From positions 1 to 52,159 of the forward strand of contig JAKMFX010000012.1 of assembly GCA_022425195.1 (NCBI GenBank): a stretch of DNA of 52,159 bases, given 5' to 3'. This document shows, piece by piece, positions 1-52,159 of the stretch. Both the position numbers and the translations under genes were made by a program. Numbering within the stretch: the stretch's first letter is position 1; every line of letters starts with the position of its first letter. Source of the stretch: Flavobacteriales bacterium (GTDB taxonomy: Bacteria > Bacteroidota > Bacteroidia > Flavobacteriales > UBA7430). The notes beneath the pieces were generated by a model. That model searched no databases. It saw only the letters and a list, made by a program, of their open reading frames with translations, and had not been told where the DNA came from.

Positions 1-383
1 CCTATGAAATAGTTCATGATATGGAAATCGATGGCGCAAATCATAAGATTCCATCATTGATGATACAGCCATTAATAGAAAACGCTATCATACACGGAAT
101 ATCAGCTAGTGAAGGTACAGGTAAAATAGAGGTTGATTTTTTTAACCGACAAACTCATATGGAGATCGTTGTTCGTGACAATGGGGTAGGGTTTAATGGC
201 CATAATGTAAATAGCTCTAAGTCACATAGTAGCATAGGTCTAAGCGTCATTAATGATAGGCTAACTCTAATGAAAGATTACTATAAATTTGCTTTTCACC
301 TAAAATTTAGTATCTTGTATGAAGATAAAGAAAACATGAGGGGTACAAAAGCGTCTCTCACTTTACCTTTAATAAGTACTTAA
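1..383 (+). CDS. LytS/YehU-type sensor histidine kinase, C-terminal part (5' end outside window)
   Basis: The reading frame is open from base 3 to the stop at 381-383, so this is the end of a gene that starts before the window; the internal ATG at 21 is not the start. The visible part is the ATP-binding (HATPase_c) domain: N box IQPLIENAIIHGI, G1 box DNGVGF, and the downstream SIGLSVINDRL segment. The YEIVHDMEIDG-IPSLMIQPLIENA layout is characteristic of the LytS/YehU (His_kinase plus HATPase_c) family, which phosphorylates LytTR-type response regulators. Those kinases usually sit next to such a regulator; none is visible downstream, so a partner may lie upstream, outside the window. The kinase domain assignment is firm; the sensory input is unknown. 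Confidence 0.85.
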   Translation, partial: YEIVHDMEIDGANHKIPSLMIQPLIENAIIHGISASEGTGKIEVDFFNRQTHMEIVVRDNGVGFNGHNVNSSKSHSSIGLSVINDRLTLMKDYYKFAFHLKFSILYEDKENMRGTKASLTLPLIST

Positions 384-429
384 ATAACAAGTAGCTTCGT
401 CATGAGACACTTAATTTAGTTTGATAGAG

Positions 430-459
430 AGTAGAGCTTAAGCTCTGCCTTTTTTTTTG
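430..459 (+). terminator. Rho-independent terminator after the sensor kinase
   Basis: A self-complementary element, AGAGCTTAAGCTCT at 433-446, extends by two further pairs (one G-T) and is followed directly by a run of nine T at 450-458. It lies about 50 bases after the kinase stop. Confidence 0.6.
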
Positions 460-507
460 TAAAACAACGCAGGAGGGTAGTTTTTGGGGTCGAATTGCTT
501 TTCTGTG

Positions 508-535
508 AAAAAGAGCCTTAGGGCTCTTTTTTTTT
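508..535 (+). terminator. Second, tandem terminator
   Basis: Stem AAGAGCC (511-517) with GGCTCTT (522-528), four-base loop, followed by a T run to 535. It has A residues on the 5' side and T residues on the 3' side, so it could work in either direction. Together with the hairpin at 430-459 it isolates the kinase gene from the sugar genes. Apart from these two hairpins and the small frame at 671, I see nothing in 384-741. Confidence 0.65.
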
Positions 536-670
536 ACTTCTAAAGTATCAATGAACAGTTTAATCTAGCTTAATTAGAGTTACAAATCGACGATTTCAAG
601 TCACAATCTTCACTTAACCCAGTCTTCGGGTAAAGATTCTTAACATTTTTTTTAAATTCGTGCCGCTAAC

Positions 671-739
671 ATGATGAAGAAGTTAAATTTCATATTATTC
701 AGCGTGCTATTTAACAGAAACTTTAAGATAAAATTCTAA
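671..739 (+). CDS. Possible 22-codon upstream ORF or signal-peptide remnant
   Basis: An ATG-ATG start opens a 22-codon frame beginning [14 protein letters not shown] and ending with TAA two bases before the ATG of the MFS permease. The peptide begins like a secretion signal (basic N-terminus then a hydrophobic run) but stops after FNRNFKIKF. It could be a translated upstream ORF that delivers ribosomes to the permease start, the remnant of a lost secreted-protein gene, or chance. There is no terminator between it and the permease. Low confidence that it is expressed. Confidence 0.2.
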
Positions 740-741
740 TT

Positions 742-2343
742 ATGAAACCAACTACTAATTACAATGCAGCATTGGCCACATTGGTAACTGTCTTTTTCTT
801 TTGGGGTTTTATTGCTGCTTCTAACGGCGTATTTATCCCTTTTTGTAAGAACTATTTTAATCTAGATCAATTTCAATCTCAATTGATTGATTTTGCCTTT
901 TATGGAGCTTATTACATAGGAGCACTGCTTTTATTTATTATTTCAGGATATGTCAAAATGGACATCCTCAATAAATGGGGCTTCAAAAACGGAATTGTTT
1001 ATGGCCTAATCATTTCAGCCATTGGTGCAGCAATCATGATTCCTGCTATTTCTAGCGGTTCTTTTACGTTCATTCTAGCATCTCTATTTGTTGTTGCTCT
1101 TGGTTTTTCCTTACAGCAAACCTCAGCCAACCCATTTGCGATTTCCTTAGGAGATCCTTCCACAGGCTCATATCGTTTGAATTTAGCGGGAGGAGTAAAC
1201 TCTTTTGGTACGGCCATTGGGCCAATTGTAGTTGCTTTGGCGCTATTTGGTGCTGCAACATATACTGATGACCAAATTGCTTCCATCGACTTATCAACAG
1301 TCAAAACGCTATATGTAGCAGTGGGTGGTTTATTTTTACTTGCTGCCCTTTTGTTTATTTTTTCAAAAAAATTACCACAGGCGAAAGGAGATACAAATTT
1401 TGTACAAGCTCCAAAAGCGGTTAAAACCCTGAGCTTTATCACCCTTTCTTTATTGGTGATCTTCTACTTCGTTTTCGATCAATACAAAGGAATAGAGGTG
1501 GATTCAAACCTTATCTTTCTGCTAATGATTGTCGCACTGGTGGTGATTGTAGGAGGTTTACTATTGGCCAATAAAAGTGCCCTAAAAAAACCTGATGGTT
1601 GGGGTGCAATGCAATATCCACAATTGGTTTTGGGTATGCTTGCGATTTTCACCTACGTGGGTGTAGAAGTGACCATTCAAAGTAATCTTGGTGAGTTGCT
1701 AAAGTCTGAAGCTTTCGGAGGTTTCACTGACTCTGAAATCGCTCCTTACATTTCTATGTATTGGGGCTCATTGATGATTGGTCGCTGGGCAGGAGCAATT
1801 GCAGTATTTAACCCAGGTAAAACTTTAAAAAACATCTTATTTATCATCGTTCCTTACATCGCTTTCGGAGTTGTTTTGTTTGTGAATCATGTAAGTAATA
1901 ATGACGTCAGTGGTTTGTATTTATACGGATGGAGTATTTTGTTGCTTATTGGTGGTTTTTACTTTGGACAAGAGAAACCCGCAAAAACACTCTTTATATT
2001 TGGACTACTAGGAATGTTAGCCATGATCTTAGGATTGTTTACAGAAGGAACCATTGCCTTGTACGCCTTTATGAGCGGTGGGCTATTCTGCTCAATCATG
2101 TGGCCAAGTATCTTCTCGCTATCTATTGCAGGGCTTGGTAAATACACATCTCAAGGATCTGCATTTCTGATTATGATGATTTTAGGTGGGGCGATTATCC
2201 CACCAATTCAAGGAAAAATTGCTGATTTGTTTAACATTCACAACTCGTATTGGATTACGGTTGCTTGTTTTGCATATCTTATGTTTTTTGCCATTAAAGT
2301 GAAAGGAATTTTAAAAACCCAAGGAGTAAATTATGACGCGTAA
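742..2343 (+). CDS. Sugar MFS permease, FucP/GlcP family
   Basis: Inner-membrane sugar transporter of the fucose/glucose-galactose permease branch of the major facilitator superfamily, probably a proton symporter. The N-terminal helix carries [16 protein letters not shown] (about residues 18-33), the family signature, and the protein is a series of hydrophobic segments. At 533 residues it is longer than E. coli FucP (about 440): there are extra hydrophobic segments in the central loop (about residues 235-275) and in the C-terminal half (about residues 390-430). Extended forms like this are common in Bacteroidota. The downstream ROK kinase overlaps it by 11 bases, so uptake and phosphorylation of a hexose are probably coupled. 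The exact sugar (glucose, galactose, an amino sugar or another hexose) cannot be read from sequence. Confidence 0.85.
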
Positions 2344-3286
2344 AATGAAATTAGCTGTAGGTATTGATATTGGAGGAACAAATACTGTTTTCGGATTGGT
2401 TGATGAATCAGGAAACTGTCTTTTGCAAGACGCCATAAAAACCGGCGACTTTCCTGCTGTTGAAGATTTCGTAAATGAAGTTCAAAAAGGTGTGAAGGGT
2501 TTAATCTCTGAATACAAAGATTCAGAGATTGTTGGAATGGGTATCGGTGCTCCCAATGCAAATTACTACACGGGTACTATTGAACATGCGCCTAACTTAA
2601 AGTGGAAAGGTATCGTACCCTTAGTTGAACTGTTCCAAGGACATTTCGACTTCCCAATTTCACTAACCAATGATGCAAATGCTGCGGCCATGGGAGAGCG
2701 TATATACGGAGCGGCTAAGGGAATTGATGACTTAGCGATGGTCACCTTGGGAACCGGTCTGGGAAGTGGATTTGTTGTTAATGGTGAATTGGTATATGGT
2801 CACGATGGTTTTGCCGGTGAACTCGGACACGTGATTGTTGAGAAAAACGGCCGTTTATGTGGATGTGGTAATAGAGGTTGTTTAGAGACTTATGCTTCTG
2901 CAACGGGTATTGTAAAGACCGCCAAGGAGTTTTTAGAGACATCAAGTGACTCAGTGCTTTCAGATCTATCTGAAATCACGAGTAAGTCAATTGCTGACGC
3001 TGCCCTTGAGGGTGATAAGATGGCTCTAGACATATTTGATTACACAGCTGAAAAACTCGGCTTTGGTCTGGCTAGTATGGTAGCGATTACCAGTCCTAAG
3101 CTAATTGTTTTATTTGGAGGCTTGGCTCAATCTGGTGATTTAATACTGAAGCCCACTAAAAAATACATGGAGCAGTACCTTCTTAAAACATTTAGGAATA
3201 AAATTGACATTGTCCCTAGCCAATTAAAAGCCGCTGATGCAGCAATTCTTGGGGCAAGCTCTCTTGCTTGGCAATCTGTGAATTAA
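2333..3286 (+). CDS. ROK-family sugar kinase (glucokinase-like)
   Basis: Cytoplasmic ATP-dependent hexose kinase. Visible motifs: ATP-binding [14 protein letters not shown] near residue 10, substrate-binding [12 protein letters not shown] near 115, second phosphate loop [17 protein letters not shown] near 140, the ROK motif GELGH, and the zinc-binding [10 protein letters not shown] near 180. The 317-residue length is normal for the family. The start at 2333 is preferred over the ATG at 2345 because AAGGAG, a rare clear Shine-Dalgarno sequence here, sits six bases upstream. It overlaps the 3' end of the permease gene by 11 bases, implying one operon and translational coupling. Glucokinase is the simplest reading, but ROK kinases for fructose, mannose or N-acetyl sugars share these motifs. 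Confidence 0.88.
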
Positions 3287-3356
3287 CATGAAGCGCAGAT
3301 AAACACAAGCTTTTGTGTTCAGAAAACTCAAATTTTCTATTATGTATATAAAATAT

Positions 3357-3364
3357 TAAATTTG
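3357..3364 (+). promoter_or_regulatory. Candidate promoter -7 box for proC
   Basis: TAAATTTG matches the Bacteroidota -7 consensus TAnnTTTG about 72 bases before the proC start. No clear TTG -33 element sits at the ideal distance, so this is tentative. Confidence 0.35.
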
Positions 3365-3435
3365 ATGTGAGAAAAAAGTACTTATCGAAAGGATTAAATG
3401 CTACTTTTTATAACCCTCCTAAATTGTGAAGTACG

Positions 3436-4236
3436 ATGATGAAAAATAAAAAAATTGCGATTATTGGTTGTGGTAATCTTGGAGAATCGGTTTTAAATGG
3501 ATTGATCTCTAATGCTAACTTTACCAATAGTAACATTACCGCTACTCGAAGAAATCTTGCTCCACTTGATCATCTTAAGGATACGGGTATTGTTTTGACG
3601 AGCGATAATGTGAAAGCCATTCAAGAATCTGAAATCATAATCTTAGGTCTTAAGCCTTTCAACATACTTCCTATGTTAAAGGATTTGAAATCGCATATCA
3701 ATGCTGATAAGCATATTGTGGTATCTCTTGCTACGGCAATATCCATTGAAGACATTCAAGCAAATATTAATCCTGGAGTTTCTGTGTTTAGAGCCATGCC
3801 AAATACAGCTGCTGATGTTGGGATGTCAATGACATGTATCTGTTCTAACACGGATGATAAAGAAAAAAACCTTTTAATACAACAGTGTTTTGACGCCATA
3901 GGCGTTAGTATATCCATTGATGAAAAGTTAATGGATTCAGCTACTGTTCTTGGTGCCTGTGGTATTGCATATGTTTTGCGATTTATGAGAGCGATGACTG
4001 AAGGTGGAGTTCAAATTGGCTTTGATGCTCAAACGGCATGTAACATCGCCAAACAAACTGTAAAAGGAGCTGCTGAACTACTGATTGGTAACAATCAACA
4101 CCCAGAGGTTGAAATTGACAAGGTAACGACCCCTAAAGGTTGTACCATTGCTGGATTAAACGAAATGGAGCATAACGGCCTTTCTTCCTCAGTAATTAAG
4201 GGTATTGTGACTTCCTTTGAGCAAATAAAAAAGTAA
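3436..4236 (+). CDS. proC: Pyrroline-5-carboxylate reductase
   Basis: Last step of proline synthesis: NAD(P)H-dependent reduction of 1-pyrroline-5-carboxylate to proline in the cytoplasm. The N-terminal Rossmann fold shows IAIIGCGNLGESVLNGL with the glycine-rich turn, then ILGLKP and the conserved VFRAMPNTAADVGMSM segment. The C-terminal dimerisation/substrate domain has LGACGIAYVLRFMRAMTEGG and the family signature TPKGCTIAGLNEME. Length 266 residues is typical. Two ATGs are adjacent (3436 and 3439); either may be used. It stands alone: it is separated from the ROK gene by 149 bases with a candidate promoter, and is followed by the histidine leader promoter. Confident call. Confidence 0.93.
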   Translation: MMKNKKIAIIGCGNLGESVLNGLISNANFTNSNITATRRNLAPLDHLKDTGIVLTSDNVKAIQESEIIILGLKPFNILPMLKDLKSHINADKHIVVSLATAISIEDIQANINPGVSVFRAMPNTAADVGMSMTCICSNTDDKEKNLLIQQCFDAIGVSISIDEKLMDSATVLGACGIAYVLRFMRAMTEGGVQIGFDAQTACNIAKQTVKGAAELLIGNNQHPEVEIDKVTTPKGCTIAGLNEMEHNGLSSSVIKGIVTSFEQIKK

Positions 4237-4290
4237 CAACTGCGGCAATAAAGAAAATTGAAAAAGATTTTATCGTACAAAAAATATCTA

Positions 4291-4298
4291 TATCTTTG
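4291..4298 (+). promoter_or_regulatory. Promoter -7 box of the histidine operon
   Basis: TATCTTTG is an exact TAnnTTTG match. Transcription would begin near 4303-4306, about 15 bases before the leader-peptide ATG at 4319. A canonical TTG -33 box is not seen at 19-21 bases upstream. Confidence 0.6.
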
Positions 4299-4318
4299 CT
4301 GCAAGTAGACTAAGAAAC

Positions 4319-4378
4319 ATGAACTTAATTCAGACACATCATCATCACCATACTGGATCTCAAACGAGTCAGGGATGA
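4319..4378 (+). CDS. hisL: Histidine operon leader peptide (His5)
   Basis: A 19-codon frame encodes MNLIQTHHHHHTGSQTSQG, with five consecutive histidine codons (CAT CAT CAT CAC CAT, 4337-4351). It lies between a promoter box and a terminator directly ahead of hisG, the classical arrangement for ribosome-mediated attenuation. Ribosomes short of charged tRNA-His stall on this run; otherwise they proceed to the TGA at 4376-4378. Function is regulatory; the peptide itself is probably unstable and has no other role. Gene symbol by analogy to enterobacterial hisL; the sequence is not homologous beyond the His run. Confidence 0.88.
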   Translation: MNLIQTHHHHHTGSQTSQG

Positions 4379-4433
4379 TGTGTGTATACTAATATTCCAA
4401 ACCCCGTTTGAGTAAATCAAACGGGGTTTTTTG
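4359..4433 (+). promoter_or_regulatory. Histidine attenuator: terminator and competing antiterminator
   Basis: The terminator is a perfect 12-bp stem, AACCCCGTTTGA (4400-4411) with TCAAACGGGGTT (4417-4428), loop of five bases, then T residues to 4432. Within the leader peptide, CTCAAACG (4359-4366) is exactly complementary to CGTTTGAG (4405-4412), the 5' arm of the terminator, so the two structures exclude each other. A ribosome stalled at the His codons leaves 4359-4366 free to form the antiterminator; a ribosome that reaches the stop codon masks it and the terminator forms. This is a simple two-state switch without the additional 1:2 hairpin seen in enterobacteria. Confidence 0.85.
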
Positions 4434-4478
4434 TATTTCAACTTCAAGGTTTACTCAAACATTTTAACAACACAGAAA

Positions 4479-5336
4479 ATGAGTAAACTAAAAATTGCAA
4501 TTCAGAAGAGTGGCCGCCTTAACCAAGATTCTCTAAAGCTTCTAAAAGCCTGTGGTATAGACGTCAACAACGGAAAAGACCAACTAAAGGTTGAGGTACA
4601 AAACTTCCCGCTTGAGATTTTACACTTGAGAAATTCTGACATCCCACAATACGTTGAAGATGGGGTGGTAGACATTGCTATTGTTGGTGAAAATCTTTTG
4701 ATTGAAAAAGAAAAAGATATTTCTATTGTGGAAAGGCTAGGCTTTTCAAAATGTAGAGTTTCATTGGCTGTACCTAAAGATGTTGTAGATGAATCACTTG
4801 ATTACTTCAATGGTAAAAAAATTGCAACCTCTTATCCCAATACAGTAATTTCTTTTCTAAAGAAAAACAATATCAATGCTGATATTCACACGATATCAGG
4901 CTCTGTTGAGATCGCCCCCAACATAGGCTTAGCAGATGGAATATGTGACATTGTCAGCTCTGGGAGCACACTTTTCAAAAATGGATTGAAAGAAACACAG
5001 ATCATTCTTAAGTCAGAAGCCGTTTTGGTGAAGTCTGACAAACTCACTACTGAGAAACAAGAAATATTAGATCGACTGCTGTTTAGAATACAATCCGTTT
5101 TAAGAGCTAAGAACACCAAGTACATATTGATGAATGTTCCCGATGCAAAAATTAAGGAAGTAACTAATATTCTTCCTGTGTTGAAAAGCCCTACCATTCT
5201 TCCGCTGGCAGAAAAAGGTTGGAGCTCATTACACAGTGTCATTGAAGAGAATAAATTTTGGGAAATCATAGATGAATTAAAGGCCGTTGGTGCTGAAGAC
5301 ATTCTCATCATTCCCATCGATAAAATGGTACTGTAA
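4479..5336 (+). CDS. hisG: ATP phosphoribosyltransferase, long form
   Basis: First and committed step of histidine synthesis: ATP plus PRPP to phosphoribosyl-ATP. The protein begins MSKLKIAIQKSGRLNQDSLKLL, the usual HisG N-terminus. GVVDIAIVGENLL and the GICDIVSSGSTLFKNGL PRPP-binding region follow. At 285 residues it is the long (HisG-L) form, whose C-terminal ACT-like domain (about residues 210-285, KYILMNVP to EDILIIPI) binds histidine for feedback inhibition. The frame is open further upstream, but that would start in the terminator T run; ATG at 4479 is the sensible start. First gene of an eight-gene operon, so it should be controlled both by attenuation and by feedback. Confidence 0.95.
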   Translation: MSKLKIAIQKSGRLNQDSLKLLKACGIDVNNGKDQLKVEVQNFPLEILHLRNSDIPQYVEDGVVDIAIVGENLLIEKEKDISIVERLGFSKCRVSLAVPKDVVDESLDYFNGKKIATSYPNTVISFLKKNNINADIHTISGSVEIAPNIGLADGICDIVSSGSTLFKNGLKETQIILKSEAVLVKSDKLTTEKQEILDRLLFRIQSVLRAKNTKYILMNVPDAKIKEVTNILPVLKSPTILPLAEKGWSSLHSVIEENKFWEIIDELKAVGAEDILIIPIDKMVL

Positions 5337-6625
5337 TGATTGTTGTAGAAAGACCAAATAAAAAGGAATGGATGAAGTACACTTCTCGTCCTGGTATCGA
5401 AAAGCATGAGTTAGATGAGCTTGTTAGCAAAGTCATTGAAGATGTGCAGCAAAATGGAGATAAAGCTGTTCAAAGATACACAGAGAAGTTTGATGGCGTC
5501 CAACTTTCGCAATTTAAGGTAGCAGGAGAGGAGTTTTACAAAGCCGTTGGTCTCGTATCAGAGGATTTAAAAAATGCCATTGCTTTAGCAAAGGATAATA
5601 TTGAAAAGTTTCACAAATCTCAAATTCTAAAAGAGCCCAAAGTTGAAACCATTGAAGGGGTTGAGTGTTGGAGAAAAAGTGTGGCCATAGAGAAGGTAGG
5701 GCTATATATTCCCGGCGGTTCTGCACCTTTATTTTCAACCATTCTAATGCTTACCATCCCCGCAAAACTTGCTGGTTGTAAGGAAATCGTCATTTGCACC
5801 CCTGCCAACTCTTCCGGAGAGGTAAATCCTGCAATATTGTATACCTGTCAACTTCTAGGTGTAACCAATGTTTTTAAAGTTGGCGGGGCTCAAGCCATTG
5901 CAGCCATGGCTTGTGGTACTGAATCCATACCTTCTGTCTACAAGATTTTTGGTCCTGGGAATCAATTTGTCACCAAAGCGAAAGAGCTCATTCAACAAAA
6001 AGGAGTTGCTATAGATATGCCTGCGGGACCTAGTGAAGTACTCGTTATGGCAGACCGATCCTGTAAGCCTTCGTTCGTAGCAGCAGACCTATTATCTCAG
6101 GCTGAACATGGCGCAGACAGTCAAGTCATCTTATTATCAGATGATATAGAGGTGATCAATGATGTATCACTTGAATTAAGTAAACAACTTAAAAACTTAC
6201 CAAGAAAAGATCTGGCAGAACAGGCCCTTCAGAACAGTCGTGCGATTTCTCTAAATAACTTTGAAGAATGCATCGATTTTAGTAATGAATATGCACCAGA
6301 ACATCTTATAATCGCCTCAGAGTCTGCTCTTGAATGTGTCGATTCCATCGTCAATGCAGGTTCTGTTTTTCTTGGTAACTATAGTTGTGAGAGTGCTGGT
6401 GATTATGCAAGTGGAACCAATCACACACTTCCCACAAATAGTTTTGCAAGAAACTACAGTGGCGTTTCCATTGATAGTTTCGTAAAGAAGATTACCTTTC
6501 AAAATCTTAATAAGAAAGGGATAGAAAATATTGGACCAGCCATTGAGATCATGGCTGAAGCCGAAGAACTTTACGCACATAAAAATGCGGTTACCTTAAG
6601 ACTAAATGAAATTAGAAATGTTTAA
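5336..6625 (+). CDS. hisD: Histidinol dehydrogenase
   Basis: Final two oxidations of the pathway, L-histidinol to L-histidine, zinc- and NAD-dependent. Recognised by VGLYIPGGSAPLFSTILML near residue 122, GPGNQFVTKAKELI near 206, the DMPAGPSEVLVMAD segment and the C-terminal DYASGTNHTLPT near 358 carrying conserved active-site and zinc residues. Length 429 is standard. The ATG shares its A with the TAA stop of hisG (TAATG), so the two genes are translationally coupled. Second place after hisG is the usual Bacteroidota and enterobacterial order. Confidence 0.95.
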   Translation: MIVVERPNKKEWMKYTSRPGIEKHELDELVSKVIEDVQQNGDKAVQRYTEKFDGVQLSQFKVAGEEFYKAVGLVSEDLKNAIALAKDNIEKFHKSQILKEPKVETIEGVECWRKSVAIEKVGLYIPGGSAPLFSTILMLTIPAKLAGCKEIVICTPANSSGEVNPAILYTCQLLGVTNVFKVGGAQAIAAMACGTESIPSVYKIFGPGNQFVTKAKELIQQKGVAIDMPAGPSEVLVMADRSCKPSFVAADLLSQAEHGADSQVILLSDDIEVINDVSLELSKQLKNLPRKDLAEQALQNSRAISLNNFEECIDFSNEYAPEHLIIASESALECVDSIVNAGSVFLGNYSCESAGDYASGTNHTLPTNSFARNYSGVSIDSFVKKITFQNLNKKGIENIGPAIEIMAEAEELYAHKNAVTLRLNEIRNV

Positions 6626-7649
6626 CCTTGAGAACATAACTCGAAAGAATATTTTGGAGATGAAGCCCTACAGCTCTGCAAGATCGGAGTTCAAGGGACA
6701 AGCTGAGGTGTTTCTAGATGCGAATGAAAATCCTAACGAAACTCTGTTGAATCGATATCCGGATCCACTTCAAACACAACTAAAAAATGAAATTGCCAAA
6801 CACAAAAGCGTCAAACCGAATCAAATATTCTTAGGTAACGGGAGTGACGAAGCCATTGACTTATTGTACCGAGCATTTTGTGAACCTGGACGTGATAAGG
6901 CTTATGTATTCCCGCCTACATATGGAATGTATACCGTTTCTGCAGCCATCAATAATATTGATGTTGTGGAATTACCGGTCTATCCAGATTTTAAACTTGC
7001 ATCTCTAGAATCAGCAAAAAGTTCAGTAAACACAGCAGGATTATTATTTATATGCTCTCCCAACAACCCTACGGGAAACATCATAGACCAAAAAACCATC
7101 ACTGATTATGCCAATCACTTCAAAGGTTTGGTTGTTGTTGACGAAGCTTATATTGATTTCTCAAACGAAGTGAGTACAACATCATTGTTAGACGAGATAC
7201 CTAACCTGGTGATACTTCAAACGTTTAGCAAGGCATGGGGCCTGGCGGGTGCAAGGCTAGGAATGGCATTTGCAAGTGTTGAGGTCATAGAGACTTTGAA
7301 TAAAATCAAACCACCTTATAACGTCAACACACTCAGTCAGAAAGAGGCTTTAGTCGCATTAAACAATCGTGCTGAAACCAAAAATGACATTGATACAATT
7401 GTAGAAGAACGAGAGAAGTTAATTCTTCAACTTGAACCATTGAGCCAAGTACTAAAAATTTACCCCACTGAGGCTAATTTCATTTTAGTAGCGTTTGAAA
7501 ATGCGAATGACTTGTTTAAGAAATTGATTGAAAAAGGTATTATTGTTAGGAATCGGAGCCAACAGGTCAAAGATTGTATTCGCATCACTGTCGGCACCCC
7601 AAAAGAAAATGCCTTATTAATAAACACTTTAAAAGAAATGCAGGAATGA
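6618..7649 (+). CDS. hisC: Histidinol-phosphate aminotransferase
   Basis: PLP enzyme converting imidazole-acetol phosphate and glutamate to histidinol phosphate. Shows the class II aminotransferase features: SPNNPTGN near residue 150, [10 protein letters not shown] near 175 and [14 protein letters not shown] with the PLP lysine at about residue 204. I chose ATG 6618 ([22 protein letters not shown]) over 6606 because that N-terminus matches how family members begin; it overlaps hisD by eight bases. Length 343 is normal. Its stop overlaps the start of hisB. Confidence 0.94.
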
Positions 7650-8734
7650 AAAAAGTATTATTCATAGATAGAGATGGCACATTGGTCATTGAACCTCCTG
7701 TTGATTACCAACTTGATAGCCTAGAAAAGTTAGAATTTTACCCTGGTGTTTTCTCTGGATTGTCAAAGATCTTTAATGAGCTTGACTATGAAATTGTCAT
7801 GGTCACCAATCAAGATGGGCTGGGCACAAAATCTTTCCCTGAGGACACCTTTTGGCCTGCACAAAACAAGATCATTCAAGCGTTCAAAAATGAAGGGGTT
7901 GAATTTTCTGAAGTTTTAATTGACAAGAGTTTCCCAGAGGAGAATGCTCCTACGAGAAAACCGCGTACGGGTTTGCTAAACAAATACATTCACGGAGACT
8001 ATGACCTTGAGAATTCATTTGTCATAGGAGATCGAGCTACGGACATAGAATTGGCCGAAAATCTTAATTGTGGTGGAATTTATATAGGCGAAAACAATAA
8101 AGAGGCTGTGCTAAACACTCTAAGTTGGGCTGAAATCTATCAATTTCTAAAAGCCAAACCTAGACAAGCCAATGTGGTGCGAAAGACCAACGAAACGAAT
8201 ATAGACATTACGGTTAATCTCGATGGTGCAGGAAAGAGTACTATAGAAACAGGAATAGGTTTTTTTGATCATATGTTAGAGCAGATCTCAAGACATGCGA
8301 ATCTAGACTTATCCATAAAGGTGTCAGGAGATTTAGAAATTGATGAGCACCATACAATTGAAGACGTTGCCATTACCCTAGGTGAAGCCTTTTTAGAAGC
8401 CTTAGGTTCTAAAAAAGCCATAGAGCGTTATGGGTATCTCCTTCCTATGGATGATTGCCTCACGCAGGCAGCAATTGATTTCGGTGGCAGACCTTGGTTG
8501 GTGTGGGATGCTGATTTTAAAAGAGAGATGGTTGGGGAGATGCCTACTGAGATGTTTATGCACTTTTTCAAATCGTTTAGCGATGCTGCGAAATGTAATT
8601 TAAACATTAAGTCTGAGGGTGAAAATGAACACCATAAGATTGAATCCATATTTAAAGCTTTTGCCAAATCCATAAAAATGGCTGTGAGCAAAACGGATAA
8701 TTATCGCATCCCAAGTACAAAAGGAACTTTATGA
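7646..8734 (+). CDS. hisB: Bifunctional histidinol-phosphatase / imidazoleglycerol-phosphate dehydratase
   Basis: Fusion enzyme catalysing steps 7 and 9. The N-terminal HAD phosphatase (about residues 1-165) has FIDRDGTLV with the nucleophile aspartate and VTNQDGLGT. The C-terminal IGP dehydratase (about 170-362) has the two metal-binding motifs DEHHTIED and ENEHHKIE plus [13 protein letters not shown]. The start at 7646 overlaps the hisC stop as ATGA; the frame extends upstream inside hisC, but the HAD motif is N-terminal in the family, so the longer form is not credible. 362 residues matches bifunctional HisB. Confidence 0.95.
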
Positions 8735-9309
8735 TTGCCATTATAAAATACAATGCAGGGAATACTTGTTCTGTGCAAAATGCATTGAAAAGATTGGGTT
8801 ACGAAACGCTCATTACCGACGATGAAGAAGAACTTCAAAATGCTGAAAAAGTAATCTTCCCAGGTGTTGGAGAAGCCAGTACGGCAATGTCTTACTTGAA
8901 AGAACGAGGTATAGATCAGGTGATTTTAAACTTAAAACAACCTGTTTTAGGCATATGCTTGGGGCTACAACTAATGTGTGAGCATTCCGAAGAAGGAGAT
9001 GTGGCTTGTTTGGGGATATTTAAAAATAATGTCTGTAAGTTCCCCAACACAGAAATCGTCCCTCACATGGGATGGAACAACTTTGAGGAAGTCAAGGGCA
9101 CCTTGTTTAAGGGGATTGAAGTAAATAATGATGTGTATTTCGTTCACAATTACTACGCTGATCTATCAGATGAAACCACTGGAGTATGTAATTACATCAC
9201 TCCTTTCAGTGCAGCCTTAGAAAAAGATAATTTTTACGCCACCCAATTCCATCCAGAAAAGTCGGCAGACATTGGAGAGAAAATACTTAAAAACTTTTTA
9301 GATCTATGA
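8731..9309 (+). CDS. hisH: Imidazole glycerol phosphate synthase, glutaminase subunit
   Basis: Class I glutamine amidotransferase that feeds ammonia to HisF. Catalytic triad visible: nucleophile Cys76 in [13 protein letters not shown], and His and Glu in [15 protein letters not shown] near residue 178. The N-terminus [18 protein letters not shown] is the family signature. 192 residues is typical. Starts inside the hisB stop (ATGA overlap) and its own stop overlaps hisA likewise. Confidence 0.95.
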
Positions 9310-10019
9310 GAATTATTCCTGCAATAGACATCATCGATGGTAAGTGTGTACGACTCACAAAAGGGGATTATAGTACTAAGAAGGTATATAATGAGAACCC
9401 TCTAGAAGTTGCAAAAGAATTTGAAGACTATGGAATCAAACACCTACACCTGGTAGATTTAGATGGGGCAAAATCAAAACGCATTATCAATCATAGAATA
9501 CTTGAGAAAATTGCTACCGCTACCGACTTACACATTGATTTTGGCGGTGGATTGAAATCTGATGAAGATTTAAAAATTGCCCTAGAATCAGGCGCCAAAC
9601 AAATAACGGGAGGGAGTATTGCCGCTAAAAATAGACCCGTATTTTTAAATTGGTTACACAAATACGGAGGTCAAAAAATTATATTGGGCGCTGATTGTAT
9701 GAATCGTAAAATTGCCACTGATGGCTGGCTAGAGAGCTCTGAACTCGATCTAATAGAATTTATTAAAGGTTACGAAGCAGAAGGCGTGGCATATGTGATC
9801 TGTACAGACATTTCAAAAGATGGCATGCTTCAAGGCCCTTCTACTGAGTTGTACAAAGAGGTAATTGCCGAAACCAAAGTTAACTTAATCGCTAGCGGAG
9901 GGATTGCTGGCCTTCAGGACCTTATTGATTTGAAAGAGATAGGATGTGAAGGAGCCATACTTGGTAAGGCAATCTATGAAGGTAGAATAACGCTTAAAGA
10001 ACTCAGAGACTTATGTTAA
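9306..10019 (+). CDS. hisA: Phosphoribosylformimino-AICAR phosphate isomerase (ProFAR isomerase)
   Basis: Amadori rearrangement of ProFAR to PRFAR; a (beta/alpha)8 barrel. Shows the N-terminal [19 protein letters not shown] with the first catalytic aspartate, HLVDLDGAK, and the two phosphate-binding glycine motifs [11 protein letters not shown] and [12 protein letters not shown]-terminal [14 protein letters not shown] carries the second catalytic aspartate. 237 residues, usual length. ATGA overlap with hisH; hisF begins seven bases before its end. Confidence 0.95.
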
Positions 10020-10771
10020 AGAAAAGGATCATCCCTTGTTTAGACATTCAAAATGGACGTACGGTAAAGGGAGTCAATTTTGTGGGCATAAGAGACGCAG
10101 GAGACCCAATAGATTTGGCGAAAAGATATGTGCTTGAAGGCGCAGATGAATTGGTGTTTTTAGACATTACAGCGACCATAGAAAATAGAGATACCCTCGT
10201 CAGCCTTGTCGAACGTATCGCGCGTGAAATTGACATACCATTTACCGTTGGTGGTGGGATTAATTCTGTTGAGGATGTTTCTAGAATCATTACTGCTGGA
10301 GCAGATAAAGTATCAGTAAACTCTTCAGCAGTACGGCGGCCTGAATTGATAAGAGAGATTGCCGATGAATTCGGTAGTCAATGCGTCACTGTCGCCATAG
10401 ATACTCAAAAATCAAAAGAGGGATGGAAAGTATTTACCCATGGAGGTCGTAAGGAAACAAAGTTGATGACCATCGATTGGGCTAAAAAAGCCGAAGAACT
10501 CGGTGCAGGAGAGATACTCCTAACCTCGATGAATAACGACGGGACAAAAGAAGGATTTGCTTTAGAAATTACAGAAAAAGTGAGTGATCGCGTTAATTTA
10601 CCCGTGATTGCTTCTGGAGGAGCAGGATTTGAAAAAGACTTTGAAATACTTTTTAAAACAACCAAAGCTACAGCTGGATTAGCCGCGAGCATCTTTCACA
10701 ACAATGAGATTCACATTCAGGATTTAAAAAAATATCTTAAAACAAAACAAATACCGGTACGATGCAGATAG
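10013..10771 (+). CDS. hisF: Imidazole glycerol phosphate synthase, cyclase subunit
   Basis: Cyclase partner of HisH, yielding imidazole glycerol phosphate and AICAR (which returns to purine synthesis). Begins [20 protein letters not shown] with the catalytic aspartate; [11 protein letters not shown] and [12 protein letters not shown] are the phosphate-binding repeats, and [14 protein letters not shown] holds the second catalytic aspartate. 252 residues. Overlaps hisA by 7 bases and hisIE by 10, keeping the operon tightly coupled. Confidence 0.95.
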
Positions 10772-11352
10772 ATTTCACAAAAAATGACGGACTTGTTCCT
10801 GTCATCGTTCAGAATACACTTACGCTTCAGGTTTTAATGCTTGGCTATATGAATCAAGAAGCCTTTGATTTGACCAAAGATAAAGGCTTGGTTACTTTTT
10901 ACAGCCGCAGCAAACAACGCATCTGGATGAAGGGAGAGACCTCAAACAATACACTTAAAGTAGATGAAATTCAATTGGATTGTGACCGTGACACACTTCT
11001 GATTAAAGCCACGCCAAACGGAGTTACCTGTCATACAGGAGCGACCTCCTGTTTTAAAGAAGAAACATCCAAAGGCTTTTTATATGAATTGGAAAAAACC
11101 ATCCATGACCGTATTGATCAAGACGATGAAAATTCATACACCAACAAACTATTCAAAAGAGGTGTCAACAAAGTCGCTCAAAAAGTAGGTGAGGAAGCAG
11201 TAGAGGTGGTTATTGAAGCCAAGGATCATAACGATGATTTGTTTAAAAATGAAGTTGCCGATTTAACATATCATTTACTAATTCTTCTCAAGTACAAAAA
11301 AATGACTTTTGAGGACATTGAGCAAATCCTTAAAGACAGAGCATCAAAATAG
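10762..11352 (+). CDS. hisI: Bifunctional phosphoribosyl-AMP cyclohydrolase / phosphoribosyl-ATP pyrophosphatase
   Basis: HisIE fusion for steps 2 and 3. N-terminal cyclohydrolase (about residues 1-110): [30 protein letters not shown], metal ligands around [10 protein letters not shown] and the cysteine in [13 protein letters not shown]-terminal MazG-like pyrophosphatase (about 110-196): [26 protein letters not shown] and [14 protein letters not shown] with the conserved acidic helix residues. Last gene of the operon; no strong terminator follows before the next promoter at 11412. With it the operon encodes every enzyme from PRPP to histidine. Confidence 0.95.
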
Positions 11353-11411
11353 ATAGAGTTTTTAAATCCGGTGACATTTGTGTACCACAAGTCAAAGAGG
11401 GGTATATTTAC

Positions 11412-11441
11412 TTGTGATATTCAGCAATTTATCTAAATTTG
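11412..11441 (+). promoter_or_regulatory. Promoter of the cysteine leader / reverse-transsulfuration operon
   Basis: TTG at 11412-11414, exactly 19 bases, then TAAATTTG at 11434-11441: a full match to the Bacteroidota TTG-N19-TAnnTTTG promoter, the best in the window. Transcription should begin around 11446-11449, within a few bases of the leader ATG at 11451. Confidence 0.75.
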
Positions 11442-11450
11442 TATACGTAC

Positions 11451-11510
11451 ATGAACGCATTTATTCTACATAAGAACAGTTGTTGTAACAGTTCAAATCT
11501 GACATCCTGA
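11451..11510 (+). CDS. Putative cysteine-sensing leader peptide
   Basis: A 19-codon frame encodes MNAFILHKNSCCNSSNLTS with two adjacent cysteine codons (TGT TGT, 11481-11486) flanked by serines. It sits directly behind a consensus promoter, is followed by a terminator hairpin, and precedes genes that make cysteine. The length equals that of the histidine leader (19 codons) and the architecture is the same. I infer that the translating ribosome pauses when Cys-tRNA is scarce and lets transcription into the operon continue. Two codons is a short run, though cysteine is rare in proteins, so the pair is notable. No homolog known to me; expression unproven. Confidence 0.65.
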   Translation: MNAFILHKNSCCNSSNLTS

Positions 11511-11570
11511 ATGGAGGACAGCCGTGTTATGTAATTACTCACAGCCTATCCAAATGGATGGGTTTTTTTT
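11503..11570 (+). promoter_or_regulatory. Attenuator terminator ahead of the cysteine operon, with candidate antiterminators
   Basis: Stem AGCCTATCC (11543-11551) with GGATGGGTT (11556-11564), four-base loop AAAT, two G-T pairs, then T to 11570, only ten bases before the CBS-like gene. A terminator between promoter and gene implies regulated read-through. Two pairings could compete: TGGAGG (11512-11517) with the 5' arm (six pairs, one bulge), or CATCC (11503-11507) with GGATG (11556-11560). Both sites lie where a ribosome at the leader stop codon (11508) would cover them but one stalled on Cys codons would not. Less clean than the histidine switch. Confidence 0.6.
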
Positions 11571-11579
11571 ATCGAATTC

Positions 11580-12611
11580 ATGAAGAAGTTTAACAGCACC
11601 ATACTAGATGTTATTGGTAACACACCTATCATCAGGCTGAATCAAGTGGCCAACCACGTAGATTCAGATATCTATGTGAAATTGGAGTATATGAATCCAG
11701 GAGGTTCTATCAAAGACCGCATGGGTGTTTATCTATGTCAGAAAGCGGTTGAAAGAGGTGATTTAAAGCCTGGAGGCACCATCATCGAGTCAACGTCTGG
11801 CAATACAGGTGTTGGGATTGCTCTATTTGCCGCAATCAATGGGTACAAGTGTGTCTTTGTTATGGCAGACAAGCAGTCAAAAGAGAAGATAGACAATTTG
11901 AAAGCCTATGGAGCTAAAGTATTGGTCTGTCCCACGAATGTGGAGCCAGAGGATCCTAGGTCATACTATTCGGTGGCAGCCAAACTCGATGGTTTACCTA
12001 ACTCAATATTTCTGAATCAATATGGAAATCTTGACAATGGTGCTTCGCACTATGAAATTACAGGGCCAGAAATATGGGAACAAACACAGGGCGAATTTGA
12101 TACATTCATGGCAGGCGTAGGAACAGGAGGCACCATATCGGGCTGTAGTAGGTTCTTAAAGTCTAAAATGACGAATCTAAAAACAGTAGGTGTCGATTGT
12201 GAGGGCTCTATACTTATGCACTATCATAAAACTGGGAAAATAGGAGAAGCAAAATCCTATGTGGTTGAGGGGATCGGTGAAGATTTCATTCCCGAAAATG
12301 TTATTTTCGATCTTATTGATGAGTTTGTGATGGTCGGTGATGAAGACTCCTTTCACATGACGAGAAGACTTCTTCAAGAAGAGGGGATATATGCTGGTGG
12401 CTCCAGCGGATCGGCAGTTGTAGGCGCGATTAAGTATGCGGAATCTCTAGAAAAACCCGAACGTATTCTTGTGATACTTCCAGATTCTGGGAATCGTTAT
12501 GCTTCGAAAATATTTCAAGAGGACTGGATGAGAGACATGAATTATATTAAAAACGACAAAGCGAAAGACGAATTAGATCTAGAGATCGAAAAAATATTAA
12601 GTAATGACTAA
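11580..12611 (+). CDS. Cystathionine beta-synthase-like PLP enzyme (no CBS domains)
   Basis: Fold-type II PLP enzyme, probably condensing homocysteine with serine (or an activated serine) to cystathionine; cysteine synthase activity is the alternative. PLP lysine is Lys45 in GGSIKDRMG; STSGNTG near residue 72 binds substrate; GVGTGGTISG near 180 binds PLP phosphate. Several stretches follow eukaryotic-type CBS rather than CysK: DPRSYYSVAAKL, DNGASHYEITGPEI, VGVDCEGSIL and EGIGEDFIPENV. At 343 residues it lacks the C-terminal Bateman (CBS-pair) domain that regulates animal CBS. Preceded by the Cys leader attenuator and overlapping the gamma-lyase-like gene by eight bases, it fits reverse transsulfuration. 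Confidence 0.82.
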   Translation: MKKFNSTILDVIGNTPIIRLNQVANHVDSDIYVKLEYMNPGGSIKDRMGVYLCQKAVERGDLKPGGTIIESTSGNTGVGIALFAAINGYKCVFVMADKQSKEKIDNLKAYGAKVLVCPTNVEPEDPRSYYSVAAKLDGLPNSIFLNQYGNLDNGASHYEITGPEIWEQTQGEFDTFMAGVGTGGTISGCSRFLKSKMTNLKTVGVDCEGSILMHYHKTGKIGEAKSYVVEGIGEDFIPENVIFDLIDEFVMVGDEDSFHMTRRLLQEEGIYAGGSSGSAVVGAIKYAESLEKPERILVILPDSGNRYASKIFQEDWMRDMNYIKNDKAKDELDLEIEKILSND

Positions 12612-13764
12612 CTCTAAGAACCTGAAAAAAGGAACTCAAGCAATTCATGTTGGAAATCATCCCGATAAGACTACGGGTGCGGTGATCCCTCCTATATACC
12701 AAACATCTACCTTCGTTCAGTCAAGTCCAGGAGAACACCAAGGATATGAATACTCACGTTCCCACAATCCAACTCGAAGTAGATTGGAAGAATGCCTGGC
12801 CTCATTAGAAAATGCAGATTATGCACTTGTAACCTCAAGCGGAATGTCTGCAATTTCCCTGATTTTCCAAGCATTACCAAAAGGCTCAAAAGTTTTGTGT
12901 GGTGATGATGTATACGGTGGGACCTATCGAATTCTTAATACAATCTATAATGATCGTTTTGAATTAAAACAAGTTAACAGTACAGACTTAGAGGCTGTTC
13001 ATGATGTGCTAAACAGCTACAAACCTGATTTAATATGGTTAGAGTCTCCGACCAACCCAATGTTACAAATCAGTGACATTCATGCCATTGTTGAAGCTTC
13101 TCGTAAAATAGGCGCTAAGGTAGTACTCGACAACACTTTTATGAGTCCCTATTTTCAAAACCCATTGGATTTGGGCGTTGATATGGTGGTTCATTCACTT
13201 ACCAAATACATCAATGGACACAGTGATGTAGTGGGTGGGGCAATTATGCTCAATGATAAAGAACTATATGATAAACTATGGTATCTACAGAATTCTATAG
13301 GCCCTAGTCAATCTCCATTTGACAGTTGGTTGGTTTTGAGGGGAATAAAGACATTGGCCATTCGCATGGAAGCCCATGCAAAGAATGCCATGATCATTGC
13401 TGAATTTCTAGAGAATCACCCCAAGATTGAAAAGGTGATTTATCCGGGCTTGTCTTCTCATCCACAGCATGAATTGGCCAAAAGTCAAATGTCAGGTTTT
13501 GGGGGCATGCTTAGCCTTTATATTAAAGGAGGCTTAGAAGAGACAAAACGCTTTTTAGAAGAAGTGAACCTATTTGTTCTGGCAGAGAGTTTAGGTGGTG
13601 TGGAAAGCTTGATTGAACATCCAGCCATTATGACACATGCATCTGTACCCTCTGAAGAAAGAGCAATATTAGGAATTACAGATAACTTTGTTCGAGTGTC
13701 TGTGGGTATTGAAGATGTCAATGATTTGAAAAAGGATCTAAACGATGCATTAAAAACCATTTAG
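12604..13764 (+). CDS. Cystathionine gamma-lyase/gamma-synthase-family PLP enzyme
   Basis: Cys/Met metabolism PLP enzyme (fold type I). Visible features: YEYSRSHNPTRSRLEECLASLE near residue 48, SSGMSAISL near 79, LESPTNPMLQISD near 142, and the PLP lysine Lys201 in HSLTKYINGHSDVVGG. The C-terminus has ESLGGVESLIEHPAIMTHAS and the RVSVGIED end typical of the family. With the CBS-like gene overlapping upstream, cystathionine gamma-lyase (cystathionine to cysteine, 2-oxobutyrate and ammonia) is the likeliest activity; gamma-synthase, which runs the other way, cannot be excluded from motifs alone. 386 residues, standard length. Confidence 0.85.
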   Translation: MTNSKNLKKGTQAIHVGNHPDKTTGAVIPPIYQTSTFVQSSPGEHQGYEYSRSHNPTRSRLEECLASLENADYALVTSSGMSAISLIFQALPKGSKVLCGDDVYGGTYRILNTIYNDRFELKQVNSTDLEAVHDVLNSYKPDLIWLESPTNPMLQISDIHAIVEASRKIGAKVVLDNTFMSPYFQNPLDLGVDMVVHSLTKYINGHSDVVGGAIMLNDKELYDKLWYLQNSIGPSQSPFDSWLVLRGIKTLAIRMEAHAKNAMIIAEFLENHPKIEKVIYPGLSSHPQHELAKSQMSGFGGMLSLYIKGGLEETKRFLEEVNLFVLAESLGGVESLIEHPAIMTHASVPSEERAILGITDNFVRVSVGIEDVNDLKKDLNDALKTI

Positions 13765-13796
13765 TAAAATGGTTTATTAGAATACAATTAATGTTC

Positions 13797-13831
13797 AAAA
13801 AGCCCCATTTTATTATAAATTGGGGCTTTTT
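13797..13831 (+). terminator. Bidirectional terminator between convergent genes
   Basis: AAAAAGCCCCA (13797-13807) pairs with TGGGGCTTTTT (13821-13831) across a 13-base loop. A residues on one side and T on the other let it end both the plus-strand transsulfuration operon and the minus-strand peptidase gene. Confidence 0.75.
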
Positions 13832-13835
13832 CCTT

Positions 13836-14753
13836 TTAAAGACTTTCCATTAAAACCCTATAAAGCCTTACCATATGGATGATATCATCCTTGTGGACTT
13901 TTTCATCTGGACTGTGGACATGATCTTCAGGAGCGCCCACAAAACACCAATCGAAAGGGTAGGGAGACTTTTGTAAAGCATTGCCATCAGAGCCTCCTGC
14001 ATCTTCAACTTCCAATTGAAACATAAGGTCATTGGCTCTAGCAATACTCACAATCCTATTTACATATGACTTGCGGGGAATGCCTGAATCCCTCATCGAG
14101 ATGGCCACGCCCTTGCCGTGATGCACCCCCTCAGTAACCCATGTGATGTCTGAAATTAAGGCCTGACGAACGCCCATCTGCTCATAAATGTACTTACTCA
14201 AATATCCCACAGAACCGCCACCGGTTTCTTCCCAGCATGAAAAAACAATGAGCCCATCTTTCAAAGTCTCTGCAACCTGAAGCGCACTCCAAATGCCCAG
14301 ACGATTGTCCATGTAGCAGTTTTGAATATATTGATCCGTCTCTCGCCAATTGGGTTTATAGGTTAAATTCGTTCCTGGGTCAATATCTCTATGGAATTTA
14401 TAGCTCAACTTTTTGGTTTCACTGACCACCAATTCGGTTTCAATAGCTCCACCAGAGTCATGACCTATTAACAAGGTGCCCGATTTTAAAACAGGTCCTC
14501 CCAGTTTGACCAGTTGCTTCCCATAACGCACGGTAAAACCTATGGAATCCATATGTGCAAAAATTGCCGTACGGGGCTTTCCAAACTTTAACATCAGGCA
14601 ATCTTGAAAATCATCGCCATAAATGATCTCTGGTATGGAAACCCATTGCTGCATGTTTTCTTTGACATAATTCAACAAAAAAATCTTCATCTGCACCTCA
14701 TCACCTGCTGGCGCATGTATTTCTTGAAGTTTTTCTAAAAGGCTATAGTCCAT
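13836..14753 (-). CDS. M42-family metallo-aminopeptidase
   Basis: Cytoplasmic dinuclear-zinc aminopeptidase of the PepA/glutamyl-aminopeptidase (M42) family, a late peptide-degradation enzyme. Ligand-bearing motifs appear in the family order: FAHMDSIGF near residue 66, MDNRLGIWSALQV near 145, the catalytic SCWEETGGGSVG near 175, SDITWVTEG, and the C-terminal HSPDEKVHKDDI. 305 residues is somewhat shorter than the 340-360 usual for M42, mostly in the N-terminal part, but all key residues seem present. It is downstream of yigZ on the same strand with a 32-base gap, so probably one transcript. Substrate specificity is unknown. Confidence 0.8.
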   Translation of the reverse strand: MDYSLLEKLQEIHAPAGDEVQMKIFLLNYVKENMQQWVSIPEIIYGDDFQDCLMLKFGKPRTAIFAHMDSIGFTVRYGKQLVKLGGPVLKSGTLLIGHDSGGAIETELVVSETKKLSYKFHRDIDPGTNLTYKPNWRETDQYIQNCYMDNRLGIWSALQVAETLKDGLIVFSCWEETGGGSVGYLSKYIYEQMGVRQALISDITWVTEGVHHGKGVAISMRDSGIPRKSYVNRIVSIARANDLMFQLEVEDAGGSDGNALQKSPYPFDWCFVGAPEDHVHSPDEKVHKDDIIHMVRLYRVLMESL

Positions 14754-14785
14754 GTGTTATTATTTTAAATGATGATGAAGTTAAT

Positions 14786-15394
14786 TTAGGCGAGCTTTGT
14801 GATATTGATATTCTTAAGCCCTTTGAATTTTTCGAGTACAGCATTTGAGTTATTTTGTCGACAAGTGAAAAATAATTCACATCCTATTTCTAGTTTTTGA
14901 TCAACAATGGTTAGGCCAAGTTCTTTTACAAATCTCATAACTGTATTAATTTCAGGATAACCACATTCTACGCGAAAGCTGTCATTGATGGTGCATTCAA
15001 CAATTTTTGCATGATCTAAGGCCTTCAAAGCAGCCTCTTTATAAGCGTTCATCATTCCGCCTACACCCAATTTAGTCCCACCAAAATAACGAACAACAAT
15101 AATAGCAACATTGGTAAGCTTCTTAGCGTCAATTTGTCCCAATATAGGTTTACCAGCTGCATTCGTAGGCTCCCCGTCGTCATTAACTCTGTAGGCTGAA
15201 TAATCGGATTTAAATCGGTAAGCATAACAATAATGCCTTGCTGAATGGTGTTCGACCTTTACATCAGTCATTTTTAATTTGAGTTCATTTTCATTGTTGC
15301 AGGGGAAGGCAAATGCATAAAATTTAGAGCCACGATCTTTGTAAAAACCTTCACTGGGATTTTTTAGGGTAAGATATGAATCCATCTGCTTCAT
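14786..15394 (-). CDS. YigZ/IMPACT-family protein
   Basis: UPF0029 family. Signature present: DRGSKFYAFAFPC near residue 20, HHSARHYCYAYRF, DDGEPTNAAGKPIL near 75, and VRYFGGTKLGVGGMMNAY near 105. The C-terminal domain is the small alpha/beta fold found in YigZ. 202 residues is the typical length. Eukaryotic IMPACT modulates translation-factor kinase GCN2; the bacterial role is unclear, with links to ribosome or RNA handling suggested from structure. A second ATG three codons in is possible as start. First gene of a two-gene minus-strand unit with the M42 peptidase. Confidence 0.9.
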   Translation of the reverse strand: MKQMDSYLTLKNPSEGFYKDRGSKFYAFAFPCNNENELKLKMTDVKVEHHSARHYCYAYRFKSDYSAYRVNDDGEPTNAAGKPILGQIDAKKLTNVAIIVVRYFGGTKLGVGGMMNAYKEAALKALDHAKIVECTINDSFRVECGYPEINTVMRFVKELGLTIVDQKLEIGCELFFTCRQNNSNAVLEKFKGLKNINITKLA

Positions 15395-15496
15395 TTTAAA
15401 TCATTTTATCTTCACTAAAGTAAATCAAATTTCGATAAGGTATTGTAAGATTCACCGTATTTAAATGAATGTTCATTTGATATATTATCACCATCA

Positions 15497-15536
15497 TAAT
15501 AGGTAATCTTACCTATTAAAAATTGAGTGATATCAC
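15497..15536. promoter_or_regulatory. Pair of perfect palindromes, operator-like
   Basis: Arms TAATAGGTAA and TTACCTATTA around a central TC (15497-15518) form a perfect 10-bp inverted repeat, and GTGATATCAC (15527-15536) is a second perfect palindrome eight bases on. They lie in the divergent region between yigZ (minus) and the gene at 15623 (plus), 45-85 bases upstream of that gene's -7 box. The half site ACCTAT occurs again at 15535-15540. There is no T run, so a terminator is unlikely; a dimeric regulator site is my inference. Confidence 0.4.
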
Positions 15537-15582
15537 CTATGAATTTACCCTTCACCCTCTTTTTAAATAATTCATATAAGTA

Positions 15583-15590
15583 TATATTTG
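15583..15590 (+). promoter_or_regulatory. Promoter -7 box for the exported jelly-roll protein
   Basis: TATATTTG matches TAnnTTTG. Transcription would start near 15596, which places the ATG at 15623 inside the transcript and an earlier in-frame ATG at 15527 outside it. Confidence 0.5.
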
Positions 15591-15622
15591 CGGTGTTAAA
15601 TCGTTTTAAAATTATCATTCAA

Positions 15623-16279
15623 ATGTGGGTATTAATTTCAATAATTGTAGGCGTGACCCTATTCGGGCTGGAAGAAATCGAGAACAAACATATAATACTG
15701 AAAAAATATGATCTTTCAGTAGGGTATGGATACAGCACTCCAGATATCTCAACGAAAGAATATCAAATAGACGCTCCAGTAAATGAGGCCAGACACAGCG
15801 TAAACACCAAAACTGGGTTTGACATCAACACCTGTTCTAAGCTTCCAATCATACCAGAAGGAGAGTCTTCATCTATCCGTTTAGGTAATAGCAACAACGG
15901 GTCTCAGAGTGAGAAAATTAGTTATTCGTTCTACCTTGACACAAATGACTTAAGTCATTCACTTAGCTATAAATATGCACTTGTTTTTCACACATCAAAA
16001 TCGAATACTGAGGAGCACGTTCAACCAAAGTTTAATGTCAAAGTAATGAGAAATGATCAATTGGTAGAAATATCTCAAGAAGTAAATACCTACTCAAAAC
16101 ATATAAATTTTAATATTGAAAATCAGTCTAAAGACAGAATCATCAGATGGACCAATTGGACATGTGACTATGTCGACCTTAGCTTGTTTAATTTAAATGA
16201 TAAAATCACTGTAGAATTTGAGAGTTATGACTGCGCAAGAGGTGCGCATTTTGGATACGCATATCTAGTCATAGACTAA
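15623..16279 (+). CDS. Exported jelly-roll-domain protein, Bacteroidota type
   Basis: A 218-residue protein with an N-terminal hydrophobic segment (MWVLISIIVGVTLFG), a signal peptide or anchor. The rest resembles the beta-sandwich domain that recurs in large Bacteroidota surface and gliding-type proteins: IRLGNSN near residue 90, then ISYSFYLDTND, YALVFH, PKFNVKVM and the C-terminal WTNWTCDYVDLSLF followed by VEFESYDCARGAHFGYAYL. In those proteins the consensus ends DCxxGGHFGYAYxD; here GAH replaces GGH. It is unusual to see the domain alone with no long partner and no type IX C-terminal signal. ATG 15623 is chosen because the promoter box lies at 15583. Function unknown. Confidence 0.7.
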   Translation: MWVLISIIVGVTLFGLEEIENKHIILKKYDLSVGYGYSTPDISTKEYQIDAPVNEARHSVNTKTGFDINTCSKLPIIPEGESSSIRLGNSNNGSQSEKISYSFYLDTNDLSHSLSYKYALVFHTSKSNTEEHVQPKFNVKVMRNDQLVEISQEVNTYSKHINFNIENQSKDRIIRWTNWTCDYVDLSLFNLNDKITVEFESYDCARGAHFGYAYLVID

Positions 16280-16293
16280 TACAATAGGCTTGA

Positions 16294-17325
16294 TTACTTG
16301 TAATGAATCATCAATTGATCTGAGGAAACCGAATCAATAACTTTTTTTGATGAGGTCAATTGAGGAGCAGCAAGTCCATCAGAAAGTAATTCAGATCCAA
16401 TAAATACTCTGGCTTCATCCCATAAACCAATATCTATAAAAGATTGTAAGGTTTGTTTACCCCCCTCAATAATGACGGAATGAATATTTCTTTGGTAGAG
16501 TGCATCCATGACCTCTTTTTGAAGTATGTTAAAGTTGATGCTTAGGTATTCGGTATAGGTGGTATTGTCTTTGAACTTCTCGGTAAAAACTAAAGTTTTC
16601 ACAGAATCGTCAAAAACATGAAGTGTATCTGGAAGTCGCAAATCCTTATCGATAACCAGCCTTAAAGGGGAGTTGCCTTCCCAAAGACGAGCAGTAAGCA
16701 TGGGATTGTCTAGTTCAACAGTTCTCGTTCCTACCAGAATAGAAGCCTCTTCAGTTCGCCATCTGTGGACAAGCTTTTTAGACGCTGCACTCGAAATCCA
16801 CAGAGGTTTACCCGGCTCTTGATCTTTTGGAGCGATGAAACCGTCTTTACTTTCTGCCCATTTTAAAATGATATAGGGCCTATGTTTCACATGAAAAGTA
16901 AAGAAACGCTTATGAGATTCTTCACAAGCCTCTTTCAATACATCTACTTTAACCTCAACTCCTGCATTTCGGAGCATTTCAATTCCCTTTCCAGAAACTT
17001 TAGAGAAAGGATCCACACAGCCAATAACCACCCTGGGGATTTCATGATTGATAATTAATTGCGCACAGGGTGGAGTCTTCCCAAAATGAGCACAAGGCTC
17101 TAAGTTCACGTAGATTGTTGATGCTTTAAGTAAAGTCTTATCCTGAACAGAATCAACCGCATTTACTTCTGCATGAGGGCAACCTGCTTTTACATGCCAG
17201 CCTTCTCCAATAATCTTATCTTGGTGAACAATCACTGACCCTACCATAGGGTTAGGGTATGTTTTACCCAAACCCAAACGAGCAAGTTCAAGACATCTAT
17301 TCATGTAAAATTCATCCCTATGCAT
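16294..17325 (-). CDS. ribD: Bifunctional riboflavin deaminase/reductase
   Basis: Steps 2 and 3 of riboflavin synthesis from the GTP-derived pyrimidine. N-terminal deaminase (about residues 1-145) has the zinc motif: PHAEVNA near residue 50 and EPCAHFGKTPPCA near 75. The opening HRDEFYMNRCLELARLG and YPNPMVGSVIV are family signatures. The C-terminal reductase (about 145-343) shows RPYIILKWAESKDGFIA and VIIEGGKQTLQSFI. 343 residues is normal. It is divergent from prmC across only 36 bases; a CAAAAATA sequence at 17330 (TATTTTTG on the minus strand) may be its -7 box, implying an almost leaderless mRNA. RibBA lies at 48792, so the pathway genes are scattered. Confidence 0.93.
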   Translation of the reverse strand: MHRDEFYMNRCLELARLGLGKTYPNPMVGSVIVHQDKIIGEGWHVKAGCPHAEVNAVDSVQDKTLLKASTIYVNLEPCAHFGKTPPCAQLIINHEIPRVVIGCVDPFSKVSGKGIEMLRNAGVEVKVDVLKEACEESHKRFFTFHVKHRPYIILKWAESKDGFIAPKDQEPGKPLWISSAASKKLVHRWRTEEASILVGTRTVELDNPMLTARLWEGNSPLRLVIDKDLRLPDTLHVFDDSVKTLVFTEKFKDNTTYTEYLSINFNILQKEVMDALYQRNIHSVIIEGGKQTLQSFIDIGLWDEARVFIGSELLSDGLAAPQLTSSKKVIDSVSSDQLMIHYK

Positions 17326-17361
17326 ACATCAAAAATAGTCAAAATGCATTAGTTTTAGGCC

Positions 17362-18213
17362 ATGCTGAAAGTCAAAGATATACGTAGGTACCTAAACGAG
17401 CATTTAGGTGAACAGTACCCGAGTTCAGAACTGAGAAGTTTTCAGAACTGGATCCTTGAATTCCTACTTGATTACAGTACTGCTGATGCCCTGATGAATG
17501 CTGAAAAGACCTTGCAAGAGGAGACCATTAACGAGTTGGAGCGAGTGGTACAACTTTTAGTCAAAAGTAAGCCCATACAGCAGATTTTTGGACATGCGTG
17601 GTTTTATGGATGTAAATTTAGCGTCAATGAACACGTTTTAATACCTCGGCCCGAGACGGAGGAATTGGTGGATTGGATTCTTAAAGATGATCCGAACAAT
17701 AAATCTCTGCTCGACATTGGAACCGGTTCGGGTTGCATTTCTATCTCTATAGCTATGAATAGCTCTGTAAATGTTTCTTCCCTAGACATATCAGAAAATG
17801 CACTTCTGATGGCTAAAGAAAATGCCAAGACCCTAAAAACAAAGATCCATTTTATACATACAGACATCATGAGTGATGGTGTTCTAAATCATTTATCCCA
17901 ATACGATATCATTGTGAGCAACCCACCTTATGTACTGGAGTCAGACAAGCAAGTCATGGCTGATAATGTGATAAAGTACGAGCCTCATCTTGCATTGTTT
18001 GTTCCCAACGAAAATGCTTTGAAATTTTACCTAAAAATAACTGATATCGCATGTAAAACCCTCAAGCCTGGAGGTATTCTCTATTTTGAAATTCACGAAT
18101 TGAAAGGGAAAGAGATGGTCGAGTTATTAAAAAACAAAGGGTTTACTCAGATAGAATTAAAACAAGATATGCAAGGAAAAGATCGTATGATAAAAGCCCT
18201 TTGGAATGTGTAA
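17362..18213 (+). CDS. prmC: Release-factor glutamine N5-methyltransferase
   Basis: Methylates the GGQ glutamine of release factors RF1/RF2, using S-adenosylmethionine. The N-terminal helical domain (about residues 1-95) ends in KPIQQIFGHAWFYGCKFSVN; the catalytic domain has the SAM-binding DIGTGSGCISISIAM near 118 and the catalytic SNPPYVLESD near 186. 283 residues matches HemK/PrmC. Transcribed away from ribD. It is followed by 116 bases before ligA, where I see no terminator or promoter. Confidence 0.93.
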   Translation: MLKVKDIRRYLNEHLGEQYPSSELRSFQNWILEFLLDYSTADALMNAEKTLQEETINELERVVQLLVKSKPIQQIFGHAWFYGCKFSVNEHVLIPRPETEELVDWILKDDPNNKSLLDIGTGSGCISISIAMNSSVNVSSLDISENALLMAKENAKTLKTKIHFIHTDIMSDGVLNHLSQYDIIVSNPPYVLESDKQVMADNVIKYEPHLALFVPNENALKFYLKITDIACKTLKPGGILYFEIHELKGKEMVELLKNKGFTQIELKQDMQGKDRMIKALWNV

Positions 18214-18314
18214 ATTGTTTATTTTAGTAATGAACTAATTCCCCCATAAGAAACCGGCATTTCAGTGCGGACCTATCCATCTGTTGTATGCTAATGATGA
18301 TGGATTATGAATGA

Positions 18315-20869
<2,555 letters not shown>

Positions 20870-20875
20870 TTACCA

Positions 20876-21337
20876 ATGTTAGCTATTGATTTTCATTTTA
20901 AGGAATTATTGCATCAGTTGTGTTTAAGCATTACTGAAGATAAAATCAGTCGTTTGCGCAAACTCCTAGAGTCTTCTCAGCAGGATTTAAATACTGCCAC
21001 AAAAAGCACTGCAGGGGACAAGCATGAAACGGCAAGAGCAATGATTCACATTGAACTAGAAAATCAGACAAAACAACTTATCGCTGCACGTAAGACTTCC
21101 AGTCTGCTTTCTCAGGTCAAGATAAATCCTATGAAAATTGCGCAATTAGGAGCCTTAATTCAAACCAATAAGGGCTTGTTTTACATGGCTGTGGGAATGG
21201 GCAAGGTCATACTCAATCATAAAGATACTTATGTCATCTCTCCGGCATCGCCAATAGGCCAAAAGCTATTGGGTGCAATAGTGAATGATTGTATTCATTT
21301 CAATGATCAAGAATATAAAATTAAAAAAATCCTATGA
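20876..21337 (+). CDS. GreA/GreB-like transcription-factor-fold protein
   Basis: A 153-residue protein with the two-part Gre layout: an N-terminal coiled-coil helical hairpin (about residues 15-85) with GDKHETARAM at its tip, and a C-terminal domain containing GALIQTNKGLFYMAVGMGK and VISPASPIGQKLLGAIV, the GreA/GreB C-terminal pattern. Gre factors enter the RNA polymerase secondary channel and use two tip acidic residues to stimulate cleavage of backtracked RNA; here one Asp and one Glu are at the tip, in a different context from DLSENAEY of GreA. It may be a Gre paralog acting on polymerase; such proteins are sometimes mislabelled in Bacteroidota. Its stop overlaps that of crtZ on the other strand by six bases. 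Confidence 0.6.
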   Translation: MLAIDFHFKELLHQLCLSITEDKISRLRKLLESSQQDLNTATKSTAGDKHETARAMIHIELENQTKQLIAARKTSSLLSQVKINPMKIAQLGALIQTNKGLFYMAVGMGKVILNHKDTYVISPASPIGQKLLGAIVNDCIHFNDQEYKIKKIL

Positions 21338-21350
21338 AGTAGGCTTTTTT
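21322..21350. terminator. Weak bidirectional terminator embedded in two convergent stop codons
   Basis: A-run and CCTA (21331-21334) pair with TAGG (21340-21343) and a T run (21345-21350), one mismatch. The hairpin overlaps the last codons of both the GreA-like gene and crtZ, whose ends overlap. Confidence 0.4.
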
Positions 21351-21796
21351 AGTTTAAAGTACTTTTTAGGAACCCATAACATCCCAAAACACTCGCCATC
21401 TTCTTTTTCAATATTCTTATGATGAACCTTATGCGCTTTGCGAATGGCTTTGAAATAGGTGTTTTGAGAATTCCTAAGTACACGAATGCGCTGATGAATA
21501 AATAAATCATGAACAAAAAAATAGGCAGAGCCGTACAAGGTGATTCCTATGCCAATCCAAAAATAATAATTCATGGCCTGTTCAATTCCAAACATAATGC
21601 AAAGTATGCCTGGAATGGCAAAGATCAAGAAGAAATAATCATTCTTCTCAAACACCTTTTTGGGATTAGGTACGTGGTGATCTTTATGTAAATACCACAA
21701 AAATCCGTGCATGATATATTTATGAGTAAACCAAGCCACTCCCTCCATCAAGAAGAAGGTTAGGATGACGATTAAAAGATTCAAAAACAATTCCAT
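21332..21796 (-). CDS. crtZ: Beta-carotene hydroxylase (CrtZ type)
   Basis: Non-haem di-iron membrane hydroxylase that adds 3-hydroxyl groups to beta-carotene, giving zeaxanthin. Four hydrophobic segments and the full histidine cluster of the family are visible: THKYIMHG near residue 24, HKDHH near 37, HDLFIHQR near 96, and HKVHHKN near 122. 154 residues is typical of bacterial CrtZ. Last gene of the carotenoid operon, three bases after the idi stop. Confidence 0.9.
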   Translation of the reverse strand: MELFLNLLIVILTFFLMEGVAWFTHKYIMHGFLWYLHKDHHVPNPKKVFEKNDYFFLIFAIPGILCIMFGIEQAMNYYFWIGIGITLYGSAYFFVHDLFIHQRIRVLRNSQNTYFKAIRKAHKVHHKNIEKEDGECFGMLWVPKKYFKLKKPTS

Positions 21797-21799
21797 GGG

Positions 21800-22348
21800 C
21801 TAACTATTTGTGGCGTTATGACAAGACATTTCCAAAACAATAGACTTGATTTCATCGAAACAAATTTTAAACCAACTCGTATAGATTTCGGGGTTCAATT
21901 GCATAGACTTACTTAAATCTTGAAGATTCATGTACTTATAATCAGAGGCTTCCTCAGGATTTATCATTGGGAGCACATCAGAAAAACCTATGTAGACATG
22001 ATCGTATTCATATTCGACCAAGCCATTATCAAAAGGAGTTCTATAGACAAACTCATGCACTAAATTCAAGTCGGAATGCATGCCCATTTCTTCACTCAGC
22101 CTTCTATGGGCTGACTCTAGAGTGTCTTCTCCTGGCCTGGGGTGTGTGCAACAAGTGTTGGTCCATAGGTTTGCAGAATGGTACTTATGACTCGCTCTTT
22201 GCTGAAGTAAAAGCTCATGATTACTATTGAATATAAATACAGAAATCGCTCTGTGCAAACGACCTTTCTTATGGGCATCCATTTTTTCCATCTCACCGAT
22301 TTCTCGGTTGAGTTCGTCAACTAAAATTACTTTCTCAGTCACCTTCAA
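21800..22348 (-). CDS. idi: Isopentenyl-diphosphate delta-isomerase, type 1
   Basis: Interconverts IPP and DMAPP, supplying the C5 units for carotenoids. Nudix fold with the catalytic cysteine in NLWTNTCCTHPRPGED (about residue 65) and the catalytic glutamate in GLVEYEYDHVYIG (about 115); the Nudix-like helix ESAHRRLSEEMGM lies between. 182 residues. ATGA overlap with the unknown protein gene upstream. Placing idi in the carotenoid operon ties precursor balance to pigment output. Confidence 0.95.
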   Translation of the reverse strand: MKVTEKVILVDELNREIGEMEKMDAHKKGRLHRAISVFIFNSNHELLLQQRASHKYHSANLWTNTCCTHPRPGEDTLESAHRRLSEEMGMHSDLNLVHEFVYRTPFDNGLVEYEYDHVYIGFSDVLPMINPEEASDYKYMNLQDLSKSMQLNPEIYTSWFKICFDEIKSIVLEMSCHNATNS

Positions 22349-22842
22349 TATTGAATGTATTTAATTTCACTTTGATCAAAATAGCCAGAATTTAAAATGA
22401 ATGATTTGATTCTCGTTTTAAGATCCACATCATCAATGGAGAAATAGTTGGCCAAAATGTACTTTTTATCAGAACTTATGGAAGACTTGTATCCCAAAAA
22501 ACTGGGTACAGATGATTGAATGGTCAATCGAAGAAACCGCAGTTCAACTTCTTCAAAATTACGAAGAATCGTGGCTTCTAAAGAATGTTTTCCCTTAAAA
22601 AACAAACTAGACTTTCGTATGGGGTTCCAGGCATGTTTGGCTGAAATCATATGAGCAGCTGCAGCGTATCCTTCTAGAATGTTGTTTTTCGGGCAACTTG
22701 TCAAGTCTTGGACCAAAGATTCAGAAGCAGCTTCTGATAAAACCGACTTTTCATACAACTCTCTAATTTCAAACAACTCACACTCTTGAGCAAAACTCAA
22801 CAAAGGAGCAAAGAACAAAAAGTAGAGTAGGGGTTTTATCAT
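22345..22842 (-). CDS. Uncharacterised exported protein within the carotenoid operon
   Basis: 165 residues with a clear signal peptide (MIKPLLYFLFFAPLLSFAQ, cleavage likely after SFA). The mature part is alpha-helical in appearance, with CELFEIRELYEKS, an alanine-rich GYAAAAHMISAKHAWNP and a C-terminal FSIDDVDLKTRIKSFILNS; two cysteines near the start and one in TSCPKNN could form a disulfide. It starts inside the crtB stop and ends inside the idi start, both ATGA overlaps, so it is co-translated with carotenoid enzymes. I recognise no domain. A periplasmic role in handling or responding to carotenoid or envelope state is only a guess. Confidence 0.75.
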   Translation of the reverse strand: MIKPLLYFLFFAPLLSFAQECELFEIRELYEKSVLSEAASESLVQDLTSCPKNNILEGYAAAAHMISAKHAWNPIRKSSLFFKGKHSLEATILRNFEEVELRFLRLTIQSSVPSFLGYKSSISSDKKYILANYFSIDDVDLKTRIKSFILNSGYFDQSEIKYIQY

Positions 22843-23675
22843 AGTGAATTCAGTTTGAGCCGAACTGATGATTGTAGTAGGAGCGCAAATTTTTGTACGT
22901 TATGAATTCTAATTCTAGAATGCATCACTCTATGAGAAGGGAGTTTCTTTATTTTCAGAAACAACTCTTTGTAGTAGTAATAAGCTAGATAAACTCCTTT
23001 TCTTGAGTTTTCCGGCAGAAGTTTAATGCCAATCAATGCCTCATCAAATTCATTGGAAATTTCTAATTCTATTTTGGCTTTGTCTGTATCCGAAAAATTT
23101 TCCATGTCAACAGAAGGGAAGTAAGTTCTTCCTAAAGCCTCAAAATCTGCTTTTACATCTCTTAAAAAGTTAACTTTTTGAAATGCAGAACCCAACTTCA
23201 TGGCATAGGGTTTTAACTTTTGATACAATTCATGATCATTCTCTGTGAAAACACGCAAACACATTAAACCGACCACCTCAGCAGAGCCCAGTATATAGTC
23301 ATCATACTGTTTCGCAGAGTACTCTGTATGATTTAAGTCCATTTCCATACTCGTTAAAAAGAGATCCACCAATTCCCATTCTATATCGTATTTGTGGTAA
23401 ACGGTTTGGAAACTGTGTAATACAGGATTAAGGCTAATTTTATCTTCAATAGCAAGTACGGTATCCTCTCTAAACTTTTTTAACAAACCCGCTTTATCAT
23501 ACCCGTGAAAACTATCTACAATTTCATCAGCCAATCGAACAAAGCCATAGATGGAATAAATAGGCGTATGAATCTTACGATCGAGGTAATAGATCCCCAG
23601 AGAAAAACTCGTACTGTATTTACGAGTGATCATTTTACTACTTTGGTTGGATATTTGATCGTACAACTGTTTCAT
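22839..23675 (-). CDS. crtB: Phytoene synthase
   Basis: Head-to-head condensation of two geranylgeranyl diphosphates to phytoene. Squalene/phytoene synthase fold with the first aspartate-rich motif DEIVDSF near residue 51 and the second in FLRDVKAD near 169 following KLGSAFQKVN; YSTSFSLG near residue 21 is also conserved. 278 residues is normal. The start overlaps the crtI stop as ATGA. Its downstream neighbour is the unknown exported protein rather than a cyclase. Confidence 0.92.
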   Translation of the reverse strand: MKQLYDQISNQSSKMITRKYSTSFSLGIYYLDRKIHTPIYSIYGFVRLADEIVDSFHGYDKAGLLKKFREDTVLAIEDKISLNPVLHSFQTVYHKYDIEWELVDLFLTSMEMDLNHTEYSAKQYDDYILGSAEVVGLMCLRVFTENDHELYQKLKPYAMKLGSAFQKVNFLRDVKADFEALGRTYFPSVDMENFSDTDKAKIELEISNEFDEALIGIKLLPENSRKGVYLAYYYYKELFLKIKKLPSHRVMHSRIRIHNVQKFALLLQSSVRLKLNSL

Positions 23676-25153
23676 TTAGACTTTTTAAAAGATTTTAACA
23701 ATTGATCTGCCGCTACTTGACCCGAGATGATAGAAGGGGGGACACCAGGACCAGGCACGGTGAGTTGTCCGGTATAATAGAGGTTGTCAATTTTATTGTT
23801 TTTAATTTTAGGTTTAAGATTAGCCGTTTGTAGTAGGGTGTTGGCGAGACCATAAGCATTACCCTTATAGGCATTGTAATCAGAGACAAAATCAGAAATA
23901 CAATAACTTCTTTTGTAGGAAATTGCTGACCGAATCTCACACTTTGTATAGGCTTCCAGCCGATCCATCATAATGGTGAAATACTTCTCTCTGAGGGCCT
24001 CACCATCTTCAAGTCCTGGAGCCAAAGGCATCAACAAGAATACATTTTCTTTCCCTTCTGGTGCTACAGATGGGTCTGTTAGTGAGGGACAACAAACGTA
24101 AAATAAAGGCTTTGAGGGCCATGATTTATTGACATAAAGTTCTTCGGCATGTTGATCTAAATCTTCATCAAAGAACAAGTTGTGATGATCTAAATTAGGG
24201 ACTTTCTTATCCACACCTAAGTAAAACAACAAACTAGAAGGAGCAAAGACTCTTTTTTCCCAGTAGTTCTCTTTGTAGTTTCTAAAAGCTTCAGGGAGCA
24301 GCACCTGTTCCACATGATGATAGTCTGCTGATGCAACAAGAGCGTCAACATCTACTTTCTTATCATCAAACTGAAGGTGAGTCGCTTTATTGTTTTCAAG
24401 GCCAATTTGATTGACATTATGATTTAAGTGAAATTCTACACCTTGTTCCATAGCAATTTTCTGCATGGCCTCAGGAATCATTGAAAAGCCACCCATTGGA
24501 TAGAATGTACCCTGTTTCATTCCCGCGTAGTTCATCAAACTGTATAAAGCAGGAGTATCTTTAGGCATGGCACCCAAGAATAAAACGGGAAACTCCATAA
24601 TAGCTACCAAACGAGGGTCTTTGAAATATTTTCGAACATGCGTACGGAAAGAAGAAAAAACATCCAATTTGAAAACACCTTTGACTAGATCCATTCTCAT
24701 GACCTCAAGAATGGAAAGTCCAGGCTGGTAAACTAAATCGTTAACACCGATGTTATATTTGTATTCGGCACCTGCCATAAACTTTCTTAACTGATCGGCG
24801 CCACCAACTTCGATATCTTCAAATAATGCACAAAGCTCATCCCAGTTTGCAGGAATAGAAACTGCATCGTCTTTGAAAATTACTTTAAACCCGGGATCTA
24901 GTTTGATGAGTTCGTAAAAATCTGACGTTGTATGGTTAAACTTATTAAAAAACTTCTCCATCACATCGGGCATCCAGTACCAACTCGGACCCATGTCAAA
25001 TGTAAATCCATTGGCGGAAAACTTTCTAGCTCTACCACCAATTTGTTCATTTTTCTCAAAAATGTGAACCTCATGATTTTCTTTAGCCAATACCGAAGCC
25101 GCCGCCAGACCCGAAAATCCTGACCCAATTACACCAATCTTTTTTCGATTCAT
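23672..25153 (-). CDS. crtI: Phytoene desaturase
   Basis: FAD-dependent desaturase converting phytoene to lycopene, peripheral membrane. N-terminal dinucleotide fold IGVIGSGFSGLAAASVLA with FEKNEQIGGRARKF near residue 33; C-terminal carotenoid desaturase motif LYYTGQLTVPGPGVPPSIISG near 460. 493 residues, the usual length. First gene of the minus-strand operon crtI-crtB-unknown-idi-crtZ. I see no TAnnTTTG box in the 161 bases between it and the TPR gene, so its promoter is not identified. Confidence 0.93.
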   Translation of the reverse strand: MNRKKIGVIGSGFSGLAAASVLAKENHEVHIFEKNEQIGGRARKFSANGFTFDMGPSWYWMPDVMEKFFNKFNHTTSDFYELIKLDPGFKVIFKDDAVSIPANWDELCALFEDIEVGGADQLRKFMAGAEYKYNIGVNDLVYQPGLSILEVMRMDLVKGVFKLDVFSSFRTHVRKYFKDPRLVAIMEFPVLFLGAMPKDTPALYSLMNYAGMKQGTFYPMGGFSMIPEAMQKIAMEQGVEFHLNHNVNQIGLENNKATHLQFDDKKVDVDALVASADYHHVEQVLLPEAFRNYKENYWEKRVFAPSSLLFYLGVDKKVPNLDHHNLFFDEDLDQHAEELYVNKSWPSKPLFYVCCPSLTDPSVAPEGKENVFLLMPLAPGLEDGEALREKYFTIMMDRLEAYTKCEIRSAISYKRSYCISDFVSDYNAYKGNAYGLANTLLQTANLKPKIKNNKIDNLYYTGQLTVPGPGVPPSIISGQVAADQLLKSFKKSK

Positions 25154-25285
25154 ATTTTAACTCAATGGTTTTAAGTGCTTTTCAATAAACACATCTTACT
25201 TACTTATTAATTGTAATATATAGAAAAAGCTTTGAAATGACAACGAGCCTTATAATATATATTATGTAAAATTATACTTTCTGTA

Positions 25286-25309
25286 AAAACGGGAGTTGCC
25301 TCCCATTTT
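25286..25309 (-). terminator. Terminator after the TPR gene
   Basis: GGGAG (25291-25295) pairs with CTCCC (25300-25304), loop of four, with A residues on the plus-strand left side that become a T run on the minus strand. It lies immediately downstream of the TPR gene stop and separates gyrA-TPR from the crt operon. Confidence 0.65.
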
Positions 25310-25314
25310 TTATA

Positions 25315-26472
25315 TTATTCAGTTAGTGATTTGATTGTCGAATTTGCATCCTTCCAGCACACCATGTCGTCAGTTTGATAACATACATCCTTTAAGGCGT
25401 ATAATACTTGCAAAGCGTTACCATCTAATCTAACAGCTTCTTTCAAATAAGGCTTTGCCTTAGCATAAAGATTGTTTCTTTTACTTTTTAGAGCATTGTA
25501 CTTCTTTTGGTCCGATTGACTCAATCCTAAATTATTCATCTGATCTACTAAGGGTGCTGTTTGATCTAAATACAAACTAGCCAAATTGTTGTAGGCGTCA
25601 AAATAATTGGGATCTAATTCAATAGATGCCTCATAGGCATTCTTTGCTTCTGTGTATCTTTTTAGGGAGCCTAGTGCCGTTCCTTTGGCAAAATATAGAA
25701 CTTTATTTTCAGGAGCAGCCTGAATAGCTGTTTCTAAACTCAACAATAGTCCATCATTGTCGCCAATTGCTAGATAGTAGTTAACTTCTTCGAATATTAA
25801 GCCCGTATGCTCAGGAGCAGCCTCTCTTCCTCTTTTGATCGCATTAAAACGTGCAATTTCATCACCAATATCGATTAGCTCCTTAACCAAATAAATGTGA
25901 TAATCTCCATTGGAAGGTTCAAGGTCAATTAATTTCGAGGATAAATCAATGATTTTTTCTGACTCACCGACTTCAATGGCCATAAGTGTTGCGTTGAATA
26001 AATTGGCCGTATCAACAATACCGATTGCCTCGTAGGAATTGATGTCTACAACCTGCTCAAACAGGCTTAATGCGGATGCAAAATCCTTTGCCTCATAACT
26101 ATCATAGGCAGCCTTATTGTACGCATTTATGCAACGAAGCAACTCCTTAGCTGACTTTTTAGAAAATGAACTGCCCTCGGTTTCCGTATCGGTTTTGAAA
26201 GCATCTGAAGCAATTTGTAATACACTAATGTCTGCTTCTGCTTCGTAGAGAGCCATGTAAATCAAACCCTTATTATGCCAGAGTTTACCCAAATCTTTAG
26301 CTTTTAGAGCACCACCATCAGCAAGCTTTTCTTCTGCTGCTGACACATAAGACTTGGCCGCATTTAAATCTTGCTTACGATAAGATAAGATTGCACTGGT
26401 TAGATCTGCCTTTTGAGCAAACATAGTTCCTGTAAGTAAGGATGCAACTAAAATGAAAAATCCCTTTTTCAT
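25315..26472 (-). CDS. Exported tetratricopeptide-repeat protein
   Basis: 385 residues with a signal peptide (MKKGFFILVASLLTGTMFAQ). The mature protein is a series of helical repeats; the best TPR-like units are DFASALSLFEQVVDIN near residue 125 and VLYFAKGTALGSLKRYTEAKNAYEASIELDPNY split across about 255-290. Such proteins act as scaffolds in the periplasm or at the outer membrane. It sits 12 bases after gyrA on the same strand, so is probably co-transcribed; no functional link to gyrase is evident. Partner unknown. Confidence 0.8.
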   Translation of the reverse strand: MKKGFFILVASLLTGTMFAQKADLTSAILSYRKQDLNAAKSYVSAAEEKLADGGALKAKDLGKLWHNKGLIYMALYEAEADISVLQIASDAFKTDTETEGSSFSKKSAKELLRCINAYNKAAYDSYEAKDFASALSLFEQVVDINSYEAIGIVDTANLFNATLMAIEVGESEKIIDLSSKLIDLEPSNGDYHIYLVKELIDIGDEIARFNAIKRGREAAPEHTGLIFEEVNYYLAIGDNDGLLLSLETAIQAAPENKVLYFAKGTALGSLKRYTEAKNAYEASIELDPNYFDAYNNLASLYLDQTAPLVDQMNNLGLSQSDQKKYNALKSKRNNLYAKAKPYLKEAVRLDGNALQVLYALKDVCYQTDDMVCWKDANSTIKSLTE

Positions 26473-26484
26473 GAAAATATGTAT

Positions 26485-29001
26485 TTATTCAGCGTTATTT
26501 TCTGTGGGGTTATCTGTTGAAGCGTCTACAATGCCCTCCACGTGATCAAGGGCTTCATCTTCATCATCATCTTTATTTACCTTGGTGACCGCAGCGATAT
26601 TTTCATGGTCTTTTAAGTTCATAAGACGAACACCTTGGGTTGCTCTACCCATGACGCGCATATTCTCTACTCCCATACGTATGGTTACCCCTGACTTTTT
26701 GATGATCATCAAGTCGTTTTCATCGGTCACATTTTTAATGGCGATTAGATCTCCCGTCTTTTCCGTAATACTGATGGTCTTAACTCCCTTACCACCACGG
26801 TTCGTGATTCTGTAGTCTTCAATGTGGGAACGCTTTCCGTAACCATTTTCAGAAACAACCAAAACATTTGACGCTTCATCATTTACACAAATCATACCAA
26901 CGACTTCATCTTGGTCTTCTATGCGAATCCCTCGAACACCGGTGGCATTTCTTCCCATAGGACGCGTGGCATCTTCATGGAATCGAATGGCTTTACCTGA
27001 CTTTGCCGCAAGCATAATAAAGGAATCACCTGTTGTTAATTTGGCTTCTAACAATTGGTCGTTTTCACGAATACCAATCGCGTTAATTCCATTCACACGC
27101 GGACGAGAATAAGCTTCGAGGGTGGTCTTCTTAATGACCCCTCTTTTTGTACACATGATGATGAAGTGATTGTTGATGTAATCTTCATCTTTAAGGTTGT
27201 CTACGTTGAGGTAAGCCATCACCTTATCGTCCGGCTCAAGATTTATTAAATTCTGTATCGCACGTCCTTTGGAAGTTTTCGAACCTTCAGGGATTTCATA
27301 AACTTTTAACCAGAAACACTTACCCTTTTCGGTAAAGAACAACATATAGTTGTGGTTGGTTGCCATAAAAATATGCTCGACAAAATCTTTATCTCTAGTC
27401 GTTGCTCCTTTGGATCCTACTCCTCCTCTACTCTGAGTTTTGTACTCTGAAAGTAAGGTTCTCTTGATGTATCCTAGGTGAGAAATCGTGATCACAACTT
27501 CTGCATTTGGAATCATGTCTTCAATACTCAGATCTCCACCAGCGTATTCGATGTCAGTTCTTCTTTCATCACCGTACTTTTCACGAATTTCAATCAACTC
27601 ATCTTTGATGATTTGCATCCTTAGAGACTCATTAGATAGTATGTCCTCTAAATGAGCAATTAACTTCATCAGCTCGGCGTGCTCAGCCTTAATTTTATCT
27701 TGCTCTAATCCGGTTAATTTCTGGAGTCTTAAGTCAAGAATAGCTTTTGCCTGAACTTCAGACAAATCATAACGAGTCATCAATCCTTCACGAGCTTCTT
27801 CAGGCGTCTTTGAAGCTTTAATGAGCGCTATCACATCGTCCAAATGGGTCAAGGCAATCAACAAACCTTCAAGTATGTGAGCTCTTTTTTGAGCTTGCTT
27901 GAGTTCGTATTGCGTTCTGCGAACCACCACTTCATGTCTGTGCTCTACGAAGTACTTAATCATTTCTTTCAGCGTAAGCAACATAGGCCGTCCTTTTACC
28001 AAGGCAATGTTATTTACAGAAAATGAGTTTTGTAACGAAGTGTATTTGTAAAGTTTATTGAGAACTATATTAGGAATGGCATCGCGCTTGAGGATGTATA
28101 CAATACGCATCCCATTTCGATCTGATTCATCGCGTATGTCAGAAATCCCCTCAATTTTTTTATCGTTAACAAGATCAGCAGTTTTCTTGATCATGTCGGC
28201 CTTATTGACCATGTAAGGAATTTCAGTAACGATAATACAGTCTCTACCATCTACTTCCTCAAAGCTTGTTTTCGCTCTAAGAACAATTCTCCCCTTACCG
28301 GTTTCAAAAGCATTCCTGACACCATCGTAACCATAAATGGTTCCCCCAGTCGGGAAATCAGGTGCTTTCACGTAATTCATTAAACCTTCGGTGTCAATGT
28401 CATTGTCGTCAATGAATGCAGTGGTGGCATTGATCACCTCCGTCAAGTTGTGAGGAGGCATATTGGTAGCCATACCAACAGCAATTCCCGAAGCACCGTT
28501 AATGAGTAGGTTAGGAACACGTGTTGGAAGAACCGTAGGTTCTTGGAGAGAATCATCAAAGTTAAGACGGAAGTCAACAGTTTCCTTGTCGATATCCTTA
28601 AGCATCTCTTCTGAAATCTTCTTCAATCTGGCTTCCGTATAACGCATTGCTGCGGGACTGTCTCCATCAATAGAACCAAAGTTCCCCTGACCGTCGACCA
28701 ACATGTAGCGTAGGGACCAATCTTGAGCCATACGAACCATAGAGTCGTATACAGATGAATCACCGTGTGGGTGGTACTTACCTAAAACTTCACCGACAAT
28801 TCTTGCTGACTTTTTATGGGCACCAGTTGAACGAATACCCAATTCATGCATTCCGTAAAGAACTCTTCTGTGAACGGGCTTAAAACCATCTCTTACGTCA
28901 GGTAAAGCACGAGAAACAATCACCGACATCGAATAATCGATGTAGGCTGACTTCATTTCCTCTTCTATATTAATTGGTATTATCTTTTCTCCATCCGCCA
29001 T
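26485..29001 (-). CDS. gyrA: DNA gyrase subunit A
   Basis: Breakage-reunion subunit of type II topoisomerase, which introduces negative supercoils. The catalytic tyrosine is Tyr121 in [10 protein letters not shown]. The quinolone-resistance region [15 protein letters not shown] keeps the sensitive residues Ser82 and Asp86 (E. coli Ser83, Asp87). The C-terminal DNA-wrapping pinwheel carries a GyrA box QSRGGVG (about residue 530), distinguishing it from ParC, and ends in an acidic tail ([10 protein letters not shown] onward). 838 residues. Upstream region holds no clear minus-strand promoter box that I can identify. Confidence 0.96.
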
Positions 29002-29167
29002 CTAAAAGAGCTTTTTATGTTTATTTTAAATTTTAATCTGTAGAACAGACGAATATAAGTTAAAATACCCTGATTTTAGGATGTATTTAAATGATTTAAT
29101 TAACAATTTACCCACCTAAAATGTTAAAAAAGATAGCCATATTTTCCTTTTTTCATGAAAAGCTACC

Positions 29168-29175
29168 TACCTTTG
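29168..29175 (+). promoter_or_regulatory. Candidate promoter -7 box for clpC
   Basis: TACCTTTG matches TAnnTTTG, predicting a start near 29181 and a 5' leader of about 30 bases. No TTG -33 element at the ideal spacing. No CtsR-like repeat is seen. Confidence 0.5.
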
Positions 29176-29213
29176 GAAGTATACAAACGATATACTTTTA
29201 ATTTATAGCTATT

Positions 29214-31790
29214 ATGGATGAAAATTTCTCACCAAGAGTTAAAGATGTAATACAATACAGCAAGGAAGAAGCTTTACGTCTGGGGCACAAACACATTGGT
29301 ACTGAACATTTACTCCTCGGAATCATAAGAGAGGGAGAGGGAATGGCCATTGAGATTCTTTTGTCCCTAGGAATAGACCTAAAGCTATTGCGAAAGCGCA
29401 TAGAAGACATATCCACTTCTGAATCGGCCCCTAAAACTTCAAAAACACCAAACCTTCCTTTAACAAAGCAGGCCGAAAAAGCCCTAAAAACCACTTTTTT
29501 AGAGGCCAAGCTTTTCAGTAGTGACATCATAGGTACCCCACACCTGCTTTTGTGTATACTCAGAAATGAATCGGATCCCATGTATCAGCTTATGGATCAA
29601 TTGGGTGTTACCTATGAAGTCATAAAAGAGCAGTTTGAAGGACGAGTGGGAGATGAAGCCTATGAAGAACCTAATTCTGACACCCCTTATGCAAGTGATG
29701 ATGAATTTGAAGGCGACTCATCGGGGTCAAAATCAGAAGATTTTCGATCTCGCAAAAAGACCAAAGCAAAAACCAAATCTACAACACCCGTACTCAATAA
29801 TTTTGGTAGAGACCTTACCCTGTTTGCTGAAGAAGGCAAATTAGACCCTGTGATTGGTAGGGAAAAAGAAATTGAGCGCGTGTCTCAGGTTCTTTCACGA
29901 AGAAAAAAGAACAACCCCCTACTCATTGGTGAGCCCGGAGTGGGTAAATCAGCCATCGCTGAGGGTTTGGCGCTTAGAATTGTAAAAAAGAAGGTTTCAC
30001 GGGTTTTATTTGATAAGAGAATCATTACCCTTGACTTAGCTTCACTCGTTGCAGGAACAAAATACAGAGGGCAATTTGAAGAACGCATGAAAGCCGTTCT
30101 TAATGAGTTGGAAACCAATCCCAACATCATTCTCTTTATCGATGAGATTCACACCATCGTAGGTGCAGGGGGTGCAGCAGGAAGCCTCGACGCTTCTAAT
30201 ATGTTCAAGCCAGCCTTAGCTCGTGGCGAAGTACAATGCATCGGAGCCACTACACTTGATGAGTACAGACAGCATATTGAAAAAGACGGTGCCCTGGAAC
30301 GAAGATTTCAAAAGGTTTTAGTGGAGCCGACCACCAATGAGGAGACGCTTCAGATACTTAAAAACATTAAAGAGCGCTATGAGGCACATCACAATGTAAC
30401 TTATACCGATGAAGCACTCGAAGCTTGTGTGACATTGACAAGTAGATACATCAGTGATCGTCACCTGCCCGATAAGGCCATAGACGCCCTTGATGAATCT
30501 GGCTCTCGTGTTCACATCACCAACATCAAGGTGCCAGAGAACATCATCTCTCTTGAGAATAGACTTCAAGAGATTAAGGACCAGAAATTAGAAGTTGTAA
30601 AAAAACAGAAATATGAAAAAGCTGCGCAACTGAGAGATGTTGAAAAGCAGACCGAGAGCGAGTTGTTAGATGCTCAGATTGCTTGGGAGGAAGAAGTTAA
30701 AGTTCATCGAGAGGTAGTTACAGACACTAATGTAGCTGAAGTCATCTCTATGATGACGGGCATCCCCATCAAGCGTATTGCTGAAAAAGAAACAGCAAAA
30801 CTCTCTTTGATGTCTGGCCAGTTGAAAGAAAATGTGATTGGTCAAGATGAGGCAATTGAGAAAATTGTAAAAGCCATTCAACGAAATCGAGTGGGCTTAA
30901 AGGATCCTAACAAACCTATCGGCTCCTTTATATTCTTAGGACCTACAGGTGTAGGGAAAACCCAATTGGCAAAAGAACTATCTACACTTTTATTTGATAA
31001 CGAATCCGCTATGATTCGTATTGATATGAGTGAGTATATGGAAAAGTTTGCCATCTCCAGATTGATCGGAGCACCTCCAGGCTATGTGGGTTATGAAGAA
31101 GGGGGGCAACTTACGGAGAAAGTAAGACGAAAGCCTTACTCCGTGATCCTTTTAGATGAAATAGAAAAGGCACATCCAGATGTGTTTAACTTACTTCTAC
31201 AAGCACTAGATGACGGACAATTAACGGACAGCCTAGGTCGGAAAATTGATTTTAAAAACACCATCATCATCATGACTTCCAATATTGGGACTCGAAAGCT
31301 AAAAGAGTTTGGTACGGGAGTTGGGTTTAGCACCTCAGCAAAAAAGAACAATCTTGATGAGTACTCTAAAAGTATCATTGAAGGCTCCCTAAAAAAAGCT
31401 TTTGCTCCTGAATTTTTAAATCGTATTGATGACGTTATTTTATTCAACACATTAGGTAGAGAAGACATTCACCAAATCATAGATATTGAATTGGAAAAAC
31501 TTTTCTTGCGTATTAAAGAAATTGGATTTACGCCTAGCATCACGGAAGCGGCAAAGGATTATATCTCTGATAAAGGCTTTGATTCTGCCTACGGAGCAAG
31601 GCCTTTAAAACGTGCGATCCAGAAATATGTTGAAGACCTTTTGGCAGAAGAAATCATCAGTAAAAATATTGGTGATGGAGATAAGGTGTTGATTGATTTT
31701 GATGCCAAAAAGAAAAACATAAAGATTAAAGTTACCAAAGCCAAAAAGAAAACGGTAAAAGCAAAAAATGACAAAGAAGAAAAGGAGTAA
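29214..31790 (+). CDS. clpC: ATP-dependent Clp protease ATP-binding subunit ClpC
   Basis: Hexameric AAA+ unfoldase that feeds ClpP. Order of domains: two Clp N repeats (about residues 4-150; begins [23 protein letters not shown]), a charged linker (150-190), AAA1 with Walker [10 protein letters not shown] near 239 and [14 protein letters not shown], a short M domain with a UVR motif ([14 protein letters not shown] near 462), AAA2 with Walker [10 protein letters not shown] near 575 and [12 protein letters not shown], and the D2-small domain. The UVR motif and short M domain mark ClpC rather than ClpB. A GVGFS loop near 702 is a plausible ClpP-docking tripeptide. The C-terminus is lysine-rich. 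858 residues. Confidence 0.93.
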
Positions 31791-31809
31791 GCACCTTATG
31801 CTTTAGAAC

Positions 31810-31840
31810 AAAAAAAACCGCCATTAAGGCGGTTTTTTTT
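31810..31840. terminator. Bidirectional terminator between clpC and aconitase
   Basis: AACCGCC (31816-31822) pairs with GGCGGTT (31828-31834) around a five-base loop, with A run on the left and T run on the right, so it can end both convergent genes. Confidence 0.85.
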
Positions 31841-31855
31841 GCTGTGAACGCAATC

Positions 31856-34123
31856 TTAAGCATTCTGTGTCTTAATTAAATTCAAAGCAGAACCTGCTCT
31901 GAACCACTCAATCTGCTGAGCGTTATAAGTATGATTTAACTTTATTGAATCTACTGACCCATCAGCATGAACCAACTCTAAAGAAAGTTGTTTGCCAGGT
32001 GCAAAAGCATCTAAATCTGTAAAATTAAAGGTGTCATCTTCCTGAACGAGGTTGTAATCAGATTCATTCTCAAAAGTCAAACCTAACATCCCCTGTTTTT
32101 TCAAGTTGGTTTCATGGATACGAGCAAATGACTTTACGATCACTGCACACACGCCAAGATGTCTTGGCTCCATAGCTGCATGCTCACGTGATGAACCTTC
32201 ACCATAATTATGATCTCCAACGACTACAGATGGAACTCCTGCTGCCTTGTAAGTTCTTGCAATGTTAGGTACCTCATCAAACGAACCGTCCAATTGGCTT
32301 TTCACCTTATTGGTCGCTCCACCAAATGCATTGACGGCACCTATCAAACAATTGTTTGAAATATTGTCCAAGTGACCTCTGTAACGCAACCAAGGACCGG
32401 CCATAGAAATATGATCCGTCGTACACTTTCCTTCCGCTTTAATTAAGAGCTTCGCACCTAAAATGCTTTGCCCATCCCAAGGGCTAAAAGGACTTAACAA
32501 CTGTAAGCGTTTCGAATCAGGGCTAACGAGAATCTCTACCCCTGAGCCATCTTCTGCTGGAGCCTGATAACCATTATCTTCAACAGCAAAACCTTGAGAT
32601 GGCAACTCAGAACCTGTAGGCTCAGCCAACATCACGGACTCCCCTTTGTCATTCTGAAGAGAATCTGTTAACGGATTAAAGTCGAGGCGACCGGAAATGG
32701 CAACGGCAGCCACCATTTCAGGAGAGGCGACAAAAGCGTGTGTATTTGGATTGCCATCAGCACGCTTCGCAAAGTTTCTATTGAAGGAGTGAACAATAGA
32801 GTTCTTTTCCTTTTTGTCTGCTCCTTCTCTATCCCATTGACCAATACATGGTCCACAGGCATTCGTAAAGATACGCGTTGAATCAAATTTATTAAAAGTG
32901 TCTATCAAGCCATCACGCTCTGCTGTATAACGCACTTGTTCGGAGCCTGGATTGATTCCCAAAATCGCTTTGGGTTGAACCCCTTTACTTACAGCATCCT
33001 CAACAATAGAGGCAGCACGTGTCAAATCTTCATAAGATGAGTTCGTACAAGAACCAATCAGTGCCCACTCAATATCTAAAGGCCAACCGTTGGCCACGGC
33101 TTTTTCTTTCATCTCTGAAACAGGCGTTGCCAAATCCGGAGTAAAAGGCCCATTTAAATGAGGTCCCAGTTCGGATAGGTTGATTTCAATGACCTGGTCA
33201 AAGTATTTCTCTGGACTGGCATACACTTCTGCATCACCCGTTAGGTGTTCAGCAACTTCATCAGCTAAAGCCACTACATCGGCTCTATCAGTTGCATTTA
33301 AATACCGTCTCATAGAATCGTCATAACCAAATGTAGAAGTGGTAGCACCAATTTCAGCACCCATATTACATATGGTCCCTTTACCGGTAGCCGACATGCT
33401 TTGTGCACCCTCACCGAAATACTCAACGATACAACCCGTACCGCCTTTCACAGTAAGAATACCTGCCAACTTCAAAATAACATCTTTTGGAGCTGCCCAT
33501 CCGTTTAGCTTACCCGTTAATTTAACTCCAATGAGCTTGGGGAATTTTAATTCCCAAGGCATTCCTGCCATCACATCCACAGCATCAGCACCACCAACAC
33601 CAACAGCCACCATTCCCAATCCTCCGGCATTTACCGTATGAGAATCGGTACCGATCATCATACCACCCGGGAAAGCGTAATTCTCTAATACGACTTGATG
33701 GATAATACCTGCGCCTGGCTTCCAAAAACCAATACCGTATTTATCACAAACAGAACTTAAGAAATTAAAAACTTCATTGTTCTTGTTGATTCCTTCTTGC
33801 AAATCTTTAGAAGCACCAATACGAGCTTGTATAAGGTGATCGGCATGTGCGGTAGAAGGAACAGCAACTTTATCTTTCCCGGCTTGCATAAATTGCAAAA
33901 GGGCCATCTGAGCGGTAGCATCTTGCATCGCAACTCGATCCGGTGCAAAGTCAACGTAAGAACCTCCTCGAACGTAAGCTTCTGAAGCATTTCCTTCCCA
34001 CAGGTGGGTATAAAGGATTTTTTCTGAGAGCGTTAATGGTTTATTAACAGCAACTCTTGCAGCGGCAACACGCTCTGGATAAGCAGCGTAAACCTTTTTA
34101 ATCATTTCAATATCAAAAGCCAT
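31856..34123 (-). CDS. Aconitate hydratase
   Basis: TCA-cycle isomerisation of citrate to isocitrate via a [4Fe-4S] cluster. Cluster cysteines lie in [11 protein letters not shown] (about residue 358) and [14 protein letters not shown] (about 421); [23 protein letters not shown] near 165 and the swivel domain [15 protein letters not shown] near 640 are present. The protein starts at [19 protein letters not shown] (755 residues, the usual Bacteroidota mitochondrial-like form); an in-frame ATG ten codons earlier is less likely. It is single-gene, with a candidate promoter at 34170. Symbol withheld because acnA/acnB naming varies for this clade. Confidence 0.94.
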
Positions 34124-34169
34124 AAAAAATGGTTTATGTGGGTTTAATTTCAATCTATCACTAAGACCG

Positions 34170-34177
34170 CAAAATTA
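34170..34177 (-). promoter_or_regulatory. Candidate promoter -7 box for aconitase
   Basis: CAAAATTA on the plus strand is TAATTTTG on the minus strand, a TAnnTTTG match 47 bases before the preferred ATG. No CAA (-33) at ideal spacing. Confidence 0.45.
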
Positions 34178-34373
34178 GGAAAATTCACTTAAAAACAGAA
34201 TTTGTCTTGGTCTAATTTAGGTGATCCGGGAATTACCATAGAATTCACATATTTTAATGCTCAAAAAACGAATATCACAGGAACATAAGTAGTAATAATC
34301 AATTTGTGATACTAAGGTAAAAAGGGCTGGGTGATTCACCTCCAACGAACGAATATGATACGTAATCAATAAT

Positions 34374-34754
34374 CTAAGCCTTGTCTTTAAAATTTAAAGA
34401 GCGTGAATTCACACAATAGCGCAAACCGGATTCAGTAGGCCCATCTGTAAAAACATGACCCAGATGTCCATCACAACGAGCACATAAAATCTCTACACGT
34501 ATCAACCCAAAGGAAGTGTCTTTTTCCTCTCTGACCTTCCCCTCTTGCGCATCAGAAAATGCCGGCCAACCGCAATGTGAGTTAAATTTAGATTGTGAAT
34601 CAAACAACACCTCTTGACAACCAGCACAAGTATAGACCCCCTCTTCAAAATGCGAATCATACACTCCTGTAAAAGCTCGCTCTGTACCTTTCTCCCTCAA
34701 AATACGATAGACCTCAGGGTCTAATATTTCCCTCCACTCTTCTTCTGTTTTCAT
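34374..34754 (-). CDS. msrB: Peptide-methionine (R)-S-oxide reductase
   Basis: Repairs methionine-R-sulfoxide in oxidised proteins. Visible: catalytic cysteine in RYCVNSRSLNF near residue 115, GWPAFSDA near 62, and two zinc-binding CxxC motifs, CAGC near 42 and CARC near 94. 126 residues, a single-domain MsrB with no MsrA fusion. No neighbour on its strand overlaps; 220 bases separate it from aconitase, in which I see nothing more than the aconitase promoter. Confidence 0.93.
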   Translation of the reverse strand: MKTEEEWREILDPEVYRILREKGTERAFTGVYDSHFEEGVYTCAGCQEVLFDSQSKFNSHCGWPAFSDAQEGKVREEKDTSFGLIRVEILCARCDGHLGHVFTDGPTESGLRYCVNSRSLNFKDKA

Positions 34755-34926
34755 CGATAGAATTTATTTGTTAATTTACAAATAATTACCAAAATATAAG
34801 CCTATAAAACCTCATTAACTGGACACTTTAAAAAAGACACCATACAACCCCGATGGCACAATTAAAATTGAAAAATACTCAATTACTATTCTTTATATTT
34901 ACCTTGCTATAAAATTATAATACACA

Positions 34927-36555
34927 ATGAATATAGATTTTAACAAGAATGAAGATGCCCTAAAACTTCAGCTGACTGAAATGAACAGAAGGTTGGAGCA
35001 AATCCACTTGGGAGGTGGGAAGAAAAAAATTGATAAAGAGCACCAGAAAGGAAAACTTACTGCCAGAGAGCGTATTGAATATCTTACAGACGAACAATCG
35101 GACTTCCTTGAAATAGGAGCCTTTGCTGGAGATGGCATGTATAAAGACTATGGTGGCTGTCCATCTGGTGGGGTTGTTACGGGGATTGGAACTGTTTCCA
35201 ACAGACCCTGTGTGCTTGTTGCAAATGATGCCACTGTAAAAGCAGGTGCATGGTTCCCCATCACGGCAAAAAAGAACTTAAGGGCACAAGAAATAGCCAT
35301 GGAAAACAACATCCCCATCATCTACTTGGTAGACAGTGCTGGTGTTTTTCTTCCATTACAAAACGAACTCTTTGCTGATAAAGATCACTTTGGTAGAATC
35401 TTTCGAAACAATGCAAAGATGTCGTCCATGGGAATCCCTCAGATAGCAGCCGTCATGGGCTCTTGTGTGGCAGGAGGAGCCTACCTCCCGATTATGAGTG
35501 ATGACGCTCTTATTGTAGACAAAACTGGATCTATTTTTTTAGCGGGATCCTACCTCGTAAAAGCGGCCATAGGTGAAGATATTGACAACGAAACTCTGGG
35601 AGGCGCTACCTCCCACTGTGAGATATCAGGTGTGACAGATTACAAGGCTGAGAATGATGAAGCATGCCTTGACCACATCCGTTCTATAATCGGTAAAATG
35701 GGCCATAGCACACAAGCAGGATTTAATCGAATTGCATCAAAAAAACCCAAAGAAAAACAAGAGGAAATTTACGGCATCTTACCTAAAGAGAGAGAGCAAC
35801 CCTATAAAGTTCGAGATATTATAGCTCGCTTGGTAGACCATTCTGAATTCGAAGAGTATAAAAAAGATTTTGGGAAAAGCATCATTTGCGCCTTTGCTCG
35901 TATTGATGGGTGGGCCGTCGGAATTGTTGCCAATGACAGAGCCCTGGTGAAATCAAAACAAGGTGAAATGCAATTGGGTGGGGTTATTTATTCCGACTCA
36001 GCGGACAAATCAGCGCGATTTATCATGAATTGCAATCAGAAGAAGATCCCCTTGGTCTTCCTGCAAGATGTAACGGGATTTATGGTAGGCTCACGATCAG
36101 AGCATGGAGGGATGATTAAAGACGGAGCAAAAATGGTCAGCGCCATGGCAAACTCTGTAGTCCCCAAATTCACGATCATTACCGGAAACTCATATGGTGC
36201 AGGGAATTATGCCATGTGTGGAAAGGCATTTGACCCACGGTTGATCGTTGCTTGGCCCTCGGCACAAATCGCTGTGATGGGTGGTCGTCAAGCAGCAAAA
36301 GTATTGCTGCAGATAGAAAAGGCAAAACGCAAAGCAAAAGGCGAAACCCTCTCTGAGAAAAAGGAAGCTGAGCTACTCAAGTCCATCACCGAAAAATATA
36401 AAGAACAAACCAACCCATACTATGCTGCTTCCCACCTATGGGTAGACGCTATCATTGACCCCTTAGAAACTCGAAAAGTAATTTCTAAGGGGATTGAAAT
36501 GGCCAATCATGCACCTATTACCGATGCGTTTAATGTGGGCATCATCCAAACATAA
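34927..36555 (+). CDS. Acyl-CoA carboxylase, carboxyltransferase (beta) subunit
   Basis: Transfers carboxyl from biotin to an acyl-CoA. Crotonase-like carboxyltransferase with KGKLTARERIEYLTDE near residue 43 and the central IIYLVDSAGVFLPLQNE near 140, MGSCVAGGAYLP near 180 and TGNSYGAGNYAMCGKAFDPR near 420. The AGVFLPLQ-ELFADKDHFGRIFRNNA order is closest to methylcrotonoyl-CoA carboxylase beta (leucine breakdown); propionyl-CoA carboxylase is the alternative. 542 residues. No biotin-carboxylase alpha subunit is next to it, so the partner must be encoded elsewhere. Followed after 39 bases by the pseudouridine synthase gene. Confidence 0.85.
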   Translation: MNIDFNKNEDALKLQLTEMNRRLEQIHLGGGKKKIDKEHQKGKLTARERIEYLTDEQSDFLEIGAFAGDGMYKDYGGCPSGGVVTGIGTVSNRPCVLVANDATVKAGAWFPITAKKNLRAQEIAMENNIPIIYLVDSAGVFLPLQNELFADKDHFGRIFRNNAKMSSMGIPQIAAVMGSCVAGGAYLPIMSDDALIVDKTGSIFLAGSYLVKAAIGEDIDNETLGGATSHCEISGVTDYKAENDEACLDHIRSIIGKMGHSTQAGFNRIASKKPKEKQEEIYGILPKEREQPYKVRDIIARLVDHSEFEEYKKDFGKSIICAFARIDGWAVGIVANDRALVKSKQGEMQLGGVIYSDSADKSARFIMNCNQKKIPLVFLQDVTGFMVGSRSEHGGMIKDGAKMVSAMANSVVPKFTIITGNSYGAGNYAMCGKAFDPRLIVAWPSAQIAVMGGRQAAKVLLQIEKAKRKAKGETLSEKKEAELLKSITEKYKEQTNPYYAASHLWVDAIIDPLETRKVISKGIEMANHAPITDAFNVGIIQT

Positions 36556-36594
36556 GAAACCATTTTTCTAATTTGATCAAGACTACGATACAAA

Positions 36595-38277
36595 ATGTCT
36601 ACGCATACATCACTCTTCACCCATTTTAGAACTTCAATAAAAGCCTACGCATTGCCCCAAAGCTTTACGTTTCCCTTTTACTATGAACCTCACCCACTCT
36701 GTAGCCTAGCTGCTAAAGAACTTCAAGACCATCTGATGAATCAAAGCGCATGGAAACATAATTTCGGTTTAAAAAATGAGGATGATCCTGGTCTTGGGAA
36801 AATGTTTGGCGTACTCTTAGTTCGCAACAAAGAAAATAATATTGGGTACCTATCTGCATTTTCTGGTAAGCTTGCCGGGGCAAACCACCATCCTATGTTC
36901 GTCCCCCCAGTATATGACATGCTCCAAGAAAAAGGCTTTTATAAAAAAGGAGAAGACATCTTGAATCAACTGAGTGCAGAAATTGGCGAATTGACAAAGA
37001 ACCCAGAAATTGGAGCACTTCAGAATCTTTTAAAAGCAGAAATCAACCTTTCTGAGATTAAGATAAATGACTATAGAAAACAGATCATTGAGAACAGAAA
37101 AATAAGAAAACAAAAACGCGTATTGGGTGAAAAAGAATTGGAAAAGAATGCCTTTGAAAAACTCAATAATGACCTTGCAAAGCAAAGTATAGCCGAGAAA
37201 AATGAGCTTAAAAAAAAGATGGCCTACTGGGAAAAGAGAACAATGAGCGTTCAAACCCAATTGGACGAGCTTTTATTGGACATTGAAAAGCTCAAAAACC
37301 TTCGAAAAAAAACTTCCAATGACTTACAGCAAAAACTCTTTGATCAATACCACTTTTTAAACCGAAATGGAAAGAAAAAAGGCTTGATTGAAATTTTCAA
37401 GAATACGAGCCAAGGAATCCCTCCTGCTGCGGCTGGAGAATGTGCGCTACCAAAACTATTGCAATATGCTTTTTCTCATCAACTAGAACCCATGGCTTTT
37501 GCAGAATTCTGGTGGGGTTGTCCTCCAAAGTCAGCCCTAAGAAAACACAAACAGTTCTATCCAGCATGCCAAGGGAAGTGCCAACCCATTCTAAAGCACA
37601 TGCTAGCAGGTATGGATGTTGATGACAATCCACTTCTTTCAAATCAAGCTGAGGGAAAAAATCTAAAAGTCATTCATGAAGACGAAGACTTGTTAATCAT
37701 TAATAAACCCGCAGAATTACTATCTGTCCCTGGAAAAACGATCAATGATTCGGTTTACAGTCGCGTGAAATTAAGATTTCCCGACGCCAAAGGACCGATT
37801 ATCGTGCACCGCTTAGACATGTCGACTTCGGGATTAATGATGCTTGCAAAAACAAAAGAGGCGCACGCCTACCTGCAAAGGCAATTCATCAAAAGAAGCA
37901 TCAAAAAACGCTACGTCGCACTACTCGATGGATTGATTACTAAAGACACTGGGATGATTGAGCTGCCCTTAAGGCTAGATATTGACGACAGACCGAGGCA
38001 GTTGGTGTGTCATGAACATGGCAAACCCGCCAAAACTAAATGGGAAGTGGTCGCACGAGACAAGTATCAAACTAAAATTCACTTCTACCCAATCACGGGA
38101 CGTACGCATCAGTTAAGAGTACATGCAGCACACCCAAAGGGTTTAAACACGCCTATCCTAGGAGACGATTTATACGGCAACAAATCGAAGCGTTTGCACC
38201 TACATGCTGAGACCCTTGAATTTCGGCATCCAAGAACAAAACAACTTGTAAAATTTAAAGTCGAAGCTGACTTCTGA
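36595..38277 (+). CDS. RluA-family pseudouridine synthase with long N-terminal extension
   Basis: 560 residues in two parts. The C-terminal catalytic domain (about 350-560) is RluA type: DEDLLIINKPAELLSVPG, the catalytic aspartate in HRLDMSTSGLMML near residue 407, and TGRTHQLRVHAAHP near 502. The N-terminal 350 residues have a globular start, a long charged coiled coil (about 130-245), and a segment with QGIPPAAAGECALPKLLQYA and AEFWWGCPPK, which belongs to a Bacteroidota and gamma-proteobacterial subgroup of RluA-like enzymes. Target uridine (tRNA position 32 or 23S rRNA position 746) is a guess by family. Separated by 39 bases from the carboxyltransferase gene; followed by a terminator. 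Confidence 0.88.
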   Translation: MSTHTSLFTHFRTSIKAYALPQSFTFPFYYEPHPLCSLAAKELQDHLMNQSAWKHNFGLKNEDDPGLGKMFGVLLVRNKENNIGYLSAFSGKLAGANHHPMFVPPVYDMLQEKGFYKKGEDILNQLSAEIGELTKNPEIGALQNLLKAEINLSEIKINDYRKQIIENRKIRKQKRVLGEKELEKNAFEKLNNDLAKQSIAEKNELKKKMAYWEKRTMSVQTQLDELLLDIEKLKNLRKKTSNDLQQKLFDQYHFLNRNGKKKGLIEIFKNTSQGIPPAAAGECALPKLLQYAFSHQLEPMAFAEFWWGCPPKSALRKHKQFYPACQGKCQPILKHMLAGMDVDDNPLLSNQAEGKNLKVIHEDEDLLIINKPAELLSVPGKTINDSVYSRVKLRFPDAKGPIIVHRLDMSTSGLMMLAKTKEAHAYLQRQFIKRSIKKRYVALLDGLITKDTGMIELPLRLDIDDRPRQLVCHEHGKPAKTKWEVVARDKYQTKIHFYPITGRTHQLRVHAAHPKGLNTPILGDDLYGNKSKRLHLHAETLEFRHPRTKQLVKFKVEADF

Positions 38278-38287
38278 TGGAAGTTAA

Positions 38288-38317
38288 AAAAAAACCATCC
38301 CTAAGGATGGTTTTTAA
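38288..38317. terminator. Bidirectional terminator after the pseudouridine synthase gene
   Basis: AAAACCATCC (38291-38300) with GGATGGTTTT (38305-38314), four-base loop CTAA, flanked by A and T runs. Ends both the plus-strand gene and the minus-strand pdhB. Confidence 0.85.
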
Positions 38318-38338
38318 AAAAGGTATAAATATCGTGAT

Positions 38339-39319
38339 TTACTTCACGTACATTACAGATTTCACTTCTTCAACAATCTTACTCACTTGCGGTAAGAATT
38401 CTTCTACCAAATTCGGTGCGTAAGCCATGGGTACGTCTGCGGTACAAACACGCTTAACAGGAGCATCTATATGATCAAAGGCGTAGTTTTGAACGTGATA
38501 AGCAATCTCTGAAGACAATGATGCCAGTGGCCATGCTTCTTCAACCACCACCAATCGATTGGTTTTCTTTACCGAAGTAAGAATCGTATCATAATCAATA
38601 GGACGAACGGTTCTTAAATCGATGATTTCGGCAGAGATTCCTTCTTTGGCTAATAATTCAGCAGCTTCATGAACCTTCTTCATAATCTTACCAAAAGAAA
38701 CTAAAGTAACGTCAGTACCTTCTTGAACAACATCAGCAACACCAATAGGAATGATGTATTCTCCTTCAGGAACTTCACCCTTATCACCGTACATTTGCTC
38801 CGACTCCATGAAAATCACAGGGTCATTGTCTCTGATGGCAGCCTTCAGCAAGCCCTTGGCATCATATGGATTAGAAGGAACGACTACTTTTAAACCGGGG
38901 CAGTTTGCATACCAGGATTCAAATGCTTGTGAATGCTGTGCACCTAACTGACCTGCTGAAGCAGTAGGACCTCTAAATACAATCGGCATTTCAAATTGTC
39001 CATCAGACATCTGTCTGACTTTGGCCGCAGAATTGATGATTTGATCAATGGCCACCAAAGAAAAGTTAAATGTCATGAACTCTACAATCGGCTTCAAACC
39101 ATTCATGGCTGCACCGGTAGCAATTCCTGCAAAACCCAATTCTGCAATGGGTGTATCTATAATTCTTTTTTCTCCAAACTCATCCAACATGCCTTGACTT
39201 GCTTTGTAGGCACCATTGTACTCAGCGACTTCTTCACCTAATAAAAAGACCTTTTCGTCTTTTCTCATTTCTTCGCTCATGGCCTCTGCAATGGCCTGTC
39301 TGAATTGTATAACTCTCAT
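38339..39319 (-). CDS. pdhB: Pyruvate dehydrogenase E1 component, beta subunit
   Basis: Part of the thiamine-diphosphate heterotetramer that decarboxylates pyruvate for acetyl-CoA. Shows FLLGEEVAEYNGAYKASQG near residue 24, DTPIAELGFAGIATGAAM near 53, VFRGPTASAGQLGAQHSQ near 115 and EAWPLASLSSEI near 260. 326 residues from MRVIQFRQAIAEAM; a longer in-frame start 17 codons upstream would lie ahead of the predicted transcription start and is rejected. The alpha subunit and E2 are not adjacent here. Could be another 2-oxo-acid dehydrogenase E1 beta, but the sequence fits PdhB best. Confidence 0.9.
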   Translation of the reverse strand: MRVIQFRQAIAEAMSEEMRKDEKVFLLGEEVAEYNGAYKASQGMLDEFGEKRIIDTPIAELGFAGIATGAAMNGLKPIVEFMTFNFSLVAIDQIINSAAKVRQMSDGQFEMPIVFRGPTASAGQLGAQHSQAFESWYANCPGLKVVVPSNPYDAKGLLKAAIRDNDPVIFMESEQMYGDKGEVPEGEYIIPIGVADVVQEGTDVTLVSFGKIMKKVHEAAELLAKEGISAEIIDLRTVRPIDYDTILTSVKKTNRLVVVEEAWPLASLSSEIAYHVQNYAFDHIDAPVKRVCTADVPMAYAPNLVEEFLPQVSKIVEEVKSVMYVK

Positions 39320-39342
39320 ATTCGTACTTGATTTTAATGCGA

Positions 39343-39370
39343 CAAAATTACAATTTTTATTGGCATTCAA
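39343..39370 (-). promoter_or_regulatory. Promoter of pdhB
   Basis: On the minus strand, TTG (plus 39368-39370), 17 bases, then TAATTTTG (plus 39343-39350): both promoter elements present. Predicted start near 39337 leaves a leader of about 18 bases to the ATG at 39319. I see nothing else convincing in 39371-39614. Confidence 0.6.
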
Positions 39371-39614
39371 TAAGATAAATCACATACTTTTTTAAACATC
39401 AACACCCTGGGTATTATTTTGACTAAATCTCACGTGTTTTATCAAAATAAATTTCGGCAAAATCCCTTTTCGGTATATGATTTGCAGAATGGATTTTCTA
39501 TATTTAGAAATCACAAAGATAGATTCAACTGCCTTGTACTTTAGAAATATAGACCGTTGAGGGAATGCAATGCAGGAATAGAATCTCATCAAACCACTTA
39601 AAATTGATATATAT

Positions 39615-40361
39615 ATGAATCTACTCGTATGCATCAGTCATGTCCCCGACACTACTTCCAAAATTGCTTTTACAGATGATCATACCGAATTTGATGCATC
39701 AGGCATCACCTTTGTTATGAATCCCTACGATGAGTTTGGCCTTACAAAAGCCATGCACCTTAAAGAATCCAACGGAGCTCGCATAACCGTGATCAATGTA
39801 GGTTTGTCAGCTACAGAATCCACCTTGCGAAAAGCCTTGGCCATTGGCGCCGACGAAGCCATCCGCATCAATGCAGAGCCTACCGACGCGGCATACGTGG
39901 CAGAATTGATTGCCGACTATGCCCGTGACAAAAATTTTGATCTTATCATTACCGGTAGAGAATCTATTGATTACAATGGAGGCGCAGTACCAGGAATACT
40001 TTCAGTGCATCTTAACCTGCCTTTCGTAAATGCATGTATCGGACTGGACTTAAACGGCGATCAAGCTACCCTTGTGCGAGAAATTGATGGGGGTAAGGAA
40101 ACCCTTCAGGGTAAACTCCCCTTATTGATTGCCGGGCAAAAAGGCCTGGTTGAAGAGAAAGACCTGAGAATCCCAGCCATGCGAGGGATCATGATGGCCC
40201 GAAAGAAACCTTTAACCGTAATCGAACCCTCGGAAGCCACAAAACAAACAATGGTCCTTAATTACGATTTACCCAAAGAAAAAGAAGCTTGTACACTGAT
40301 AGATCCCGATCAAGTCGATCAGTTGGTGGAATTACTTCACCGTGAAGCGAAAGTCATCTAA
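39615..40361 (+). CDS. etfB: Electron transfer flavoprotein, beta subunit
   Basis: Beta chain of the soluble ETF heterodimer that takes electrons from acyl-CoA dehydrogenases to the quinone pool. N-terminus MNLLVCISHVPDTTSKIAF is typical, and the ETF beta signature follows: VNPYDEFGLTKAMHL-like NPYDEFGLTKA near residue 36, GADEAIRINAE near 78, TGRESIDYNGGAVPG near 112 and VREIDGGKETLQGKLPLLI near 155. 248 residues. It lies 20 bases before etfA, and this pair followed by the bifunctional nuclease is a common Bacteroidota order. Confidence 0.94.
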   Translation: MNLLVCISHVPDTTSKIAFTDDHTEFDASGITFVMNPYDEFGLTKAMHLKESNGARITVINVGLSATESTLRKALAIGADEAIRINAEPTDAAYVAELIADYARDKNFDLIITGRESIDYNGGAVPGILSVHLNLPFVNACIGLDLNGDQATLVREIDGGKETLQGKLPLLIAGQKGLVEEKDLRIPAMRGIMMARKKPLTVIEPSEATKQTMVLNYDLPKEKEACTLIDPDQVDQLVELLHREAKVI

Positions 40362-40381
40362 GAACGTAAATTTTATAAGAT

Positions 40382-41350
40382 ATGAAGGTATTGGTATATG
40401 CAGAGAGTTGGAATGGCAGCTTTAAAAAATCAACTTTTGAAGCCATTCATTATGCCGCAGAAGTAGCAAAGCTAATGAATGCAGAAACAGTTGCGCTTAG
40501 CATTTCAGGAACAGAGGATCATGCTCAACTCGGACAATACGGAGCACAAATCATAAAAACAATTGAAAATGCTGCTTTAGAAACGTTTGATAACCAAACT
40601 TATGCAGAAGCCATTATTGCGGTCGCAGATGAAATGGGTGCAGACACCATCATCATCTCGAATACTAACAATGGGAAAGCCATCGCTCCCCTGGTCGCAG
40701 CCAAAAGAAAGGCGGCCTTAATCAGCAATGTCATTGAATTGCCAGAATCAATTTCGCCATTTACCATCAAAAGAAAAACTTTTTCTAGCAAGGCCATTGC
40801 AAAATATCAAACGCATTCAGACAAAAAGGTGATTACCATTACTGCCAATGCTTTTGGCTACGCAGAGGGTGATTCATCTGCAAGCGTTGAAAGTTTTGAT
40901 TTCACTCCACAAGAAACCACCCCATCCTTAACCTCACTTTCTGTGGATAGCGCCACAGGTAAAATTGGCTTAACTGAGGCCGACCTAGTGGTTTCAGCCG
41001 GAAGGGGCTTAAAAGGGCCGGAAAACTGGGGAATGGTTGAAGAGTTGGCAGATGCTTTGGGAGCTGCCACAGCATGCTCTAAACCGGTGTCAGATATTGG
41101 ATGGAGACCACACAGTGAGCATGTGGGGCAAACTGGAATTGCCATCAACCCTCAGTTGTACATTGCTGTTGGAATATCAGGAGCGATTCAACATTTAGCC
41201 GGAGTGAATGCCTCAAAAAATATTGTCGTCATCAATACAGATCCCGACGCACCTTTCTTCAAAGCAGCAGATTATGGAATTGTAGGAGATGCCTTTGAGG
41301 TTTTGCCAAAGTTGATTTCAGCCATCAAAAGCCACAAGGCTTCGATTTAA
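40382..41350 (+). CDS. etfA: Electron transfer flavoprotein, alpha subunit
   Basis: Alpha chain, which binds FAD. The C-terminal FAD domain shows VVSAGRGLKGPENWGMVEEL split around residue 205, SKPVSDIGWRPHSEHVGQTG near 240, ISGAIQHLAGV near 268 and NTDPDAPFFKAADYGIVGD near 288. The N-terminal domain begins MKVLVYAESWNGSFKKSTFEA. 322 residues, normal. Together with etfB it would serve fatty-acid or amino-acid oxidation, in line with the acyl-CoA carboxylase at 34927. Confidence 0.95.
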   Translation: MKVLVYAESWNGSFKKSTFEAIHYAAEVAKLMNAETVALSISGTEDHAQLGQYGAQIIKTIENAALETFDNQTYAEAIIAVADEMGADTIIISNTNNGKAIAPLVAAKRKAALISNVIELPESISPFTIKRKTFSSKAIAKYQTHSDKKVITITANAFGYAEGDSSASVESFDFTPQETTPSLTSLSVDSATGKIGLTEADLVVSAGRGLKGPENWGMVEELADALGAATACSKPVSDIGWRPHSEHVGQTGIAINPQLYIAVGISGAIQHLAGVNASKNIVVINTDPDAPFFKAADYGIVGDAFEVLPKLISAIKSHKASI

Positions 41351-41412
41351 ATTCTGTTTTACACTTATTTGTTGGGACTATTTTTCTATTTTAGTCCACA
41401 AAGTGCAACCTA

Positions 41413-42042
41413 ATGAAGACGGTACAACTTAGTATAATTGGTTTAACCTACAGTCAGTCTCAAAACAATGCATATGCTTTGCTTTTGGGGGAAGAGAATG
41501 GTCCTCGTAGACTGCCTATTGTGATTGGTGCTTTTGAAGCCCAATCTATAGCCATTGCTCTAGAAAAAGACCTAATGCCTCCCAGACCGCTCACGCACGA
41601 CTTATTTACGAGCCTAGGACTCTCCTTTAACATCTATCTCAAAGAAGTCATCATCCACAAATTGGATAAGGGTATTTTTTACTCATACTTGGTCTGTGAG
41701 TTGGATGGAGAAACGAAAAAAATTGACTCCAGAACTTCTGATGCTGTCGCCTTAGCCTTGCGTTTTAACAGCCCAATATACACCTATGAGAACATCCTAG
41801 AACAAGCGGGGATTATACTTGATGACGATACAAAGATCCACACCCCTTCCATCAACTACAAAACGGAAGAATTAAAAGCCAAAGAGAAAGCGCCAAAAGA
41901 AAGTTCAACAGAAGCCTCATCCCTAGTGCGTTTGTCAGATAAAAAACTCCAAGAACAATTGAATGAAGCTCTTGAAAAAGAAGATTACGAGCAAGCTGCC
42001 TTAATTCGCGATGAACTTTCAAGAAGAAATCCTCATTCATAA
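41413..42042 (+). CDS. Bifunctional nuclease (DUF151) with C-terminal UVR motif
   Basis: N-terminal BFN/DUF151 domain (about residues 1-135): QNNAYALLLGEENGPRRLPIVIG and FEAQSIAIALE near residue 42, and IDSRTSDAVALALRFNSPIY near 105, the conserved acidic and arginine residues of the family. The C-terminus (about 170-205) is a UVR motif, LQEQLNEALEKEDYEQAALIRDEL, a helical hairpin known from UvrB/UvrC and ClpC for protein contact. Family members have been described as RNase/DNase in plants; the bacterial role is uncertain. 62 bases follow etfA; the gene order is conserved in Bacteroidota. 209 residues. Confidence 0.85.
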   Translation: MKTVQLSIIGLTYSQSQNNAYALLLGEENGPRRLPIVIGAFEAQSIAIALEKDLMPPRPLTHDLFTSLGLSFNIYLKEVIIHKLDKGIFYSYLVCELDGETKKIDSRTSDAVALALRFNSPIYTYENILEQAGIILDDDTKIHTPSINYKTEELKAKEKAPKESSTEASSLVRLSDKKLQEQLNEALEKEDYEQAALIRDELSRRNPHS

Positions 42043-42175
42043 TTCGCTCGTGTTTCTAAGCGACTGCAAAGGACATTTCGTTGCCATATATTCATCATTC
42101 ATAAACCACCAAGGGTTGTGAATATATTGTTCATAATTTGCCTCTTCTAAACCCATCAATCACTCCCTAATACCT

Positions 42176-42194
42176 TAATTTAGTCACTAAATTA
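42176..42194. promoter_or_regulatory. 19-bp perfect palindrome just upstream of thyA
   Basis: TAATTTAGTCACTAAATTA has perfect 9-base arms around a central C and ends six bases before the thyA ATG. It could be an operator for a dimeric regulator, or in RNA a hairpin covering the ribosome-binding region. There is no T run, so it is not a terminator. The rest of 42043-42200 shows no recognised promoter box. Confidence 0.4.
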
Positions 42195-42200
42195 GATGTC

Positions 42201-42995
42201 ATGAAACAATACTTAGACTTGATGCGCCACGTAAAAGAAAATGGCGTACTCAAAGGCGATAGAACGGGGACGGGAACACTGAGTGTGTTTGGCCACCAAA
42301 TGCGTTTTGATCTTGCAGAAGGGTTCCCTTGTGTGACGACTAAAAAACTACACTTAAGATCCATTATTCACGAGCTTTTATGGTTTCTGAAAGGAGATAC
42401 AAACATCAAATACCTCAAAGAGAATAAAGTGAGGATATGGGATGAATGGGCAGACGAAAATGGTGATCTAGGTCCCGTATATGGTTATCAGTGGAGATCG
42501 TGGCCAGCACCTAACGGAAAGCACATCGATCAGATAACTGAACTCATAGATCAAATAAAAAACAATCCCAACTCACGAAGACTCATTGTGAGTGCTTGGA
42601 ACGTAGGGGAAATTGAAAATATGGCGCTACCCCCTTGCCATGCCTTCTTCCAGTTTTATGTGGCAGATGGAAAACTATCCTGCCAGTTGTACCAGCGCAG
42701 TGCAGACATATTCCTTGGTGTGCCATTCAACATCTCTTCTTATGCACTTCTCACCATGATGATGGCTCAAGTGTGCGACTTAGAGCCTGGTGAATTCATT
42801 CACACCTTCGGGGATGCCCACCTGTACTCCAATCATCTAGAACAAACTGACCTGCAGTTGAGTAGAGAAGTTAGATCCTTACCCACGATGAAAATAAATC
42901 CTGAAGTAAAAGATTTGTTTGACTTTACCATCGATGACTTTGAGCTCACTAATTACGACCCACACCCACACATCAAGGGAGTCGTTGCTGTTTAA
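42201..42995 (+). CDS. thyA: Thymidylate synthase
   Basis: Methylates dUMP to dTMP using 5,10-methylene-tetrahydrofolate, leaving dihydrofolate. The nucleophile is Cys146 in [11 protein letters not shown], at the E. coli position, and total length 264 is also identical to E. coli. [19 protein letters not shown] near residue 20, [13 protein letters not shown] near 58, and [20 protein letters not shown] near 165 are all canonical. It is followed after 42 bases by folA, which regenerates tetrahydrofolate, the usual pairing. Confidence 0.97.
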
Positions 42996-43037
42996 ACAGC
43001 AATTGCACCTAAGCCATAAAAATAACGCTATTCGCTT

Positions 43038-43544
43038 ATGAAGGTATCCTTAATTGTTGCCGTATCCGAAAACCAAGTCATTGGAAAAGACAACGACCTC
43101 GTTTGGCACCTGCCTGATGATATGAATTACTTTAAGAAAACAACTGAAGCCCATTACGTCATCATGGGACGTAAGAACTTTGAGTCCATTCCGCACAAGT
43201 ACCGCCCCCTTCCCAACAGAACCAACGTAATTGTTACACGTCAGACCTCTTATGAAGCTGAAGGCTGTGTGGTGGTAAGCTCCATTGTAGAGGCGCTAGA
43301 AAAGGCTAAGGAAGCGGGAGATTCAGAACCTTTTGTTATTGGTGGAGGAGAGATATACCGGTATGCACTTGAAAACAATTTGATTGATCGGGTGTACCTC
43401 ACCCGAGTTCACGAAAGTTTTGAGGGAGACACCTTCTTCCCAAAATTAGCCAGCGAATGGAAATGTATTAGCGCCATAAAAAAGCAGGCTGATGAGAAGC
43501 ATTTTTGTGATTTCACCTATGAGATTTACGAAAAAGAAGTCTAA
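43038..43544 (+). CDS. folA: Dihydrofolate reductase
   Basis: NADPH-dependent reduction of the dihydrofolate made by ThyA. Motifs: IVAVSENQVIGKDNDLVWHLPDD opening with the catalytic acidic residue in HLPDDMNYFK, VIMGRKNFESIP near residue 42, NVIVTRQ near 62 and VIGGGEIYRYAL near 102. 168 residues, in the chromosomal FolA range (not a plasmid Dfr type). Directly downstream of thyA. In the 225 bases to the SPOR gene I see no feature I can support. Confidence 0.95.
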   Translation: MKVSLIVAVSENQVIGKDNDLVWHLPDDMNYFKKTTEAHYVIMGRKNFESIPHKYRPLPNRTNVIVTRQTSYEAEGCVVVSSIVEALEKAKEAGDSEPFVIGGGEIYRYALENNLIDRVYLTRVHESFEGDTFFPKLASEWKCISAIKKQADEKHFCDFTYEIYEKEV

Positions 43545-43769
43545 TAGAACGCTTTTACCGTAGCTGCAAAATTCACTTTTCCCCTTCTTGCACCCCATTA
43601 AACAAAGAGGTCCCCATGGCTTAACAACCAATAGGAACCTCCACCCTTATGAAAAATTAGATAGAATAAAAGTAGAACTACAAGTCGCTACAAAACAATA
43701 GGTTACGTCATTCAATGAATAGGTAGCTTTACCCATAAAATAGGTGTGTAAAAACAGTAAGGAGAAGAA

Positions 43770-44225
43770 TTAACGGATGGAAATCCATGTGGATCTGCCC
43801 TCATCTTTCAAATCTTGAAGAGATTCTAGTGCGGACTGCTCAGAAGTAAAAGTAAGGTAAGAAACCATATAAAGGCCCTTTTCGTTCTTAGCCACAATTT
43901 CAGAAGGATAGCCTTTACGAGACAAGTCGGAAACCATACGGTTGGCATTGTCAATCGTAGAAAAGCATCCTGCAATCAAATGGTACTTTTGACCAGATCT
44001 TTTAGAACTGGCCAGTACTTCTTCCAAAGTTCTAGGAGACTTTTTCACAACTTCATCATCAAACGAAGGCCTAGAGAAATCAGCATCCAACTGCATGAGC
44101 TTTGCATTGAAGCCCATATCCGTCAATGCATATGTTTTAACACCACTTTGAAGCTCAGCTTTAACTTGCGCTTGAAGAAATGCACTAAACGTCAGAAATA
44201 GGGAAAAAATCAAACTTCTTTTCAT
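43770..44225 (-). CDS. Exported SPOR-domain protein
   Basis: 151 residues: signal peptide (MKRSLIFSLFLTFSAFLQAQ), a linker, then a C-terminal SPOR domain (about residues 78-150) with QKYHLIAGCFSTIDNANRMVSDL, KGYPSEIVAKNEKGLYMVSY and EQSALESLQDL. SPOR domains bind glycan strands of peptidoglycan that lack stem peptides, often at the division site. There is no transmembrane anchor beyond the signal peptide, so it should be periplasmic. Candidate minus-strand promoter at 44244-44251. No operon partner. Confidence 0.8.
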   Translation of the reverse strand: MKRSLIFSLFLTFSAFLQAQVKAELQSGVKTYALTDMGFNAKLMQLDADFSRPSFDDEVVKKSPRTLEEVLASSKRSGQKYHLIAGCFSTIDNANRMVSDLSRKGYPSEIVAKNEKGLYMVSYLTFTSEQSALESLQDLKDEGRSTWISIR

Positions 44226-44243
44226 GGGGAGTAATTATCATAA

Positions 44244-44251
44244 CAAATATA
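44244..44251 (-). promoter_or_regulatory. Candidate promoter -7 box for the SPOR gene
   Basis: CAAATATA on the plus strand reads TATATTTG on the minus strand, 18 bases before the ATG; no -33 element is clear. Confidence 0.45.
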
Positions 44252-44314
44252 TATGATAATCAAATGTCATTTTATGCTCATGAAATGGAGTTCTCAACGA
44301 AATTTTGTTGAAAA

Positions 44315-44347
44315 GCAAAAAAAAAGGCCTTCTGAGAGAAGACCTTT
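44315..44347 (-). terminator. Terminator of the tRNA-Met gene
   Basis: On the minus strand AAGGTCTTCT pairs with AGAAGGCCTT (plus 44324-44346, one G-T pair, three-base loop), followed by a T run (plus A run 44317-44325). It begins three bases after the tRNA 3' end. Confidence 0.75.
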
Positions 44348-44349
44348 TG

Positions 44350-44423
44350 TAGCGAGAAGGAGATTTGAACTCCTGACCTCCGGGTTATGAATCCGACGCT
44401 CTAACCAACTGAGCTACCTCGCC
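44350..44423 (-). tRNA. tRNA-Met (anticodon CAT)
   Basis: 74 bases forming a full cloverleaf. Minus-strand 5' end GGCGAGG pairs with the 3' CTCGCT region (two G-T pairs, at both ends of the stem), D arm GCTCAGTTGGTTAGAGC, anticodon loop TTCATAA with anticodon CAT, TpsiC arm AGGAGTTCAAATCTCCT. CCA is not encoded. The GG start and paired first position speak against initiator tRNA (which has an unpaired 1:72), so this is elongator Met; a CAT tRNA-Ile modified by TilS is the alternative. Confidence 0.92.
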
Positions 44424-44438
44424 ATGGTTAAACGGGGG

Positions 44439-44446
44439 CAAATATA
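44439..44446 (-). promoter_or_regulatory. Promoter -7 box of the tRNA-Met gene
   Basis: CAAATATA on the plus strand is TATATTTG on the minus strand, 16 bases before the tRNA 5' end, a suitable distance for a short 5' trailer. Confidence 0.55.
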
Positions 44447-44598
44447 AAGGAATTAATGAATTTTAGTGCCATGCTTTTTTGTTTTTTTTCAGTAAATCAA
44501 AAGGATAGAAAAAGTATTCATTTCTTAATATCGTTAATAGGGTCAGCATCTGAAACTTTTTTCATTATATTGCGATAATCTAATTGATATTTTTCTTT

Positions 44599-44982
44599 AT
44601 GGCATCAAAAAATAAATACCAACTTGAATTTCCAATACGTTCTTCCCTAAGAATTTTATTCAACCAGATTAGTACGCCAAGTGGTTTGTCTGAATGGTTT
44701 GCAGACAACGTGAATATCAAAGGAAAAAATTACACATTTTTTTGGGACGGAGACGAGCAAGATGCTGAACTCGTTACCAAAAAAAACAACCAATCCATTA
44801 AGTTTAGGTGGGTGGATGAACCCGCAGACACCTATTTTGAATTTGTTGTTCAAGTAGACGACATCACTCAAGACATCTCTCTAATCGTTACCGATTTTGC
44901 CGAAGATGAAGAAGATGAAGAAGAGGCGAAACTACTTTGGAACAAACAAATCGAAAAGCTAAGACAAAGTATCGGGTCATAA
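44599..44982 (+). CDS. START-like-domain protein (Bacteroidota conserved)
   Basis: 127 residues from ATG 44599 (MASKNKYQLEFPIRSS); an earlier in-frame TTG is rejected. The sequence follows the small AHSA1/START-like fold: SSLRILFNQISTPSGLSEWF, then strands with YTFFWDGDEQDAELV, FRWVDEP and TYFEFVVQVDDITQD, and a C-terminal helix LLWNKQIEKLRQSIG after an acidic stretch. Similar proteins are conserved across Bacteroidota directly upstream of a LptF/LptG permease gene, as here (40 bases). Ligand and role are unknown. Confidence 0.75.
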   Translation: MASKNKYQLEFPIRSSLRILFNQISTPSGLSEWFADNVNIKGKNYTFFWDGDEQDAELVTKKNNQSIKFRWVDEPADTYFEFVVQVDDITQDISLIVTDFAEDEEDEEEAKLLWNKQIEKLRQSIGS

Positions 44983-44995
44983 ACCGACCTATTTG

Positions 44996-45003
44996 TATAT
45001 TTG
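44996..45003 (+). promoter_or_regulatory. Candidate promoter -7 box for lptF
   Basis: TATATTTG matches TAnnTTTG and lies after the START-like stop. Its predicted start near 45010 excludes an upstream TTG at 44993 as the lptF start and favours TTG 45023. Confidence 0.45.
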
Positions 45004-45022
45004 CTCAAGCAAATCCTCTACA

Positions 45023-46444
45023 TTGAAAACGTTAAACAGACTTGTTCTAAAGGCTTTTTTTACGCCATTCCTGGGAACCTTTATGACCATGATCCTCATT
45101 CTTCTCATGCAAAACGTATGGAAGTACATTGACGATTTAATTGGTAAAGGCTTAGAATGGACGGTGATTGTTGAAATTGCTTTTTACATCATACCTACGC
45201 TCGTCCCTTTAGCCCTTCCACTTGCCATTTTACTCTCTTCCCTAATGGCCTTCGGAAAATTGGGAGAAACCTATGAACTGACTGCACTAAAGTCTGCGGG
45301 CATCTCTTTATATAAAATCATGCGCCCTTTGTTCATAACCGTGTGCTTAATCGCCGTGGCGGCTTTCTTCTTTTCCAATCACGTCATCCCCTATTCTAAC
45401 ATGAAGTTTAAAACACTTCTCTACGATATTATGAATAAGAAGTTGGCCTTAAACATTCGGGAAGGTGTGTTTTTTAATGACATTGAAGGGTACAGCATTA
45501 AAGTCAACAAAAAATCAAATGAGGGCAGAGACTTAGAGGACGTGCTCATCTATGACCACAGTCAGCGGATGGGAAATACCAAAGTCATCAAAGCAGCACG
45601 GGGAAGCATGTACAGCTCAGAAAATAATCGATACTTGTATTTGGAACTTTTTGATGGGTACAGTTATGAGGAAATGAATCCGAAAGATCCCAAGAAAAGA
45701 GTAGAACTTCCCTTTACACGATCGAGTTTTAAAGAAGAGAGAATTCGTTTTGACATGGCTTCTTTTCAGCTGGAACGATCCGACAAAGAAAGGTATTCCA
45801 ACGTTGCTCAGTTTATGAATATCAAGCAACTAGAGCAAAGTGAAGACTCTCTATCCAAAGCTATGGATTTGAAACGGGAGGAATTCAAGGAAAAGCTCTA
45901 CAGTTATTATTCTTTTCATGACAGCCTACCCTCTCTGAGTTTAGCCTCCATTGCACCTTTCAATATTAATGATTTGAATTCGCGCAAACGCAAGCGCCTA
46001 AAGAAGTCTGCTTCGAGTTTGGTCAGAAGCAGCAAGTCCTATATCTACAACACCAAGAGAAATCTGAAATACAAAAAGAAAAAACTTACCAAAGCCAAGA
46101 TTGAATGGCACCGAAAATTCACCTTGTCTTTCGCTTGTGTGGTGCTTTTCCTCATCGGCGCCCCCTTAGGAGCCATCATCAGGAAAGGTGGAATGGGGAT
46201 GCCCGTACTGATTTCTATTCTTTTTTTCCTAATTTATCACATCTCATCTATAACAGGGGAAAAGAGCGCCTATCAATATGTATTGTCCGTTCCTGAGGGC
46301 ATGTGGGTATCTTCATTAATTCTCACACCGCTGGGACTCTTTTTCACATACAAAGCAGCTAAAGATTCAACCCTTTTTGAAATAAGCATTCACAGAGGAA
46401 TCATCAGCAGATGGCAGAAATTATGGAAGCAAAAAAAATCCTAA
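45023..46444 (+). CDS. LptF/LptG-family permease (lipopolysaccharide export)
   Basis: Inner-membrane component of the Lpt ABC machine that extracts LPS. Three N-terminal membrane segments (about residues 10-35, 50-75, 95-125) include LVLKAFFTPFLGTFMTMILILL and VPLALPLAILLSSLMAFGKLGETYEL, the YjgP/YjgQ signature. A periplasmic domain (about 130-330) and three C-terminal membrane segments (about 365-465) follow. The start appears to be TTG at 45023 (reads MKTLNRLVLKAFF, as family members begin); no ATG lies nearby in frame. 473 residues, longer than E. coli LptF (366), as usual in Bacteroidota. Overlaps the following glycosyltransferase gene. Confidence 0.85.
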   Translation: MKTLNRLVLKAFFTPFLGTFMTMILILLMQNVWKYIDDLIGKGLEWTVIVEIAFYIIPTLVPLALPLAILLSSLMAFGKLGETYELTALKSAGISLYKIMRPLFITVCLIAVAAFFFSNHVIPYSNMKFKTLLYDIMNKKLALNIREGVFFNDIEGYSIKVNKKSNEGRDLEDVLIYDHSQRMGNTKVIKAARGSMYSSENNRYLYLELFDGYSYEEMNPKDPKKRVELPFTRSSFKEERIRFDMASFQLERSDKERYSNVAQFMNIKQLEQSEDSLSKAMDLKREEFKEKLYSYYSFHDSLPSLSLASIAPFNINDLNSRKRKRLKKSASSLVRSSKSYIYNTKRNLKYKKKKLTKAKIEWHRKFTLSFACVVLFLIGAPLGAIIRKGGMGMPVLISILFFLIYHISSITGEKSAYQYVLSVPEGMWVSSLILTPLGLFFTYKAAKDSTLFEISIHRGIISRWQKLWKQKKS

Positions 46445-47601
46445 TCTTATGCCACAAACCGCCCTATTCTACTAATGACGGTGGTGGTATTGCCATGACT
46501 CAAGTATTGGAAACACTCTGCGCTTCCGGACACGAGGTCACACTCCTGTCCATGGAAACCCACAAACACCCAAGCAAGAGAAACAATATTCTAAAAGACT
46601 TCGATGACAATACTATATTCGTAGACACAAGGATTCGAGTGGTGGGAGTCCTTAAGAATCTTTTTTCCGATAAATCTTACATTCTATCAAGATTTGATCA
46701 AACTGCCTTTGAGAATGCACTGATCAAAATACTCAGGTCAAAAAACTTCGACAGCATCATCTTTGAAAGTCTGTTTACGAGCGCTTATTTAAAAACCGTT
46801 CAAAAATACAGCAAGGCACAGCTAATTTATCGCGCACACAATATTGAGCATCACATATGGGAAAGTAAAAGCCGTATCAGCAGCAATCCTCTGACTAAGA
46901 TTTACTACAAACTCCAGGCAGAGCGACTCAAAAAAGAAGAAATGCGTTTCTGGGCTTCAATGCCTAAAATAGCTTGTATATCCAATGATGACGCTTTACT
47001 AATAGCAAAACACACAAAGGCTGTTGTAAAAACCGTAAGTCTTTATGCCGATGAGCAGTTCCTCATGCAAGAGGGAGAAGGTTCAAAAGTCGACTTCTTC
47101 CATTTGGGTGCTATGGACTGGTTACCTAACCAACAAGGCATGGATTGGTTTTTGGACAAAGTGTGGCCAGAGCTAAAAGAAAAAGAGCCTGATGCAGAGT
47201 TTCATCTAGCAGGGCGAGGCATGTCTCAAAAACTAACAAAACGAAGCCAGGAAGGACTTTTCAATCATGGAGAAATCTTTGATGCACAACAATTCCTTTC
47301 TGATCACAAAGTCATGCTGGTGCCCTTATTTATAGGCTCTGGAATTCGTGTTAAAATCATAGAAGGAATGGCCATGGGTAAATGTATCATTACCACCGAC
47401 ATAGGTAGACAAGCCATTTCATGTACCCACAAAGAGAATATACTCATCGCCAACAACAAAAGTGATTTTATAGACATGATGATCTTTTGCTTGAACAATC
47501 CTACTGAGGTCAATCGCATAGGAGAAAATGCTAGGAACTTTGTCAGAGAAAATTTCTCACAGAAACATGTTGAACAAGAATTAAACACCTTGTTATCATG
47601 A
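46411..47601 (+). CDS. GT4-type glycosyltransferase
   Basis: 396 residues, GT-B fold. N-terminal KKILILCHKPPYSTNDGGGIAMTQVLETL binds acceptor; the C-terminal sugar-nucleotide half has FHLGAMDWLPNQQGMDWFL near residue 230, EFHLAGRG near 268 and the GSGIRVKIIEGMAMGKCIITT motif (split near 308) of group 1 transferases. The start at 46411 overlaps lptF by 34 bases; ATG 46423 is also possible. With the following glycosyltransferase and LptF it suggests cell-surface polysaccharide or LPS sugar assembly. Donor and acceptor unknown. Confidence 0.85.
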   Translation: MAEIMEAKKILILCHKPPYSTNDGGGIAMTQVLETLCASGHEVTLLSMETHKHPSKRNNILKDFDDNTIFVDTRIRVVGVLKNLFSDKSYILSRFDQTAFENALIKILRSKNFDSIIFESLFTSAYLKTVQKYSKAQLIYRAHNIEHHIWESKSRISSNPLTKIYYKLQAERLKKEEMRFWASMPKIACISNDDALLIAKHTKAVVKTVSLYADEQFLMQEGEGSKVDFFHLGAMDWLPNQQGMDWFLDKVWPELKEKEPDAEFHLAGRGMSQKLTKRSQEGLFNHGEIFDAQQFLSDHKVMLVPLFIGSGIRVKIIEGMAMGKCIITTDIGRQAISCTHKENILIANNKSDFIDMMIFCLNNPTEVNRIGENARNFVRENFSQKHVEQELNTLLS

Positions 47602-48764
47602 AGCTGTTTGTCATTACATCACGCATACCCTACCCCCTAGAGAAAGGTGATAAACTTCGCATTTTTCATCAGCTCAAAGAATTGTCAAAAACACACCAGA
47701 TCTATTTGTGCTCGCTACAATTGCCTTTTTCAAAAGAAAATCAGAAGGCAAAAACCGCATTAAGTGCAATCTGTGAGGAAGTACATTTCATAAAACTATC
47801 CGTCTTACAAATTGGTCTCAGCCTGTTAAAATCCTTATTCAACAAACGTCCTTTTCAGACCGCTTTATTTACCGATGACAAAGCAAGAAAAAAGGTAGCT
47901 GCTCTTATCAAATCAAGTCAGCCCAATCATATTTATTGTCAACTAACAAGAGTAGCCGAGTACGTGCGATACGAAGGCACCCCAAAGACCATTGATTATA
48001 TGGATGCATTCTCTAAGGGGATGGAAAGACGCAAAGAGAAATCCGGTTTTTTGTTTAAGTGGTTATATCATTGGGAAGCCCAAAAGCAAAAGGCTTACGA
48101 AATGGAAGCATTCGATGCCTTTGACAATCATACCATCATTACATCAGAAGACCAAAAGCACATCGATCATCCAAAACGTTCAGCCATTAGCATTATTCCC
48201 AATGGTGTAAATGAAGATTATTTTAAACCACAATCAGCTAGGCCTAAAAAATATGACCTTGTTTTTGTCGGAAACTTGGCTTACCCCCCAAATGCTGATG
48301 CCGCACAATTTCTGTGCAAGAAAATCCTTCCCATCATTCAAGAAAAATACCCAGAGGTGAAAGTCTTACTCGCTGGCGTTAATCCGACCCAATCCATTAA
48401 GCGATTGCAATCAAAATCTGTAGAAGTCTCGGGTTGGCTAGAAGACATCCGAACAGCATATGCAAGTGCAAAAATATGTATTGCCCCAATGAGAATGGGC
48501 ACGGGACTACAAAACAAATTACTCGAAGCCATGGCGATGGAAATCCCTTGTGTAACCACTACTCTTGCAAATCGAGCACTGGAAGCCCCTGAAAATGCAA
48601 TTTGTGTTGGTAATACCGAGCAAGAATTGGCAAAAGCATGTCTTGAATTGATCTTTAACCCAGAGGGCAGAAAAAGACTCGCAAGAAATGGAAAGCACTT
48701 TGTTTCAGAGAGCTATGCCTGGTCTAAAAGTACTGCCAAGCTTGAGGAATTGTTACTTAAGTAA
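47598..48764 (+). CDS. Glycosyltransferase, TIGR03087/Stp1-like
   Basis: 388 residues. Begins MKLFVITSRIPYPLEKGDKLRIFHQLKEL, the opening of the Stp1-like sugar-transferase group. The C-terminal half has DLVFVGNLAYPPNADAAQFL near residue 215, VKVLLAGVNPTQSIKRL near 250 and APMRMGTGLQNKLLEAMAMEIP near 295, the GT-B donor-binding pattern. ATGA overlap with the preceding transferase, so the two act together. That family name comes from PEP-CTERM/EpsH systems, none of which is visible here; the resemblance is to the sequence only. Confidence 0.8.
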   Translation: MKLFVITSRIPYPLEKGDKLRIFHQLKELSKTHQIYLCSLQLPFSKENQKAKTALSAICEEVHFIKLSVLQIGLSLLKSLFNKRPFQTALFTDDKARKKVAALIKSSQPNHIYCQLTRVAEYVRYEGTPKTIDYMDAFSKGMERRKEKSGFLFKWLYHWEAQKQKAYEMEAFDAFDNHTIITSEDQKHIDHPKRSAISIIPNGVNEDYFKPQSARPKKYDLVFVGNLAYPPNADAAQFLCKKILPIIQEKYPEVKVLLAGVNPTQSIKRLQSKSVEVSGWLEDIRTAYASAKICIAPMRMGTGLQNKLLEAMAMEIPCVTTTLANRALEAPENAICVGNTEQELAKACLELIFNPEGRKRLARNGKHFVSESYAWSKSTAKLEELLLK

Positions 48765-48768
48765 TTCA

Positions 48769-48776
48769 TACCTTTG
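48769..48776 (+). promoter_or_regulatory. Promoter -7 box for ribBA
   Basis: TACCTTTG matches TAnnTTTG, 16 bases before the ribBA ATG; TTG at 48750-48752 lies 16 bases upstream. The gap leaves no room for an FMN riboswitch. Confidence 0.5.
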
Positions 48777-48791
48777 TAAAAATATTTAACT

Positions 48792-50000
48792 ATGGTGAAT
48801 CAGCTGGATTCTATTGAAGATGCATTAGAAGACATCCGTTTAGGGAAAATCGTTATTGTTGTTGACGATGAAGATCGTGAAAATGAGGGGGACTTCGTTG
48901 CCGCCGCAGAAATGGTTACTCCAGAAATGATCAACTTCATGGCCACCCATGGTCGAGGACTCATCTGTGCGCCTATTTTGGAAAAACGTGCCGAAGAGCT
49001 AGATTTAGACATGATGGTGGGTAAAAATACAGACCCCCACCAAACGCAGTTTACCGTTTCTGTAGACCTCATTGGGCATGGGTGCACTACGGGTATTTCT
49101 GCTAAGGATCGTGCCAAAACCATCAAAGCCTTAATTGATCCCAACACCAAAGCTGAAGACTTAGGTAGACCCGGACATATTTTCCCTCTAAAAGCCAGGA
49201 ATGGTGGGGTGCTAAGAAGAACCGGACATACAGAGGCTACCGTTGACCTTGCCCGTCTTGCTGGACTTCAACCTGCAGGAGTCATCGTAGAAATCATGAA
49301 TGAAGACGGGACCATGGCCCGACTTCCACAACTGATTGAAATTGCTAAAAAACATGACCTAAAACTCATTTCCATTGAAGATCTTGTCGCCTACAGAATG
49401 CGTGAAGAGAGTCTGATTGAGAAATTGGAATCCGTAGACCTGCCCACAGACAATGGTGATTTTACGCTTACAGCCTACAAGCAAATCAACACAGGAAGAC
49501 ATCACATTGCACTTCACAAGGGTACTTGGTCAATAGAAGAGCCCGTTCTCGTTCGCGTTCACTCTTCTTGTATCACAGGAGACATCTTTGGATCTTGCCG
49601 ATGCGACTGTGGACTGCAACTAGAAAGAGCCATGCAGATGGTCGAAAAAGAAGGTCGAGGGGTCATCGTATACATGAATCAAGAAGGTAGAGGTATCGGA
49701 TTCATTAATAAACTCAAAGCCTACAAACTGCAAGAAGAAGGCTTAGACACTGTCGAAGCCAATGAAAAACTAGGCTTTAAACCCGATGAGAGAGACTATG
49801 GTGTCGGAGCTCAAATACTTCACGACTTGGGAGCAAGTAAATTAAAACTCATGACCAACAATCCCAAAAAACGTGCTGGACTTATTGGTTATGGGTTGGA
49901 GATTGTTGAAAACGTTGCCATTGAAGTGGAAACCAATGAGCACAACCACTTTTACTTAAAGACCAAAAAGAACAAAATGGGACACGATTTAGACATGTAA
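48792..50000 (+). CDS. ribBA: Bifunctional DHBP synthase / GTP cyclohydrolase II
   Basis: Supplies both branches of riboflavin synthesis. N-terminal RibB (about residues 1-200): [19 protein letters not shown] near residue 22, [16 protein letters not shown]-type [12 protein letters not shown] and [18 protein letters not shown] near 140. C-terminal RibA (about 205-402): zinc cysteines in [21 protein letters not shown] near 255, and [21 protein letters not shown] near 295, which binds GTP. 402 residues, standard fusion. Own promoter; complements ribD at 16294. Confidence 0.95.
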
Positions 50001-50091
50001 ACCCAAAATGTTCTAAAATTTCACATTGATTTATTTCATTTTTAAATAAATCCCTACTTTTACTCCTTACCGTAAACTAAAAAACGACCCC

Positions 50092-52159
50092 ATGGCGTTT
50101 AAGGCAAAACTTACCTATTTACTTTTATTTTTCAGTCAAATCATGATTGCACAATCTCTAATCCAAGGGGTTGTCTATGATAAAAGTTCAAAAGAAACAC
50201 TCATTGGTGCCAATGTGATTATTCCAAGTTCAGGACAAGGATCGATGACAGATCTTGATGGGTACTTTCAAATGCTGGTTCAATCGTTCCCTGTAACCAT
50301 AGAAGTTTCATTCATTGGATTTGAAAAAAAATCTATGGTCATTGAAAATGATGAACCCGTAAAAATATATTTGGGAGAAGACAAGCTATTACTTTCCGAA
50401 GTCGTCGTGGTGGACAGTCGCTTGACAGAAAAGCAAAAACAATCCCCCATCACAGTAGAAACCATGGATGTGATTGCCATCAAAGAAACTCCAACCGCCA
50501 GCTTTTATGAAGGCCTTGGGGCTTTAAAAGGTGTCGATGTTACATCGGCAAGCTTAGGTTTTAAAATCATCAATACACGCGGATTCAACTCTACCTCTCC
50601 TGTTCGATCGCTTCAGATTATTGATGGCGTAGACAATCAATCTCCTGGGTTGAACTTTTCATTGGGAAACTTCCTAGGCTCTTCAGAATTAGATCTTAAG
50701 AAAGTAGATATTATCGTAGGTGCCAATTCAGCACTATACGGCCCCAATGCTTTTAATGGTGTGATCAGTATGGAGACGAAAGACCCTTTTCAATTCAAGG
50801 GTCTGTCAGCACAATACAAGGGAGGAAGTAGGAATCTTCACGAGGTTGCTGTTCGTTTTGCCGATGTGATTAAAAACAAGGCGGGAGATGATAAATTAGG
50901 CTATAAGATCAACTTCTATAAAATGACGGCAGACGACTGGGTAGCCGACAACTATGACCAAACATACGACACCCCCTCTCCTGCATCTAATTTTGGAGGC
51001 TATGATGCCGTAAACATATACGGGGATGAAGAGTATTCTACTTGGAACAGCTTGTCTCTAGCTCCAGGATTGGGGACTTATCACAGACAAGGTTATAAGG
51101 AAAGTGATTTGGTAGATTACAACACCCAAAATCAGAAATTGAATGCCGCTTTCCACTATAAGCCCACAGTGGAATCAGAAATTATTTATTCAACAAATTA
51201 TGGGACAGGCACAACTGTGTATCAGGGCGATAATAGATACAGCCTGAAAAACCTTAATTTCTATCAAAATAGACTGGAATATAAAGTCAAAGACAAGTTC
51301 TTTATTCGCTTGTACGAGACGCATGAAGATGCCGGAGACTCCTATGACGCCGTGGCTACAGCGGTGGCTCTTCAAAACATGCAAATGGATAAGAAGAGAT
51401 TCTCTGAAGAGTATATTGGTTATTGGAGAAAAACCATTTTGCCGCAAATATATGACATACCAGGATGGGAAGATGCGCCTAAATACGGCAGTCCCGATTA
51501 TCAAAACACTCATAAGGAGTGGAAAGATAATATGAATAAACTTATCGAAGAGAATGAAGTACTATTTGAAGAGTTTCATGACCAGACTCAAACACATGTA
51601 AATGATGTGGTTGGAAATCTTGGATATTCATTTCTTGAACCAGGAACAGCTGATTTTGAAGAGGCTTTCAATAAAATTACGAGTGAAACCAGATACGATG
51701 AGTATGGTGACTATTTGGGTGGGACCAAGTTTTATGATGAATCTCAACTTTATCATGCACAATCTGAATATAAATTCAACTGGGGGCAAAACCGATTTAC
51801 CATCGGAGCAAATGCACGTATGTATAAGCCCGATTCAAGAGGAAGTATTTTTAATGACGGATACGTAACCGATTACAACGAACGATATTTATATGATGAC
51901 AATGGAAATCCCATCATGGGTCTTGACACGACAATCGTTAATGTAAGTACCAATCCGTTCCTTCCTGTTTTTGAGACGGTTATTGACTCAGCGCAGGTCT
52001 CTGTTACAGACACAACCGTTTCCAAAATCACCATTACCAATAAAGAATTTGGCGTATATGCTGGTGTTGACCGCGACTTCCTCAGTGAAACCTTAAAACT
52101 TTCCGCGACCCTAAGAATGGATAAAAATGAAAATTTTGATTACCTCGTATCTCCTGCCA
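50092..52159 (+). CDS. TonB-dependent receptor, N-terminal part (3' end outside window)
   Basis: Open frame from ATG 50092 to the window edge, 689 codons visible, no stop. Signal peptide (MAFKAKLTYLLLFFSQIMIAQS), then a carboxypeptidase-regulatory-like domain (about residues 25-105; IQGVVYDKSSKETLIGANV, DLDGYFQM, VSFIGFEKK), a short linker, the plug domain (about 120-230; INTRGFNSTSPVRSLQIIDGVD and VDIIVGANSALYGPNAFNGVIS) and the start of a beta-barrel. Outer-membrane importer energised by TonB. No SusD-like lipoprotein is visible before it, and the upstream neighbour is ribBA, so the substrate (siderophore, vitamin, sugar) is unknown. Whether a SusD-like gene follows cannot be seen. Confidence 0.9.
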   Translation, partial: MAFKAKLTYLLLFFSQIMIAQSLIQGVVYDKSSKETLIGANVIIPSSGQGSMTDLDGYFQMLVQSFPVTIEVSFIGFEKKSMVIENDEPVKIYLGEDKLLLSEVVVVDSRLTEKQKQSPITVETMDVIAIKETPTASFYEGLGALKGVDVTSASLGFKIINTRGFNSTSPVRSLQIIDGVDNQSPGLNFSLGNFLGSSELDLKKVDIIVGANSALYGPNAFNGVISMETKDPFQFKGLSAQYKGGSRNLHEVAVRFADVIKNKAGDDKLGYKINFYKMTADDWVADNYDQTYDTPSPASNFGGYDAVNIYGDEEYSTWNSLSLAPGLGTYHRQGYKESDLVDYNTQNQKLNAAFHYKPTVESEIIYSTNYGTGTTVYQGDNRYSLKNLNFYQNRLEYKVKDKFFIRLYETHEDAGDSYDAVATAVALQNMQMDKKRFSEEYIGYWRKTILPQIYDIPGWEDAPKYGSPDYQNTHKEWKDNMNKLIEENEVLFEEFHDQTQTHVNDVVGNLGYSFLEPGTADFEEAFNKITSETRYDEYGDYLGGTKFYDESQLYHAQSEYKFNWGQNRFTIGANARMYKPDSRGSIFNDGYVTDYNERYLYDDNGNPIMGLDTTIVNVSTNPFLPVFETVIDSAQVSVTDTTVSKITITNKEFGVYAGVDRDFLSETLKLSATLRMDKNENFDYLVSPA

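Follow-up and report, generated by a model that had tools for sequence, protein, structure and literature searches.

Leaders with runs of Cys codons are known from several groups of bacteria. In Actinobacteria they precede cys operons and the cbs gene of Bifidobacterium longum, and no conserved terminator hairpin was reported for them (PMC1262725); in mycobacteria, leaderless short ORFs encoding polycysteine have been shown (Canestrari 2020, as cited in PMC9094748). In Rhodobacterales, the uORFC-8-2 motif lies before cysS, and ribosome-mediated attenuation by Cys-tRNA has been proposed for it (PMC8632094). In a flavobacterium, Flavobacterium psychrophilum, leader-peptide attenuation has been suggested before amino-acid operons, and the main text of that paper names no cysteine leader (PMC9723704). 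A survey of the open-access literature, subscription papers and supplements being outside its scope, returned no described cysteine leader in Bacteroidota, in agreement with an earlier note on the DNA studied here, whose author knew of none.

The locus analysed here lies in a stretch of 52,159 nucleotides from a Flavobacteriales bacterium, hereafter the window. We propose that positions 11412-11570 form a ribosome-mediated transcription attenuator that would sense charged tRNA-Cys and control a pair of genes similar to cystathionine beta-synthase (CBS) and cystathionine gamma-lyase (CGL), a reading to which we give a probability of about 0.86. It is supported by conservation of the layout in 7 of 9 family genomes with the CBS gene, by the conserved Cys codons, by independent analogues in other Bacteroidia and by a histidine leader of the same layout nearby. 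With the actinobacterial leaders this locus shares a short frame with a Cys run, a near-leaderless start and cysteine or sulfur genes downstream, one of those leaders also standing before cbs; unlike them it carries a terminator that is conserved in its family, and it belongs to another phylum, no sequence relation having been shown. Two tandem Cys codons, a U run after the terminator stem and the proposed attenuation by Cys-tRNA recall uORFC-8-2, which differs in controlling a cysteinyl-tRNA synthetase, in belonging to Alphaproteobacteria and in holding the Cys codons within its first stem. The order of promoter, leader with control codons and terminator before a biosynthetic operon is that of the classical his, trp and leu attenuators; in contrast with these, the window leader would sense cysteine, and its antiterminator is only a candidate in the CBS family.

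Organisation of the leader region

All parts described below are on the forward strand. A promoter of the Bacteroidota type occupies positions 11412-11441, with TTG at 11412-11414, a 19-nt spacer and TAAATTTG at 11434-11441; TTG and TAnnTTTG are kept in six distinct relatives. From the promoter consensus, transcription probably starts around 11446, so close to the ATG of the leader that the transcript would be nearly leaderless. A scan of the window with the sigma-70 consensus, which is unfit for this phylum, gave a count equal to that of shuffled sequences. The leader frame (11451-11510) runs from ATG at 11451 to TGA at 11508-11510 and encodes, in 19 codons, the peptide MNAFILHKNSCCNSSNLTS. 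Its putative control codons, 10 to 12, read AGT TGT TGT (Ser-Cys-Cys, 11478-11486), with the adjacent TGT codons at 11481-11486.

Just 3' of the leader stop lies ATGGAGG (11511-11517), a candidate antiterminator strand whose position is held among relatives, followed by a conserved RNA segment, GTGTTATGTA (11524-11533), whose UAUGU can pair with the upstream ACAUA in codons 6-8, a possible protector helix. An intrinsic terminator occupies 11543-11570: its stem, AGCCTATCC/GGATGGGTT (11543-11551/11556-11564), has 9 bp, 4 of them G-C, closes on a loop of 4 (AAAT) and is followed by a T tract up to 11570. Six sequences were compared, and 98% of their cells preserve this stem. The promoter, the 19-codon frame, the adjacent TGT codons and the terminator ahead of the CBS-like gene had all been named in the earlier note, and all are present in the sequence.

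The first gene downstream (11580-12611) has NCBIfam TIGR01137 as its best match, at 413.9 bits, under the full-length cut-off; it is a CBS-like gene without the C-terminal CBS domains. The second (12604-13764), which shares an 8-base overlap with the first, is cystathionine gamma-lyase/synthase-like, with NF005871 (497.9 bits) and NF005810 as best matches, both below their curated cut-offs. The best reading of the pair is a reverse-transsulfuration operon forming cysteine from homocysteine, as had been suggested before; the best matches agree with that assignment, and the scores fall short of the curated thresholds. Because these are the best matches, the operon is predicted to make the very amino acid that would be sensed.

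When both strands of the 52-kb window were searched for TAnnTTTG combined with a short ATG frame plus terminator, two matches were convincing, the CBS leader and a his leader, MNLIQTHHHHHTGSQTSQG (4319-4378); one further match was weak and had no plausible terminator. Lying 7 kb upstream, the his leader shares the layout of the CBS leader, as the earlier note had pointed out. Positions 4319-4429 of the window look like a typical his attenuator, the leader being followed by a strong terminator before hisG. With a Cys run as an added criterion, matches among 1.1 Mb of fetched loci were confined to CBS leaders, under a strict terminator rule (loop up to 8) that missed a genuine analogue (L171). 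Terminator thresholds influence the counts of these Cys-leader scans, and L277 fell under the cut-off of one of them. Cysteine makes up 16% of residues in CBS-family leaders (100 residues), versus 2.7% in background short frames (109,140 residues). Methionine other than the initiator amounts to 0% in the CBS-family leaders, which fits a signal given by Cys.

Conservation among relatives

The CBS gene was found in 9 of 12 family genomes (G000-G006, G009 and G010), G011 giving a weak partial match only. The whole layout of promoter, Cys frame and terminator is kept in 7 of these 9. Orthologous frames, free of gaps over codons 1-12, read MKTIILHTNCRCNEINV in G001, MKTNTLHTNCCCKNLLLQS in G002, MKTNQLHINCCCITSPL in G003, MKTNQSNKNCCCQRLSL in both G006 and G010, and MKTSQSHNYCCCTRLSF in G009. 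All six distinct leaders, which are related to one another and on which the conservation figures rest, carry Cys at two or all three of codons 10-12, as Cys-Cys-Cys or Cys-Arg-Cys in the relatives, and the rest of the peptide varies in both sequence and length. The comparison proposed earlier, of whether relatives keep the Cys codons and the terminator while the peptide varies, thus came out in favour of the leader, and the promoter is kept too. The small number of Cys codons had been named as its weak point: this is true of the window, with two, and not of most relatives, which have three in a row.

In G006, G009 and G010 the DNA upstream of the CBS leader is not the end of a his operon. Since the leader is kept there all the same, it travels with the CBS gene. 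The element is absent from G004, where the CBS gene follows directly after another frame. In G005 (L085), an in-frame Cys run (CCC) stands at the expected place with ATA replacing ATG, and the hairpin is weak and A+T-rich; this region is either a decayed leader or one with an unusual start.

An RNA model built from the six leaders matched seven family genomes once each; among 396 Flavobacteriales genomes it gave no convincing match outside the family. One weak match, in G188, was set aside, as a scan for promoter and short frame found no Cys leader there. Among 40 CBS regions of Bacteroidia, 2 gave weak leader matches, neither with a promoter; most CBS genes are without such a leader.

The proposed RNA switch and alternative readings

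In the attenuator that we propose, the RNA would begin a few bases 5' of the leader AUG and a ribosome would trail the polymerase. With ample Cys-tRNA, this ribosome would clear codons 10-12 and get to the stop at 11508, the terminator beginning at 11543 would fold, and transcription would end 5' of 11580. With scarce Cys-tRNA, the ribosome would stall on the Cys codons and free the RNA downstream, which could fold so as to compete with the 5' arm of the terminator, letting the polymerase enter the operon. We infer these steps of translation, stalling, read-through and competing folding from the layout; the competing fold is statistically visible in the analogous leaders of other Bacteroidota described below, and not in the CBS family.

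Although the terminator was present in full-length folds of every family sequence, the leader body did not fold better than shuffled sequence (z from +0.5 to -1.5). The candidate competing strand, ATGGG-like among relatives, starts 23-25 nt after the Cys codons although the stop codon shifts. In the CBS family this strand paired with the 5' arm of the terminator no better than shuffles did (p 0.15-0.86, 0.36 combined by Fisher's method, 0.86 for the window), and the antiterminator pairs, kept in 89% of cells, include no compensatory double change. Pairing at the level of shuffles and the lack of double changes leave an alternative fold compatible with the CBS family and unproven; the antiterminator placed at 11503-11517 by the earlier note was therefore not borne out. 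The long-range protector helix TTACATA:TATGTAA, with pairs present in 83% of cells, occurs in several species and was rejected, as it shows no compensatory change and breaks in G006 and G009.

The absence of a significant competing fold in this family would be expected if the leader sensed cysteine without any antiterminator hairpin, for instance through ribosome-polymerase coupling or through the position of the ribosome acting directly on the terminator, and the near-leaderless start would couple translation early. This version of the attenuator, which differs from ours in the switching step only, we hold to be unlikely, though by a good deal the most serious of the alternatives: the fixed spacing between the Cys codons and the ATGGG-like strand while the stop moves argues against it, as do the clear competing strands of the analogues. 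A metabolite-binding riboswitch would leave the frame untranslated and would account for GTGYTATGTA, the conserved non-coding block 3' of the leader stop. However, an Rfam scan of the window had a tRNA as its sole match above gathering score and no cis-regulatory family at the leader, folding is not above shuffles, and the conserved part contains a gap-free frame with Cys codons, so that we give a riboswitch hardly any credence.

Two further readings take the frame or the terminator out of the leader. Cys runs could bind metal, and the frame might then encode a functional small Cys-rich protein for metal or redox binding; this is as improbable as the riboswitch, for the peptide beyond the Cys run is variable, one relative has Cys-Arg-Cys and the window Ser-Cys-Cys, and the frame is constantly linked to a terminator. 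Only slightly less improbable is that the terminator simply ends the his operon and that the short frame is incidental. The hisI/hisE gene does end at 11352, 190 bp upstream, and an operon end is expected to carry a terminator; against this stand the conserved promoter that separates the his operon from the terminator, the retention of the terminator with the CBS gene in the three genomes that have a different upstream gene, and the conservation of the Cys codons. The terminator at 11543-11570 may serve both operons.

Cysteine leaders elsewhere in Bacteroidota

The attenuator-type layout for cysteine claimed for the window recurs before other cysteine operons of the phylum. Leaders with Cys runs and terminators, beginning MKMNNLIVTQNACCCTVTCWK and MFHQTCCQYCCCTMW, precede cysE-cysK in G451 and G469, where the downstream proteins were confirmed as serine acetyltransferase-like and CysK. 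Two more Cys-run leaders, one beginning MKTINFNTCSSLVCCCKNSG and the other reading VKTKRAAVCCCCIRD, precede cysE-like genes in G493 and G630; the frame in G630 begins with GTG. Cys-run leaders of these two kinds, each with a terminator, were noted at L186, L188, L215 and L222 in four other families.

In family f52, eight genomes have Cys- and Met-rich leaders, MNAIPTVNNKKMYSNMCCCMCIPL and seven relatives, ahead of cysC-cysD-cysN; the identity of cysC was confirmed for G470, the terminator of G431 was judged by eye, and the case is weakest for G618. An automatic scan gave cysC leaders in five more genomes, all from other families, and G415 was added by eye. Cys+Met leaders with terminators before the cysC operon were noted in Bacteroidia at L171 and L244-L253 (f52), and such leaders in other families at L320, L321, L343, L344, L349 and L277. 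The cysC leaders contain 18.9% Cys and 10.9% non-initiator Met, the cysE leaders 19.1% Cys and 5.3% Met. An automatic scan that misses weaker terminators found leaders in 5 of 60 further cysC regions and in 0 of 26 loci, and prevalence is accordingly limited.

The competing strand exceeded shuffles (p <0.05) in 10 of 11 analogue leaders, G534 being the exception (p 0.25). Combined by Fisher's method, p was 1.5×10−5 for cysC leaders and 2×10−6 for cysE-cysK leaders, values that are optimistic because the sequences are related and the terminator arms were picked by eye. In G630 and the cysC leaders, the strand starts at most about 10 bases past the stop codon of the leader; in G451, G469 and G493 it starts within the last part of the frame.

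We regard the Cys-run leaders of the other Bacteroidia families as analogues that arose independently of the CBS leader. Bacteroidota probably possess recurrent, undescribed attenuators for sulfur amino acids, of more than one origin, with control codons that match the pathway: only Cys for CBS-CGL, chiefly Cys for cysE-cysK, and Cys with Met for cysC-cysD-cysN, the last of which may sense both Cys-tRNA and Met-tRNA. If so, two end products would be read at once, and compactly, by the Met+Cys leaders of the sulfate-activation genes. This wider set is, in our view, more interesting than the CBS leader alone; it offers a concrete candidate for control of cysteine and sulfate-assimilation genes in Bacteroidota without a protein regulator, which simple reporters can test.

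Other sulfur genes of the source genome

In the source genome (G000), no Cys leader was found upstream of the cysC gene or of the cysM-like/cysH cluster (contigs C37 and C47; L380-L382). No CysE above the model cut-off was found in the family, and G000 is without a clear CysE; the same model puts genuine Bacteroidota CysE below its cut-off too, yet at far higher scores. CysD is present in G000, as are PAPS-reductase-like genes, and PAPS-reductase-type domains occur in 11 of the 12 family genomes.
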